Of a DNA stretch of 53,942 bases, positions 1 to 53,942 are shown one piece after another. The stretch covers positions 1-53,942 of the forward strand of contig JAUZOQ010000010.1 in the NCBI GenBank assembly GCA_030706385.1, given 5' to 3'. The position numbers and the translations under genes are program-made. The notes under the pieces are model-generated. The model had not been told where the DNA came from, searched no databases, and saw only the letters and a list, made by a program, of their open reading frames with translations. This DNA comes from Bacteroidota bacterium. GTDB taxonomy: Bacteria; Bacteroidota; Ignavibacteria; Palsa-1295. Each line of letters begins with the position of its first letter. Within the stretch, counting starts at the first letter, position 1.

Positions 1-57
1 GCCAATAAGTGACTTACCGTGAGACTCTCCTGAAGTGAGATATCGAAGCTGTGGCAC
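1..57 (-). CDS. aroC: chorismate synthase, N-terminal fragment (cut by window edge)
   Basis: Only the first 19 codons lie in the window. Read on the minus strand from a GTG at 57, they begin PQLRYLTSGESHGKSL, which matches the conserved start of chorismate synthase (RxxTxGESHG). The enzyme converts EPSP to chorismate with reduced FMN, the last step of the shikimate pathway. The GTG lies one base after the aroE stop codon, so it is very probably translated in the same aroA-aroE-aroC operon. The rest of the protein is outside the window, so completeness cannot be judged. Confidence 0.85.
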   Translation of the reverse strand, partial: MPQLRYLTSGESHGKSLIG

Positions 58-58
58 G

Positions 59-970
59 TTATGAGGAAAGAGTTTTAGTCAGAAAATTCTTAAGCATCTC
101 AAATTCGGAATCGGAGAGAGGCGATCCTCCGGGAATCTGCTCAGTCATCCAAAATGCTTGAGAAAGAGCAGCCTGTTCGATAAGCATGCCAAGGCCATTC
201 ATTGTCTTCGCGCCTGCATGCGAGGCAGCCTGCAAGAACGCCGTTCGCAGGGGATTGTAGATCAGATCTATGGCAAAATCCGATTCATGCCAGGCAAATC
301 CGGTCAACAGGTCGCCCGGATGGTCGTCTTGTCCGACAGGTGTGCACTGAATGATCAGTCTATACTTGGCTTCGGGAGAGTCATGAATGAATTCATTGAT
401 ACCCATTGCGCGCACTGTCGGACCGGGGGCCTGGGCAATACAGAACTCCGCAAGCTCCTCGGCATTTGCCATCGATCGATTGACAATTGTTAACGATTGT
501 GGCATCCACGTCGTACAGAGCGAATACACAACTGCGCGTGCAGCTTCACCTGCTCCGACCATGACTAAATGATATCGCTCAAGACTAAAGGTCGGATGCT
601 GCCGCATCAATGCATTCAAAAAACCTGCTCCATCGGTACTTGTACAACGGATCTCATCCTCGGAAAAAACCAGTGTATTCGCGGAGTCGATAAACGAGGA
701 TACTCCAACGTGCCTGTCAGAGAGAGTAAACGCCTTCTCTTTGTACGGATATGTTACATTCGCCCCGCGGTATCCGTTTGTCGGAGCAGTTTTTATCCAT
801 TGAGCGAAATCGCATTCCTCCGGGCACTCTACCAGATCATAAATGCATTCCTCAAAATGAGATCCGAATTTGGGTGAAAGTATTTTCGCCAACTCGCGAT
901 GAAGGCTTGGCGAGAGGGAATGCGAAAGTTCTTTTCCCAACAATGCTGCTTTCAATACTGACATAGTCAT
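59..970 (-). CDS. aroE: shikimate dehydrogenase
   Basis: NADP-dependent reduction of 3-dehydroshikimate to shikimate, in the cytoplasm. The 303-residue protein has the substrate-binding start GKELSHSLSPSLH, the NVTYPYKE segment with the catalytic lysine, the STDGAGF aspartate motif, and a nucleotide-binding loop GAGEAARA (the family usually has GAGGAARA) followed by NRS. Near the C-terminus, GLGMLIEQAALSQAFW is typical. Length is slightly above the usual 270-290. Its ATG overlaps the aroA stop as ATGA, and it ends one base before the aroC GTG, so the three pathway genes look translationally coupled. Confidence 0.95.
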   Translation of the reverse strand: MTMSVLKAALLGKELSHSLSPSLHRELAKILSPKFGSHFEECIYDLVECPEECDFAQWIKTAPTNGYRGANVTYPYKEKAFTLSDRHVGVSSFIDSANTLVFSEDEIRCTSTDGAGFLNALMRQHPTFSLERYHLVMVGAGEAARAVVYSLCTTWMPQSLTIVNRSMANAEELAEFCIAQAPGPTVRAMGINEFIHDSPEAKYRLIIQCTPVGQDDHPGDLLTGFAWHESDFAIDLIYNPLRTAFLQAASHAGAKTMNGLGMLIEQAALSQAFWMTEQIPGGSPLSDSEFEMLKNFLTKTLSS

Positions 971-2319
971 GCAATATGAATTCTATTCTTACCGACGACG
1001 AGCGAAAGGTCCCGAAAAAAATTCGGGTAGGAGATAGAAACAACGGATGCGTCTGAAATGGTCACCCGCTCTCTGGCCCGAAGTGCCATGATCACAAAGG
1101 CCATAGCGATCCGGTGATCACCGAAATGTTCGATGCTTCCGCCATGCGGGATAAACGTGTCATCTCCAAAAATAGTAAGCCCGTCTTCCTTTTCTTCAAC
1201 TATTGCTCCAAAGGATCTGAGATTTGTTGCCAGAGCCGACAATCTATCGCTTTCCTTTGCTCTGAGTTCTTTTGCACGAGAGATCTCCGTCTGGCCTGGA
1301 CAAAACGATGCCAGAACGGCTAATATTGGTATCTCATCAATGATGAGCGGAATATCGGCTGCAGAAATAGCGAGAGGCTTTGAAAGATGAGACTCAGCTC
1401 CGAATATTTCAACTGTTCCCTTCTTCTCATTCCATTCCTCCTTGACCTGGGAGATCTCTACTTCCAATCCGCTCCCTTTCAGTATCTCAAGAAATCGGAT
1501 TCGCGTTGGATTCAGACCTACATTCTTGAGAGTAATATTCCTTCTGCCAAGGATCGCAGCACCTATAAGAAAGGCCGCCGAAGAAATATCGCCGGGAATG
1601 TTGTAAGTGATGTTTTGAAGAGGCACGACCCCGTTTGCAGTGATCCTGATCGCATGATCCGCTTCGATCTCAATATCAGCTCCGAAAGACATGAGCATCA
1701 GCTCAGAGTGATCTCTGCTTTGAAGCGGCTCTCGTATTCGCACCACATCTTTTGAGTACAGGCCGGCCAGTAGCACAGCGGATTTCATCTGAGCCGATGC
1801 AACAGGTAAGTCGACTGTGGCTCCATGAAGTTCTCTGCCCTCGATCAAAACCGGAAGTGTCCCCTTCTCGGACGTTTCGATCTTCGCTCCGAGTCCGGAG
1901 TTCAAGATTTCGGCAAGCCTTTTCATGGGCCGTTTGGAGAGGCTTTCATCACCTGTTAAACGAGATGAAAATGATTGGCCAGCTAGCAATCCCATAAAAA
2001 GACGAGCTGTCGTACCTGAATTTGAACAATTGATCTGATGAGTAGGCGCATGAAAACCTTCCATTCCAACTCCTTCGAGTTCGATCATGCTTCGAGAGAG
2101 CTCGATCGGAACACCCAGTGACTGCAATGCAAGGATCGTCGCATAGACATCGACCGGAATATCTTCGATCAATGTAATCGGAATGGTGAGCTTTGAACGA
2201 GTAAGTGCGCCGATAATCAGCAGCCGGTGAAAGATCGATTTATCCGGCGGCAAGGATAGAGGAGCAGTTCTACTTTGCTCTGCGTATGAAGCGTCGCTTG
2301 GTCTGACCTCGACATTCAT
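967..2319 (-). CDS. aroA: 3-phosphoshikimate 1-carboxyvinyltransferase (EPSP synthase)
   Basis: Transfers the enolpyruvyl group of PEP to shikimate-3-phosphate. The 450 residues show the family's marks: LPPDKSIFHR near the N-terminus (the lysine of the KS motif binds substrate), CSNSGTTARLFMGLLAG in place of the usual GNAGTxxR loop, GDESLSKRPMKRL, and ELRAKESDRLSA followed by FGDHRIAMAF near the C-terminus. Length fits the family (420-450). It lies 55 bp downstream of gcvP and overlaps aroE by four bases. No separate promoter is evident, so it may be read from the gcvP promoter. Confidence 0.95.
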   Translation of the reverse strand: MNVEVRPSDASYAEQSRTAPLSLPPDKSIFHRLLIIGALTRSKLTIPITLIEDIPVDVYATILALQSLGVPIELSRSMIELEGVGMEGFHAPTHQINCSNSGTTARLFMGLLAGQSFSSRLTGDESLSKRPMKRLAEILNSGLGAKIETSEKGTLPVLIEGRELHGATVDLPVASAQMKSAVLLAGLYSKDVVRIREPLQSRDHSELMLMSFGADIEIEADHAIRITANGVVPLQNITYNIPGDISSAAFLIGAAILGRRNITLKNVGLNPTRIRFLEILKGSGLEVEISQVKEEWNEKKGTVEIFGAESHLSKPLAISAADIPLIIDEIPILAVLASFCPGQTEISRAKELRAKESDRLSALATNLRSFGAIVEEKEDGLTIFGDDTFIPHGGSIEHFGDHRIAMAFVIMALRARERVTISDASVVSISYPNFFRDLSLVVGKNRIHIA

Positions 2320-2374
2320 GCGAATAGAAGAGTCAAAGCAATATCAGCGCCATCGCGTGAATTGTCGCGCACCA

Positions 2375-5272
2375 TTAGACGGCTATTACTTCGGCATAAT
2401 CGGATACCGGCGGGCAACTGCAGACGAGCGTCCGATCACCATAAGCTCCGCTAACTCTTCCAACCGGCGACCAGAACTTGTTATACCGCGTCCACGGCGC
2501 TGGGTATCCCGCTTTGCTACGCGAGTATGGATGTTTCCATTCATCGGCCATCAGCGATTCCGCTGTATGGGGAGAATTCTTCAGAACATTATCTTCCTTA
2601 TCGGCAAGCCCATCCTCAATTTCCTTGATCTCTTCGCCGATAGCGATTAATGCGTTGCAGAATCTATCAAGCTCATGCAATGACTCGCTCTCCGTCGGTT
2701 CGATCATCAGCGTTCCTGCAACAGGAAAAGAAACGGTTGGCGCATGAAAACCGTAATCGATGAGGCGCTTAGCAATATCTTCGACTTCAATTCCGACCGT
2801 GTGTTTGAAATGACGCATATCTACGATCATCTCATGAGCCACACGACCATACTTTCCTTCATAGAGGATCGGAAAATGCTTCTCAAGCCTTGACTTAATA
2901 TAATTCGCATTGAGGATCGCCACTTTTGTTGCATCTGTCAGACCGTCTGAACCCATCATGGAGATATAGGCCCAGGAGATCAACAAGATGCTCGCACTTC
3001 CCCATGGAGCGGCAGATACGGCATGAATGGCATTCTTCCCTCCGATCGGAACAACGGAATGCCCCGGCAAAAACGCAGCGAGATGGTTTGCAACACCAAT
3101 CGGTCCCATTCCCGGACCGCCACCGCCATGCGGAATGCAGAAGGTCTTATGCAAATTCAAGTGGCAAACATCGGCACCGATATTCTTCGGGCTTGTAAGT
3201 CCGACTTGTGCATTCATATTCGCACCATCCATATAGACTTGACCGCCACAAGCATGAATGATCTCACAGATATCGACGATCTGTTCCTCAAATACTCCAT
3301 GTGTCGATGGGTAGGTCACCATGAGCGCTGCAAGATCGTTCTTATGTTGTTCGGCTTTCTGCCGGAGATCGTCAATATCGATGTTGCCGTTCTCATCGGT
3401 CTTCGAAACCACAACTTTTAGTCCTGCCATTACTGCGCTCGCAGGGTTAGTACCATGTGCCGATGCCGGAATGATCACGACATTACGGTGAGATTCACCT
3501 CTGGATTTATGGTACTCGCGAATGACTAATAATCCGGCATATTCGCCTTGCGCTCCGGCATTCGGTTGAAGGCTGATCGCATCGAATCCGGTGATCTCGC
3601 AGAGCGATTCTTCCAAGAGCTTGAAGACCTTCTGGTAGCCCAATGTCTGATCAAGAGGTGCAAATGGATGAATTCTGCCAAACTCCTGCCAGGTTACGGG
3701 TATCATTTCACTGGTTGCATTCAATTTCATCGTGCATGATCCCAGAGCGATCATCGAATGCGTAAGAGAGAGATCTCGATTCTCGAGTAACTTCAAGTAC
3801 CGAAGCATTTCTGTCTCTGACCTGTATGTATTAAAGACAGGATGCGTCAGGAACGTACTCGTCCTCTTCGCATCGGCGGGTATTGCGACCGATATCTGAA
3901 TGCTTACGTGGTTCGTTGGCCGTACTCCGCTGGCTTTCGAGAATACCTCAACGATATCTGTGACATCGGTGATCGTCGTCGTCTCATCGAGCGAAATCCC
4001 AACTGCGTCTGCATAGTATCTGAAATTCATTTTCGCCTCTTCGGCATATTTCCTGAGCGCCACAAGCTTTTCGTCACTCATGGCAATTTTCAACGTATCG
4101 AAAAAGTGCGAGTGCGCAAGCTTGAAGCCGTTTTTCTCCAAGTGTTTGGCAAGAAGCGATGTCAGCCCATGTACACGGTCGGCAATCACCTTAAGTCCGT
4201 GCGGCCCATGATAGACTGCGAACATTGCAGCCATATTTGCGAGAAGCGCTTGAGCTGTACAAATGTTACTCGTCGCCTTATCGCGACGGATATGCTGCTC
4301 GCGAGTTTGAAGAGCCATGCGGAGAGCCGGCTTGCCGTAAGAATCGATCGAGACACCGATGATGCGACCCGGCATCTGGCGCTTGAACTTCTCACGTGCA
4401 CCAAAGAAGGCTGCATGGGGTCCGCCATATCCAAGCGGGACTCCGAAACGTTGAGCAGAGCCAAAGACAATATCGGCACCAAACTCACCCGGCGATCGGA
4501 GAAGGACTAAACTTAATAGATCGGCAGCGACAGCAACAGATGCATCATGCTGATGTGCAACCTTACAGAAATTTTCATAATTTTCTATCTTTCCGGTGCC
4601 GGTAGGATACTGAAGGATAGCACCAAAAACACTATCATCCCACTTCTTTTCGATCTCCAGAGAATTCCCGATGATAAGCTTAATGCCAAGATATTCAGCA
4701 CGCGTAATCAGAACATCTATCGTCTGAGGGAAGCAGTCATCAGAAACGAAGAGAGCGTTCGCATGACGCTCTTGCAACTGCTGGCTTCGATGGGCATACA
4801 TTAAATGCATTGCCTCGGCAGCCGCTGTGCCTTCATCGAGCAGTGAGGCGTTCGCGATCTCCATGCCCGTCAGGTCCATCACCATTGTCTGAAAGTTCAG
4901 AAGCGATTCAAGCCTTCCCTGAGCGATCTCAGCTTGATATGGAGTGTACTGCGTGTACCAGCCCGGATTCTCCATGAGGTTTCGCAGAATCACGGGAGGA
5001 GTTACACAATCGTAGTATCCCATTCCAATATAGGATTTGAACACCTTGTTGTGGGAAGCTATTTCCTTGAATTCTTCGAGAAATTCAACTTCTGTCTTTG
5101 CTTTCACACCCTTGAGCGGCTGTTTAAGGCGGATTTTCGGGGGAATCGTCTGTTCGATCAGGTCATCGAGCGTTGCAGCACCAATGTGATCGAGCATCCT
5201 TTGTTGTTCTTCGGCATCAGGTCCGATGTGGCGATCTTGGAATTTATCGAAGCGGTGTAAAACAGTGTTCAT
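2375..5272 (-). CDS. gcvP: glycine dehydrogenase (decarboxylating), P-protein of the glycine cleavage system
   Basis: PLP-dependent decarboxylation of glycine with transfer of the aminomethyl group to the lipoyl arm of GcvH. It is a single-chain P-protein of about 965 residues, not the split GcvPA/GcvPB form. Visible marks are the N-terminal [28 protein letters not shown], and the PLP-lysine region [21 protein letters not shown] in the C-terminal half. The ATG at 5272 is preferred over the one at 5296 because it puts RHIGPD at the usual distance from the start. GcvH and GcvT are not in the window; lipA about 3 kb away makes the cofactor the system needs. Confidence 0.95.
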
Positions 5273-5418
5273 TTTCTCTATTTTATTGAGCAGCACATTG
5301 AAACAGTATTTTCTGAAGAAAAATTTATCGTAACTGAGATTTTCGATGTTATCTAATATGTCTGCGGTTAGCCTCGAACGGCGATGACTAATACCCCTCG
5401 AAGGCAGACATTATTTCG

Positions 5419-5426
5419 TAAATTTG
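5419..5426 (+). promoter_or_regulatory. Bacteroidota-type -7 element upstream of the YajQ gene
   Basis: TAAATTTG matches the TAnnTTTG consensus used by the Bacteroidota primary sigma factor. It would place a transcription start about 20 bases before the ATG at 5452. No TTTG is seen at the expected -33 spacing, so support comes from one element and its position. Confidence 0.4.
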
Positions 5427-5451
5427 CATATAAATAGTTTTATAGAAAGAT

Positions 5452-5949
5452 ATGGCACAGCAATTTTCATTCGATGTCGTCAGTCAGTTTAATGAACAGG
5501 AAGTAGATAACGCAGTCAACCAGGCAAAGAAAGAGGTTGAGCAACGATATGACTTCAAGGGCACGAACACGGAGATCGATCTGAATCTCAAGGAGAAAAC
5601 GATCACTCTTCACACCAGCGACGATATGAAGCTTCGCGCACTGCACGAGATCCTGAACGGGAAGATGATCAAGCGCGGCATTTCTCTAAAAGCTCTTGAT
5701 TATGGAACGGCCGAACAAGCTTCCGGCGGTACCCTCCGGCAAGTCATCAAGCTTAAGAGCGGATTGGAATCCGAGCAAGCAAAGCAGATCACGAGGATGG
5801 TTAAAGATCTTAAACTAAAGGTTCAGGCTCAGATCCAAGGTGAGGAAGTACGAATAATCGGAAAAAGCAAAGACGACTTACAGACTGCTATCACGGCTCT
5901 GAAGGGGCAAAACTTCGATTTCCCGATTCAGTTTACGAACTACCGGTAA
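5452..5949 (+). CDS. YajQ family nucleotide-binding protein
   Basis: Small cytoplasmic protein of 165 residues, full length for YajQ (about 162). It begins QQFSFDVVSQFNEQEVDNAV and contains the conserved QRYDFKGTN segment, two features that define the family. Members fold as two ferredoxin-like domains; some (Xanthomonas) bind cyclic di-GMP and act as effectors, while others bind other nucleotides, so the ligand here is open. It lies divergent from gcvP and 5 bp upstream of an amidase gene, probably in one transcript. The ATG start agrees with the family N-terminus. Confidence 0.9.
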   Translation: MAQQFSFDVVSQFNEQEVDNAVNQAKKEVEQRYDFKGTNTEIDLNLKEKTITLHTSDDMKLRALHEILNGKMIKRGISLKALDYGTAEQASGGTLRQVIKLKSGLESEQAKQITRMVKDLKLKVQAQIQGEEVRIIGKSKDDLQTAITALKGQNFDFPIQFTNYR

Positions 5950-5954
5950 TTCGA

Positions 5955-6779
5955 ATGTTGAAATTCCCCGTTATTGCCTTCTCGCTTCTTCTATTCTTTT
6001 CTACGAATTCTCTTCTGGTATCGCATGCCCATCTCGATGGAGATTCGACTGTCACGAAACCAAGGCCAAAAAAGAAGCATCCTCTGCTCGATGTAATCGT
6101 TCTCGATGCAGGCCATGGAGGGAAGGATCCGGGTGCAATCGGCACGCACGGCTATCAAGAGAAAAAAGCTACTCTTGCAATTGTTCAAAAATTAGGGAAG
6201 CTGATCGAAGACGAACTCAGCGGAGTCGAGGTCGTGTATACGAGAAAGAGCGATAAATTTATCGAACTCTATAGGCGCGGTGAGATCGCGAACGAAAAGA
6301 AAGGCAAGCTCTTCATAAGCATTCATTGCAACTCCACTCCGGAAAAGCCGACGAAGGCCGGTGGAATGGCCACCTACATCCTGCGGCCGGGAAAGACCGA
6401 TGCTGCAATTCGAGTCGCAGCAAGAGAAAATGCCGTGATCGAATTTGAAAAGAACAAGAAGCGCTATGATGCGCTTTCCGATATCGATTTTATCCTCACC
6501 TCAATGTCGCGGTCCCAAGACGTGAAATTCTCCGAGAAGTTTGCGTCACTTGTGCAGAAAGAATTACGCAAATCTGTCGGATTGAAGAGCAATGGAGTCG
6601 AGCAGGCCGGATTCTTTGTTCTGGTCGGGGCTTCAATGCCGAATGTCTTGATTGAAACGGCATACATCTCGAATCCCAAAGAAGAATCACTGTTGAAGAG
6701 CGATGCAGGCCAATTGAAGTACGCAAAAGGAATACTTGAGGCGATCAAGAAATACAAGGAAACGTACGAGGATTCCTAA
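5955..6779 (+). CDS. N-acetylmuramoyl-L-alanine amidase (Amidase_3, AmiC type)
   Basis: Zinc amidase that cuts the bond between N-acetylmuramic acid and L-alanine in peptidoglycan. The 274-residue protein starts with a hydrophobic signal sequence (LKFPVIAFSLLLFFSTNSLL) for export to the periplasm. The catalytic domain follows directly: LDAGHGGKDPG (zinc His about residue 54), GYQEKK (zinc Glu about 69), VVYTRKSD, LFISIHCNS (second zinc His) and NVLIETAYISNPKEE with the catalytic Glu. There is no AMIN or SPOR domain, so septal targeting is not evident. Its stop codon abuts that of the convergent waaA gene with no spacer. Confidence 0.93.
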   Translation: MLKFPVIAFSLLLFFSTNSLLVSHAHLDGDSTVTKPRPKKKHPLLDVIVLDAGHGGKDPGAIGTHGYQEKKATLAIVQKLGKLIEDELSGVEVVYTRKSDKFIELYRRGEIANEKKGKLFISIHCNSTPEKPTKAGGMATYILRPGKTDAAIRVAARENAVIEFEKNKKRYDALSDIDFILTSMSRSQDVKFSEKFASLVQKELRKSVGLKSNGVEQAGFFVLVGASMPNVLIETAYISNPKEESLLKSDAGQLKYAKGILEAIKKYKETYEDS

Positions 6780-8084
6780 CTACGGAAGCGATTGCTGTTG
6801 ATCGAGCAGGTTGCCGATCTTCTCCATGATCTTTTCCGTAGCACCCTGAGACGAAAAGACAAATTCCTTGGCGGCAACAGATGCGATCGTTCTTGGGATA
6901 TCATTCAGAAGCCAGTTCTCAAACGCATCTTTGAATTCCTCTGCATCCCGTACTTCGATCGCGCCACCTAATCCGATAAGAGCAGCAATCTCTTTCGAAC
7001 GCTTGTGATTCGGGCCGACGATGGAGGGTACTCCCCATACCGAAGGTTCAAGGACATTATGGACTCCATTGCTGAATCCCCCACCGACATAGGCAAACAT
7101 TGCATATTCATAGAATGCAAATAACTTTCCAATGCTATCGACTATAATGATCTTCTCATCTTTATAAAGGGCGATATTCGAATAGAGAATTGCCGAAGCG
7201 CCGAAACCGGAAACAAGATTATCGATATGAGATCGATCCACTTCATGCGGAGCAAGGATCGTAATGAGTTTTTCCTTCCGTGAAATCATCGTTGTGATCA
7301 CCGGACCTATGACGGACTCATCGTTACGCCAGGTACTGCCGGCAACGAAGATCTTGGTGCCCTCGCGCTTGATCTGCTCCATGAGGAGTTCGGGCAATAA
7401 TGGTTCAGCTTTTTGTCCGACAGCAGTACGACGGGCGATCACCTGATCGCAACGAGTATCTCCCGTTACGCTGATATCCCTGGCATGTATGGCAAATGAA
7501 TCGAGAGCGACTTTATCTGCTTCGCTGATCGCACAGATGGTGCTTACGAAGGAGTATGTTTTTCGATAAAGACTTTTGATGAATGGGAGGGACTTGCCAA
7601 GTGAATTATCGAAGGTCGCACTGACGAGAATCATCGGAATATTCCGCTCATGGATCTCGCGAACGAAATTATGCCACAGGTCATAGCGGACGAACACGAC
7701 AAGCGATGGCCTCGTAACTTCGAGAAACGATCGCACTTCAGCATGTGAGTCGAATGGAAGATAGGTTACGAGATCAGGTGCAGCGTAGCTGCCAAAGGCA
7801 TTTTCGTATCCACTCGGTGAGAAAAAGGTCAGATGAATATGTATTTCCGGATACCTCACTTTGAGTGCGGCGATCACCGGTTTTGCTTGCTCTAGCTCTC
7901 CGAAGGATGAAACATGGACAATGACCCTTTTCCGAAGAGGATTTATTCCGGCATAATGAGTTTGGAGAATTTGGAAAAGGCCTTTTCTTCCCTCGATCCC
8001 TTTTCTTATTTTCTCATCGAAAAGCGAAAGGAGTCCGAGCAGGATGCGAAAAACAAAGAGGAAAAGCGAATAAAGTATGTACAT
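6780..8084 (-). CDS. waaA: 3-deoxy-D-manno-octulosonic acid (Kdo) transferase
   Basis: Transfers Kdo from CMP-Kdo to lipid A precursor at the inner membrane; its presence implies an LPS outer membrane. The 434 residues open with a hydrophobic membrane anchor (YILYSLFLFVFRILLGLL). The N-terminal GT-B half follows, with VIVHVSSFGELEQAKPVIAAL (family pattern H(A/V)SS.GE), then FVAGSTWRNDE and, near the C-terminus, YVGGGFSNGVHNVLEP, all typical of GT30. Length matches WaaA/KdtA. It starts 7 bp after the lipA stop and probably shares its transcript. Whether it adds one or two Kdo residues cannot be told from sequence. Confidence 0.93.
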   Translation of the reverse strand: MYILYSLFLFVFRILLGLLSLFDEKIRKGIEGRKGLFQILQTHYAGINPLRKRVIVHVSSFGELEQAKPVIAALKVRYPEIHIHLTFFSPSGYENAFGSYAAPDLVTYLPFDSHAEVRSFLEVTRPSLVVFVRYDLWHNFVREIHERNIPMILVSATFDNSLGKSLPFIKSLYRKTYSFVSTICAISEADKVALDSFAIHARDISVTGDTRCDQVIARRTAVGQKAEPLLPELLMEQIKREGTKIFVAGSTWRNDESVIGPVITTMISRKEKLITILAPHEVDRSHIDNLVSGFGASAILYSNIALYKDEKIIIVDSIGKLFAFYEYAMFAYVGGGFSNGVHNVLEPSVWGVPSIVGPNHKRSKEIAALIGLGGAIEVRDAEEFKDAFENWLLNDIPRTIASVAAKEFVFSSQGATEKIMEKIGNLLDQQQSLP

Positions 8085-8091
8085 CTATTGC

Positions 8092-8967
8092 TTAGATGTG
8101 CTGCTCGGCATGATACGAGCTTCGCACAAGCGGACCAGCCTCGACGTTTCTGAATCCCATATCCATTCCGATATCGTGCAATTCCTTGAATTCATCGGGA
8201 TGAAGGAAACGATGAACCGGAAGATGATTCGGGCTCGGTTGAAGGTACTGCCCAAGAGTGAGGATATCAACCTTGATCTCAACAAGATCAGCCATAACTT
8301 TTACCAATTCTATGCGCGATTCACCAAGTCCGAGCATGATACCGGTCTTGCTGATAAATCCTTCTTCTTTGGCCCGACGCAAGACCTTCAACGACCATTG
8401 ATATTTTGCCTGCGGACGTACCATCCGATACATCGAAGGCACAGTCTCCGTATTATGATTCAGGATATCGGGCCGTGCATCAAATATCAATTTAAGGGAT
8501 TCGTCCTTCCCTTTGAAATCCGGGATGAGCACTTCGATACGCGTCTTCGGGCTTGACTTGCGTGTTGCGCGAATCGTCTCAGCAAATACGCCGGCTCCTC
8601 CGTCGGCAAGTTCGTCACGATTAACACTGGTAATAACGACATGACGCAAATTCATCAGTCGAGCTGCTTCGGCCACTCGTTCAGGTTCAGCCGTATCCAG
8701 AAATGTAGGCCTGCCCGTCTTCACTGCGCAGAATCCGCAGGAGCGCGTACACGTATCGCCCAGGATCATGAACGTTGCCGTACCGGAATTCCAGCATTCA
8801 GCAACATTCGGGCATCGAGCCTCTTCGCATACCGTATGCAAGTCATGCTCATGCATCAGGTTCTTCAACCTTGAATAATTTTCACCGGAAGGGATGCGAA
8901 CTTTCAGCCACTCAGGGCGGGGTTCGCGAGGCTTGGATGGGGTTATGACTGGCAGATCAAGTAACAT
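8092..8967 (-). CDS. lipA: lipoyl synthase
   Basis: Radical-SAM enzyme that inserts two sulfurs into protein-bound octanoyl groups to form the lipoyl cofactor needed by the glycine cleavage system and 2-oxoacid dehydrogenases. It shows the auxiliary-cluster cysteines (CEEARCPNVAEC), the radical-SAM CTRSCGFC motif, and the C-terminal RSSYHAEQ whose serine ligates the auxiliary cluster. The ATG at 8967 gives 291 residues, the usual length; an upstream in-frame TTG at 9030 would add 21 residues. A TATATTCG sequence about 15 bases before the ATG resembles a -7 element and supports the shorter form. Confidence 0.94.
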   Translation of the reverse strand: MLLDLPVITPSKPREPRPEWLKVRIPSGENYSRLKNLMHEHDLHTVCEEARCPNVAECWNSGTATFMILGDTCTRSCGFCAVKTGRPTFLDTAEPERVAEAARLMNLRHVVITSVNRDELADGGAGVFAETIRATRKSSPKTRIEVLIPDFKGKDESLKLIFDARPDILNHNTETVPSMYRMVRPQAKYQWSLKVLRRAKEEGFISKTGIMLGLGESRIELVKVMADLVEIKVDILTLGQYLQPSPNHLPVHRFLHPDEFKELHDIGMDMGFRNVEAGPLVRSSYHAEQHI

Positions 8968-9042
8968 CGTAGCGGGTAAACGAATATATTGTCGGGAGAG
9001 TTTTGCGGGAAAAGATTTCGGCTCGGGCAATTCCCGAAAGAA

Positions 9043-11073
9043 TTATTCTTTCAGGATCGTGAATTCCACACGCCTATTCTGCTGCCTTCCCTCTTCCGTT
9101 TCATTTGAAGCAAGCGGTTTGGAACTTCCGTACCCAATAGTCTTCAACCTTTTTGCAGCTATAGATTTCGAGACCAAATAATTTCTAACAGCTATGGCAC
9201 GGTCATTCGAGAGTTTCTTATTCGTTGCATCATTTCCGACATTATCGGTGTGGCCGACGATCTCCACCTCCATCTTCGGTGATGCCTTCAGCAATTCGAC
9301 CAGTCTATCCAACTCGGCAAAAGATTCGGATTTCAATTCGCTCTTGTTGAAGTCGAAGAAGAGATTATTCAAACGCACAGTTTGCCCCACCTCTGCAGGC
9401 ACGAGTTTGAGATCACGTTTGATCTCGGCATAGGCATCGAGTTTCTTCACGTCAAGATTTTCGTTGACTGCAAGGTAACCATTTGCTTCGGCCCGGAATC
9501 CATAGAGTGCACCGGAAGGGAGAGAAATTTTATACTGACCGGTTACCGGATTGCTGTGAGCGATACCCGCTTCCTTGCCTCCTGGTAATACTTCATAATG
9601 AATGGTTGCTTCAAGCGGCTTGCCTGTCTTCGCATCAATGACCTTTCCCATAACCAGTACGACGGCTGATGGCTGCAACGATGCCGGCAGTTTCGCACGG
9701 AAAACGTCGGCCTCGCCTATCGCTCCTTGCCTTGAGACAAAATATGCATAATCACCCGAAGCTGGAATGGTAAAATAGGCATCCCAATCCGGCGTGTTGA
9801 AATCAGGCCCCAAGTTTTCGGGCTCGCTCCAATGTTGCCAGGTATCATCCAGTCGCCTCGAAAGGAACATGTCTGTTGAACCGTAGCCGCTGAATCCATC
9901 CGAAGCGAAATAGAGCGTTTTCCCATCTGCGGCAAGGAAGGGCGTGCCTTCATCGGCAGCAGAATTAATCTCCGGCCCAAGACTTTTGGGCGCCGTCCAT
10001 GATCCGTCAGGACGCATGAAACAGGAGTAAAGATCTCGTTCACCACGAGAATCGTCACGCTGCAAACTTATCAGCAAAGTCTTTCCATCGGCGGCAAGAC
10101 AAAACTCCATGAACCGGTTGCGTGTATAGTAGCTATCGATCCGAACGTGTGTAGGTGTGGCCCACCCGACAGCCAATTTTCTCGAAGTCCATATCCCAAA
10201 CTGTTGCCTGCCACTATCGACAAATACTCCTCCCAGGAGCAGAGTATTGCCATCGGGAGTGATCGAGGCGGCGAATGATCCGTATCCATTATTCAATTCA
10301 CGGCCGATAATCTTTGCAGGTCCCCACTTGCCTGCAGGTGTGAGCTCGGAGAACCAAATGTTATCATTCCTTCCGATATTTGAAGGATGATCTTTTCTAT
10401 CAAAATAGAGCGTTTGTCCATCGGGTGAGATGATGGGATAGACCTCTTCATAGGGCGAATTGACTCCTGATCCAAGATTTTCTTTTACTCCCTCGATCTT
10501 TGCATTCGGAGCGACGTTGATCTCCGCTACAACGGGTATGCGCGTATTGGCGATACCGATCGCATCGATCTCGTTGAGCCCCGGGACCTTCCCACATTGC
10601 AGAACCAGTTCGACTGCCTTGACTTTATAATCGGTCTTCAGGAAAGTAACATTCATTACTCTTGACTGCTTGTTGACCGGAGCTGCCTCGCCGTGATAAA
10701 CCGTATGAGCGTTGTTTTGCACGTCATAAAGAATGACTTTCTCCACCGCTCCGGGATTGAAGTTCTCGGCTATCGCAACCTGTTGGATCTGCATCGGTTT
10801 CTTATACCCAACCTTAATGTGCTCTTCTCTTCCGCCAAAAAATCCGTCGCTTTTGCCATACCATGCGCATGGGCTATCCCCTGCTGCAGGACATTTATTG
10901 GGTTTGCCAAGAACCTGTTTCGCCGAGTATTCCTTCGTCCCGATCTGCGACGACACACTGATCACTTCGGAAGCCCATTGCACTTCCTGAGCCGGACAAT
11001 CAGTACCGATACCAAGGAATAACAATCCAATATAAAGGAACCCCGTGATGCGGGTAGTGATCGCTAGACCCAT
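9043..11073 (-). CDS. outer-membrane OmpA-family protein with PD40 propeller repeats
   Basis: Predicted envelope protein of 676 residues. After a signal peptide ending near CPAQ there is a domain of about 150 residues (VISVSSQIGTKEYSAKQVLG, with AIAENFNPGAVEKVILYD) that looks like a galactose-binding-like fold. It is followed by several PD40/WD40-like repeats (ISPDGQTLYF, ITPDGNTLLL, LAADGKTLYFASDG), a carboxypeptidase-regulatory-like segment (GKVIDAKTGKPLEATIHY), and a C-terminal OmpA peptidoglycan-binding domain (FFDFNKSEL, VEIVGHTDNVGND, RAIAVRNYLV). The OmpA domain should tether it to peptidoglycan. This build is common in Bacteroidota; the exact role is unknown. It precedes lipA. Confidence 0.85.
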   Translation of the reverse strand: MGLAITTRITGFLYIGLLFLGIGTDCPAQEVQWASEVISVSSQIGTKEYSAKQVLGKPNKCPAAGDSPCAWYGKSDGFFGGREEHIKVGYKKPMQIQQVAIAENFNPGAVEKVILYDVQNNAHTVYHGEAAPVNKQSRVMNVTFLKTDYKVKAVELVLQCGKVPGLNEIDAIGIANTRIPVVAEINVAPNAKIEGVKENLGSGVNSPYEEVYPIISPDGQTLYFDRKDHPSNIGRNDNIWFSELTPAGKWGPAKIIGRELNNGYGSFAASITPDGNTLLLGGVFVDSGRQQFGIWTSRKLAVGWATPTHVRIDSYYTRNRFMEFCLAADGKTLLISLQRDDSRGERDLYSCFMRPDGSWTAPKSLGPEINSAADEGTPFLAADGKTLYFASDGFSGYGSTDMFLSRRLDDTWQHWSEPENLGPDFNTPDWDAYFTIPASGDYAYFVSRQGAIGEADVFRAKLPASLQPSAVVLVMGKVIDAKTGKPLEATIHYEVLPGGKEAGIAHSNPVTGQYKISLPSGALYGFRAEANGYLAVNENLDVKKLDAYAEIKRDLKLVPAEVGQTVRLNNLFFDFNKSELKSESFAELDRLVELLKASPKMEVEIVGHTDNVGNDATNKKLSNDRAIAVRNYLVSKSIAAKRLKTIGYGSSKPLASNETEEGRQQNRRVEFTILKE

Positions 11074-11140
11074 TCGAAATCTACAATAATGATTAATAGC
11101 ATAAGTTCGGCTAACAACGGTTTATAGCTCATAGTTTATA

Positions 11141-11923
11141 ATGAGTGCTCAGCCCCAACTATATTCCGTATTTTTGACAGGACGAGTTCAATTCCACCAA
11201 TTCCGAACCCATACACTTGTGAGCGAGAAAATATCGAAAGCAAAAAAAGAGGAGAACGCGCAAATTCCGATGTCAGGAGAACTGATGCGGAAGGTTATCC
11301 ATCTTTTATCTCTCTCAATTCCGATCGGATACTTCTATCTCGGATATAGCACGACTCTTTGGATTCTTATTCCTCTGACGCTCTTTGCATTATTCATGGA
11401 TTATGGAAGGTATTATATCAAATGGATCGATAAGTTTGTCAAATGGTCATTCGGCTCGATTCTCCGCGAGCATGAACGCGACAGCTCGAGAAAACTTCTT
11501 TCCGGTGGTTCCTATGTGCTCATCAGCGCCTGCATCTGCATTCTCCTATTCCCAAAGATCGTCGCAATTACCGCTTTCAGTATTCTCATCATCTCCGATA
11601 CTTCCAGCGCACTAATCGGCAGGAAATTCGGCAAGAATTACTTTTTGGATAAGAGCCTTGAAGGAACGACTGCCTTTATTCTATCCGCCTGGATCGTAGT
11701 ACTCTTCACACCGAAAGTAAATGGCATCTGGCAGGAATATGTCATTGCCTTCATTGCCGCCGCCATCGGAGGTATCGTCGAAGCAATGAGCGTTCGCTTG
11801 CATGTCGATGATAATTTCTCTATTCCACTCTCGGTGGGAATCTCGATGTGGCTGGGCTACTTTCTGCTTTCCGTTATCGATCCCGGTGCGTTCGAGCCGC
11901 TCTACCGATTGTTGGTGAAGTAG
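11141..11923 (+). CDS. polyprenol/phytol/diacylglycerol kinase-like integral membrane protein
   Basis: A 260-residue protein with about six hydrophobic segments. It contains RKVIHLLSLSIPIGYF, SDTSSALIGRKFGKN and KSLEGTTAF, the pattern of the CTP-dependent lipid kinases related to SEC59, DGK1 and VTE5 and distantly to CdsA cytidylyltransferases. It probably phosphorylates a polyprenol or diacylglycerol at the inner membrane, but the substrate is not deducible. The first 26 residues look unlike the family. A promoter-like TATTTTTG lies inside them at 11169-11176, and in-frame GTG (11219) or ATG (11270) starts are credible alternatives. The next gene follows after 3 bp. Confidence 0.75.
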   Translation: MSAQPQLYSVFLTGRVQFHQFRTHTLVSEKISKAKKEENAQIPMSGELMRKVIHLLSLSIPIGYFYLGYSTTLWILIPLTLFALFMDYGRYYIKWIDKFVKWSFGSILREHERDSSRKLLSGGSYVLISACICILLFPKIVAITAFSILIISDTSSALIGRKFGKNYFLDKSLEGTTAFILSAWIVVLFTPKVNGIWQEYVIAFIAAAIGGIVEAMSVRLHVDDNFSIPLSVGISMWLGYFLLSVIDPGAFEPLYRLLVK

Positions 11924-11926
11924 ATC

Positions 11927-13846
11927 ATGGATGTACACCGTATCTTTCAACAGCAGGGCATCGTGAAGATTCGAAAAGCTCATCGCCGGATCTCTGCTTT
12001 TGTCTGCGGATTCATAATACTGAGTTCGGGCAGCCTGTATGCGCAATTTTCAGGATCGCTCACGCTTGGAGCGTATCGATCCACCAATGTTGAAGGAAGA
12101 GATTCTGCAACTCCCGATAATGTATTCAATCCCGGACTTGAACTTTCCTACAACTGGGATCTTTCTCATCCGACTTCGATACGCTTCGAAGCAGATCTAA
12201 GTCCGAATTTCTATACTCAAGTCCCCGATCGGTCATTTTGGAAAAGTGTTATCGGAGCGACAGGAAGTTTTTATCTCTCCGATATTGAAGAGGAAGAAAC
12301 CCCATCGGAAAAAAAACAGCCAGGCACAGGTACTGCGCCTCCGAACTCACGACTGCCTCTTCCGATACAGAAGGATTCTTCCAAGCCGGTAATCATCATT
12401 AAAAAAGCCCCTCCTGATATTCCCAAGATCGCTTCGGTCAAACTTGCACTCGTAAGCGAATTGATGGATTCATTCGAAATTGATAAGAAAGGATTGAAAG
12501 CCGACTCGGCAGAAATTGCATCAGATCTCAAGGATTCAGTATCCGAATCCATTCTGGCATTGAGCGATATTCTGGCAACGGAAGTCTACACTGAGAGCAT
12601 AGCTGAAGTCGTTGCCGATGAACTTTCAGCTCAAAAGAAGATCTTCTCTGAAGTGCCGATGCAAAGCTCTCATAAGAAGGAGATCATGGACTATATCGAT
12701 GAAGTTGCCGATCTCATGAAGGAGGGAAAACCTCAGACAGATATTCTCCCCGTTCCGAAAGCACCTGCTGAAGTGGAGAGCCCAACACCGATCAGTCCCG
12801 ATGCACCTGCCGCTAAAAACGATCTGATCGCGCAGGCGCTTGCCCATCTGCAATCCGAAAGCTTGGAGTCGAATGTAAGTGGAAGAGCTAATGCACCGAT
12901 AATCACCCTGATCAATTCTCGCACAGAATTCAATGAGTTCGGTTCTTCCGATATTGCGATCAAGGAAGATCTCTTTCCTCTTTCAAAGAGGACCCTGGCA
13001 ACACTTCTGACCGTCCCAATATCGCTGGAAACCCAAACCAACAAGGATACTTACAAGGTATACAGCTATTCGATCTTCGAGATCAAACCTCGATTAGATC
13101 TATATTCCGGCAAGACATTTGGGTTCGGTGTTCAGTACGGATATTCACGAACCTCTTTCCCATACGATACGGTCTATGTCGGTACAGAAAACAAAATTCG
13201 AATCGATAGCCGTATCGAGCTCGCTCCCTCAGTGGCGCTTGCCCTTGAAGCCGGAATCGGCATTCGAAAGTATGACAATCCGCTTCAATATGTTATCCAA
13301 ATTGGTAAGAACACCAGAACGATCACGACAGGAAGCAATTTTTCCCATTACATTCTCGGAGGTGCTCTGCTTTTTTTTCCTGCAAATCGCCTCACACTCG
13401 GTGTAGCAACAGAGATCACACGGAGTTCATCACTTCGACCGTATATACTCGATCTTGTCACCAACCGTAGCTCGATCGGCGGAAGCGCAAACGATGATGA
13501 ATATTCCTATGAACTCACGCGCGAAACATTTTTTTCACTCTGGCGAATTTTTTGGGACATAAACTTTGCTCTGGATATTTCCTATGAGAACCGGCAATAT
13601 GCGAATGTCGAAGTACCCCGCAGGCTTCAGCCGAAGGTGCAACAATCGAATGTCGTTCGAGTAGATCACGGCCCACAATTCGGGCTGAATCTTTCGAGGG
13701 AGTTTCTCTTTGATTCCCGTTTCATCAGTGTGTTCAACTCCTTCACTCCCTCATTGGATATCCAATCGGCGTCAGTGACTTCGAATGTGAAGACTTTCAA
13801 CTACAAGGACGTGACTACCACTCTCTCATTCGAATTCGGATTCTGA
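11927..13846 (+). CDS. unknown outer-membrane beta-barrel protein with a long charged insert
   Basis: I do not recognise a named family. The 639 residues start with a basic stretch, a hydrophobic signal segment and LYAQ. Residues about 40-115 alternate in beta-strand fashion (GSLTLGAYRS, LELSYNWDL, IRFEADLS). An insert of roughly 230 residues follows: a proline/lysine linker with EEEETPSEKKQPG, then acidic helical segments rich in serine and lysine. The last 280 residues are again amphipathic strands ending in aromatic LSFEFGF, typical of barrel proteins folded by the BAM complex. It sits 3 bp after the lipid-kinase-like gene and 1 bp before a DNA methyltransferase, so co-transcription is likely. 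Confidence 0.65.
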   Translation: MDVHRIFQQQGIVKIRKAHRRISAFVCGFIILSSGSLYAQFSGSLTLGAYRSTNVEGRDSATPDNVFNPGLELSYNWDLSHPTSIRFEADLSPNFYTQVPDRSFWKSVIGATGSFYLSDIEEEETPSEKKQPGTGTAPPNSRLPLPIQKDSSKPVIIIKKAPPDIPKIASVKLALVSELMDSFEIDKKGLKADSAEIASDLKDSVSESILALSDILATEVYTESIAEVVADELSAQKKIFSEVPMQSSHKKEIMDYIDEVADLMKEGKPQTDILPVPKAPAEVESPTPISPDAPAAKNDLIAQALAHLQSESLESNVSGRANAPIITLINSRTEFNEFGSSDIAIKEDLFPLSKRTLATLLTVPISLETQTNKDTYKVYSYSIFEIKPRLDLYSGKTFGFGVQYGYSRTSFPYDTVYVGTENKIRIDSRIELAPSVALALEAGIGIRKYDNPLQYVIQIGKNTRTITTGSNFSHYILGGALLFFPANRLTLGVATEITRSSSLRPYILDLVTNRSSIGGSANDDEYSYELTRETFFSLWRIFWDINFALDISYENRQYANVEVPRRLQPKVQQSNVVRVDHGPQFGLNLSREFLFDSRFISVFNSFTPSLDIQSASVTSNVKTFNYKDVTTTLSFEFGF

Positions 13847-13847
13847 T

Positions 13848-14708
13848 ATGCCATCGCCCCTCAATAAAACGATCCGGCTCTCCGGCAAAGAAAAAAAATC
13901 CGTCGTCCGACGATTACCTCGGAAGGTATCGGCCGCTACATCAGATATTTTTCATGATGATGTTGAAAGAGCGTTAGGTTTACTGCCGAAGAATTTTTTC
14001 GATCTTATTATCGTCGATCCGCCCTATAATTCTGGTAAGGATTTCGGCAATCAAAGCGACAGGCAACATCAGGAGCACTACAAGGAATGGGTGTATCGAT
14101 GGGTTGGGATGCTCCCCTATGTTCTCAAGCCCAAGGGTTCTCTCTATATCTGCTGCGACTGGCGGCAATCTGCACTGTTCGAAGATGCAATCACCAAGGC
14201 AGAATTTACGATACTCAATCGCATCACATGGAAAAGAGACAAGGGGCGCGGTGCGTCGAAGAATTGGAAGCAGAACATGGAGGATATCTGGTATGCCGTG
14301 CGCGATAAGCAAAGCTATACCTTTAACCTCGAAGAAGTGAAGATCCCGAAGAAAGTCATCGCACCGTATAAAGAGAATGGCAAGCCAAAAGATTGGTATT
14401 TGAACGCTTCAGGTACGGCCGAACGCATGACGCATCCCTCGAACATCTGGACCGATCTCACCGTACCGTTTTGGTCAATGCCGGAGAATACGGAACATCC
14501 GACTCAAAAACCGGAGGCTTTGATCGAGCGTATCATTCGTGCAAGCAGCAATACCGGCGATAGGATCCTCGATCTCTTCAGCGGATCGGGTACGACTTCC
14601 GTTGTTGCCAAACGCCTTGGACGAAAATTTATCGGGATCGAGATGAATCCCGATTATGTGCGACTCGGACAGAAGCGAATTCAACTTTCGGAGAAAAAGA
14701 AAAAATGA
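13848..14708 (+). CDS. solitary site-specific DNA methyltransferase (N6_N4 Mtase, beta class order)
   Basis: SAM-dependent methylation of adenine N6 or cytosine N4 in DNA. In 286 residues, catalytic motif IV DPPY (57-60) comes first and the SAM-binding motif FSGSG (about 244-248) near the C-terminus, the order of beta-class enzymes. HPTQKP (217-222) and IGIEMNPDYVRLGQKR complete the pattern. The target-recognition part would be the middle segment (WKRDKGRGASKNW to TEHPTQ). No restriction endonuclease or specificity subunit is nearby, and the gene sits in an operon-like run of ordinary genes with ATGA overlap to the next, suggesting an orphan, possibly regulatory, methylase. Target site unknown. 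Confidence 0.9.
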   Translation: MPSPLNKTIRLSGKEKKSVVRRLPRKVSAATSDIFHDDVERALGLLPKNFFDLIIVDPPYNSGKDFGNQSDRQHQEHYKEWVYRWVGMLPYVLKPKGSLYICCDWRQSALFEDAITKAEFTILNRITWKRDKGRGASKNWKQNMEDIWYAVRDKQSYTFNLEEVKIPKKVIAPYKENGKPKDWYLNASGTAERMTHPSNIWTDLTVPFWSMPENTEHPTQKPEALIERIIRASSNTGDRILDLFSGSGTTSVVAKRLGRKFIGIEMNPDYVRLGQKRIQLSEKKKK

Positions 14709-15529
14709 TACGAATCGGCTGCGTTCAATATAATCCTATCTTCGGTGACGTTGATTCCAATCTTGATAAGATCGAGAAGATAGTCTCCGATGCAAAGGCC
14801 GATCTCTTAGTCTTTCCTGAACTTGCCCTGACCGGATACTTTTTTACGTCATCTTCAGAAGCATCTCGGTACGCACAACCTCTTGATGGTGCAGCTATAG
14901 AAAGAATTCGGAAAATTGCTCAGGGGAATAATGTTGCAATCGTCACCGGCTTTCTGGAAAGTGATAGCGGAATCCTCTATAATAGTGCTATCGCTATTGA
15001 TCGTCTAGGAAATGTTGCAGGTCATTACCGTAAGGTCCATCTCTTCTATTACGAGAAAGTTCTCTTTGCCGCGGGCGATCTCGGTTTTCCGGTCTTTGAG
15101 ATCGAAGTTGGAAATGGTGAAAAGATCCGGCTTGGTATGGAGATTTGCTATGACTGGCGCTTTCCAGAGGCAACCCGCTCACTTGCACTGCAAGGCGCGG
15201 AAGTAATTGCAATGCCTTCGAACATCGTTACTACTACCGGAATGCTACTGGAAACTCTGAAAGTCCGTGCCTTCGAGAACAAGGTCATCCTAGCTTTTGC
15301 AGATAGGGTTGGATCCGAAAGTGCTCAAATTGACGGGAAAGTAGAGGATCTGGTTTTTCGAGGGCAAAGCTGCATAATAAACTTCAATGGGGATATCCTT
15401 TCCATCGAGCCAAGTCAAGGAGAATCAATAAGTTATGCTGAGGTAGAACCCGCGGGGAGTAGGCTAAAAACTATAAATAAATTCAATAATATAATAACAG
15501 ATAGAATAAATAAAATGTACTTTACATGA
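14705..15529 (+). CDS. carbon-nitrogen hydrolase (nitrilase superfamily amidase)
   Basis: Cytoplasmic thiol hydrolase of 274 residues. The Glu-Lys-Cys triad is visible: E39 in VFPELALTG, K110 in YRKVHLFYYEK, and C148 in GMEICYDWRFPE. The substrate is uncertain; the family includes omega-amidase, N-carbamoylputrescine amidase, formamidases and NAD synthetase amidase domains. The protein carries no fused partner. It overlaps the methyltransferase stop by four bases. The last 30 residues become noticeably AT-rich in codon use compared with the rest. Named function should not be taken beyond the superfamily. Confidence 0.85.
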   Translation: MIRIGCVQYNPIFGDVDSNLDKIEKIVSDAKADLLVFPELALTGYFFTSSSEASRYAQPLDGAAIERIRKIAQGNNVAIVTGFLESDSGILYNSAIAIDRLGNVAGHYRKVHLFYYEKVLFAAGDLGFPVFEIEVGNGEKIRLGMEICYDWRFPEATRSLALQGAEVIAMPSNIVTTTGMLLETLKVRAFENKVILAFADRVGSESAQIDGKVEDLVFRGQSCIINFNGDILSIEPSQGESISYAEVEPAGSRLKTINKFNNIITDRINKMYFT

Positions 15530-15596
15530 TTTTGTGAAGAACTTGTGGAGAAAAAAAGGAAACTAAATCTCCTGTGAACACGTATTCAGGCGCAAC

Positions 15597-16286
15597 GTGA
15601 TACAAGCGGAAAATATATTTAGCATTTCGAAGGAGGCCGTCAAGCGTTCGGGCGATGCATTGAAGCATCTTCCGAAGGAAGTGATAACGGCTGAAGAGAT
15701 CGTTCGTCACCGCATCCAAACTTTTCTCAGAGTCGGTTTAGCAACAGTTTTCTTTTGGCTTAGCAGCCTTATCTCCATTGGAGCAACTGCCCTCGCCCAG
15801 GCAGCAACAAAGGACCAACCGACGAAAGCAAAAACAACGGCCCGCCATCGTCATCGCGCAAAGACTTTTAGGCACTCTCTCGATAGCAACACAGTAATGA
15901 TCGGTACTGCATCCTGGTACGGTCATAAATTTCACAATCGCAAGACGGCTAGTGGCAAGCGCTTCGATCAGGATGCATTCATGGCAGCCCATCGCAGCCT
16001 TCCCTTCGGAACACTCCTGAGGGTGACGAACATTGCCAATAACCGGTCGTGCATTGTTGAAGTGACCGATCGCGGACCGTTCGTAAAGAATCGTATTATC
16101 GATCTTTCGCGCAGAGCTGCCAGAGAGTTAGGATTCGCCGATGCAGGTACGGCTCACGTCATCCTGCAAGTGATCGCTCCTACCGATATCACCTCCCTGC
16201 AACCCGGTATGCGCAGGTACCAAGGGCTTAGCGACGTCTTAAAGACTTCTGCTATCGCTTTGCAGGCACCTGTTCCGAGCAACTAA
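15597..16286 (+). CDS. RlpA-like septal ring lytic transglycosylase family protein
   Basis: Secreted or periplasmic double-psi beta-barrel protein; RlpA homologues cleave peptidoglycan strands that lack stem peptides. The 229-residue product contains GTASWYGHKFHNRKTASG, FGTLLRVTN and VTDRGPF..RIIDLSRRAARELGF, the conserved DPBB core with its catalytic Asp/His pair. No SPOR domain follows. The N-terminus is odd: the GTG at 15597 puts about 40 residues before the hydrophobic signal segment (GLATVFFWLSSL). An in-frame GTG at the valine of KEVITAEE would give a more normal signal peptide, so the start is uncertain. Confidence 0.85.
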   Translation: MIQAENIFSISKEAVKRSGDALKHLPKEVITAEEIVRHRIQTFLRVGLATVFFWLSSLISIGATALAQAATKDQPTKAKTTARHRHRAKTFRHSLDSNTVMIGTASWYGHKFHNRKTASGKRFDQDAFMAAHRSLPFGTLLRVTNIANNRSCIVEVTDRGPFVKNRIIDLSRRAARELGFADAGTAHVILQVIAPTDITSLQPGMRRYQGLSDVLKTSAIALQAPVPSN

Positions 16287-16380
16287 TCCATTTCCTATCC
16301 ATCAAAGTTTCTGGGGACGTAAAATCCCTTCACTTCGTTTGCCTCCGACAAAATAAGATTCACGTTTCAATTTTCTATTC

Positions 16381-18285
16381 ATGCCAATTCTCTCCGTCGA
16401 TAAGATCAGTAAAGATTTCCGGTATAAACCACTCTTTAGTGATGTCACTTTTAGTGTCGATTGGTCAGAACGTCTTGGCTTGATCGGGACAAATGGCAGC
16501 GGAAAGACAACGCTGATGCGAATCTTAAGCGGCGAGGAGAACCCCGATAGCGGTAAGGTCGATGTCGCTGCCGGAGTCAAGGTCGGATATCTTCCGCAAA
16601 ATCCTTTTTTCGAACCTTCGGAGACGGTTCTCGATGCAATTTTCTCGCGGTCGAACGATGCACTTAGTCTGATCCATGACTATGAAGCTGCCTGCCATAA
16701 GTTGATGCTGCACTATGATGATCCTGCGCTTTCGAATCTGATCACTGAACTTAGCGCAAAGATCGAAGCTGCCGGAGCATGGGATCTCGAAACTAATGCC
16801 AAGATCATTCTGGCAAAGCTCGGAATCACCGATCTTGAAGCACGGATGGGCGAGCTTTCCGGAGGCCAGAGGAAGAGAGTTGCCTTGGCGCACGCTCTCA
16901 TCGTCCAACCGGATCTCCTGATGCTCGATGAGCCGACCAATCATCTCGACGCCGAAACCATCAGCTGGCTGGAGCAATACCTTTCACGATATTCGGGAGC
17001 GCTCATTCTCGTGACGCATGACCGATACTTTCTCGATCGCGTTACCGATCATATTCTCGAGATCGATCGGGGAACGACACAATTATTCGACGGCAACTAC
17101 GCCTACTATCTCGAGCGCAAAGCGGAGATGGAGCTGAATACGCAGATCGAGAAGCAGAAAAAAAAGTCGCTGATTAAAAGTGAACTTGCCTGGCTTCGTC
17201 GCGGAGCAAAGGCAAGATCCACAAAGCAGAAGGCTCGGATCGATCGAGCAGAAGCACTCATGTCTGCTCCGGTTGAACGCGAGAAAGAGCAGATCGAAAT
17301 TACCATTCTCACACGGAAGCTTGGTACGAAAACCGTAGAGTTCGATAACGTTTCAAAATCCTATGACGGGAAAACACTTGTCAAAGATTTCACCTATGCC
17401 ATGACTCGCGGCGAGCGAATCGGAATCATCGGCCCCAACGGCTCAGGCAAAACAACGCTACTGGAAATGATCGCCGAGCGCACCAAGCCCGACAAGGGGA
17501 AGATCGAAATAGGCTCGACGGTTGTCATCGGCTACTACGACCAGGAAAGCCGAAAGCTGAATGAAGATCAGCGCGTCATCGACTACATCAAAGATATTGC
17601 CGAACATATTCCGACTTCCGACGGCTCGACGATATCGGCTTCTCAAATGCTTGAGCGATTTCTCTTTCCACCGGAAATGCAGTACTCGGTGATCGGAAAA
17701 CTTTCCGGCGGAGAGCGGCGCAGACTCTATCTGCTCCGAATTCTGATGGGTACGCCAAACGTCTTGCTGCTTGATGAACCGACGAACGATTTGGATATTC
17801 CAACTCTTGTCGCCCTCGAATCATTTTTGGATGAGTTCACCGGATGCCTTATTGTTGTCAGCCATGATCGCTACTTCCTCGATCGTACCATCGATCATAT
17901 TTTCCGATTCGAAGGCGATGGGCATATTCGCGACTACCCCGGAGATTACTCTGCATTCCTGAAGATCAAAGAACAGGAATTGGTAAAAGCTGCCGAAGAA
18001 GAGGAGAGACTGAAAGCTAAGCAGAAGTCTTCAGCTCCGCAGAAGCCACTTTCCGATCAGAAAAATCGAAAGCTCAATTACAAGGAACAGAAGGAATTTG
18101 AGTCACTTGAAGCCGAGATCGCAAAAGCCGAGACCCGAAAATCGGAAATAGAGCAGGAGCTATCCAAGATGAGCAGCGATTTTGAGGCGATCCAGGGGCT
18201 ATCACAGGAATTGGAGAAGCTTCTGAAGATATTGGAGATAAAGGTCGAACGCTGGGCGGAACTAGCGGAATATGCAAGTAAATGA
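16381..18285 (+). CDS. ABC-F family ATPase, Uup type
   Basis: Soluble twin-ATPase of 634 residues that acts on ribosomes rather than membranes. Two nucleotide-binding domains are present: Walker A GTNGSGKTT and signature LSGGQRKRVALAHAL in the first, GPNGSGKTT and LSGGERRRLYLLRIL in the second, each followed by LDEPTNxLD. A charged linker (QIEKQKKKSLIKSELAWLRRGAKARSTKQKAR) lies between them, and a C-terminal coiled coil (NYKEQKEFESLEAEIAKAE) is characteristic of Uup/YdiF-type members. Uup is linked to precise transposon excision and ribosome function in E. coli. It stands alone, 94 bp after rlpA and 109 bp before the ribosomal-protein cluster. Confidence 0.92.
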   Translation: MPILSVDKISKDFRYKPLFSDVTFSVDWSERLGLIGTNGSGKTTLMRILSGEENPDSGKVDVAAGVKVGYLPQNPFFEPSETVLDAIFSRSNDALSLIHDYEAACHKLMLHYDDPALSNLITELSAKIEAAGAWDLETNAKIILAKLGITDLEARMGELSGGQRKRVALAHALIVQPDLLMLDEPTNHLDAETISWLEQYLSRYSGALILVTHDRYFLDRVTDHILEIDRGTTQLFDGNYAYYLERKAEMELNTQIEKQKKKSLIKSELAWLRRGAKARSTKQKARIDRAEALMSAPVEREKEQIEITILTRKLGTKTVEFDNVSKSYDGKTLVKDFTYAMTRGERIGIIGPNGSGKTTLLEMIAERTKPDKGKIEIGSTVVIGYYDQESRKLNEDQRVIDYIKDIAEHIPTSDGSTISASQMLERFLFPPEMQYSVIGKLSGGERRRLYLLRILMGTPNVLLLDEPTNDLDIPTLVALESFLDEFTGCLIVVSHDRYFLDRTIDHIFRFEGDGHIRDYPGDYSAFLKIKEQELVKAAEEEERLKAKQKSSAPQKPLSDQKNRKLNYKEQKEFESLEAEIAKAETRKSEIEQELSKMSSDFEAIQGLSQELEKLLKILEIKVERWAELAEYASK

Positions 18286-18394
18286 CCGAATTCTTCACAA
18301 TTAGTGAACTTCCCGCCGCATAAATCCGTTTATTCTTGGCTTTTACAAGAGTGGCTGCGCACTTGGCGGCTATCTTCAAATTTTATAAAGGGTT

Positions 18395-18598
18395 ATGGCT
18401 AAACAACAAACATTCGGAGACAAGACGAAGAAACAATCGATCGAGCGCGTTGAATTCGTGCCCCAGCTTGGCAAGAAAGCAAAGCTGACACCGGTTCGTT
18501 TTATCGGCATTGCCAAAAAAGGCTCGGATTATTTCTTCGAAGACCGCATTACCCGTCTGGCTGAACCAGAGGGCGGCGGAGATTCCATCATCCTGTAA
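18395..18598 (+). CDS. small basic protein of unknown function heading the rpsR-rpmB cluster
   Basis: A 67-residue ORF with ATG start and AAAGGG a few bases upstream. It is basic in the first half (KQQTFGDKTKKQS, LGKKAKLTPVRF) and ends in an acidic, glycine-rich tail (EPEGGGDSIIL). I do not recognise the family. It precedes rpsR by 39 bp on the same strand, so it is probably co-transcribed with ribosomal protein genes and may be translation-related. A weak promoter-like TATTCTTG lies at 18331-18338. The length, clean start and position argue for a real gene, but no motif gives a function. Confidence 0.65.
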   Translation: MAKQQTFGDKTKKQSIERVEFVPQLGKKAKLTPVRFIGIAKKGSDYFFEDRITRLAEPEGGGDSIIL

Positions 18599-18637
18599 TT
18601 AGCAAACGAAATTCTAATACTTACGAACGTCTAAGAT

Positions 18638-18949
18638 ATGCCGTCAAAAAAGAAAACAGCTGCTTCCGCTCGCGATGCAGGCAATCAACGTCCGGGACAA
18701 TACGGCACGAACAACCGTCAGAAACGTGACCCGAACAAAAAGAAAGTCGATCCGCTCAAACTTCGGAATATCACGTACGTCGATTATCGTGATATCCGTA
18801 TCTTAGAGCGTTTCTTGAACGATCGCGGCAAGATCCTTCCGAATCGTATTACCGGAGTCAGCGCAAAATATCAGCGCAAGATCGAAAGCTCGATCAAGCA
18901 TGCACGTCACATCGCTTTGCTTCCTTTCGTTGCAGGCGGATTGAAATAA
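18638..18949 (+). CDS. rpsR: 30S ribosomal protein S18 (bS18)
   Basis: Binds 16S rRNA with S6 in the small-subunit platform. The conserved core is clear: [29 protein letters not shown] followed by [21 protein letters not shown]. At 103 residues it is longer than the usual 75-85 because of a basic N-terminal extension of about 35 residues rich in K, N, Q and R. The usual neighbours rpsF, ssb and rplI are absent; here it lies between a small unknown gene and rpmB. Confidence 0.95.
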
Positions 18950-18975
18950 TTTTATTATCAGTAGAAACTACTACC

Positions 18976-19197
18976 ATGGCAAGAGTTTGTGAATTGACCG
19001 GAGTTAAACCCCATGCAGGCAACCATGTCTCGCATGCCGTTAACCGTACGAAGACGCGTTTTATCCCGAATCTTCAGACAAAGCGCATCTGGGATCCCGA
19101 TCATAATAAGTTCATTACGATCAAGGCAACGGCTCGCGCATTCCGTACGCTTGATAAGAAAGGCTTTTCAGCCTTCAAGAAACAAACCGTTCGCTAA
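18976..19197 (+). CDS. rpmB: 50S ribosomal protein L28 (bL28)
   Basis: Large-subunit protein of 73 residues. It begins [20 protein letters not shown], followed by [19 protein letters not shown] and a basic C-terminus ending [10 protein letters not shown], all typical of L28. A single N-terminal cysteine is kept, so the classic zinc-ribbon pairs are missing (a zinc-independent form). It follows rpsR by 26 bp and ends about 16 bp before a strong hairpin terminator. The rpmG gene often found next to it is not here. Confidence 0.95.
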
Positions 19198-19213
19198 GCG
19201 ATCGGAAAGTCTT

Positions 19214-19245
19214 AAAAAGTCGTTCGCCATGGCGAACGACTTTTT
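19214..19245 (+). terminator. rho-independent terminator after rpmB
   Basis: A perfect inverted repeat AAAAAGTCGTTCGCC / GGCGAACGACTTTTT with a two-base centre (AT) folds into a 15-bp stem ending in T5. The A5 on the other arm makes it bidirectional in principle. It closes the small-protein/rpsR/rpmB cluster just before the GT9 gene. Confidence 0.85.
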
Positions 19246-19269
19246 CCGTTTATAGAAGTAAGCCAAAGA

Positions 19270-20385
19270 TTGAAAGAATCGATATTCAGGAAAGCCGTCA
19301 AGCGTCTTGAGATCGCCATAAGGCGTGGATTTATCGCTTCCCTTCAGTTTCGCGGCCGATTTCGCTCTAAGACTGATAAATCGGGAAAAGCCCTTCCACT
19401 CCAACTTCCCGAGCATCCAACAATACTCTTCTTACGGCAGGACCGGTTGGGAGATGCCATTGTCTCGACACCTGTCTTTCTTGCATTATATAAGAAGTAT
19501 CCCGCCGCACACTTCATCATGCTGCTCGGAGAGAATAACAAGGGCATGGCAGATCTTTTGCCGATTCCATGCGAGATCGTCATATACCGGAAAAAGCCTT
19601 TCGCCGACCTCGTAATGCTTTCGAAGCTTCGCAGGCGTAAGATCGATGTGCTGATCGATCTGATGGATAATCCTTCATCAACTTCGAGCATCCTGACGGC
19701 AGCAATCTCTGCCCGTTATTCAGTCGGCATCGAAAAGGAGAATTCCTCTTCCTATACTCACACTGTGCCGCTCGTCGACCGAGCGAAGTTTCACGTTGCG
19801 CGACGGATCGCAGAACTCGTTCGCCCCTTCGGGATCGATCCTGATTCCCTTTCGCTTCGCCCTGTACTGAAAGATCTCGTAGTTCAGCAGACACCAGGAA
19901 GGATAGGACTCGTGATCTCTGCCGGAGCGGCAAGCCGCTATGCATCCGTCGAGGCGAATGCAGGAATTGCCGCCGGAGTTCTGGCCGAAGGATACGCCAC
20001 AGAAGTGATCATCTTCTTCCATCCGAAGGATAAGAAACTTGCCGAGCAAATTATCGATAGAACTAACGATTCACGAATCAAGCTCGGAAAGGCGACGACG
20101 AAGTTCGCAGAATATGCTGCACAGATCAAATCTTGTGAACTCATAATATCGCCCGATACGTCGGCTCTGCACCTGTGCTCGGCATATGGAATTCCTGTAG
20201 TTGGGCTCTATGCGCCTTTCCCTCCGGAGTTGCATTATTGGACTCCCATCGGTGTTCCATACGAAATGATCGTTCAGGAGCCATCACTTGAGTCACTTGC
20301 AGCAGCCGATGTGATCGAACTTGTAAGAAAGTTACGGGAAAGGGTAAAACCACAGGTTCGGCAGGAGGCCATAACATCCGCATGA
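19270..20385 (+). CDS. glycosyltransferase family 9 (heptosyltransferase-like)
   Basis: Probable LPS-core ADP-heptose or related sugar transferase. The 371-residue product has the N-terminal GT9 signature LFLRQDRLGDAIVSTPVFLALYKKYP and the C-terminal donor-site motif SPDTSALHLCSAYGIPVVGLYAPFPPELHYW. Start is TTG; no better codon is near. Its stop overlaps the ATG of the MsbA-type transporter (ATGA). A second, divergent GT9 gene lies on the other side of that transporter, which supports a role in assembling the core that the transporter then flips with lipid A. Acceptor and sugar are not deducible. Confidence 0.88.
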   Translation: MKESIFRKAVKRLEIAIRRGFIASLQFRGRFRSKTDKSGKALPLQLPEHPTILFLRQDRLGDAIVSTPVFLALYKKYPAAHFIMLLGENNKGMADLLPIPCEIVIYRKKPFADLVMLSKLRRRKIDVLIDLMDNPSSTSSILTAAISARYSVGIEKENSSSYTHTVPLVDRAKFHVARRIAELVRPFGIDPDSLSLRPVLKDLVVQQTPGRIGLVISAGAASRYASVEANAGIAAGVLAEGYATEVIIFFHPKDKKLAEQIIDRTNDSRIKLGKATTKFAEYAAQIKSCELIISPDTSALHLCSAYGIPVVGLYAPFPPELHYWTPIGVPYEMIVQEPSLESLAAADVIELVRKLRERVKPQVRQEAITSA

Positions 20386-22241
20386 TATTCAGTAATTATA
20401 AACGACTGCTTCCCTACTCAAAGCCCTTTCGGCTGACTTTTGCGCTTGCCGTAATTCTGAACTCAATTAGTGCATTTTTCTACATCGTAGTTTTTGTTGC
20501 CCTGATCCCTGCCATGCAGGTTTTGCTGGGTGTGAGCAATACGTCGGGGGCAGCAAAATCCGCGATCCCCACGACGAACCTTCTGCCGGATAAGCAGGCA
20601 CTCTTGGATTCCTTCAAACAGTATTTCCTTCAGGGTACAAAAGAAGAATCACTTCTGAAAGTTTGTGTCTTCATTTTCATTGCCTACGGTCTGAAGAATA
20701 TTTTTCAGTACTTCGGCAATTACCTGATGTCGCTTGTTGAAGGTGGAATGAGCAAAACTCTGAGAGATGCCGTCTTCGAAAAACTTGCGACATTATCACT
20801 CGATTATTATTACGACCGCAGAACCGGCCAGCTCCTTCAACGCGTCACCGATGATGTCGGTGTGACGAACACGACGATCACCTCGAGCATCACGACTCTG
20901 ATTCGCGAGCCTTTAACGGCCATAGGCTTTGTGATCACGCTTTTCTGGATCAACAGTACGCTTGCACTCATCGGTCTTGGCATTGCAGCTTCCAGCATTC
21001 TTCTGATCAACTTCTTAGGGAAATCGATTAAGAGGTATGCCCAGAAGGTACAGGAGAACATCGGCGGCTTTATGAGCGTGGCGCAAGAAATGGTTACCGG
21101 CATCAAGGTCGTGAAGTCTTTTGGTATGGAGAATTATGAGGTGGGCCGATTTAAAGAAGAGACTCGGAAGCACTTTATCTTTTCGCGCCGGCTTACACGG
21201 ATCCGCCAGACAATCAGTCCGTTGAATGAAATGCTTGCGATTCTGGGCTTTATCGGAATTCTCTGGTTCGGCGGCCATGATGTGTTTGCCAAAGCAATGG
21301 ATGGCGCCGATCTCTTCTTTTTCCTGATCGCACTCATAGCGCTGATGCAACCTGTTCGCGCCATGAGCGAAGTTGTAGGTAAACTTCACGAAGGAAGCGC
21401 AGCTGCCGATAATGTCTTCTCTGTGCTTGATGCCATTCCTTCCGTTATGCCTGGAATCCTTGAGGCACCCCCGGCAATAACCTCGCCCATTCAATTCGGA
21501 AATGTGAGCTTTCAATATAAGAACTCCGGAGAAGAGGCGCTCGACCATGTTACGATCGATATTCAGCCGAACGAAGTCCTTGCCCTCGTTGGGCCTTCCG
21601 GTGCGGGTAAGACAACGTTTGTCGATCTTTTGGCGCGGTTCTACGATCCCACGGATGGAAAGATCGTTCTCGGAGGATTCGATATCAAGGATTATGATCT
21701 CGTCAGCTTGCGCAAACTTTTCGGAATTGTCACGCAGGACACAATCCTCTTTCACGATACCATCTACAATAATATTGCTTATGGCAACCGCAATGCCACT
21801 GCTGCAATGATCGAAGAGGCAGCGCGAGCAGCGAATGCCCATGATTTCATACTTTCGACTCCGAAAGGCTATGATACGATCACCGGCGATCGCGGTGTCC
21901 GGCTTTCCGGTGGCCAGCGCCAACGCATCGCTATTGCGCGCGCACTCCTGAAGAACCCTCCTATTCTCATATTTGACGAAGCAACAAGCGCGCTCGATAC
22001 AGAGAATGAAATGCTTGTTCAGGAAGCGATCGACAGGTTGCTTCAACAGCGTACTGCCGTCGTCATCGCACATAGGCTTTCGACCATCCAGAAGGCCGAT
22101 CGTATCGCTGTCTTTGATAAAGGACGAATCGTTGAGGTCGGAACGCATGACGAACTTTTGGAAAAGACTGACGGAGTCTACCATCGGCTCTATATGATCC
22201 AAATGCGGGCGGCAAGCGAAGGCCTGGTTTCGGTAGAATAA
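20382..22241 (+). CDS. ABC transporter, fused permease-ATPase, MsbA-like lipid exporter
   Basis: Half-transporter of 619 residues that would work as a homodimer in the inner membrane. The N-terminal part has about six transmembrane segments (PYSKPFRLTFALAVILNSI; QYFGNYLMSLVEGGMSKTLRD). The C-terminal ATPase shows Walker A GPSGAGKTT, Q-loop VTQDTILF, signature LSGGQRQRIAIARALL, Walker B ILIFDEATSALD and the H-loop VIAHRLSTI. Sequence and length fit MsbA/lipid-A exporter types. The flanking GT9 genes and overlap with the first strongly suggest LPS-core-lipid A as cargo, though other lipids or peptides remain possible. Confidence 0.9.
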   Translation: MIFSNYKRLLPYSKPFRLTFALAVILNSISAFFYIVVFVALIPAMQVLLGVSNTSGAAKSAIPTTNLLPDKQALLDSFKQYFLQGTKEESLLKVCVFIFIAYGLKNIFQYFGNYLMSLVEGGMSKTLRDAVFEKLATLSLDYYYDRRTGQLLQRVTDDVGVTNTTITSSITTLIREPLTAIGFVITLFWINSTLALIGLGIAASSILLINFLGKSIKRYAQKVQENIGGFMSVAQEMVTGIKVVKSFGMENYEVGRFKEETRKHFIFSRRLTRIRQTISPLNEMLAILGFIGILWFGGHDVFAKAMDGADLFFFLIALIALMQPVRAMSEVVGKLHEGSAAADNVFSVLDAIPSVMPGILEAPPAITSPIQFGNVSFQYKNSGEEALDHVTIDIQPNEVLALVGPSGAGKTTFVDLLARFYDPTDGKIVLGGFDIKDYDLVSLRKLFGIVTQDTILFHDTIYNNIAYGNRNATAAMIEEAARAANAHDFILSTPKGYDTITGDRGVRLSGGQRQRIAIARALLKNPPILIFDEATSALDTENEMLVQEAIDRLLQQRTAVVIAHRLSTIQKADRIAVFDKGRIVEVGTHDELLEKTDGVYHRLYMIQMRAASEGLVSVE

Positions 22242-22256
22242 GAACTTTGGGAATTC

Positions 22257-23492
22257 GTGGCACAACGACAACACTACAAATACCGCGAGCAAAAAGAATA
22301 TCCGAAAGGCTTACCCTGGCATAAGAAATTCATTCGCGGCATTGAGAGAATAAACAAAGTCCTCTTTCTTCGACTTCTCGGAAAGATCCTCCGAATTCAT
22401 CCGCGCGCTGAGCCCATTCCCTTATCGGAAGTCTCGAGCGTCCTCATTATTCGATACGATGCGCTTGGAGATATGATCGTAACAACGCCACTTTGGAGGA
22501 TCCTGAAACGCCTAAAACCGGAAATCACGATCGGCGTTGCAGGAAGCTTCAAGAATCTCGATCTTCTTCGCGCCGATCCGGATATTGATTTCCTGTACGA
22601 TTACACTGCTTCATCCCTGAGAGATTTTTTTAAGATTTCGGAAACGACACGAAAGCAGCAATGGGATGTTGTGCTCATGGGAAATTTCAATCAGAAAACC
22701 AGGAATGCCGTGATATCCCGTTTAGCGTCACCTCATGGAATTACTGCAACGGTGGGTTCGCCGAATGTTGAAGGTCACCAACACCTGTTCTCGCGGCTTG
22801 TTTCGTTGCCCTTGCCAATGAATCAAATGCCGATGACGGAGCAACTGCAATACCTGCTTTCCGGAGTCATCGCACTTCCCGAAGCAAAGCCGGAACGGCC
22901 TTCGATCGTTATTGATAATAGTATAGAACTGTCGGTTCGGCAGGAAGTTGGCAGCCTCTTGGAAAAGCCCGGATTCTCAAAATTCGTCCTCCTCAATATT
23001 GATGCTCCTGCATTCAAGAAATGGAATCTTGCCGATAACATAAAGTTAGCTCAGAGCATATCCAATTCGTATCCCGAGTATGCTATCATCCTCACGTCCC
23101 TGCCTGAAAACAAGGTGAAGATGGAAGGACTCCTTAAGGAAGCCGACATACAGCGGGCGTTTTATTTCGCAACGCCCGATATTCAGTTCATGACGGCTCT
23201 CATCAGATGTTCTTCCCTCGTGATTACGCCTGATACCTCGATCGTACATCTTGCAAGCGCAGAGAATAAACCTATCGTTAGTTTTCATCTGACTGCCGGA
23301 GAGTGGCTACCATATAAGGTGGATGCTTTCGTCATATTGCCCGTAAAAGGAGAACCGATAAGTTCTATTCCCTTTGAGACGGTCTGGACTGCCGTGAAGA
23401 CGATGTTAGACGAACGACACGATCGGAATGATCGGACGACTCGACTCGTCTACGGTGAGAATCCATCCGAAGTCGTTATCCGAACCGATTAA
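22257..23492 (+). CDS. glycosyltransferase family 9 (second heptosyltransferase-like)
   Basis: Second GT9 protein of this cluster, 411 residues, with a GTG start. After a basic N-terminus (AQRQHYKYREQKEYPKG) comes VLIIRYDALGDMIVTTPLWRILKRLKP, the GT9 signature, and near the C-terminus ITPDTSIVHLASAENKPIVSFHL, the donor-binding motif. It follows the MsbA-like gene by 15 bp and meets the convergent GT39 gene after 5 bp. Likely adds another core sugar. It differs clearly from the first GT9, so the two are not a recent duplication. Confidence 0.87.
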   Translation: MAQRQHYKYREQKEYPKGLPWHKKFIRGIERINKVLFLRLLGKILRIHPRAEPIPLSEVSSVLIIRYDALGDMIVTTPLWRILKRLKPEITIGVAGSFKNLDLLRADPDIDFLYDYTASSLRDFFKISETTRKQQWDVVLMGNFNQKTRNAVISRLASPHGITATVGSPNVEGHQHLFSRLVSLPLPMNQMPMTEQLQYLLSGVIALPEAKPERPSIVIDNSIELSVRQEVGSLLEKPGFSKFVLLNIDAPAFKKWNLADNIKLAQSISNSYPEYAIILTSLPENKVKMEGLLKEADIQRAFYFATPDIQFMTALIRCSSLVITPDTSIVHLASAENKPIVSFHLTAGEWLPYKVDAFVILPVKGEPISSIPFETVWTAVKTMLDERHDRNDRTTRLVYGENPSEVVIRTD

Positions 23493-23497
23493 GAACA

Positions 23498-25189
23498 CTA
23501 CTTCAGCTCCCAATAGAGTTGGTATTTTTTCGTATGGAGAACGTGATTATATCTGGCGGCCAGTCCTTGGTTTATTCTATTAAGCAGCGACTTCTCCTCC
23601 GGCGTAGGCTTATAAAAAACATCCCACGATACATACATCACCGAGGCATCGGTTCTCGGTACGCTACCAATCCTGGCAAGTGAATCGAGTTCATCCCATG
23701 TCTTCGTATACCCCGGGCGGCTTGAGTCCCAGCCGAGCAGCCAGCCTTCCGTATAGAAATTTAGCTGCGGCAGATAGACTTCGTGCGGGAACCCGTCTTG
23801 ATATGCAGTCAAAGAATGGATGTTAGGTGATCGGAGCAACATCGCTCCGACTTCTCCCGCACCATCGACATAGGCTTCCTCTCTGCGTTCTGCCATCCTA
23901 TAGAAATTCGCACAAAGTAGAAATGCAACAGCCGTTATCATCGTAACTCCCTGAAACGATGAAGGAATCCGCTTATAGATCAGGATGACAACGATTGCCG
24001 TGAGTGCAATCGCTATCAGAAACGGCGTGATCTCGAATTGAAAGAGGTTCAGATTCATGCTCCGGTCACGAATCGATCTGCGAACAAGTTCGCTGGCACT
24101 CCAGGCGATGGCTGGAAGAAGAATACTTAAGAATAGAATAGCCCTTCCCTTCTCGAATTTCCTATTCAGCAATTCTTCAATGCAAACGCCGGCCACCATC
24201 AATGCGGGTAAGAAGAGGAAGAGTAAAAAATGCAGCATTCTCGTGTGAAAGCTCGACATGAAGAGTAACATTCCGAGAAACCAGAGTATGCTGAAAAGCG
24301 AGAGTCTTGAATGCGGAGTATCTCTCATCTTCCATTTTGTAAGAATTGTCGGAAATGCGATCACTCCGAGCACGAGGAACGGAAAGTTAATAACGATTTG
24401 ATTCAGATAGTACCACCACTCAGTAGTCCATTCCTTTGCATATGTTCCGGCTTTCATTGAACCGACGAGATGGGCATAATCGCCATAGAAATCCGGATGC
24501 CGTAGTAGCATAACAATATACCATGGAGCAGCCACAATGAAGGCACTGCCGAGAAGCAGTATTAGATTCTTTTTCCAATTCGCCGATCGATAGATATATG
24601 GCAAGGCAAGGAGGAATGGCAGTAAGTACACTCCCTGAACGGCTTTTGTAGATAGTGCGCAGCCATAAAGCAGTCCTGCGATGATGGCAGATCGAGAACT
24701 ATCGCTTTCAAATGACCGAACTGCATAGTATGCGGCAGCCATAATAAAAGCCAACATGGGAATATCAAGCTGTGCATGATGTCCGTACCAAAAGAAGGTT
24801 TGCGCCGTGCCCAGCGATGTGGCAAGGATGAGAGCTGTCCAACGCGAGAATAAGCGAAGGGCAAGCTTGTAAAAAAAGAATATCGCCGCAACGGCTGCGA
24901 TCGCTGAAACGATACGGAGTGCAAATACTCCGTCTCCGAAGATCATTCTCGTATAAGCCATCAACCAGATCACAAGCGGAGGATGGGTAGAGGAGTATAA
25001 GCCGCCGATGGCGTACTGCGTCTGGTCAAGCCATGCACTGAATTTGAGGCATGCCTGGGCTCTGATCAAATAGAGAGATTCATCCCACGACTGGATCTCT
25101 CCAATACCGAGACGGTAGAACTGGAGAATGGCTACGGCTCCCAGTAATACGATCTCAGGGATGCGATCTTTGATCTTATTCCAATACAA
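23498..25189 (-). CDS. GT39/ArnT-like polyprenyl-phosphate glycosyltransferase (GT-C)
   Basis: Integral membrane protein of about 563 residues with roughly 11-13 hydrophobic segments. The first periplasmic loop has QSWDESLYLIRAQA, the Asp-Glu catalytic motif of PMT_2/GT39 enzymes, followed by STHPPLVIW, as in ArnT-like proteins that transfer a sugar from a lipid-phosphate carrier. Substrate unknown; lipid A or glycoprotein decoration are options. Start: a TTG at 25189 is chosen. A longer form from TTG 25216 overlaps the M50 gene by 41 bp, and that TTG is part of a TATATTTG promoter-like string (25214-25221). Either start is a guess. Confidence 0.8.
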   Translation of the reverse strand: MYWNKIKDRIPEIVLLGAVAILQFYRLGIGEIQSWDESLYLIRAQACLKFSAWLDQTQYAIGGLYSSTHPPLVIWLMAYTRMIFGDGVFALRIVSAIAAVAAIFFFYKLALRLFSRWTALILATSLGTAQTFFWYGHHAQLDIPMLAFIMAAAYYAVRSFESDSSRSAIIAGLLYGCALSTKAVQGVYLLPFLLALPYIYRSANWKKNLILLLGSAFIVAAPWYIVMLLRHPDFYGDYAHLVGSMKAGTYAKEWTTEWWYYLNQIVINFPFLVLGVIAFPTILTKWKMRDTPHSRLSLFSILWFLGMLLFMSSFHTRMLHFLLFLFLPALMVAGVCIEELLNRKFEKGRAILFLSILLPAIAWSASELVRRSIRDRSMNLNLFQFEITPFLIAIALTAIVVILIYKRIPSSFQGVTMITAVAFLLCANFYRMAERREEAYVDGAGEVGAMLLRSPNIHSLTAYQDGFPHEVYLPQLNFYTEGWLLGWDSSRPGYTKTWDELDSLARIGSVPRTDASVMYVSWDVFYKPTPEEKSLLNRINQGLAARYNHVLHTKKYQLYWELK

Positions 25190-26174
25190 TCGGAGATGGC
25201 GTGAATGAAAGCACAAATATAAGGATGGTTAGGACTCCGATCACGATCCTCTTAAGATCCATTGGTGATTCATCCACGGCTGCCGGATGCCTGAATTTTA
25301 TGACGAAGACGATCATGATCACCCAGAATATCCAGGACGAGCCACCGGGTACTGCGATCGCTTCCAGCCATTTGAATGCACTCGGAAGTGAGTCACCGGC
25401 AAGGCTTATGACAAGCTCCGGAATCGAAAGCGCTGCAAGGATCGAAACAGTTACGATTCCAATGATCCGATGAATGCTCTTCGGAAATAATCCGTACATT
25501 AAATGTCCGCCATCGAGCTGGCCAACCGGAAGAAGATTCAAGGCCGTGACGAACAAGCCAAACCAGCCTACGCAAAGCATCGGATAGTGATACATTTCCG
25601 ACATCGGCGGAATATAACCGGAATGATTGGCAAATACTTTTTCCATCAACGAGTAAAGTATCGTCTTCCCAAATGTCAACTCACCTCCGGGCGGCGCCTG
25701 CATGAGAGGATAACCAGGATGGATCGCCTGCAAATACTCTATTCCCGGCAATGTAGCAAAGCCGATCGCAAGAATAATAATGCACACAATAAATCCGGCG
25801 ATCGGACCGGCAACGCCAATATCAAAGATTATCGATCTGCTCGGAATACGTTGACGCGTGCGAATGACGGCACCAAATGTGCCGAAATTCGGCATGATTC
25901 CCATCATCGTTCCGGGAAAAGGGATGTAGTAAGGAAGCGTTACATCGACTCCATGGATTCGTGCTGCAATGAAATGTCCGAACTCATGGGCTGAAAGAAA
26001 GAGCAGCAGAAGCAGGGCATACTCCAGTCCAAAACTAAAATTCGTAAGTTCGAATGGATCATGGCCACTCCAGGCAACACCGGCAAGGGTTGTCGTGTAG
26101 AGTGTCAGAATGAATAAGATGAGGTGAAGCCATGCCCGTTGCTTCCCTAAAAGGCGTTCAAGTGTTGGTGTCAA
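25176..26174 (-). CDS. site-2 protease family zinc metalloprotease (M50)
   Basis: Intramembrane protease of 332 residues. Zinc ligands are seen in SAHEFGHFIAAR (HExxH, H63/E64/H67) and in NLLPVGQLDGGHLMYGLF (LDG aspartate). Around these are five to seven hydrophobic segments. There is no PDZ domain, so it differs from RseP and resembles the smaller archaeal/plant EGY-type S2P proteins. The start is TTG at 26174. Substrate unknown; it may cleave a membrane-anchored regulator, but no anti-sigma factor is nearby. Upstream of the GT39 gene with overlapping ends. Confidence 0.88.
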   Translation of the reverse strand: MTPTLERLLGKQRAWLHLILFILTLYTTTLAGVAWSGHDPFELTNFSFGLEYALLLLLFLSAHEFGHFIAARIHGVDVTLPYYIPFPGTMMGIMPNFGTFGAVIRTRQRIPSRSIIFDIGVAGPIAGFIVCIIILAIGFATLPGIEYLQAIHPGYPLMQAPPGGELTFGKTILYSLMEKVFANHSGYIPPMSEMYHYPMLCVGWFGLFVTALNLLPVGQLDGGHLMYGLFPKSIHRIIGIVTVSILAALSIPELVISLAGDSLPSAFKWLEAIAVPGGSSWIFWVIMIVFVIKFRHPAAVDESPMDLKRIVIGVLTILIFVLSFTPSPIVLE

Positions 26175-26301
26175 GATCTTCGCATGATTTTTTGATCATG
26201 CACAGAACAATTATCCATGATCGAGGAGTCCATTATTAATTCTCATCCGCGAGGAATTCTAATCTCAGAAATGAGGCTATGTCGAAGCGAGCTACTGAAA
26301 T

Positions 26302-27165
26302 CTATTTTGGCTCCAGATCTTTCGCCGAACCCAGACGTATGCCGATCTCAAACCCATCCTGTTTGATGTCGCCCTCGGCTCCGTAACGGGTTCTTCCGGT
26401 GTGGTACTCGGCATAGAGATCGGCGATCTTGCTCCAAGGCATTGTTCTCCTATAGGTCAGGCCGGCGCTGTAGGCGGCCAGCGTTGGACCTGCTGCAGTG
26501 CTGAGCGTTGCAAAGAACTGGTTTCCGGCATCGTTATAAACTATGAAATCCAGAACTCCCGGAAATTGAAAGCGTTGCTCAATATCTTCTACTTGATGGA
26601 ACACATACTTAACTCCCAGAGATAAGCGAAAGCTAGAGCGCTCGGTTTCATCGAAGAGCGTTTCGAGCGAAACGAACTCGCGGCTGAAGTGACTGCTCGA
26701 TCCACCGACAATATTTTCCGCTCCATCGACAAGATGAGAAGAGATGTGGCTCAGGCGGAAACGCATTCGCCAGGGCCGGAGATTACCACCCCAGATCGGC
26801 AGGGGGAAGATGCTATAAATTCCGAAGAAATAATCGGCTGTCTGCACCGGGAAACGGAAATCGGAATATGCTTTCAAACCGCTCCAGATAAGGCCTTCAG
26901 CTCCGAGAGCGACGGTTCCTAACCGGGTGATCTCGCCTCCGAAGCCTGCTTCGAGCCTCCACCATTGCGGCTTGAAATCGAATGCCGTTCCGAACCGGTT
27001 CGGCTCCAGAAATGAGCCGCGCATTTCCATCCACGTCGGTACCCAATGATCCTTCCAATGATAGGCAGTATACTCATCCTGAGCACGAAGCGAAGATGCC
27101 GAAAGGCATCCTGCGATAAAAAGAGCGAGGAATATTTTCACGTATGGTAGACTCTTCCTTTCCAT
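26302..27165 (-). CDS. outer-membrane protein resembling DUF1207
   Basis: Predicted envelope protein of 287 residues. From the ATG at 27165 it has a signal peptide (KIFLALFIAGCLSASSLRAQ). An upstream reading to 27246 would run deep into the GT2 gene and is rejected. The mature part is rich in aromatic beta strands, with RMRFRLSHISSHLVDGAENIV recalling the 'RLxHxSSHLGD' pattern of DUF1207 proteins. No enzyme motif is seen. It overlaps the end of the GT2 gene by 28 bp, indicating co-transcription. Family assignment is from memory of the pattern and is moderate. Confidence 0.6.
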   Translation of the reverse strand: MERKSLPYVKIFLALFIAGCLSASSLRAQDEYTAYHWKDHWVPTWMEMRGSFLEPNRFGTAFDFKPQWWRLEAGFGGEITRLGTVALGAEGLIWSGLKAYSDFRFPVQTADYFFGIYSIFPLPIWGGNLRPWRMRFRLSHISSHLVDGAENIVGGSSSHFSREFVSLETLFDETERSSFRLSLGVKYVFHQVEDIEQRFQFPGVLDFIVYNDAGNQFFATLSTAAGPTLAAYSAGLTYRRTMPWSKIADLYAEYHTGRTRYGAEGDIKQDGFEIGIRLGSAKDLEPK

Positions 27166-28253
27166 TTTACATCCTTCTGTACATAAAGAATTGGAACACA
27201 TAGCAAGAAGAAGAACAGATACAACTGATAGACAAACAAAAACCAAATAAGCTTCAACTGTTTTAAACCCCGCAATACGGGATAGATGATCACCAGATCA
27301 CCGGAAAACTTCAGCAAGAATACCAGTCCTGCAAATTTAAGGGGTAAAACCAAGGGCGCAGCAATAAGTGTGAATGCTCCGATAAAACCGAGAAGCAAGA
27401 TGATCCGACCCATGAGCTTGATATCCTTACCTCCGATCACCCAACGGTGCTTCTGACGCCACCATGTACTGAAATTGCCGGGCGGCTCGCTCTTTACAAG
27501 CAGTTCGTCATTCGCCTTGAACCGCACCTTCCAGTGAGCCGAATTCCAAATCGTTTGGAAGAGCGCAACATCTTCGGTTACGCTGAAGGGAATGTTGCGG
27601 TAGCCGCCAACATCCTGGTATGCCTGCTTTCGGATGGAGAGATTGTTTCCGATCACGGAAACGGGAATATCATAATTTATCGCAGCCATCGAAAGTCCCA
27701 GCAGCTCCGTCATTTCAAGCGATTGCGCGACGTCGAACGGCTTCATCGAATCCAGCACCGTTATGCTCGAGACCATTCCGGTATTTTTCTCAAACCACCG
27801 CAGATGTTCACGTACCCATTTCGGATTCACGGTGCAATCGGCATCGGTTATCAATACAAACTCACCCTTCGACCTATCCATGCCAAGGATCAGGGCACTG
27901 ACCTTTCCCTGAAATCCGGTATCGGGAACATTCGTCGTTGAAAGCATGTGCAGATGTGGAAGCCTCTTCATCCACTCTTCAAGGATCTTAGACGTGTTAT
28001 CGGTTGAATTATCATCGACTACCAGGATCTCAAGACGATCTGAAGGATAATCCAACTTGCTCAGGGATTCGAGGCAGCCTGCAATATTTTCTTCTTCATT
28101 CCGTGCACAAACAAGTACTGTCACTTCCGGAGCAGTTGCGAACGGAAAATCGGACTTACGGCGCAACCCGCGCAGCAACCCCGGCAGGAATGATACCAGG
28201 CCCAGGAAATACAGGGCTGCGGCAATGAGAATCGAGATTTCGAAGGGGTGCAA
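27138..28253 (-). CDS. membrane-bound glycosyltransferase family 2
   Basis: Processive-type GT2 of 371 residues. One N-terminal membrane segment (ISILIAAALYFLGLVSFLPGLL) precedes the GT-A domain: TVLVCARNEEENIAGCLESL, VVDDNSTDNTS, TDADCTVNP (DxD region), SVTEDVALFQTIW, and WWRQKHRWVIGG, the QxxRW motif. Two to three C-terminal membrane spans follow. Such enzymes make polysaccharide or glycolipid at the inner membrane; the product cannot be named. Start codon is TTG. It lies 17 bp after the FAH-family gene and ahead of the DUF1207-like gene in the same direction. Confidence 0.85.
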   Translation of the reverse strand: MHPFEISILIAAALYFLGLVSFLPGLLRGLRRKSDFPFATAPEVTVLVCARNEEENIAGCLESLSKLDYPSDRLEILVVDDNSTDNTSKILEEWMKRLPHLHMLSTTNVPDTGFQGKVSALILGMDRSKGEFVLITDADCTVNPKWVREHLRWFEKNTGMVSSITVLDSMKPFDVAQSLEMTELLGLSMAAINYDIPVSVIGNNLSIRKQAYQDVGGYRNIPFSVTEDVALFQTIWNSAHWKVRFKANDELLVKSEPPGNFSTWWRQKHRWVIGGKDIKLMGRIILLLGFIGAFTLIAAPLVLPLKFAGLVFLLKFSGDLVIIYPVLRGLKQLKLIWFLFVYQLYLFFFLLCVPILYVQKDVKWKGRVYHT

Positions 28254-28270
28254 ACTTTAAATAATATTAA

Positions 28271-28960
28271 TCATCTCCACTCGATGACTTCAACATGAAA
28301 ATCAAGAAGAACCTCACTCGGATTGGTCGTATGCAATTGCATGACGATCTTATCGCCGATCCCAAGCGGCCCGGTGCCTTTCGGCGTTCCGGTAAAGAGC
28401 ATATCGCCCCGTTTAAGCGAACAGGTTCGAGATAAGTAGCTTACCATCATCTCCGGCGAAAAGATCATTTGGTTTGTCGTCGCCCGCTGCCGTAAGTCAC
28501 CATTGATGAAAAGAGAGAACCCGAGTTCATCGAATGGCGGCGCGGATTCGAACGGGATAAAATGACTTACCTGAGCCGAGCCGTCAAATCCTTTCGATAG
28601 CGTCCAGGGCAGGCCTTTGCTCTTAAATTCGTTCTGCTTATCACGCATTGTCAGATCCAAGCCAACGCCATAGCCCGCGATGATATCGGCTGTTCCGAAG
28701 GCCGGAACATTCCGTCCTCCTCCACGAAGCAGCAGGACTAACTCTCCTTCGAATTCCAAGGCCTCGGTTTGCGGAGGATATTCGGCAATATTATACGATC
28801 CATGCCGCAATGCACAGTCGGGCTTCACGAAGACGACAGGATCTTTCGGGACTTCATTCCCTAGCTCCTGAATGTGCTCTACATAATTCCTGCCGACACA
28901 AAAAATCGTCCCGTGCTCATACGGATGATCGTGGTGATCACCCTCGAAAAGTAATTCCAT
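28271..28960 (-). CDS. fumarylacetoacetate hydrolase (FAH) family protein
   Basis: Metal-dependent cytoplasmic enzyme of 229 residues, the short single-domain FAH form. Seen: FCVGRNYVEHIQELGNEVPKDPVVFVKP, EFEGELVLLLR with the metal-binding Glu pair, GYGVGLDLTMRDKQ with the metal Asp, KGLPWTLSKGFDGSAQ, and SYLSRTCSLKRGDMLFTGTPKGTGP. Members act as acylpyruvases, oxaloacetate decarboxylases or hydratases; the substrate here is open. ATG start. It is upstream of the GT2 gene without obvious functional link. Confidence 0.88.
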   Translation of the reverse strand: MELLFEGDHHDHPYEHGTIFCVGRNYVEHIQELGNEVPKDPVVFVKPDCALRHGSYNIAEYPPQTEALEFEGELVLLLRGGGRNVPAFGTADIIAGYGVGLDLTMRDKQNEFKSKGLPWTLSKGFDGSAQVSHFIPFESAPPFDELGFSLFINGDLRQRATTNQMIFSPEMMVSYLSRTCSLKRGDMLFTGTPKGTGPLGIGDKIVMQLHTTNPSEVLLDFHVEVIEWR

Positions 28961-29076
28961 TGCGACTCGTGTTTTGTGTAGTACTTCGGACGAATATACG
29001 GAGAAATAACCTATTCGGAGCGGGATATGCGGGATTTTTGTCCTTAAGTAAGTTCAAACGGCGCTCCGTCTTAGCT

Positions 29077-29508
29077 CTAGTTCTGAGCGTTCAGCCATTC
29101 CTGCAAGATGATCCTTGCAGCCTCTTCATCTTTTCTGAATTTCTCTTCCCTTTTGGTTTTCGTCCAACCCTGCTCAGCGATATTCGACTGCGCCATTACA
29201 GATGTAAGACGTTCATCGTAAAACACGTGCTGGACGTTCTGTGCATCGAGCTTGGCGAATAACTTCTCTGCGAAAGTCCGGACTTCGGAGGTAAATGCAC
29301 TATCAGTGCCTGCCAGTGTTCTCGGAAGCCCAAGAATGACACAGCCAACCTGCTCTTTCGCAACGAGAGCCAGGATTTCCTTTTGGAGACGGTTGGTATT
29401 TTCCAGGATTCCGATCGGACGAGCCAACATGCGAAGTTCGTCGCTTATGGCTAAGCCGACCCGCTTCGAACCATAGTCGATCGCAAGTACGCGAGAGCTT
29501 ATTTTCAT
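29077..29508 (-). CDS. ruvX: Holliday junction resolvase-like RNase H fold protein (YqgF)
   Basis: A 143-residue protein with the RNase H-like start RVLAIDYGSKRVGLAISDEL, VILGLPRTLAGTDS, and VFYDERLTSVMAQSNI, the conserved acidic residues of RuvX/YqgF. Family members process pre-16S rRNA 5' ends in E. coli and have been proposed as Holliday junction resolvases; which role applies here is not visible. Its ATG overlaps the Rel/SpoT stop by one base (TAATG), so translation is probably coupled. Confidence 0.92.
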   Translation of the reverse strand: MKISSRVLAIDYGSKRVGLAISDELRMLARPIGILENTNRLQKEILALVAKEQVGCVILGLPRTLAGTDSAFTSEVRTFAEKLFAKLDAQNVQHVFYDERLTSVMAQSNIAEQGWTKTKREEKFRKDEEAARIILQEWLNAQN

Positions 29509-31778
29509 TACTCTTCGTATCGCTCTGCCGAAGTAACGCCACGGACATGGCGAAGTTTTTCCAGAAGGCGGCTCAGGTGATAGGTATTCTTCACGTAGAC
29601 AGTCATCTTGCCGTCGAACATCTGATCTGCCGTATCGATACTGAACGAGCGGATATTCGTGTTATTGTAGCTCGATATCACGTGAGTGAGATCACTGATC
29701 ATGCCGGGACGATCTTCGCCGTAAATACGAATACCGACAAGATAATCTGCAGCTTCTTCCGTACCGGGCCATTCGACATCGATCAGACGCTCCTTACGGT
29801 TATCCAACTGCATCTGAGAGATGTTATGACAGTTGCGCCTGTGGATCTTTACGCCGTGGCCAATCGTCACAACTCCTACGACATCATCTCCGGGAACAGG
29901 AGTGCAGCATTTTGCATAACTATAGAGAAGGTCATCGCGCTTTCCTTGAATGAGGATTCCGGTTTGCCTGCGGGATTCATCCAGATACGGTACCTCTTTC
30001 GGCACAACTTCTTCCTTCTTCTCCTGGCCTCCGGGTTTGAGCCAATCACGAAGCTTCGTGACGATCTCATCGGCATCGACTTTTGCATCTGCTAATGCCA
30101 GATGAAGCTTACCGATGTTGCCGGAACTTGTCGTCGTGGCAAACTTGGAAAGCGTATCATCGTTAACATGCAACTTCGCCTTCGCAAGATGTTTTTGAAG
30201 GATCTCTTTGCCTTCAAGGATCTTCGTGCGCTGCTCTTCATCCTGAAATTTTCGGATCTGATTCCGGGCCTTGTGGGTGACGACAAATTGCTCCCAATCA
30301 GGATTCGGTTTCTGGTTCTTCGAAGTGATGATCTCGACCTGATTTCCAGAGACGAGTTTCGTATGAAGCGGGACGATCTTCCCGTTGACTTTCGCACCAA
30401 TTGTTCTCAGTCCGACCTGGGTATGGATCTCGAATGCGAAGTCAACAATCGTCGAACCTTTGGGCAGAATCTTCAAATCTCCCTTCGGTGTAAATACATA
30501 TATTTCATCCTGATAGAGATTTAGCTTAAAGCTCTCCATCAGCGCCTTTGGCGCGTCGTCACCGTGTTGCTCGAATACATCCGAAACCCACTTCACCCAC
30601 TCTTCGATCTCCGGATCGGTCTTAGTAATATTCTCCTTGTACTTCCAATGAGCGGCAACTCCCTTCTCGGCAATTTCATGCATTCCCTTGGTCCGGATCT
30701 GAACTTCAACCATCTTTCCGGTCGGACCGATAACGGTAGTATGAATGGACTGATATCCATTCTTTTTCGGCACGGAAATATAGTTCTTGAATCTCTCAGG
30801 AACGGGAGTGTAGATCGATGAAACGATTCCGTAGACTGAGAAGCAATCGTTATCATTCTTCGTATCGATAATGATCCGGATCGCGAAGAGATCATAAAGA
30901 TCTTCGACCTTCTTGCCAAGTCGAATCATCTTATTGTAGATGGAGAAGATATGCTTGGGGCGTCCGACGATCTCGAACTTATATCCTTCTTTCTCCAACT
31001 CCTTTTTGATCGGAGCCACGACTTCGGCAATATAGTTCTCCCGGTCAACGCGTGTCTCAACAAGAAGCTTCTTGATATTGTCGTAGGCTTCGCGGTTCAG
31101 GACTTTGAAGGAAAGATCCTCCAGCTCCCATTTGACCTTCGCCAAACCGAAGCGATGGGCAAATGGAGCATAGACATCGAGTGTTTCCTTTGCCATCCTG
31201 AGCTGGCGTTCCGGCGGAAGGTACTCGATCGTGCGCATATTGTGCAATCGATCGGCAAACTTGATGAGCATAACGCGGACATCATCGACCATCGAAAGCA
31301 TGAGCTTCCGATAGGATTCGGCCTGTGTGATCTCACGCGATTTGAAAATATCGGAGATCTTCGTCGCACCGTCGACGATTCCTGCAACTTCATCGCCGAA
31401 CTCCTCCCTGATCTCTTCCAGGCTGTAGGCTGTATCCTCGACAACATCGTGAAGAAGAGCACAGGCGACGGAGACATCATCGAGCGGGATTTCCTGCGCG
31501 ACGATCATCGAAACGGCAAAGGGATGGATAAAATACGGTTCGCCGGAAGCGCGGCGGTCGTTCTTATGGGCATCGTAACAGAGGCGCAATGCCTTCGTTA
31601 CCATCGGCTCGTCGAAGTTCTTAAGATTCTTTCGGCAGGCCTCAAGAAGTTCGGCTAACTTTTCTTTGTAAAGCGATTCGCTTGTATCGGTAAGATTTTT
31701 TTGAATACCACTTTCCTCTCCATCAGGCGGCGGCCCAGAAGTATCGGGAAGCGGAGCTATGGTACTGTCCCGGACCAT
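29508..31778 (-). CDS. bifunctional (p)ppGpp synthetase/hydrolase (Rel/SpoT)
   Basis: Long RSH protein of 756 residues that makes and degrades the alarmone (p)ppGpp. Domain order: HD hydrolase (FIHPFAVSMIV, CALLHDVVEDTAYS with HDxxED, KFADRLHNMRT), synthetase (SVPKKNGYQSIHTTVIGP), TGS (IYVFTPKGDLKILPKGSTIVDFAFEIHT), a helical and zinc-finger-like region (KCCTPVPGDDVVG; CHNISQ), and a C-terminal ACT domain (GIRIYGEDRPGMISDLTHVIS). Both catalytic sites look intact. It begins two bases past the stop of the TatD-OMP gene (TAG-C-ATG) and overlaps ruvX by one base. Confidence 0.95.
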   Translation of the reverse strand: MVRDSTIAPLPDTSGPPPDGEESGIQKNLTDTSESLYKEKLAELLEACRKNLKNFDEPMVTKALRLCYDAHKNDRRASGEPYFIHPFAVSMIVAQEIPLDDVSVACALLHDVVEDTAYSLEEIREEFGDEVAGIVDGATKISDIFKSREITQAESYRKLMLSMVDDVRVMLIKFADRLHNMRTIEYLPPERQLRMAKETLDVYAPFAHRFGLAKVKWELEDLSFKVLNREAYDNIKKLLVETRVDRENYIAEVVAPIKKELEKEGYKFEIVGRPKHIFSIYNKMIRLGKKVEDLYDLFAIRIIIDTKNDNDCFSVYGIVSSIYTPVPERFKNYISVPKKNGYQSIHTTVIGPTGKMVEVQIRTKGMHEIAEKGVAAHWKYKENITKTDPEIEEWVKWVSDVFEQHGDDAPKALMESFKLNLYQDEIYVFTPKGDLKILPKGSTIVDFAFEIHTQVGLRTIGAKVNGKIVPLHTKLVSGNQVEIITSKNQKPNPDWEQFVVTHKARNQIRKFQDEEQRTKILEGKEILQKHLAKAKLHVNDDTLSKFATTTSSGNIGKLHLALADAKVDADEIVTKLRDWLKPGGQEKKEEVVPKEVPYLDESRRQTGILIQGKRDDLLYSYAKCCTPVPGDDVVGVVTIGHGVKIHRRNCHNISQMQLDNRKERLIDVEWPGTEEAADYLVGIRIYGEDRPGMISDLTHVISSYNNTNIRSFSIDTADQMFDGKMTVYVKNTYHLSRLLEKLRHVRGVTSAERYEE

Positions 31779-31779
31779 G

Positions 31780-32820
31780 CTATTTGTATCTCTGAACTCC
31801 GAACCATCCGAAATATAGGGTTACTCCGGCATTCAGATGCGTAAAGACGATCGGATCGCCCGTCGTATTGAAATCAAATCCCCCTGCCTGCTGCTCTCCG
31901 GTGAAGAGAAATGCAGCACCGATCTGCACGAAAGGTGTAAGAATGAAGTTGTCGCCCAGTTCCCAATCGTAGCGAGCTCCGATCAACCCTTTGATACCTC
32001 CGCGGCTGAACGAATGCTCCAAGTTAGCACTCGGGCCCTTGACTACACCACCGGCAACGGAATCTACAGAATAGTAATCTTGTGAATTGGTAATAGTCAC
32101 ATGCATGTATCCCAGCCCCATGTAGAATTTTACCGGACTTCTGGGATTGATCACAAAGCGAAAATCGAAAGAAAGATACTTTGTCGACATATCTTCATGA
32201 GTCGGCACGAAGTAGTGCGTTGGAATCTTGTTCGTATCCAAATGCGCCGGAGGAGAACTTTCAGATGCGCGGAATAATCCATCCTTGCTAAGGTCGTCGC
32301 CAAAGGTAAAGGAATTATACGATATTTCAAAATCGATCCCTCGTGTAATTGCCGTTCCAATAGAAAAGGATGTGGCAAGAACGGAGGTTGGTGTAAGTGA
32401 TAACCGAAGCCCCTGATTGACTCCGGAAAGATTGCCGACTCCGAGACCAGCACCAATTCCGATGGCCTTCCATACAATAGGAGTTTTTGCTCGTTCGCGC
32501 AAGCGCTCTTCGTCTGCCATTTTTTCAACGGCCCTGATCGAATCCTTCCGAGCCTGCTCCATCGCTTCGCGCATTAACTGCTCTTGTTCCTGCTGCACGG
32601 CTTTGATCGAATCGCGCCGCCTCTCTTCCTGGGCACGCATCAGTTCATCTCGCTGCTTTTTGATGATCTCCTCAGCTTCGCGGCGTTCTTTTGTCAACAC
32701 CGAGTCGGGTGGCTTGCTGCCGGGTTGTGCAAACGTATTCTGGGATGAAAAGAGGAACATCGTCATCACTAGCATGCTAAGTGCGAATAGTCGCCTGGCA
32801 TTGTTCGTAGTCAAAGTCAT
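31780..32820 (-). CDS. outer-membrane protein with coiled coil, read from an internal start inside tatD (alternative product)
   Basis: An in-frame ATG at codon 244 of the fused frame (32820) would give a 346-residue protein. Its first 31 residues form a normal signal peptide: basic n-region with RR contributed by TatD's own C-terminus, hydrophobic LFALSMLVMTMFLF, cleavage after NTFA. The mature part has helical repeats with RRDSIKAV and RKDSIRAV, then strands (LGVGNLSGVNQGLRLSL; GVTLYFGWFGVQRY) typical of opacity-like barrels. Only weak GAG-rich sequence precedes the ATG. I infer this because a barrel protein needs an N-terminal signal; it is not proven. Confidence 0.55.
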   Translation of the reverse strand: MTLTTNNARRLFALSMLVMTMFLFSSQNTFAQPGSKPPDSVLTKERREAEEIIKKQRDELMRAQEERRRDSIKAVQQEQEQLMREAMEQARKDSIRAVEKMADEERLRERAKTPIVWKAIGIGAGLGVGNLSGVNQGLRLSLTPTSVLATSFSIGTAITRGIDFEISYNSFTFGDDLSKDGLFRASESSPPAHLDTNKIPTHYFVPTHEDMSTKYLSFDFRFVINPRSPVKFYMGLGYMHVTITNSQDYYSVDSVAGGVVKGPSANLEHSFSRGGIKGLIGARYDWELGDNFILTPFVQIGAAFLFTGEQQAGGFDFNTTGDPIVFTHLNAGVTLYFGWFGVQRYK

Positions 32821-33549
32821 TATCTCGTGTACGTCTTTCTTTTTAAGTTCAGCAATTTTTTGCGCAATAAGCCCTAAGAATACCGGGCTGTTTCTTTTGC
32901 CGCGATTGGGCACAGGCGCAAGGTACGGAGAATCGGTCTCGATAAGGATCCTATCCTCCGGAGTTTCGCGGACAACATCGGTCAGTGTCGTATTCTTATA
33001 CGTGATGTTCCCAGTATAGCTAACACAAAAACCGAGCGAAACGGCTCTCTTCATTTGGTCGGAATTGCCCGAAAAACAATGAAATTGCCCAAATCCGGTA
33101 TCGGTGTGGCGTTCTCCATAATACTCGGATACGATCTCAAGGGTTTCATCGATGGAATCCCGGGTGTGAATGATAATAGGCTTGCCCAGCTCCAGAGCAA
33201 GTTCAATTTGTTCACGGAATGCCGCTATCTGTATCGGCTTTGGGCAGAAATCATAGTAATAATCAAGCCCTATTTCACCGATAGCTGCAACTTTTGAATT
33301 GTCGCGTATCTCTCTTATGATCCTCTTCCGAACGTCATCATTCCACTCCTTTGCGCTATGGGGATGAATGCCTAGTGCGCAATAGATATTCTTATGTTCC
33401 GATGCGATCTTGAGCGTGGCATCGAAACTTGATAGATCGATTGCCGGAACAACGAAATGACTAACTCCCGCCGCTTCGGAAAGAGCAATGACCTCTTCCC
33501 TATCGGAATCGAATTGTTCGGTCTGGATATGGCAATGCGTATCGATCAT
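31780..33549 (-). CDS. TatD-family metal-dependent nuclease fused in frame to an outer-membrane protein
   Basis: One open frame of 589 residues joins two unrelated proteins. Residues 1-257 are a complete TatD DNase: H5/H7 (THCHIQ), GIHPHSAKEW, IGEIGLDYYYDF (E92), IIHTRDS (H128), FHCFSG (H157), ETDSPYLAPVPNRGKRN and the usual C-terminal TTNNARRLFAL. With no stop the frame runs on into a hydrophobic segment SMLVMTMFLFSSQ, then NTFAQP like a signal-peptidase site, a charged coiled coil (283-350) and a beta-barrel-like region to the end. TatD is normally about 260 residues and cytoplasmic. Either a readthrough fusion or two overlapping genes with an internal start; see the next entry. TAATG overlap with the TonB receptor. 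Confidence 0.85.
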   Translation of the reverse strand: MIDTHCHIQTEQFDSDREEVIALSEAAGVSHFVVPAIDLSSFDATLKIASEHKNIYCALGIHPHSAKEWNDDVRKRIIREIRDNSKVAAIGEIGLDYYYDFCPKPIQIAAFREQIELALELGKPIIIHTRDSIDETLEIVSEYYGERHTDTGFGQFHCFSGNSDQMKRAVSLGFCVSYTGNITYKNTTLTDVVRETPEDRILIETDSPYLAPVPNRGKRNSPVFLGLIAQKIAELKKKDVHEIMTLTTNNARRLFALSMLVMTMFLFSSQNTFAQPGSKPPDSVLTKERREAEEIIKKQRDELMRAQEERRRDSIKAVQQEQEQLMREAMEQARKDSIRAVEKMADEERLRERAKTPIVWKAIGIGAGLGVGNLSGVNQGLRLSLTPTSVLATSFSIGTAITRGIDFEISYNSFTFGDDLSKDGLFRASESSPPAHLDTNKIPTHYFVPTHEDMSTKYLSFDFRFVINPRSPVKFYMGLGYMHVTITNSQDYYSVDSVAGGVVKGPSANLEHSFSRGGIKGLIGARYDWELGDNFILTPFVQIGAAFLFTGEQQAGGFDFNTTGDPIVFTHLNAGVTLYFGWFGVQRYK

Positions 33550-35753
33550 TAAAATAACGTTTCGACTCTGAGTGAAAAATTTCGAATCGGGGCAATATTA
33601 CCCACGATCTCTACGTAATAGTAATTCAAAAGATTCTGAACCTGCAGACTGAAAATGACCGGCATTCCGAACAAGCCATGCATTGCATAGCCAAGCCGGA
33701 CGTCCCATATATAGGCATTCACACGGGCGTCTCCATCAGGTACCTGCTTGATCAGTATCGAATCCACCGATTCGTATTTCGAGATGTAACGAAAATCGGA
33801 GGAGAGCGACCATGAACCAAGCTTCGTCTCTGCACGCGCTTGCAACAAATGCCTCGGCCGGAAGTTCAGGATCTGCTTCGTTATCCTGTCCCGAGGAAAT
33901 ACGTACGTATAGCCGAGGCGTAACGTCAGATCGTCATTAGAAAAAGGGTAATATTCAATGACCTCTTCATGGCCGAATATCTCTGCTTTTGTAAGATTGC
34001 CAAACTGGATGACCGAGGCTCCATTCTGGCTCACGAAATGTGCCTCGATCAGATTGTCGAACGACGAATAAAACATTGCACCATCACAGAAAATATGTTG
34101 GTCCCTGTAGCTTCCGCCGATCTCCGTTGATATGCTTCGTTCGGGTACGAGGTCAGGATTCGGTATGACATGAAATCCGCTAAAGGTTTGATCGATATAT
34201 TTTTCGCCAATCGTCGGAGCGCGGAAGCCTGTTCCGAACGAAGCCCGGAAATCAAATCCGCCTCCCGCATTCAGAGATGCGCCGAACTTTGGCGAGATAC
34301 TTCCTAGAGAGGACGATTCATCATACTTCAATCCATCGGCCCGGAGACCGAGAGTCAATATGAACGGAGAAAGTTTATACTCCCCTTGCGCAAAAGCTCC
34401 GAGCGATGTTCCGTGATGGCTTTGGAACAGATCGGAATTCACATTCTGATACAAACCAAGAATGCCTGTCGTCAAATAGAGCGAATCCAGGATGTCGCTG
34501 TTGCTTTCGAATTCGAGATAGTAGTTCGTTGCATTCGAATGCGGACCCGGCGTACCACCGGATACCGTCGGATCGGTCGAAAACTGAGTGTAGAGCACAC
34601 TTGCCCGCGTTGTTAGTAGGAAATGATCGCTGAGAATACTTTGAAGCGATGATTGCACGTTTGCCTTCATTGAGTGAATTCGTCCGTTGATCGCTCCGAG
34701 AGAATCCGACGGGAAGAACGCATGGTTGAGATCCTTCCAATACAGGAATCCGCCGTGATCTTCATTGGCAAAGAGCAGGCTCGTCTCGAAGCGGTCATGG
34801 TCGGAAAATGGAGTGGTCACTTTTGCAAACCCGCTTGACTTATAGGAATCATCACCGAGCCTATAGCCCTCATTGCGCCGCGCAGCAAAGCTGGCAAGCA
34901 AGCCGGTCTTATCTATCGTGCAGGATGCCCCGCCTTCAATGGATGCGAACCTTCGTGTTTCATCCGTGATCCGCCATTCCGGATATTTTACTTTATCGTA
35001 GAATCCGGCATTCGCGTTGATCGCGCCAATCAATGTATCGCTCGGCTTTCTTGTAATGACATTGATGACTCCGCCCAATGCGCTTGAACCATAGAGAGCA
35101 GATCCTGCGCCCTTGACGACTTCGATACGCTCAATATTCATGAGTGGCAACGCATCAAACTTGATATCGCCATTATCGGCGGAGAGAAACGGCATTCCGT
35201 CCAGCAAGAAAAGGACTCGAGAACCGACAGATCGTGCATACCCGGATGAGCCGCGAATATTTACTTGTGACTCGGTCACCGATACTCCGGGAATATATCG
35301 CAGCGCATTATCCACTGCCTCCGGTGAACGGCCGTTAATCTCATCGGCCTTTACAATGCTCATCGAAACGGGAATATCCTGCACTGCCGTAGTATGGCGT
35401 TGAGCAGTAACGACGATATCCTGGCCGAGAACTGCCTTCTCCACCAGCTCGATTGTGAAATTATTTTCTTTCGGTACGGCAATTGTCGTATCGTAGTAAC
35501 CAAGCACAACGATGCGGATAAATCGCACACTGTCACTGCGGATAAGAAACTCACCGCTGACCTTGGTGATCTGTTTCCGAAGAGGCTCTTTTGTTCTCGA
35601 GAGAGCTTCTACGAGAGCTCCCGCTATAGGCTCATGAGTCTTTCTATCTTTGACGAAGCCGTGAATCAACGATTGATTCGTCGTCTCACCTTGTCCGAAA
35701 GCGATCGGCGGCGCCAGAAGCGAGAGGAGCAATATGATTGCGATGGACTTCAT
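33549..35753 (-). CDS. TonB-dependent outer-membrane receptor
   Basis: Energised outer-membrane importer of 734 residues. Signal peptide (IAIILLLSLLAPPIAFGQ), a carboxypeptidase-regulatory-like domain (LIHGFVKDRKTHEPIAGALVEA, about residues 30-105), plug domain (DIVVTAQR, VDNALRYIPGVSV, VNIRGSSGYARSVGSRVLFLLDGMP, VEVVKG-like IEVVKGAGSALYGSSALGGVINVITRK), then a 22-strand-type barrel ending in LRVETLF with terminal Phe. The ligand (siderophore, cobalamin, sugar, peptide) cannot be told. It overlaps a small lipoprotein gene upstream by four bases and the tatD-OMP gene downstream by one, so it is inside a five-gene operon. Confidence 0.93.
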   Translation of the reverse strand: MKSIAIILLLSLLAPPIAFGQGETTNQSLIHGFVKDRKTHEPIAGALVEALSRTKEPLRKQITKVSGEFLIRSDSVRFIRIVVLGYYDTTIAVPKENNFTIELVEKAVLGQDIVVTAQRHTTAVQDIPVSMSIVKADEINGRSPEAVDNALRYIPGVSVTESQVNIRGSSGYARSVGSRVLFLLDGMPFLSADNGDIKFDALPLMNIERIEVVKGAGSALYGSSALGGVINVITRKPSDTLIGAINANAGFYDKVKYPEWRITDETRRFASIEGGASCTIDKTGLLASFAARRNEGYRLGDDSYKSSGFAKVTTPFSDHDRFETSLLFANEDHGGFLYWKDLNHAFFPSDSLGAINGRIHSMKANVQSSLQSILSDHFLLTTRASVLYTQFSTDPTVSGGTPGPHSNATNYYLEFESNSDILDSLYLTTGILGLYQNVNSDLFQSHHGTSLGAFAQGEYKLSPFILTLGLRADGLKYDESSSLGSISPKFGASLNAGGGFDFRASFGTGFRAPTIGEKYIDQTFSGFHVIPNPDLVPERSISTEIGGSYRDQHIFCDGAMFYSSFDNLIEAHFVSQNGASVIQFGNLTKAEIFGHEEVIEYYPFSNDDLTLRLGYTYVFPRDRITKQILNFRPRHLLQARAETKLGSWSLSSDFRYISKYESVDSILIKQVPDGDARVNAYIWDVRLGYAMHGLFGMPVIFSLQVQNLLNYYYVEIVGNIAPIRNFSLRVETLF

Positions 35754-36211
35754 TTGATAAACGGCTGCCTCGGCAATGAATCGAACCTAACAACAAGATC
35801 GACTCCGCTTCGGCGCTCTCCGCTTCTGAGCGTGAAGGTTAGAGCAGAATCCTTTTCATCATGAGCAAATGCAATGACTTTCCAATCGGTAAAGAGATTG
35901 CCATAATTCTGCGCGATTCCGAGATAGTGATACACTGTATCCGGCTTAACGCCAATAGTAAAGCTTGTATCTCGTAAAGGATCCGGGCTCAGCAAGAACG
36001 GCAGCACTGTCGTATTCAGCCCGTTGATCAGGATCGAGTCGGTGTATAAGGGCGGTGGCTGAACAAGGACGATGGCAAGGATCTTTACCGAATCTTTCGG
36101 AGTGCCGATGAAATGCACCGTCCCCGAGATCGAGGTAACGCCCGGTGGCGCAAGCCCTTTGTCGCAGGAAAGTATAAAAAACGTGAGAAGAAGAAATGCG
36201 AGTTTCTTCAA
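35750..36211 (-). CDS. small outer-membrane-type lipoprotein upstream of the TonB receptor
   Basis: A 153-residue protein with a lipoprotein signal: KKLAFLLLTFFILSC, cysteine at position 16, followed by DKGLAPPG. The mature part looks like a beta-sandwich (TSISGTVHFIG, TFTLRSGERRSGVDLVVRF), perhaps a transthyretin-like or regulatory-like domain. No known family recognised. Start codon is TTG. It overlaps the receptor gene (ATGA), which suggests a surface partner of the receptor, in the way that TonB receptors of this group often travel with a lipoprotein. That link is inference. Confidence 0.7.
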   Translation of the reverse strand: MKKLAFLLLTFFILSCDKGLAPPGVTSISGTVHFIGTPKDSVKILAIVLVQPPPLYTDSILINGLNTTVLPFLLSPDPLRDTSFTIGVKPDTVYHYLGIAQNYGNLFTDWKVIAFAHDEKDSALTFTLRSGERRSGVDLVVRFDSLPRQPFIK

Positions 36212-36322
36212 AGATTAATCTGGGATGAGTTGTATTTGAAAAAAAACAGATGCATATTGCAGGTGGTTCAAAACGTACTCTACAGAATCTTTCCCCCTGA
36301 AGCGACGAAGAACGGGCATATT

Positions 36323-37516
36323 CTATTTCGTTTCTGCCTCTTCGATCCCCTCGTCGAGTGCTTTGAAGACGGCGTGATCCTTCTCATAAACAGTGCTAAA
36401 AATATCTTTCGCCTTGAGAAAGTATTGCTTCGCCGTCTTCTTATCAGAGACAAGGTAGAGTTTTCCTAAGTAGAAATGCAGATTCCCATAAATATTCTTC
36501 TGTGTTTCATAAACCGGAAGTTTTGACTTCAAGAACGAGATCAGTTCATCGGTTTTGTCGTAGCCCATGTAGATATCGGCAAGATTATTATAGATCGTCG
36601 GCTTTTCGGGCGCAAGAAGAAAGAATGCGTTCAGAGCATCTGCGCGCTTCGGATTCCCGGTTCGGACATAGAGATCGAGCATCGGTTTGATGTTCTCATA
36701 ATTCCCTGTATCGATCGTATTTGCAGCTTCGTAATAGATCGCTGCGTTCTTATCATCATGAAGCTCGACGTAGGCCTGAGCGACGATTCGCGCTGCGTCG
36801 GATTTCAACTCCGGCTCTTTATACAAGTCGATCGCATTCTTCGCATACTTGATCGCATTCTCCCGATCATCGGTAAAGAGATAGGCGTATGCAAGATTGT
36901 AGTGAGCATCGGCGAAATCATTTTTCAATGCGATCGATTGAAGAAAATATGGAATCGCTTCTTTATTCTGCTTATTGCTCAGGAGAATATATCCGAGCGC
37001 ATAGAATACGTGATCATCTCCTAAGCCATGATCGATGGCAATCTGATAATTCTTATTGATCAGCCGCTGCAGCTCCTCTTCTTCCTTCAGCCACTGGCCA
37101 GGATACTTCAGGTTCACGTCGTAATAAAAATCACCGAGCCCCTTGTAGAGTTTGTAATTATCCGGATGTTTTTTTATCAGCCTGGTAAGTACGCTATCCG
37201 GAGCGAAGACATACATGCCGAACGATCCTTCTTTGCCCCGATAATCCATGATATCCTCGTTCTTCTCCAGGTCTTTCAAAGCGAACATTTGGTGCATGAT
37301 ACTCGTGATGAAATACTTCAGGACTATCTCTTCCTTAAGTAAGACGATCTCCGGATTATTGTTCTTGGGATCTTCAGCATCCAGCGCTTTGTAGGCGCTT
37401 TCATACTTCTTATCTGCAATAAGGCTTCTCGCTTGACCGATAACTTTGGATTCCGGCTGACCAAATGCGGTAGCAGCAAAGGCAAATACACAAACGACCA
37501 AAAAAATATTTTTCAT
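36323..37516 (-). CDS. exported tetratricopeptide-repeat protein
   Basis: From the ATG at 37516 the product has about 397 residues with a signal peptide (NIFLVVCVFAFAATAFGQ). The remainder is helical, with several TPR units, for example DHVFYALGYILLSNKQNKEAIPYFLQSIALKNDFADAHYNLAYAY with the W/Y-G-A-P-like spacing split across two repeats. TPR proteins serve as binding scaffolds; partner unknown. The upstream extension to 37570 is rejected because it would move the signal peptide inward and overrun a promoter-like TATATTTG at 37543-37550. It follows ychF by 57 bp from this start. Confidence 0.8.
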   Translation of the reverse strand: MKNIFLVVCVFAFAATAFGQPESKVIGQARSLIADKKYESAYKALDAEDPKNNNPEIVLLKEEIVLKYFITSIMHQMFALKDLEKNEDIMDYRGKEGSFGMYVFAPDSVLTRLIKKHPDNYKLYKGLGDFYYDVNLKYPGQWLKEEEELQRLINKNYQIAIDHGLGDDHVFYALGYILLSNKQNKEAIPYFLQSIALKNDFADAHYNLAYAYLFTDDRENAIKYAKNAIDLYKEPELKSDAARIVAQAYVELHDDKNAAIYYEAANTIDTGNYENIKPMLDLYVRTGNPKRADALNAFFLLAPEKPTIYNNLADIYMGYDKTDELISFLKSKLPVYETQKNIYGNLHFYLGKLYLVSDKKTAKQYFLKAKDIFSTVYEKDHAVFKALDEGIEEAETK

Positions 37517-37542
37517 GGCTTCCTGAGATCTATTGGAAGGTT

Positions 37543-37550
37543 CAAATATA
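37543..37550 (-). promoter_or_regulatory. -7 promoter element (TATATTTG) for the TPR gene
   Basis: On the minus strand TATATTTG matches TAnnTTTG and lies about 27 bases before the ATG at 37516, giving a leader of about 20 bases. The same octamer occurs in the two promoters upstream of the NlpC/P60 gene. A clear -33 TTTG is not present. Confidence 0.4.
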
Positions 37551-37572
37551 CGCCACGAACGGCTCGGCACTC

Positions 37573-38673
37573 CTAGACATTGAACCGAAAATGCATTACG
37601 TCTCCATCTTGTACCGTATAGTCCCTGCCTTCGCTTCGTAGCAGGCCTGCATCTTTCACCGCAGCTTCCGTCTTCAAGCGGACAATATCATCATACTTCA
37701 TCACTTCAGCACGAATGAACCCCTTTTCGAAATCCGTATGAATGACTCCTGCCGCTTCAGGGGCCTTCGCACCTTTGCGGACAGTCCAGGCGCGGACTTC
37801 CTGTTTACCGGCCGTGAAGTAAGTCTGAAGGCCAAGCAAGTCGTATGCTGTGCGAACGACGGTATTAAGGCCCGGTTCTTCCATGCCAAGCTCCTTGAGA
37901 AACGCCGTCCTGTCTTCTTCGGGAAGTTCGGCAAGTTCCATTTCGATCTTCGCGCAGATCGGAACAACCCGAGCATCCTCTTTCGCAGCAATGGCCCGGA
38001 CCTTCTCGATATAGGCATTGCCCTTTGCCAAGCCGTGCTCATCGGTATTGGCAATGTAGAGTATCGGCTTTCGAGTCAGCAAATGCATATCGCGGATCCA
38101 CAGGCTTTCATCATCATTAGCAACGACAAATGTCCGCGCAAGTTTTCCGGCTCCGAGATGATCTTTCACCCGCGTATAAAGGTCGGCTTCAGCTTTCGCC
38201 TTCGGGTCGCCCGTCTTTGCTTTTCGTGCCGCCCCATCGACTTTCTTCTCGACCGTTTCAATATCCTTGAGAATCAATTCTGCATCGATGATCTCGATAT
38301 CGCGCTCGGGATTGATCGAACCATCGACATGGATCACGTTATCATCATCGAAGCAACGGACGACATGAAGGATCGCATCGACATCGCGGATATGAGAGAG
38401 GAATTGGTTACCAAGGCCTTCGCCGGAAGCCGCACCTTTGACAAGTCCTGCAATATCCACAAATTCGATCGTGGCCGGCACCTCTTTATCGGGCACCATG
38501 ATCTCCGTCAGCACTTTCAGGCGACTATCGGGAACGGCAACAACTCCGGTATTCGGCTCGATCGTACAAAAAGGGTAATTTTCGGCAGCGGCAAGATTAG
38601 TCGCCGTGATCGCATTAAAGAGAGTTGACTTCCCCACATTCGGCAAGCCGACGATTCCGCATTGTAAACCCAT
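37573..38673 (-). CDS. ychF: redox-regulated ATPase YchF (Obg-related)
   Basis: P-loop ATPase of 366 residues, the standard YchF/OLA1 length. Seen: G1 [33 protein letters not shown]3 [17 protein letters not shown], the altered G4 region YIANTDEHG (YchF uses NxxE and prefers ATP), and a C-terminal TGS domain ([29 protein letters not shown]). It associates with ribosomes and is linked to stress responses in E. coli. ATG start with AGGAA just upstream. Transcribed toward the TPR gene. Confidence 0.95.
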
Positions 38674-38814
38674 AAATTCCTGATCCTTCGTTATATTTTG
38701 TGCGGCTCTAAAGCGCAGACGAGCGGGATTTGTTCCACTTCGATAGCTATTGGCAAGTCATTGAGCATAAAGCTCTTCTTCCTGCATCGGACATCCGCCC
38801 CTCTGGTTTCCCCG

Positions 38815-38822
38815 TATCTTTG
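38815..38822 (+). promoter_or_regulatory. -7 promoter element placing the transcription start at or near the GTG start of the HD gene
   Basis: TATCTTTG fits TAnnTTTG exactly. The GTG at 38829 begins seven bases after its last base, where transcription would be expected to begin. A TTTG at -33 spacing is absent, so evidence rests on one element and its position. Confidence 0.35.
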
Positions 38823-38828
38823 TATACC

Positions 38829-39449
38829 GTGGAATTACCTAAGTATAAATATAACGAGACGTTCCTGACCCGAAAGGAGCTGGAAGCCCTTCTGAAGGAG
38901 AAGAACTTCAGTGCGCTGGATATCAATCTGGCCCTGGATGCCTACGAAATGGCCGAAAGTGTCCATGAAGGCCAGAAACGGCCGGACGGAACTCCCTATT
39001 TCTGGCATCCGAGCCGCGTGGCGAAGATCGCGATCTCAGAGCTTGATATCCGCGATATCAATTTCATCACAGCAGCTCTTCTTCACGACGTTCTCGAAGA
39101 TTCTCAAGTGATCACGGCAGAGATTCTGGAATATAACTTCAGCCCGTATACCAGTTATCTGGTTCAGATGCTTACCAAGGATATCAAGGCCGAAGGAATG
39201 CTCCGGGAAATTGTCGAGAAGGAGTATGTGGAGCGGCTCTCAGGCGCCACCGAAGATGCCCGGATGCTCAAACTCTGCGACCGCCTCGATACTTTCCGAT
39301 GTCTCGAATTCAATGTGAAGAAGAATCCCATCAAATATGTGATGGAAACGACGAAACATTATTTTCCACTTGCCGAGGGAAGTGATAATCCGAAGATGCA
39401 ATATCTTGTCAAAGAATTGCAGACTGCCCGCAATAAATTTTTAGGATAG
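38829..39449 (+). CDS. small HD-domain protein resembling the hydrolase half of RSH enzymes
   Basis: Cytoplasmic protein of about 206 residues related to the (p)ppGpp-hydrolase domain of Rel/SpoT and to small alarmone hydrolases (Mesh1 type). It has FWHPSRVAKIA, ITAALLHDVLEDS with the HDxxED metal/catalytic motif, and KLCDRLDTFRCLEF in place of the usual ADRLHNMRT. No synthetase, TGS or ACT domain is present. The GTG at 38829 is chosen over the TTG at 38730 because the extra 33 residues are unlike the family and a promoter element ends just before the GTG. Substrate could be (p)ppGpp or another nucleotide. Confidence 0.75.
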   Translation: MELPKYKYNETFLTRKELEALLKEKNFSALDINLALDAYEMAESVHEGQKRPDGTPYFWHPSRVAKIAISELDIRDINFITAALLHDVLEDSQVITAEILEYNFSPYTSYLVQMLTKDIKAEGMLREIVEKEYVERLSGATEDARMLKLCDRLDTFRCLEFNVKKNPIKYVMETTKHYFPLAEGSDNPKMQYLVKELQTARNKFLG

Positions 39450-39478
39450 ATTCGATCTCCTCTGTCCGTGTCTTCTCC

Positions 39479-40600
39479 CTAACCCTGTGCTGCCCATCTG
39501 ATGATCTCGGCATACTTCCCACTCCAATTCGCCCAGTTATGACTTTCACTCGTCTCGCGATAGGTAACTTCGTATCCCTTGTGCTGTAAGGTTTTCAGCA
39601 TTTCCCGCGTCCCTTCGAGCGCATCGTTAATCGTGCCGGTATGGAGATAAAATCGAAGAGGAAGCAGCTTGCACTTAGCAAACAATTTCACGATCTCACG
39701 ATCTCTCATCCAGAACGAGGCCGATTGCGCAATGATATTTCCGAATTTTTTCGAATGCCTCAAACCAATATATGCTGCACAAAGTCCGCCAAGCGAAGCA
39801 CCTTGTACCGATCGCAGATGTGCATCAGTCCGGATCTTGAAGCTTCGTTCGACTTGCCGCGTGAGATCATCGGCGAACCACTCGGCAAATTTCGGATTCA
39901 TCATATATTCTCCGTGCCTATCAACCGGAGGAACAAAGACTGCAATACACTTCGGACTCTTCGGTTCGTGAGAGTACAAGTTGTCCAGAACATTTGTGAA
40001 TTTTCCGATCGTCATCGCCTCAGCCCCATCATGGATATAGAGCACATGTTGCTTGCCGCGCAGCCGCAAACCGTGCGGTATATAGACGTGAACTTCCCTA
40101 TCTGCAACGTGGCTATTGCCTTTCACCTGAAGCTTCAGCAATTTGCCCGGAAGTACATCTGCGCCCGGATCTTCGATATACTCGGGATCGACATAGCCTG
40201 GCATCCTGAGATACGTATTATTACCGAATACTTCCTGCAGCGAATGCGGATTCATCGGATCGTTGAAGGAATCCTCACCTTTTGCCTGAAATCGGTACGA
40301 CAGCCTTGCATCGATCGGAAATTCCTTTTCGAGATAATACAAGGATGATCTCGGCAATATCGGCTTCAGAACATCGATTCCCTGCTCCCATTTATTCCAA
40401 TCACCGACAACCGATATAACCTTTCGTGATTCGTTGTTGCAGAAAAAAAAGGCTTTTTCTCCCTCGACGAGTGGTGTACCATTATCCCGAATGATGCGCT
40501 TCTCGATAAGGTTCTCGAAAGCAACAATACGCTTGCCCAGACGCTGCCTGCGCAATTGAATGATGATATTTTCTACCGACGATTCGAATAATTTTGCCAT
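39479..40600 (-). CDS. esterase-D-type alpha/beta hydrolase with N-terminal E-set (CBM48-like) domain
   Basis: A 373-residue hydrolase similar to enterochelin esterase. The first 150 residues include KAFFFCNNESRKVISVVGDWNKWE and RLSYRFQAKGEDSFNDPMNP, the E-set or glycogen-binding-like fold. The catalytic part has HVYIPHGLRLRGKQHVLYIHDG, GASLGGLCAAYIGLRH with the nucleophile Ser (GxSxG), and SESHNWANW with the catalytic His. No signal peptide is seen, so it is probably cytoplasmic. No siderophore genes are nearby, so a ferric-enterobactin role is unsupported; the natural ester is unknown. Confidence 0.85.
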   Translation of the reverse strand: MAKLFESSVENIIIQLRRQRLGKRIVAFENLIEKRIIRDNGTPLVEGEKAFFFCNNESRKVISVVGDWNKWEQGIDVLKPILPRSSLYYLEKEFPIDARLSYRFQAKGEDSFNDPMNPHSLQEVFGNNTYLRMPGYVDPEYIEDPGADVLPGKLLKLQVKGNSHVADREVHVYIPHGLRLRGKQHVLYIHDGAEAMTIGKFTNVLDNLYSHEPKSPKCIAVFVPPVDRHGEYMMNPKFAEWFADDLTRQVERSFKIRTDAHLRSVQGASLGGLCAAYIGLRHSKKFGNIIAQSASFWMRDREIVKLFAKCKLLPLRFYLHTGTINDALEGTREMLKTLQHKGYEVTYRETSESHNWANWSGKYAEIIRWAAQG

Positions 40601-40670
40601 GAAAGATGTTTCTGTGCCGCAATTATCTTGTTACCGGCGACGCATAACATAATCTCATAACATTTCATCT

Positions 40671-42035
40671 ATGCCCAATATTCTCGAATTTATCGACGCG
40701 AACAAATCACGCTATGAAGAAGAACTGAAAGAATTTCTTCGCATTCCCTCGATCTCCACTTCACCGGAACATAAAGGCGAAATGCTTCGATGCGCCGAAT
40801 GGGTCTCGAGTGAAATGAAGAAGATCGGTCTTCAAAACGTGAAGGTCATGCCGACGGCCGGACATCCCGTTGTCTATGGTGAGCGCCTCGATGCCGGCAA
40901 GAGCGCACCGACAGTGCTCTTCTACGGCCACTATGATGTGCAGCCCGTCGATCCCCTCAATCTTTGGACAAATCCTCCGTTCGAGCCAACCATCGTGGGT
41001 GAAAATATCTACGCACGCGGATCGGTCGATGATAAAGGACAAGTCCTGATGCAGCTTAAAGCCATTGAAGCTCATCTTCGCACGGCAAGCACAATGCCCG
41101 TGGACGTGAAGGTCATCATCGAAGGCGAAGAGGAGATCGGTTCTCCGAATCTCGACAAATTCCTTGAGGAACACAAAGACCTCCTTTCCTGCGATACCGT
41201 TCTTATTAGTGACACGCCGATGTTCGGTTATGACCAGCCATCGCTTTGCTACGGCCTAAGAGGCCTGTGCTATATGCAAGTCGATGTGACCGGCCCGAAC
41301 CGCGATCTGCATTCCGGCTTTTTCGGCGGTGCAGTCGAGAATCCCATCAATGCACTTGCCGTCATGATCTCGAAACTTAAAGATGAGAAAGGCCGCATTT
41401 TGATCGATGGATTCTACGATAATGTGCAGCCAATCTCCGAATTGGAGAAAAAGGAATTTGCGCGGCTTCCGTTCAATCGCACAGATTTTATGAAGGATCT
41501 CCAAACCGATGCAACACCGGGCGAGGCAGGATACTCGGAGCTGGAGCGGATGTGGGCGAGGCCCACACTTGATTGCAACGGCATCTGGGGTGGCTTCACC
41601 GGAGAGGGTGCGAAAACCGTATTGCCATCGAAGGCTTCTGCAAAGATCTCGATGCGACTTGTTCCGAATCAAACACCGGATGAGATCGCACAGAAATTCG
41701 AAGCGTTCTTCAACAAGATCAAACCCGCCGGTGTGACGATTACCGTAACCGATCTTCATGGCGGAATGCCTGCCATGACGCCGATCGATTCTGCCGGAAT
41801 GAATGCTGCCCGGAAAGCACTGAAAGAAGTCTTTGGGAAAGAACCGTTCCTGACACGCGAAGGAGGTTCTATCCCGATCGTCAATAGTTTTTCGAAGATC
41901 CTCGGAGCACCGACGGTGCTGATGGGATTTGGCCTACCCGATCAAAATGCTCATTCACCGAATGAGAAAATGAACTTGAAGAATTTTCATCGTGGCGTGA
42001 AATGCGGAGCCTTGTTTTATAGTAATCTGGTGTGA
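40671..42035 (+). CDS. M20 family dipeptidase
   Basis: Dizinc peptidase of 454 residues, the long CNDP/carnosinase-like type. Zinc and catalytic residues are visible: YGHYDVQPVDP (HxD), ARGSVDDKGQ (bridging Asp), IEGEEEIGSPN (Glu-Glu), SDTPMF (Asp) and DQNAHSPNEKM (final His). The inserted dimerisation domain lies about residues 205-370, with DLHSGFFGGAVENPINAL. No signal peptide, so it acts in the cytoplasm on dipeptides. ATG start, single gene, divergent from the esterase with a 70-bp spacer. Confidence 0.93.
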   Translation: MPNILEFIDANKSRYEEELKEFLRIPSISTSPEHKGEMLRCAEWVSSEMKKIGLQNVKVMPTAGHPVVYGERLDAGKSAPTVLFYGHYDVQPVDPLNLWTNPPFEPTIVGENIYARGSVDDKGQVLMQLKAIEAHLRTASTMPVDVKVIIEGEEEIGSPNLDKFLEEHKDLLSCDTVLISDTPMFGYDQPSLCYGLRGLCYMQVDVTGPNRDLHSGFFGGAVENPINALAVMISKLKDEKGRILIDGFYDNVQPISELEKKEFARLPFNRTDFMKDLQTDATPGEAGYSELERMWARPTLDCNGIWGGFTGEGAKTVLPSKASAKISMRLVPNQTPDEIAQKFEAFFNKIKPAGVTITVTDLHGGMPAMTPIDSAGMNAARKALKEVFGKEPFLTREGGSIPIVNSFSKILGAPTVLMGFGLPDQNAHSPNEKMNLKNFHRGVKCGALFYSNLV

Positions 42036-42054
42036 TGCCGCGTTGGTTGAACCA

Positions 42055-42135
42055 TCAACCGATGACTAAGGCGCCAATCATAAGCGCTACTGCGAATATG
42101 AATGCTTCTGCAAATACTAATGCGAACTTGTTCAT
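42055..42135 (-). CDS. 26-residue hydrophobic peptide (small ORF with strong ribosome-binding site)
   Basis: An ATG at 42135 preceded by GGAGG (42144-42148) with 8-base spacing opens a 26-codon frame ending in TGA at 42055. The peptide starts MNKFALVFAEAF and ends ALMIGALVIG: one lysine, then an unbroken hydrophobic stretch long enough to span a membrane. Its start and leader resemble those of the lipoprotein gene upstream (MNKLTKGFAAIF, ending GALVTGC), as if it were a copied signal peptide that lost its cysteine and body. It may be a real membrane peptide or a remnant. It lies in the 266-bp gap after the dipeptidase gene. Confidence 0.5.
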   Translation of the reverse strand: MNKFALVFAEAFIFAVALMIGALVIG

Positions 42136-42257
42136 TATTGTATCCTCCGTTACTCTTGTCTAATGAGAACTTCTCTCTCTATTAGGAATGAGGCTCAAAT
42201 AGCTGGTTTGTTTCAGTATGATGATACGGAAGGCGTTAGAGCTATATGAGGCAGGAA

Positions 42258-42291
42258 TGAAAGTCCGCTCAGTTACTTGAGCGGACTTTCA
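42258..42291 (-). terminator. hairpin after the lipoprotein gene
   Basis: A perfect 14-bp stem TGAAAGTCCGCTCA / TGAGCGGACTTTCA with a 6-base loop lies 10 bases past the lipoprotein stop codon. No long T-run follows on either strand, so it could be a weak terminator or an RNA-stabilising hairpin that separates the lipoprotein message from the small ORF downstream. Confidence 0.6.
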
Positions 42292-42301
42292 CGATTGACA
42301 A

Positions 42302-43186
42302 TTATTTAATTCTCAATTTACCTTTCCATTTCCATACTCCGACTTTCACGTCGATTGTATAGGAATCGACGGTTCCATCTCCGCTCGTGCGAGTAACATC
42401 GAGGAATGCCGTTCCGTCGCCGTTGAACTCGATCTTCGTATCACGAGTGATCGTATAGCCTTTCGGAGTTGTCGCAGTGAAGTGCGATGTTGCCGGCCCC
42501 TGGAGATAAACATGTTTCCTATCATCTTTATCGGTTACGAGCGAATCGTTGATAAAGGTGATCGTGAACGCATGAGTGAAAGTGCGATCTCCGTTCTCAA
42601 GGGTATGGAATGTATCGGTTCCGCTGCGCGAGAATGTTCCATTGAAGAGCGGCTGAGTCGAAGTGAGTTTCGAGACAGTCCACGTGCCGCTAGCCGTATC
42701 GTCGACATCGACGCGGTCCCCAGCATCTCTGCTACGCTGTTTCGAAAACGATACCCATATCGAATCTGTAACGCCACTCTGGAATGTCTTCATGAATTTC
42801 CCTGAAGCATCGAAGTAGATGTATTGATAGAGGATCGTCGTCGAGAAGCTGTACTTTCCTGCAGATCCGCTGCGATCGACTGTTACCGTATGCATTCCTG
42901 TCGTATCGTTATAGGAAGCGTTTGCGCTCATTGGCCCGGATTTATTCGGAATGATGCCACTAAGCTCCTTGCCGTTTGCCAGTGCGTTCACATCGGCAAA
43001 ATTCACGCCTGCTCCTCCGGATTCTGTTCCAAGCGAAGCGGCCGTTATATCTGCTGCTGCTCGCGAATCCACTTCCTGATCTGCAACCGGTTCTGACGTG
43101 CTCTTGCAACCCGTGACCAAAGCGCCGGCCACAAGAAGTAAAGCAAGTGCAAAAATCGCTGCAAATCCTTTTGTTAATTTATTCAT
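42302..43186 (-). CDS. lipoprotein of unknown function
   Basis: A 294-residue protein with a lipoprotein signal peptide: KLTKGFAAIFALALLLVAGALVTGC, lipobox VTGC with cysteine near residue 27. The mature protein is serine/threonine/aspartate-rich and beta-rich (HTVTVDRSGSAGKYSFSTTILYQYIYFD; TRTSGDGTVDSYTIDVKVGVWKWKGKLRIK), without a recognised domain. ATG start with AAGGAG 9-13 bases upstream, a stronger site than most genes here. Stands alone between tyrS and a strong hairpin. Likely exported and anchored in the outer membrane; function unknown. Confidence 0.7.
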   Translation of the reverse strand: MNKLTKGFAAIFALALLLVAGALVTGCKSTSEPVADQEVDSRAAADITAASLGTESGGAGVNFADVNALANGKELSGIIPNKSGPMSANASYNDTTGMHTVTVDRSGSAGKYSFSTTILYQYIYFDASGKFMKTFQSGVTDSIWVSFSKQRSRDAGDRVDVDDTASGTWTVSKLTSTQPLFNGTFSRSGTDTFHTLENGDRTFTHAFTITFINDSLVTDKDDRKHVYLQGPATSHFTATTPKGYTITRDTKIEFNGDGTAFLDVTRTSGDGTVDSYTIDVKVGVWKWKGKLRIK

Positions 43187-43385
43187 TGGTTACTCTCCTT
43201 ACATTGATAAATGGTGAAAACTTGTTGATCTCTTTGCAACTATAGAGACTCTCGGCAAGGCAAGGTTTAATGTGCCTCAATGAATTACTATTCATCGAAG
43301 CCGTCGGATATGATGGGTTTAGGCTTAGTTTGAGAGAATGCGGCAAAAACACCGCTCACTGAATCATCAGGATATCAATCCGGCA

Positions 43386-44597
43386 TTATGCCGACTTAAC
43401 CTTCAAATATCTCCTCTTCCCTACCTTAAGGACAACACCGGCGCTTGTAGGGATCAGCGTTGCTCTTTCATTAGAGACTTTTTCTCCGTTCAAGCTCACA
43501 CCACCGCCTTGAATGAGCCGCCGTGCCTCACTTTTTGTTGCCGCCATCTTCGTCTCGACCATGAGATCGACGACAACGCATTCCGACCCGATCGGTAACA
43601 GAAGAACTTCGATATCATCGGGAGTTTCTTTCTTTACGAACATCTGTTCGAATCGCTGAAGAGCATTATCGGCAGCAGAAGGATCATAGAATTGCCGGAT
43701 GATCTCCTGTGCCAGGCGTACCTTGATATTCCGGGGATTCTCTTCGCCCGATTCGAGCACACTCTTGATCTCAGCAATATCTTTCACTTTTGTGGCAAGC
43801 AGAAAATATTTGTAGATCGCCGAATCCGGAATGGACATCGTCTTGCCGAACATCTCATCGGCCGAATCGTTGAAGTTGATCGAGTTGCCGTAGGACTTGC
43901 TCATCTTCCGCACTCCATCGGTCCCTTCAAGCAGCGGCATGGTGAGAATACATTGCGGCTCCTGATCGAAGTGACGCTGAAGCTCGCGGCCTACCAGCAG
44001 ATTGAATTTCTGATCCGTGCCTCCAAGCTCGATATCCGATCGGATCTCGACCGAATCCATTGCCTGCGCAAGCGGATAGAGAAATTCATGAAGCGAGATC
44101 GGCTGCTCTTCATTGAATCGCTTGTGGAAATCTTCACGCTCGAGCATCTGGCTTACCGTATAACTTCCGGCAAGCTTGATGACATCGGGGAAGGTCAACC
44201 TGCCCAACCAATCATTATTATAGTGGACGACAAGGCGATCGTTCGAGAGGACCTTCGAGACCTGCTCGATATAGGTCTTCCCGTTCTGCCTTGTCTCCTC
44301 CACCGTGAGCATCGGCCTCGTCTTCGAGCGACCGGAAGGATCGCCGATCATGGCTGTGAAATCTCCGACGATCAGATGCGCTTCGTGTCCAAGATCCTGA
44401 AACGTCCGAAGTTTTCCGAGAACGACAGCATGTCCCAGATGCAGATCCGGGCTTGAGGGATCGGCTCCGAGCTTTGCAACAAGCGGTCGGCCTTTGGAGA
44501 TTTTCTTGGCAAGCTCTTCCTCATTGATCAGATCGATCGTTCCGCGACGGATCGCATCCATTTGCTCATTGAGTGGTGGAAAATTCTTTGTGCTCAT
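43386..44597 (-). CDS. tyrS: tyrosyl-tRNA synthetase
   Basis: Class I aminoacyl-tRNA synthetase of 403 residues, the TyrZ-like bacterial form. HIGH-type motif DLHLGHAVVLGKL, GDFTAMIGDPSGRSKTRP, and KMSKSYGNSINF are all present. The C-terminal S4 RNA-binding domain is seen in KSEARRLIQGGGVSLNGEKVSNE. All catalytic motifs look intact. It is 51 bp downstream of smpB; no T-box or other leader is evident in this short spacer. Confidence 0.95.
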   Translation of the reverse strand: MSTKNFPPLNEQMDAIRRGTIDLINEEELAKKISKGRPLVAKLGADPSSPDLHLGHAVVLGKLRTFQDLGHEAHLIVGDFTAMIGDPSGRSKTRPMLTVEETRQNGKTYIEQVSKVLSNDRLVVHYNNDWLGRLTFPDVIKLAGSYTVSQMLEREDFHKRFNEEQPISLHEFLYPLAQAMDSVEIRSDIELGGTDQKFNLLVGRELQRHFDQEPQCILTMPLLEGTDGVRKMSKSYGNSINFNDSADEMFGKTMSIPDSAIYKYFLLATKVKDIAEIKSVLESGEENPRNIKVRLAQEIIRQFYDPSAADNALQRFEQMFVKKETPDDIEVLLLPIGSECVVVDLMVETKMAATKSEARRLIQGGGVSLNGEKVSNERATLIPTSAGVVLKVGKRRYLKVKSA

Positions 44598-44648
44598 CGT
44601 TTCTGTATTCTACTGGCAGATAGTACCGTAATCTCCATTGGCCGTTCT

Positions 44649-45125
44649 CTATTCTCTCGACATTTCCCGTTTGACATCGCGCTCCTTGATCGTCTCGCGC
44701 TTGTCGTAGGCTTTCTTTCCTTTGGCAAGACCGACAAGGATCTTGACCTTATTTCCCTTAAAATATGCCCGCACCGGAACGAGTGTGACCCCTTTCGATT
44801 GCGTCTTTGTCTTGAGCTTCTTGATCTCCCGCTCGTGCACCAGAAGCTTTCTGCGGCGCCGGGTCTCATGGTTCGAGGCAGAGGCGTGATCATAGGAAGA
44901 GATGTGAACATTCTCAAGCCACAATTCGTCGTTATCGATCCTTGCAAAGCCGCCCGTTAGTTGGATCTTCCCCTGGCGAAGAGCTTTGACCTCCGTGCCG
45001 GTTAGCACGATGCCGCACTCGATCTCATCGGTTATGAAATATTCATGACGAGCGGATCGGTTCTCGGCGATCAGTTTGATCGCAAGTGTCCGCGGCTTCG
45101 GTGATATGATCTGTGCTTGTGACAA
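44649..45125 (-). CDS. smpB: SsrA-binding protein (trans-translation)
   Basis: Partner of tmRNA in rescuing stalled ribosomes. The 158-residue protein has IAENRSARHEYFITDEIECGIVLTGTEVKALRQGKIQL, ENVHISSYDHAS and the basic C-terminal tail ending DKRETIKERDVKREMSRE that enters the mRNA channel. Start codon must be TTG at 45125; no in-frame ATG or GTG precedes the conserved region. The ssrA gene is not recognisable in the window. A terminator lies upstream, separating it from the NlpC/P60 gene. Confidence 0.95.
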   Translation of the reverse strand: MSQAQIISPKPRTLAIKLIAENRSARHEYFITDEIECGIVLTGTEVKALRQGKIQLTGGFARIDNDELWLENVHISSYDHASASNHETRRRRKLLVHEREIKKLKTKTQSKGVTLVPVRAYFKGNKVKILVGLAKGKKAYDKRETIKERDVKREMSRE

Positions 45126-45191
45126 GAATGATAGAACAATGCATGATCGAATGTCATTTCTCCCGATATGCGAGCCATGCTCAACGCTATC

Positions 45192-45225
45192 AAAAAAAAA
45201 GCTCCGGCACTAGTACCGGAGCTTT
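45192..45225 (-). terminator. rho-independent terminator after the NlpC/P60 gene
   Basis: On the minus strand a 10-bp stem AAAGCTCCGG / CCGGAGCTTT with an 8-base loop is followed by a run of about nine T residues (A-run at 45192-45200 on the plus strand). It lies about 20 bases past the stop of the NlpC/P60 gene and upstream of smpB. Confidence 0.88.
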
Positions 45226-45245
45226 ACACATCGTGAAAATTATTA

Positions 45246-46199
45246 TTAATTTGCTGAGGTGTTATCTTCGGCTAATTCGCCCGCTGCGATCGCAAGCTTC
45301 ATGGAGTTCATGACTTCTTTTTGAGCAGTCGCAGTATTGGTAAAGAGTCGTTTTGCAAATAAGAAGCGCTTCGCCCAGTATTTGCTATCCAGAGAGCTGA
45401 CCGTTACGCCGCGCGAGCAACTGGCATTGGCAAAAAGGCCTTCTCCGACATAAATGCCAACATGCGAGACTTTCGCATATCCGGCCGTATGGAAGAAAAC
45501 GAGATCGCCAAACTTCAACTCATCCTTGTGTACCGATGATCCGAGCACCGATTGCATGCTGGCAGTACGAGGAAGATCGACGTTGAACGAGGTACGGAAT
45601 ACCTCTCTGGTGAATGCTGAGCAGTCGATACCACTGCGGGTTAAACCGCCGAAATGATACCGGGTGCCTACCCAGTCGATAATATGCTGCATGACGTCCG
45701 AACGGGTTGAAGTCACTTTCGGATCGCTCTCATCGAAAAGAGTGAAATCCGTCTGGCGGCTTCTGGCTGTTTCGGGATCTTCAGCGCTCACATCAATAGA
45801 GCGGTCCTTGAAGAATCGATCGATCGATACTTCGACATCATCCTCTTCGCGCTCTTCTTTAGCAGCTTGTGCCACATCGGCAGGCTGCATTTCGGAGAAA
45901 TTATCCGCAGCAGGGCTGCCTTGTTCCGGTAGAACTTCGGCGCTTGCTAGAGATTTGATTTTTCCGATGATTTCTGACTTTTCGCTGGCTGTAAGTGGTC
46001 GTTGCGGCGTGCGGTGCTTTCTTGATGAGAACTTCGCATGGCGTTTGTGAGAAGCGCTATGAGAGGTCGTCTTCTTTACCGCTTTTCCGCCACGATGGTG
46101 ACGAGCTTGGCTATCGGAAGGGCTTGATGCTGTGAGTAGAAAACCGAGCATCACCAGACCCACCAATACCCATCCTCGTCGCATGTTGCGTTTGAGCAT
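45246..46199 (-). CDS. NlpC/P60 family peptidoglycan endopeptidase
   Basis: Exported cell-wall hydrolase of 317 residues. Signal peptide RRGWVLVGLVMLGFLLTASS, a basic His/Lys-rich linker (HHRGGKAVKKTTSHSASHKRH), an acidic middle (EEREEDDVEVS), and a C-terminal NlpC/P60 domain with RSGIDCSAFTREVFR (catalytic C193) and KVSHVGIYVGEG (H246). These enzymes cut gamma-D-Glu to diaminopimelate bonds in stem peptides. The basic linker may bind cell wall or outer-membrane anions. It is preceded by an unusual 690-bp intergenic region with two promoter candidates. Confidence 0.9.
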   Translation of the reverse strand: MLKRNMRRGWVLVGLVMLGFLLTASSPSDSQARHHRGGKAVKKTTSHSASHKRHAKFSSRKHRTPQRPLTASEKSEIIGKIKSLASAEVLPEQGSPAADNFSEMQPADVAQAAKEEREEDDVEVSIDRFFKDRSIDVSAEDPETARSRQTDFTLFDESDPKVTSTRSDVMQHIIDWVGTRYHFGGLTRSGIDCSAFTREVFRTSFNVDLPRTASMQSVLGSSVHKDELKFGDLVFFHTAGYAKVSHVGIYVGEGLFANASCSRGVTVSSLDSKYWAKRFLFAKRLFTNTATAQKEVMNSMKLAIAAGELAEDNTSAN

Positions 46200-46313
46200 A
46201 GGCTATAGAATACGTGTTAAGTTATTGATTTATAATGAACTGCGTCCGGTACCCACTAATCACGAGACAACACAAAGAGGGTTCTCCCCTGTTCAGTGCA
46301 ATACTCAGATTTA

Positions 46314-46347
46314 CAAATATATGAAATAATTGTGCCGAATCTTCAAA
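46314..46347 (-). promoter_or_regulatory. probable promoter of the NlpC/P60 gene
   Basis: On the minus strand TTTG (46347-46344), 22 bases, then TATATTTG (46321-46314). This resembles the Bacteroidota TTTG-N19-21-TAnnTTTG promoter with slightly long spacing. A start near 46308 would give the NlpC/P60 mRNA a leader of about 110 bases in which I recognise no riboswitch. Confidence 0.6.
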
Positions 46348-46349
46348 AA

Positions 46350-46736
46350 ACGAAATTATAAGGTATTCATTCAGTGGATAATAGCGGAATACAACAACAT
46401 TTCAACCAAAAATTATACGTGAAATTCCGTTATTATGTTTCAGATTTCCCAGCGGGATCGAATTTATGAAGATTACGGCACAAGCTTATCTTTCTACAAG
46501 CACTCCATCTAAATTTTCAAAGAACAACGACGAAAGTTATCGACCGGAATCCGGTGGCACCCGAAGTTGCACTATTGTGATAGGTAGGCAATCGATTAAG
46601 CGGATAGTCCGGAATCCTCTACAATGATTAAGCTTGGTGATCAGGAACAGTGGCTACAATGACGGGTCCAGGATTGGATCAAGTGTCGGGCTACTAGCGG
46701 CCATAATAGCTTCGAAATGAGTTCGGTCGAACTTTC
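46350..46736. other. long intergenic block, possible non-coding RNA or decayed element
   Basis: This is the core of the only gap over 300 bp (46200-46892). The block between the two promoter repeats is less AT-rich than its flanks and holds small hairpins (CCGGAATCCGG; AGTTCGGTCGAACT). Reading from the upstream minus-strand promoter gives a 16-codon ORF (ATG 46702, starting MAASSPTLDPIL) that stops at TAG, then continues in frame for 36 codons. The plus strand has a 53-codon ORF (46466-46627) starting MKITAQAYLS. Neither is convincing as a gene. I saw no tmRNA, RNase P, SRP or tRNA signature. Bases 46760-46892 are simply AT-rich. Confidence 0.4.
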
Positions 46737-46741
46737 TAATA

Positions 46742-46773
46742 CAAATATACGAAATAATTTTGTGATTTCCAAA
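46742..46773 (-). promoter_or_regulatory. strong Bacteroidota-type promoter with no recognised gene behind it
   Basis: On the minus strand TTTG (46773-46770), exactly 20 bases, then TATATTTG (46749-46742): a full match to TTTG-N19-21-TAnnTTTG. Expected start is near 46736. The nearest long ORF downstream, NlpC/P60, begins 537 bases further on and has its own closer promoter. Confidence 0.65.
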
Positions 46774-46892
46774 TCTTATTTCTGCCAAATCTCGTCATTT
46801 TTTCCTCAACTTATTGAAAAATATGGAAATAAAAATTTTAAAATAATTTTTAAAACGCTAATAAATTAGTTAAAATTTATGAATCTTAGGAT

Positions 46893-48704
46893 TTACCTCA
46901 GCTTTCCGGAATCGGGAGCTGTGACCTTAGGAACAGAGGGAGGGATGGGAATCGAAGAGGGCGGAGTATATTTCGCTATATAATCTGCATACCGGAAGCC
47001 GGCTAACTTTTCGACGATCTGGTTTTGCATTCCTTTGTAATTAGCCGCTCCACCTCCGAAATTCTGCATCGTAATAAAATAGGAAGCAAGCTGGCCATCC
47101 TGCGTGGAGACAAATCCGGCAAGTGCCGTTACTCCGTTCAATGTTCCCGTTTTGCTGCGGGCATTGAACTGAGCCGGAGTACCGATCATCCTTGCACGCG
47201 TTGTCCCATCAAATCCGGCAATAGACATTGTCGAGAGAAAATCATTATACATCATCGGCCTGATGCGTATGCCATGGAGAAGATCGATCACGGCATTAGC
47301 TGAGGTTTGATTGCTACGCGAAAGTCCGGAGCCATCATAACAAAAACCGTTGACACATCGAATAACCGATAGCCATGATTTGATAAGCTTGCGTGACCGC
47401 TCCGCAGGATCATGCGCAGTGACATCGGAGATCGAAGATAGTTTTCGGAACATCGATTCGGCGAGGAAATTATCGCTGCGCTTATTCGTCTGCTTTAGCA
47501 GATCGAGAAGCGGAGTCTGCTTTGCTGCAAGAGTCGTTAATTGCATCTTCGCCGAAGGCAGCTTACCGGTGCGTGCCGTTCCTGTCACATGAATTCCATT
47601 TTGCTCCAATCTCCATTTTAGCAGCGCAGCCATGGCAAGAGGAACGTTGCGGATAGGAACGTTATAGATTCTCGTCGCATGAGCGGGAATGAGTCCGGAG
47701 ATCGTAATATTCTGCACCGGATCGCTTGGGCCACCGGCAGAGTTAACGTGCAGGGTGAAGATCGCCCTGGTGCGCACACGAACGGTACGATATCGCGCCT
47801 TTCGCCCGCGTCCTACTCTGACGCGTTTCGACGAGACACGCATCGGATTGCTCGTGCTGCCGCGATTAATGATATGCAGGTTTGGCAGCGGCGGATTCAC
47901 CGAGACATGAACTCCCCTCCCTTTCCGGTCGCCGCCGGTGACGCGAATTGAGATGACGTTACGATCGATAAAGAAATTGGGAGAGGAAGAAAGGAATCCG
48001 GGTTCGGTAACTTCATCGGCAAGATCGTCATTGGCAGCATCCGTCTGCTCATCCGAAGAAGCGGAATCCAAAGCAGGAATATCTCCTCCGAGCGAATCGG
48101 CAATCAGTTTTTCGGCAGCATCGCTGTGTTCGGCAAAATATTTTTTTGCATCCGGAGTGAGTATATCATCATCGGATAGATCTCCGATGATATCGCCTTC
48201 GATCTGCCTGATGCCTTTGGCCGCAAGGGCGTAAGCCAGCGTATCGAAATCCTTCAGCCTCAGAGTCGGATCGCCGCTCGGGCGCAAGAAAACATTTCCG
48301 ATCACCGAACCATCCTGAATATGAGCAGGAGCAGCAATATCGAGTTTTGTCGTAAACAAATAGCTAGAGCCAAGCGCCCAAAGCGTTGCCGATGTTGTGA
48401 AAAGTTTTTCCACCGATGCCGGAAGGACAGGAAGCGATGGGTTTACAGCGTAAAGAGGATGCAGCGAGTTATCCGGTTCGTAGAAAACGATCTTGCAGCT
48501 CGGAGTCATACGCCTGTATTTCGTATTCGGAAGGATTCCGGCAAGTTCGGACCGAAGTCCGTTCAATGCTACAGCCGTATCTCCGGAAAATCCGGTGAAG
48601 GTTATTGCCAGAGGAGTGTGTAAGGAATCGGAAAGGGGAAGCTGCGCAGCTGCCGAATGCAAGCAGGCAAAAAAAACGATCACGAGGCAAATCTTCTTTA
48701 TCAT
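46893..48704 (-). CDS. dacB: D-alanyl-D-alanine carboxypeptidase/endopeptidase (PBP4, DacB, peptidase S13)
   Basis: Low-molecular-mass penicillin-binding protein of about 603 residues that trims and un-crosslinks peptidoglycan in the periplasm. Signal peptide from ATG 48704 (IKKICLVIVFFACLHSAAAQ). Active-site motifs: LPASVEKLFTTSATLWALG (SxxK), KRSDNFLAESMFRKL (SxN), and ARSKTGTLNGVTALAGFV (KTG). A long insert between SxxK and SxN, as in S13 enzymes, carries an acidic stretch and the basic SSKRVRVGRGRKARYR. It is longer than E. coli DacB (477). The upstream start at 48773 is rejected as it buries the signal peptide. Confidence 0.92.
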   Translation of the reverse strand: MIKKICLVIVFFACLHSAAAQLPLSDSLHTPLAITFTGFSGDTAVALNGLRSELAGILPNTKYRRMTPSCKIVFYEPDNSLHPLYAVNPSLPVLPASVEKLFTTSATLWALGSSYLFTTKLDIAAPAHIQDGSVIGNVFLRPSGDPTLRLKDFDTLAYALAAKGIRQIEGDIIGDLSDDDILTPDAKKYFAEHSDAAEKLIADSLGGDIPALDSASSDEQTDAANDDLADEVTEPGFLSSSPNFFIDRNVISIRVTGGDRKGRGVHVSVNPPLPNLHIINRGSTSNPMRVSSKRVRVGRGRKARYRTVRVRTRAIFTLHVNSAGGPSDPVQNITISGLIPAHATRIYNVPIRNVPLAMAALLKWRLEQNGIHVTGTARTGKLPSAKMQLTTLAAKQTPLLDLLKQTNKRSDNFLAESMFRKLSSISDVTAHDPAERSRKLIKSWLSVIRCVNGFCYDGSGLSRSNQTSANAVIDLLHGIRIRPMMYNDFLSTMSIAGFDGTTRARMIGTPAQFNARSKTGTLNGVTALAGFVSTQDGQLASYFITMQNFGGGAANYKGMQNQIVEKLAGFRYADYIAKYTPPSSIPIPPSVPKVTAPDSGKLR

Positions 48705-48772
48705 GTACTTACTATACAACGATGAAGGATTCAACTCGGTTGCGTTGCAGGGCGCCGCACGAACAAAATTCA

Positions 48773-48801
48773 TTGCAGTGGCAAATTATTCATTATGTTT
48801 G
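48773..48801 (+). promoter_or_regulatory. promoter of the MmcQ/YjbR gene
   Basis: TTG at 48773-48775 and TATGTTTG at 48794-48801 (TAnnTTTG) are spaced as in Bacteroidota promoters. Predicted start is about 40 bases before the ATG at 48850. It lies in the divergent spacer with the PBP4 gene. Confidence 0.55.
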
Positions 48802-48849
48802 CACGAGACGGTTCGATTCTCGAACTGCTCGCCAATTAATGATTAGACC

Positions 48850-49197
48850 ATGAACGTCGAAGAACTTCGTACCTTTTGCCTCGGGCTTCCCCATGCTACC
48901 GAAGATATTAAGTGGGGAAACGACCTCTGCTTTTGTGTCGGAGAAAAGATGTTTGCCACCACCAGTCTCAACCCATCATCGGGCTTCAGCTGCTCGTTCA
49001 AATGCACTCCGGAAAAATACGCTAAACTCATTGAACGCGATGGCATTACGAGCGCTCCGTATACCGGGCGATTCGGATGGGTATGCGTCAAAAAGAAAAA
49101 TGCGATCGGCTCGGCAGAGTTGAAGGAGCTGATCAAAGAGTCCTACGATGCCGTCAAAGAAGCGCTCCCTGTGAAGCTCAAGAAGGAACTCCGCTAG
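48850..49197 (+). CDS. MmcQ/YjbR family protein
   Basis: A 115-residue protein with the family pattern: an opening LRTFCLGLPHATEDIKWGNDLCFCVGEKMFATT, then SFKCTPEKYAKLIERDGITSAPYTGRFGWVCV and a C-terminal helix LKELIKESYDAVKEALPVKLKKEL. The family has a CyaY-like, DNA-binding-like double-wing fold, but its biological role is not established. Complete and of usual length. Single gene with its own promoter, divergent from the PBP4 gene and followed by a hairpin. Confidence 0.88.
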   Translation: MNVEELRTFCLGLPHATEDIKWGNDLCFCVGEKMFATTSLNPSSGFSCSFKCTPEKYAKLIERDGITSAPYTGRFGWVCVKKKNAIGSAELKELIKESYDAVKEALPVKLKKELR

Positions 49198-49230
49198 TTT
49201 CGGATTATCACTATTTTCATTGTAGAATTA

Positions 49231-49252
49231 CCATGCCGGGAATCCGGCATGG
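49231..49252 (+). terminator. hairpin after the MmcQ/YjbR gene
   Basis: A perfect 9-bp stem CCATGCCGG / CCGGCATGG with loop GAAT lies 33 bases after the stop codon. No T-run follows, so it is at best an atypical terminator. The rest of the 223-bp spacer to 49420 shows no other feature I can support. Confidence 0.45.
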
Positions 49253-49420
49253 ATGTTCCGCGCGTATCATTTGTAACTGACAGCTTTCTCAGGGCTTCTG
49301 CGTCACGGAGAAGCAATGATTTCCCCGCTCATTCATATCATGCCTCACTCTCCGCGCATGCATAAGATCCCTGGCCCGGGAATACTGTATTTGTGTTAAC
49401 CAAACAATACCTTACTGAAC

Positions 49421-50746
49421 ATGAAAAAATCTATTACACTTTGCTGCATAGCAGCCATGCTTTTTGCAGTACTTGTCATCACAAATTCACTGTTTGCGCA
49501 ATCGGCAACTACGACGGCAAGCGGCAGTTTTTCGCTTCAGGGAATGCTGACGGGCTCTACCGGAACGCCGATCTCCGATGGCACGCATTCGCTAACGGCA
49601 AACGTCTATGCCGCCGGATCGGGCCAACTCGTCTATACGGAAACCGATAACATTACGACGGCCGGCGGACTCTTTACGACAATGATCGGAGGCAATGGAA
49701 GTGCCGGCTCGCATCTTATCGTGAAGGCCGATAGCGGTTATGAGCTTGGTGTTGCTATCGATGGCCAGGCAGAACTTGCGCCGAAGATCTCGCTTGCGAG
49801 CTCGATCAATTCGCTCACAGCAAATCTTGCGGCCAATGCCGATGCTGTGGATGGATTTAGCGTAGCAGCAAGTACGGGCTCCAAGGCCAATTCGCTCTTA
49901 GTCCTGAACGGCTCGGGCAAGATCGATACTTCCGTTCTCTCCGGCAGCCTGGTCACAAGCGTGAACGGTGCCAGCGGAGCAGTTACGATTCAAGGCGGCG
50001 GAAATCTCGGAGTTGCAACGAACGGCAACACGATCAGCCTATCGTTCACCGGTGGCGGTGGCGGATTAAATTTGCCATTCTCGCAAACCGTTAACCTTGC
50101 ATCGGGAACAGCCTTCAGTATCACAAATACTCTTGGCGGATCGGCAGCATCATTCGTAAATACGGGACTTGGAGCAGCGCTGAACGCATCTTCGATGACG
50201 GGATCGGCGATCAACGCAACATCGACAGGTTCGGTCACAGGAGCAGCAACGATCGATGTTTCCAATACCGGCGGCACAGCCATCAACGCCGTTTCGACAG
50301 CTTCGGGTAATGCCGTTCTGACACTAAAGAATCTCTCATCGGATGCGTCGGCACAGTTGCTTGTAGCAGCGAATGCAGCAGGTTCACCCGTGCTTAACGT
50401 AATGGCAAACGGACAGACGACCATTGCCTCCAGTGTCGGAAATGCTCTAAGCGTTTCTACATCGGCTGTTGGACAAGCAGCTCTTGCTCTCAACGGCGGG
50501 CTGAAGATCACCGGCGGCGCTGTCGGAACAGGGCAGATCAACATCGGTCAGACGCAGACGACGATCAATAACGCACTCGTCAAAGGCAATTCCATTATCA
50601 TGTTGACGGTGACAGGTGCTGGCGGCGTATCCGTGCCACTTCAGGTCCTCTCACAGGCAGATGGATCGTTCGTCGTCTCCGTGCTTACGGGTGTGGCGGC
50701 TGTGACAGGCAACGCAACATTTTCCTATCTCATCATCAACCAATAA
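49421..50746 (+). CDS. secreted repetitive surface protein of unknown function
   Basis: A 441-residue protein with a signal peptide (KKSITLCCIAAMLFAVLVITNSLFAQ). Composition is dominated by A, S, G, T, N and V, with almost no charged residues beyond residue 200. The N-terminal part (SLQGMLTGSTGTPISDGTHSLTANVYAAGSG) resembles the opening of phage-tail-like or adhesin proteins found in this bacterial group. The body repeats short units such as GxAxNAxSxTGSA, fitting a stacked beta-helix or fibre. No sorting domain at its own C-terminus. 27 bp ahead of a sorting-domain protein, likely one operon. Probably an extracellular structural protein. Confidence 0.7.
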   Translation: MKKSITLCCIAAMLFAVLVITNSLFAQSATTTASGSFSLQGMLTGSTGTPISDGTHSLTANVYAAGSGQLVYTETDNITTAGGLFTTMIGGNGSAGSHLIVKADSGYELGVAIDGQAELAPKISLASSINSLTANLAANADAVDGFSVAASTGSKANSLLVLNGSGKIDTSVLSGSLVTSVNGASGAVTIQGGGNLGVATNGNTISLSFTGGGGGLNLPFSQTVNLASGTAFSITNTLGGSAASFVNTGLGAALNASSMTGSAINATSTGSVTGAATIDVSNTGGTAINAVSTASGNAVLTLKNLSSDASAQLLVAANAAGSPVLNVMANGQTTIASSVGNALSVSTSAVGQAALALNGGLKITGGAVGTGQINIGQTQTTINNALVKGNSIIMLTVTGAGGVSVPLQVLSQADGSFVVSVLTGVAAVTGNATFSYLIINQ

Positions 50747-50773
50747 CCGGTTGAAAGAAAGGAAAAACAATCT

Positions 50774-51292
50774 ATGAAAAAATTCATTCTTTTTGTGAGC
50801 TGCGCCCTTGCCTTCGTAGCAATACTTTGGCAAGAGCCGTATGCGCAGATCAATCTTCGCAAAGCCGTTATAAGTAATGGCGGTTCGGCATCGCTCAACG
50901 GATCAACGATAGGATTGTTCGTTGTCGGCCAGACAGCTGCCGGAACGGCATCCAATGGCCAGACGACCGGGCAGTTCGGCTTCTTCAACTCAGCTGCCGC
51001 ATCAAGTGCGGTATCGGGATCAGGAGCGGGAGCCATAAACTCCGTTCGGATCTCACCGAACCCTGCGGCGAATGAGGTCAAAGCGACGGTCACCATCCTC
51101 AGTGCAGGAATCGTCGACTTGCTGATCTATGATGCAAGCGGCCATCTCATCTCGACGGTTTACTCAGGCAGGAAGGAAGCCGGCACGTTCACAGTCGAAT
51201 TCAATGCTGCCGCTCTTTCAAGCGGTGCATACTATCTTGCTGCACGAATGCCAGGTGCACTTGTACAGACAAAATTTGATGTGGTTAAATAG
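50774..51292 (+). CDS. secreted protein with type IX secretion (Por) C-terminal sorting domain
   Basis: A 172-residue protein. Signal peptide (KKFILFVSCALAFVAILWQ) then about 60 residues with KAVISNGGSASLNGSTIGLFVVGQTAAGTASNGQTTGQFGFF, a short module often seen next to sorting domains. The last 80 residues form the CTD: VRISPNPAANEVKATVTI, VDLLIYDASGHLISTVYSG, TFTVEFNAAALSSGAYYLAARM, VQTKFDVVK. The CTD directs transport through the T9SS and cell-surface attachment. With so small a passenger, it may serve as an anchor or subunit for the upstream fibre-like protein; that is inference. No T9SS machinery genes are in the window. Confidence 0.88.
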   Translation: MKKFILFVSCALAFVAILWQEPYAQINLRKAVISNGGSASLNGSTIGLFVVGQTAAGTASNGQTTGQFGFFNSAAASSAVSGSGAGAINSVRISPNPAANEVKATVTILSAGIVDLLIYDASGHLISTVYSGRKEAGTFTVEFNAAALSSGAYYLAARMPGALVQTKFDVVK

Positions 51293-51320
51293 ACGACACA
51301 AAATACAGTGCAAGGAAGAA

Positions 51321-51347
51321 AAAAGGGCGGTAATTCACCGCCCTTTT
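51321..51347 (+). terminator. rho-independent terminator after the sorting-domain gene
   Basis: AAAAGGGCGGT / ACCGCCCTTTT form an 11-bp stem with a 5-base loop, ending in four T. It lies 29 bases after the stop codon at 51292 and closes the two-gene surface-protein unit. Confidence 0.85.
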
Positions 51348-51393
51348 GCCTATTCACGCTCGTCGAATCGTTCTCTTCTCAATTAGGAAGCCG

Positions 51394-51401
51394 TATTTTT
51401 G
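51394..51401 (+). promoter_or_regulatory. -7 promoter element for the EVE-domain gene
   Basis: TATTTTTG matches TAnnTTTG and lies 28 bases before the ATG at 51429, giving a leader of about 20 bases. This favours 51429 over the earlier in-frame ATG at 51399, which would fall inside the promoter. Confidence 0.5.
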
Positions 51402-51428
51402 TTCGATGCACAACTACTCACGACACTT

Positions 51429-51890
51429 ATGGCAAAACAATACTGGCTTTTGAAGACCGAACCGACGGCGTATTCCATCGACGATATGAAACGCGATGGC
51501 AAGACGCAATGGACTGGTGTCCGGAATTATCAGGCACGCAATACGCTGCGCGACCTTATGAAGAAAGGCGATCTCGCTCTTTTCTATCATTCAAGTTCCG
51601 ATGTAACCGGAATTGTGGGCACATGCGAGATCACAAGCGATGCGTTGCCCGATCCAACTGCCTGGGATTCGAAGGATAGCCATTACGATGCGAAGTCCTC
51701 TCCGGCAAATCCGATCTGGTATTGCCGCGAAGTGAAATTTAAGCAGAAATTCAAGCAGCCGATCTCGCTCAGCGATCTGCGAAATATCAAGGGTCTGGAA
51801 AAAATGGTGGTACTTCAAAAAGGCTCTCGCCTTTCCGTTCAACCGGTCACCGAGAAAGAGTGGGAGCTGATCACAAAGCAAGCGAAGTAA
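51429..51890 (+). CDS. EVE domain protein (PUA-like, Thyn1 type)
   Basis: A 153-residue protein that begins with KQYWLLKTEPTAYSIDDM and continues TQWTGVRNYQARNTLRDLMKKGDLALFYHSS, then GIVGTCEI, both standard for bacterial EVE proteins. The fold is a PUA relative; EVE domains are thought to bind modified bases in DNA or RNA, with experimental support in eukaryotes and in modification-dependent restriction enzymes. Here the domain stands alone with no nuclease. It is single, convergent with rluD, and followed by a large palindrome. Confidence 0.92.
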   Translation: MAKQYWLLKTEPTAYSIDDMKRDGKTQWTGVRNYQARNTLRDLMKKGDLALFYHSSSDVTGIVGTCEITSDALPDPTAWDSKDSHYDAKSSPANPIWYCREVKFKQKFKQPISLSDLRNIKGLEKMVVLQKGSRLSVQPVTEKEWELITKQAK

Positions 51891-51900
51891 GAACCAATCA

Positions 51901-51987
51901 GTGTAAATCCGTAAAATCCGTGAAATCCGTGTGCCATTCTCTCTGCGTTAATGGCACACGGATTTCACGGATTTGACGGATCTGCAC
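51901..51987. repeat. 38-bp-arm inverted repeat built of ATCCGT units between convergent genes
   Basis: Left arm 51901-51938 and right arm 51950-51987 are reverse complements with 3 mismatches in 38, around an 11-base loop. Each arm contains three spaced ATCCGT-type units (AAATCCGT, AAAATCCGT, GAAATCCGT, then GTGCCATT at the loop side). It separates the EVE gene from the convergent rluD, so it may end both transcripts, yet it is much longer than the other terminators in the window and has no T-run. Confidence 0.8.
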
Positions 51988-51998
51988 GGAGAAGAAAA

Positions 51999-53033
51999 TC
52001 ACATCTTCTTCATCTTACGGATCAGGTTCTGCATATCTTCGGGCAGCTGTGTCGTCCATTCCATGAGTTCACCGGTAGTCGGATGGTGGAGGCGGAGAGT
52101 CTTTGCATGCAAGGCTTGCCGCGGCATCTCATCGAGCATGTTATCGACAAACTGCTTGAACTTCGGCACATCATGGCGCATCACTGCCAGCGCGCGTCCG
52201 CCATAGGTCACATCGCCAAACACAGGATGGCCCAGGTACTGCATGTGGACGCGGATCTGATGAGTTCTTCCCGTCTTCAGTTTCAATTCGATGAGCGAGA
52301 AGCCCCGAAATTCTTCGACGATGAAATACTCGGTAATGGCAAGTTTGCCGCCTTCGGCAACAACGGCAAATTTTTTCCGGTCTTTCGGATGCCTTCCGAT
52401 TTGTGTTTCGATCTTGCCGAATCGCTGTTTCGGATTTCCCCAGCAGATGGCATGATAAACACGATGGGCCGAATGATTAAAAAATTGTTTGGCAAGCACG
52501 CGGTGCGCATGCTCGTTCTTTGCAACGACGATCAAGCCTGAAGTATCTTTATCCAGCCTGTGCACGATACCCGGACGATCGGGATCCTCCGATGCTTCGG
52601 AGAGATTATCGATATGGTGCAGTAATGCATTGACGAGCGTTCCGGTATTCGTGGCAAGCGTCGGATGAACGACCATTCCTGCCGGCTTATTGATGACGAT
52701 CATCTCGGAATCTTCAAAAACGATATCGAGGGCGATCTCTTCGGCCTGTGCCTTCATCCTGCCACGCGAAGGCACGCGTAGCTCGATCTCATCGCCTCCT
52801 TTGATCTTGTAGGAGCCGCGCGTCAGAACTTCACCGTTAACGCGCACCGCTTCGGCTGCGAGCGCCTCTTGCACCTTGCTTCGCGACGTGTTGGCGATCA
52901 TTCGTGCCAGATATTGATCGATGCGCTCCGGCGATTCGCCTTTCGGAACGGCAACAGAAATGATCCGATGCGAAGCAGGCGCTTCGACCGTTTCCAGCTC
53001 TTCTCCGATCTCCTCTATTATATCTGCAATCAT
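51999..53033 (-). CDS. pseudouridine synthase, RluA/RluD family
   Basis: Large-subunit-type pseudouridine synthase of 344 residues. An N-terminal S4 domain (ERIDQYLARMIANTSRSKVQEALAAEAVRVNGEVL) precedes the catalytic domain with NKPAGMVVHPT, VHRLDKDTSGLIVVAKN (catalytic Asp in HRLDxxTSG) and LKLKTGRTHQIRVHMQYLGHPVFGD. By length and S4 domain it fits the RluD branch that modifies helix 69 of 23S rRNA, but the paralogue cannot be fixed by eye. ATG start at 53033 directly behind a terminator, so it needs its own promoter or readthrough. Confidence 0.92.
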   Translation of the reverse strand: MIADIIEEIGEELETVEAPASHRIISVAVPKGESPERIDQYLARMIANTSRSKVQEALAAEAVRVNGEVLTRGSYKIKGGDEIELRVPSRGRMKAQAEEIALDIVFEDSEMIVINKPAGMVVHPTLATNTGTLVNALLHHIDNLSEASEDPDRPGIVHRLDKDTSGLIVVAKNEHAHRVLAKQFFNHSAHRVYHAICWGNPKQRFGKIETQIGRHPKDRKKFAVVAEGGKLAITEYFIVEEFRGFSLIELKLKTGRTHQIRVHMQYLGHPVFGDVTYGGRALAVMRHDVPKFKQFVDNMLDEMPRQALHAKTLRLHHPTTGELMEWTTQLPEDMQNLIRKMKKM

Positions 53034-53034
53034 A

Positions 53035-53065
53035 AATAAAAAATGCTTTGTCTATAACAAAGCAT
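53035..53065 (-). terminator. rho-independent terminator after lspA, at the start of rluD
   Basis: On the minus strand ATGCTTTG / CAAAGCAT form an 8-bp stem with a 7-base loop, followed by TTTTTATTT. It lies 30 bases after the lspA stop and its T-run ends one base before the rluD ATG (53033). No promoter for rluD fits between, so partial readthrough or a promoter within lspA is implied. Confidence 0.75.
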
Positions 53066-53094
53066 CATCCGGAACATTCGAATGCTCTGCTCCT

Positions 53095-53682
53095 CTACTC
53101 CGTGATCGGCACGTTCGTATCGGTTGCGATGGCGGGTTCGGCAACCGGTGGTTTCTTCTTCATGAGCATCAAGGTTAGTAGTACTACTCCGATGCTTACA
53201 CAGGAATCGGCGACATTAAAGACCGGCCACCAATTCTTCTTGTAACCGAAATCGAGGAAATCCACTACATGACCGTAAAAGAGGGATTCCTCGCCGTAAA
53301 GCACTCCGTAAAAACATCGGTCGATCAGGTTGCCTATGGCTCCGCCCATGATCATTGCCAGTGCGATCAGCTCCCACTTCGGAAGGCGAAAACGATTGCG
53401 CTTGATGTAGATGAAGATCCCGACCGATGCAACAATGGAGAAGATCGAGAAAAATATTTTCATCCCCGGTATCTGAATCCCGAATGCGATTCCGGGATTT
53501 TCGACATACGTGATGCGAAAAATATCATCGATGAATGGCCGCGAACTTCCGTATGGCAATCCTTTGAGGGAAAGGAATGGCACACCCTTGACCAAAAGTT
53601 TTGTGACTTGATCAAGGATGACAATACTGGTGGAGATCAGAAGCAGGCGCCCGACCGATGGACGTGTCTCGCCGGATGACAT
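53095..53682 (-). CDS. lspA: lipoprotein signal peptidase II
   Basis: Inner-membrane aspartyl protease that removes the signal peptide of prolipoproteins after lipid attachment. The 195-residue product has four membrane segments and both catalytic regions: IMGGAIGNLIDRCFYG and FNVADSCVSIGVVLL. N-terminal LISTSIVILDQVTKLLV is also typical. A loop of extra residues (YGEESLFYGHVVDF) and a longer C-terminus (KKPPVAEPAIATDTNVPITE) make it longer than the usual 160-170. It starts 4 bp after the DksA/TraR-type gene; the window's lipoproteins are its likely clients. Confidence 0.93.
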   Translation of the reverse strand: MSSGETRPSVGRLLLISTSIVILDQVTKLLVKGVPFLSLKGLPYGSSRPFIDDIFRITYVENPGIAFGIQIPGMKIFFSIFSIVASVGIFIYIKRNRFRLPKWELIALAMIMGGAIGNLIDRCFYGVLYGEESLFYGHVVDFLDFGYKKNWWPVFNVADSCVSIGVVLLTLMLMKKKPPVAEPAIATDTNVPITE

Positions 53683-53686
53683 GTGG

Positions 53687-53942
53687 TTAATCGATTGCTT
53701 CGTCCGGTGGAATATATGCTGCTTCCGATGTCGAAGCAGAGAAAGTCTTCTTCTGCGTCTTGTTCTTGCAGAGCACGTGCTTCTGGGTGATGGGCACGGC
53801 GAACAAGCGCTGTTTCTCGATCAGGTTACCGCAGATAACGCAAATGCCGTAGGTGCCGCGCTGAATGCGCTCGATCGCTTCGTCGAGTTTCTTGATGTAA
53901 TCGCTGGTACGCTGAGCCTGAAGGAAGTGTTTTTCACGTTCC
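53687..53942 (-). CDS. DksA/TraR-type zinc-finger protein, C-terminal part (cut by window edge)
   Basis: The last 84 codons of a minus-strand gene that runs off the window. Seen are a coiled-coil end (REKHFLQAQRTSDYIKKLDEAIERIQRGTYG) and the zinc finger GICVICGNLIEKQRLFAVPITQKHVLCKNKTQ, ending in AYIPPDEAID. The pattern CxxC..HxxC replaces the usual four-cysteine DksA finger. Family proteins bind RNA polymerase in its secondary channel, some with ppGpp, or act as small regulators (TraR, YocK-type). The missing N-terminus prevents a finer call. It is 4 bp from lspA, hence in one operon. Confidence 0.85.
   Translation of the reverse strand, partial: EREKHFLQAQRTSDYIKKLDEAIERIQRGTYGICVICGNLIEKQRLFAVPITQKHVLCKNKTQKKTFSASTSEAAYIPPDEAID

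Follow-up and report, generated by a model that had tools for sequence, protein, structure and literature searches.

One stop-less reading frame for a TatD nuclease and a predicted outer-membrane barrel in Ignavibacteria, with a probable second start inside tatD

The window analyzed here, i.e., the whole stretch of 53,942 nucleotides from contig JAUZOQ010000010.1 of a Bacteroidota bacterium of the class Ignavibacteria (assembly GCA_030706385.1), contains a tatD gene that has no stop codon of its own and continues in frame, through a signal peptide, into a domain related to outer-membrane barrels. We propose that this one open frame probably serves two proteins, a long TatD-OMP form and a short barrel form that is started internally. 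At the level of sequence, the proposal builds on a conserved stop-less fusion, on selection on both of its halves, and on signatures of a start and a ribosome-binding site.

The fused frame and its two halves

The frame runs unbroken from TatD to the OMP part, as the first-pass annotation had read it, and is complete in the ORF list (33549→31780, 589 codons); the coordinates given there were borne out, and the strand, about which it was silent, is the minus strand (Table 1). The TAA stop of the gene for a TonB-dependent receptor and the ATG of tatD overlap by one base (TAATG), and the gene for a RelA/SpoT homologue begins one base past the stop of the fused frame, the arrangement being that of a packed operon. 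Elsewhere in the window, a 314-codon ORF called from a TTG (26302-27246, minus strand) overlaps an upstream glycosyltransferase-like ORF, its true start probably being the internal MERKSLPYVKIFLALFIAGCLSASSLRAQ signal peptide.

Table 1. Features of the fused locus and its neighbors, in window coordinates.
Feature	Position	Strand	Basis
Whole fused tatD-omp frame, 589 codons + TAG stop	31780..33549	-	ORF list, same frame in relatives
TatD nuclease part, residues 1-257	32779..33549	-	PF01026 and TIGR00010
ATG inside tatD (codon 244), candidate start for the short barrel form	32818..32820	-	Conservation, low RNA structure
Signal peptide M244-A274, predicted signal peptidase I site between A274 and Q275	32728..32820	-	Hydrophobicity, charge, -3/-1 pattern
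Charged helical, coiled-coil-like segment, residues ~283-354	32488..32703	-	AlphaFold helix, alignment
Predicted outer-membrane barrel domain, residues ~361-589	31783..32469	-	Profile-profile match, PF13505 and Foldseek of relatives
Upstream TonB-dependent receptor gene	33549..35753	-	ORF list and Pfam
Downstream RelA/SpoT homologue	29508..31778	-	ORF list and Pfam

As to the first half, Pfam TatD_DNase (PF01026) spans residues 2-255 of the window protein (E 3.8e-78), TIGR00010 matches the same part above its cut-off, the metal-site residues D3, H5, H7, E92, H128, H157, and D206 do not vary among the 23 fused relatives aligned, and Foldseek recognizes TatD nucleases in the first half of a relative, L112. 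Judged by these matches, residues 2-255 are a complete, predicted metal-dependent nuclease of the TatD family. An identity of the window protein as a TatD-linked radical SAM protein was dismissed, as it has no match to TIGR04038, which was found only in relatives of the L013 type. The TatD fold ends in NNARRLFAL, directly followed by SMLVMTMFLFSSQNTFA↓QP (the arrow marks the predicted cleavage site); a hydrophobic segment, the motif NTFAQP and a charged helix thus succeed the enzyme, and then the C-terminal domain related to outer-membrane barrels.

This C-terminal part has no Pfam match of its own in the window and is tied to barrels by profile-profile comparison (P 92.5%, E 4.7e-7 for the C-terminal domain of the window's family, f1, against the barrel part of other families), and PF13505 matches 8 of 19 relatives with the fusion (best 5.6e-7; above the cut-off in G018). 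An AlphaFold model of full-length L112, only indicative at a mean pLDDT of 59, has, with low confidence, an unbroken helix from the TatD C-terminus through the hydrophobic segment, followed by eight long strands, and Foldseek places the second half of this low-confidence model with barrels of the OmpA, OprF, NspA, OmpW, and Ail types. By homology, the C-terminal domain of the window protein is predicted to be related to outer-membrane barrels, and its role, as a default guess for an 8-strand barrel, would be OmpA-like structural or that of a small pore. AlphaFold also places a helix at 9-80 of the mature window part. This helix, long, highly charged and made up of repeated RRDSIKAV/RKDSIRAVE units, is by alignment peculiar to f1, being missing from the other families, and is possibly a periplasmic spacer. 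The other PF13505 barrels of these genomes are mostly encoded in frames of 200-290 codons. Further enzyme-barrel fusions in the same genomes were considered and rejected: in 14 long-frame PF13505 regions the clear hydrophobic segments are ordinary N-terminal signals, and the 887 codons of a frame in G013 are open only by chance.

Conservation of the fusion across the class

Counting the window's own genome, eleven f1 genomes gave a match, and all of them have the fused frame, at overall identities as low as 44%. The class-wide survey covered 294 genomes, from which 59 loci were taken (a 60th region, a 10-base placeholder, was left out), and the TatD–signal peptide–barrel architecture is encountered in families f1, f4, f7, f14, f15, f19, f24, f25, f27, f28, f29, and f30. 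The 75 distinct junction sequences of these 12 families are all open in frame, with neither a stop nor a linker, and the junction is kept even where identity to the window protein falls to about 30%. The search for the same junction in related genomes that the first-pass annotation had recommended has a uniform outcome: every complete homologous junction, in all 12 families, is open. In a scan of named genomes, the matches listed are mostly unrelated TatDs, and among them only L111 and L112 have the fusion; the named genomes with it include at least 'Ignavibacteriae bacterium HGW-Ignavibacteriae-4' and 'Ignavibacteria bacterium CoA_1_bin.73.'

When a full-length profile was run against 296 genomes of the phylum, end-to-end matches were obtained only in the fused families; among the other matches listed, the profile covers TatD alone. 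Unfused TatDs elsewhere in the phylum end with a normal stop, and in the sister families TatD either has its own stop or is fused to a TIGR04038 radical-SAM domain. Such in-frame radical-SAM fusions (L013, L022, L025, L028, L121, and others) are found in sister families f3, f5, f8, f10-f12, f16, f18, f22, f23, f26, and f31, so that C-terminal fusions to TatD recur in the class. Searched with a profile of the C-terminal domain, 149 genomes yield no stand-alone copy of the barrel; each positive genome has a single match, which lies within the fused frame in every case. The f1 barrel is too divergent for this profile and was linked by the profile-profile comparison. On the TatD tree, the distribution of the fused genes calls for two state changes, and the TatD-OMP fusion may have had one origin.

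In twelve pairs of relatives, dN/dS is 0.03-0.12 in both halves wherever dS is unsaturated; the selection on both is strongly purifying, indicating that both proteins are real and needed. As tatD lacks its own stop in every fused genome, TatD can be made only within the TatD-OMP chain, and it can exist only as the fusion or as a cleavage product of the fusion, which is a logical consequence of the frame and not a deduction about expression. The f14 genomes (e.g., G028, G046, G201) encode a second, distant TatD-like gene elsewhere (~230-276 codons, E about 1e-4 to 1e-13), in contrast to G000, where the fused TatD is the sole TatD.

Predicted signal peptide and probable internal start

From codon 244 (ATG at 32820), the window frame reads MTLTTNNARRLFALSMLVMTMFLFSSQNTFA↓QP, a proper signal-peptide layout whose n-region is built from the C-terminal residues of TatD. 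The initial observation that TatD's own C-terminus makes the signal peptide is sound for the window and extends to all fused sequences: each of the 75 has a hydrophobic core, beginning a mean of 2.5 residues past the TatD 'LF,' along with a net positive TatD-derived n-region and a small residue at the predicted -1 position (75/75), and the predicted cleavage site is A↓Q in 49 of the 75. None of 35 TatD-rSAM controls has the hydrophobic core. Two Peptidase_S26 genes are present in the genome, and cleavage by signal peptidase at NTFA↓QP appears to be the likeliest fate of the TatD-OMP chain in the window. The short product would count 315 residues from Q275, matching the roughly 315 predicted at the outset.

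An ATG is present within the last 18 TatD codons in 67 of 75 fused sequences, versus 4 of 35 rSAM-fused and 29 of 87 free TatDs. It is located at -9 in most of f19, f7, f28, and f30, at -10 in most of f15, at -11 in f1, and at -17 in most of f14 and f24. Only 4 sequences combine an early with a late ATG, while 58 have one of them alone, a complementarity that is not significant once relatedness is respected (tree-independent contrasts leave too few pairs). Methionine at -17 is also found in 11 of 87 free TatDs, so inheritance may explain part of the ATG excess.

The codons 5' of the internal ATG spell Shine-Dalgarno-like motifs, GAG GTT/GTA ... ATG or GCG GAG ... ATG. Their mean matched length is 3.21, versus 1.51 under synonymous reshuffling with each gene's own codon usage (z 8.1), and matches of at least 4 bases are found in 66% versus 26% after reshuffling. 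Neither same-zone methionines of unfused TatDs (z -0.4) nor other methionines of fused TatDs (z -0.7) have such an excess. The motif also shifts with the start. With ATG at -9, GAG is the codon for 23 of 30 glutamates at -14..-12 (9.0 expected) and for 4 of 21 at -22..-20 (6.9 expected), while with ATG at -17 the respective counts are 3 of 12 (5.6 expected) and 13 of 18 (8.3 expected). In L044/L111, ATG at -17 is preceded by GAG GTT, and other f19 members have both 8 codons later. The reshuffling, the controls from unfused TatDs and from other methionines, and the GAG shift led us to reject the motif as a by-product of the TatD EEV helix or of codon bias. In addition, the start zone is less structured than its synonymous variants (z +0.92±0.22 in f1 and +0.33±0.10 in the other families, -0.12 in controls), and synonymous differences at conserved residues are fewer around the ATG (0.37 versus 0.48, only 0.0005 of random windows being as low). 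Shine-Dalgarno sequences accompany 11-24% of long-ORF starts, by crude start calls, in f1, f7, f14, f15, f19, and f24; being this rare there, they leave the internal site better equipped than average.

Enrichment of ATG, a Shine-Dalgarno-like motif that shifts along with it, synonymous constraint, and weak RNA structure all support the internal initiation that the first-pass annotation had invoked. Its branch of nested genes in the same frame, with one region acting as enzyme C-terminus and secretion signal, gains class-wide support as well, except that the genes are not fully separate, tatD being stop-less. Internal initiation is very likely in f19, f7, or f14, and across the class it is common, not universal: no convincing candidate for an internal start was found in f29, L009, L012, or L109. 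The fused members that lack a convincing internal ATG, namely L009, L012, L081-L083, L109, and L194, some of them with a GTG or TTG nearby, may depend entirely on the long form.

In f1, the ATG at 32820 is kept in 9 of the 11 members, L009 and L012 being the two without it, and 0 of 104 unfused TatDs have an ATG in this column; no Shine-Dalgarno sequence is found at this ATG in the family. The start originally placed at 32820 thus has conservation and low structure on its side and the Shine-Dalgarno evidence against it, and we consider internal initiation here likely, with less certainty than in f19, f7, or f14.

Two proteins probably made from one frame: proposed mechanism, rivals, and precedents

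We infer the production of both proteins and the processing of the long form, as follows. Translation from the tatD start would give the long form, i.e., TatD nuclease, no stop, an internal signal peptide and the outer-membrane barrel. In most lineages the short form would arise from a second in-frame start, located within the last 9-17 tatD codons and mostly preceded by a Shine-Dalgarno-like motif that tatD codons spell out. This form would be a barrel that begins with a standard Sec signal peptide, the C-terminal helix of TatD supplying the positive n-region; signal peptidase I would cut it (at NTFA↓QP in the window) and the barrel would proceed to the outer membrane. The long form would most likely be a precursor, with the positive residues kept cytosolic and the internal signal acting as a signal-anchor in the N-in/C-out orientation, and a cut at the same site would free the barrel, while TatD would stay at the inner membrane, carrying a hydrophobic tail at its C-terminus. 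A wider reading, possible and in our judgment somewhat short of an even prospect, is that of an ancient class-wide gene in which the last helix of TatD serves as its C-terminus, as the ribosome-binding site and start for the barrel and as a signal peptide, while polyprotein cleavage tethers TatD to the inner membrane and links how much of it is present to export.

It is also conceivable, if unlikely for the class at large, that the long form alone is translated, as a pure polyprotein whose internal signal exports the C-terminal half, signal peptidase I making both products and the ATGs encoding ordinary methionines. The long chain must be made, since tatD never has a stop, and signal and cleavage site are retained without a convincing internal start, e.g., in f29; the retention of signal and barrel by f29 and a few others in this situation points to a long form that can deliver the barrel on its own. 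For f29 this account is plausible, and perhaps it holds for L009 and L012, but it leaves unexplained the Shine-Dalgarno-like excess, the shift of the motif with the ATG and the synonymous constraint at the start zone. A single intact protein, uncleaved and anchored in the membrane between a cytosolic TatD and a periplasmic C-terminal domain, would agree with the conserved covalent linkage, and bitopic proteins with large cytosolic domains do exist. However, as long as it is anchored in the inner membrane, a half that resembles an outer-membrane barrel has no way to the outer one, and the cleavable c-region is retained (A↓Q in 49 of 75), making this very improbable.

The other branch of the first-pass annotation, the loss of a stop, can be given next to no weight as a recent event confined to this strain and devoid of functional meaning: the junction is ancient, the same one being common to 12 families down to about 30% identity. 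An assembly or base error that hides a stop codon is just as hard to credit, with the junction open in all complete homologous loci of the 12 families, including those in genomes of one to ten contigs (e.g., G037, G046, G220, G002).

The reading of one frame for two proteins has partial precedents. In-frame internal starts are established for ClpB, InfB, MrcB, and SsaQ/SpaO, and in Salmonella internal starts have a better than average Shine-Dalgarno context (PMC11005335). These proteoforms would share with TatD-OMP a second start in the same frame inside a gene and the better-than-average Shine-Dalgarno sequence, but their short forms are truncations of the same protein, whereas the short form of TatD-OMP would be an unrelated protein. 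The short form of PagC/OmpX loses a signal peptide; that of TatD-OMP would gain one, from an enzyme domain. Cas11b is translated from within cas8b (PMC11899642). As proposed for TatD-OMP, a separate C-terminal protein is initiated, in the same frame, at an internal methionine of a longer and likewise needed gene, yet the Cas products share one cytosolic complex, while those of TatD-OMP are predicted in different compartments. In phage lambda C/Nu3, the 3' part of a protease gene doubles as an independent gene that is read in the same frame from a start of its own; these are viral assembly genes with no signal peptide and no change of compartment, both of which are predicted for TatD-OMP.

With regard to processing, one frame encodes both proteins of the FbcH cytochrome b/c1 polyprotein of Bradyrhizobium, signal peptidase acting at the internal signal peptide in front of the second, and FbcH is not known to have an internal start. 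The same combination, one stop-less frame and an internal signal peptide with a cleavage motif, is found at the 75 junctions, the difference being that the parts of FbcH are respiratory subunits of one complex, the first already a membrane protein, whereas TatD is a cytosolic enzyme. Bitopic proteins with a large cytosolic N-terminal domain are a precedent for the topology of the long form. TatD-rSAM (TIGR04038), very common in the sister families, resembles TatD-OMP in carrying an in-frame C-terminal extension on TatD, but this extension is a cytosolic rSAM domain, with a hydrophobic segment in 0 of 35 and an internal ATG in 4 of 35. Finally, the barrel half may be akin to 8-stranded barrels of the OmpA/OprF/OmpW type (PF13505), given its matches (8 of 19) and the low-confidence fold of L112; the long PF13505 frames checked have an N-terminal signal where one was seen, whereas the TatD-OMP barrel exists, in the 149 genomes, only behind TatD. 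In a search that reached few subscription papers, no description came to light of a stop-less frame shared by a cytosolic enzyme and an outer-membrane protein in which the C-terminus of the enzyme acts as the signal peptide.

The products of known in-frame nested genes are for the most part shortened versions of one protein. In the TatD-OMP fusion, two unrelated proteins, predicted to be differently localized, are locked in one frame across at least 12 families, and one stretch of DNA would perform a triple duty, as the C-terminus of an enzyme, a ribosome-binding site and start, and an export signal. Annotation pipelines would call such a gene a 'TatD hydrolase' with a long tail, missing an outer-membrane protein in each genome. 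The fusion also makes testable the bacterial use and cleavage of an internal signal peptide behind a cytosolic domain of 255 residues.
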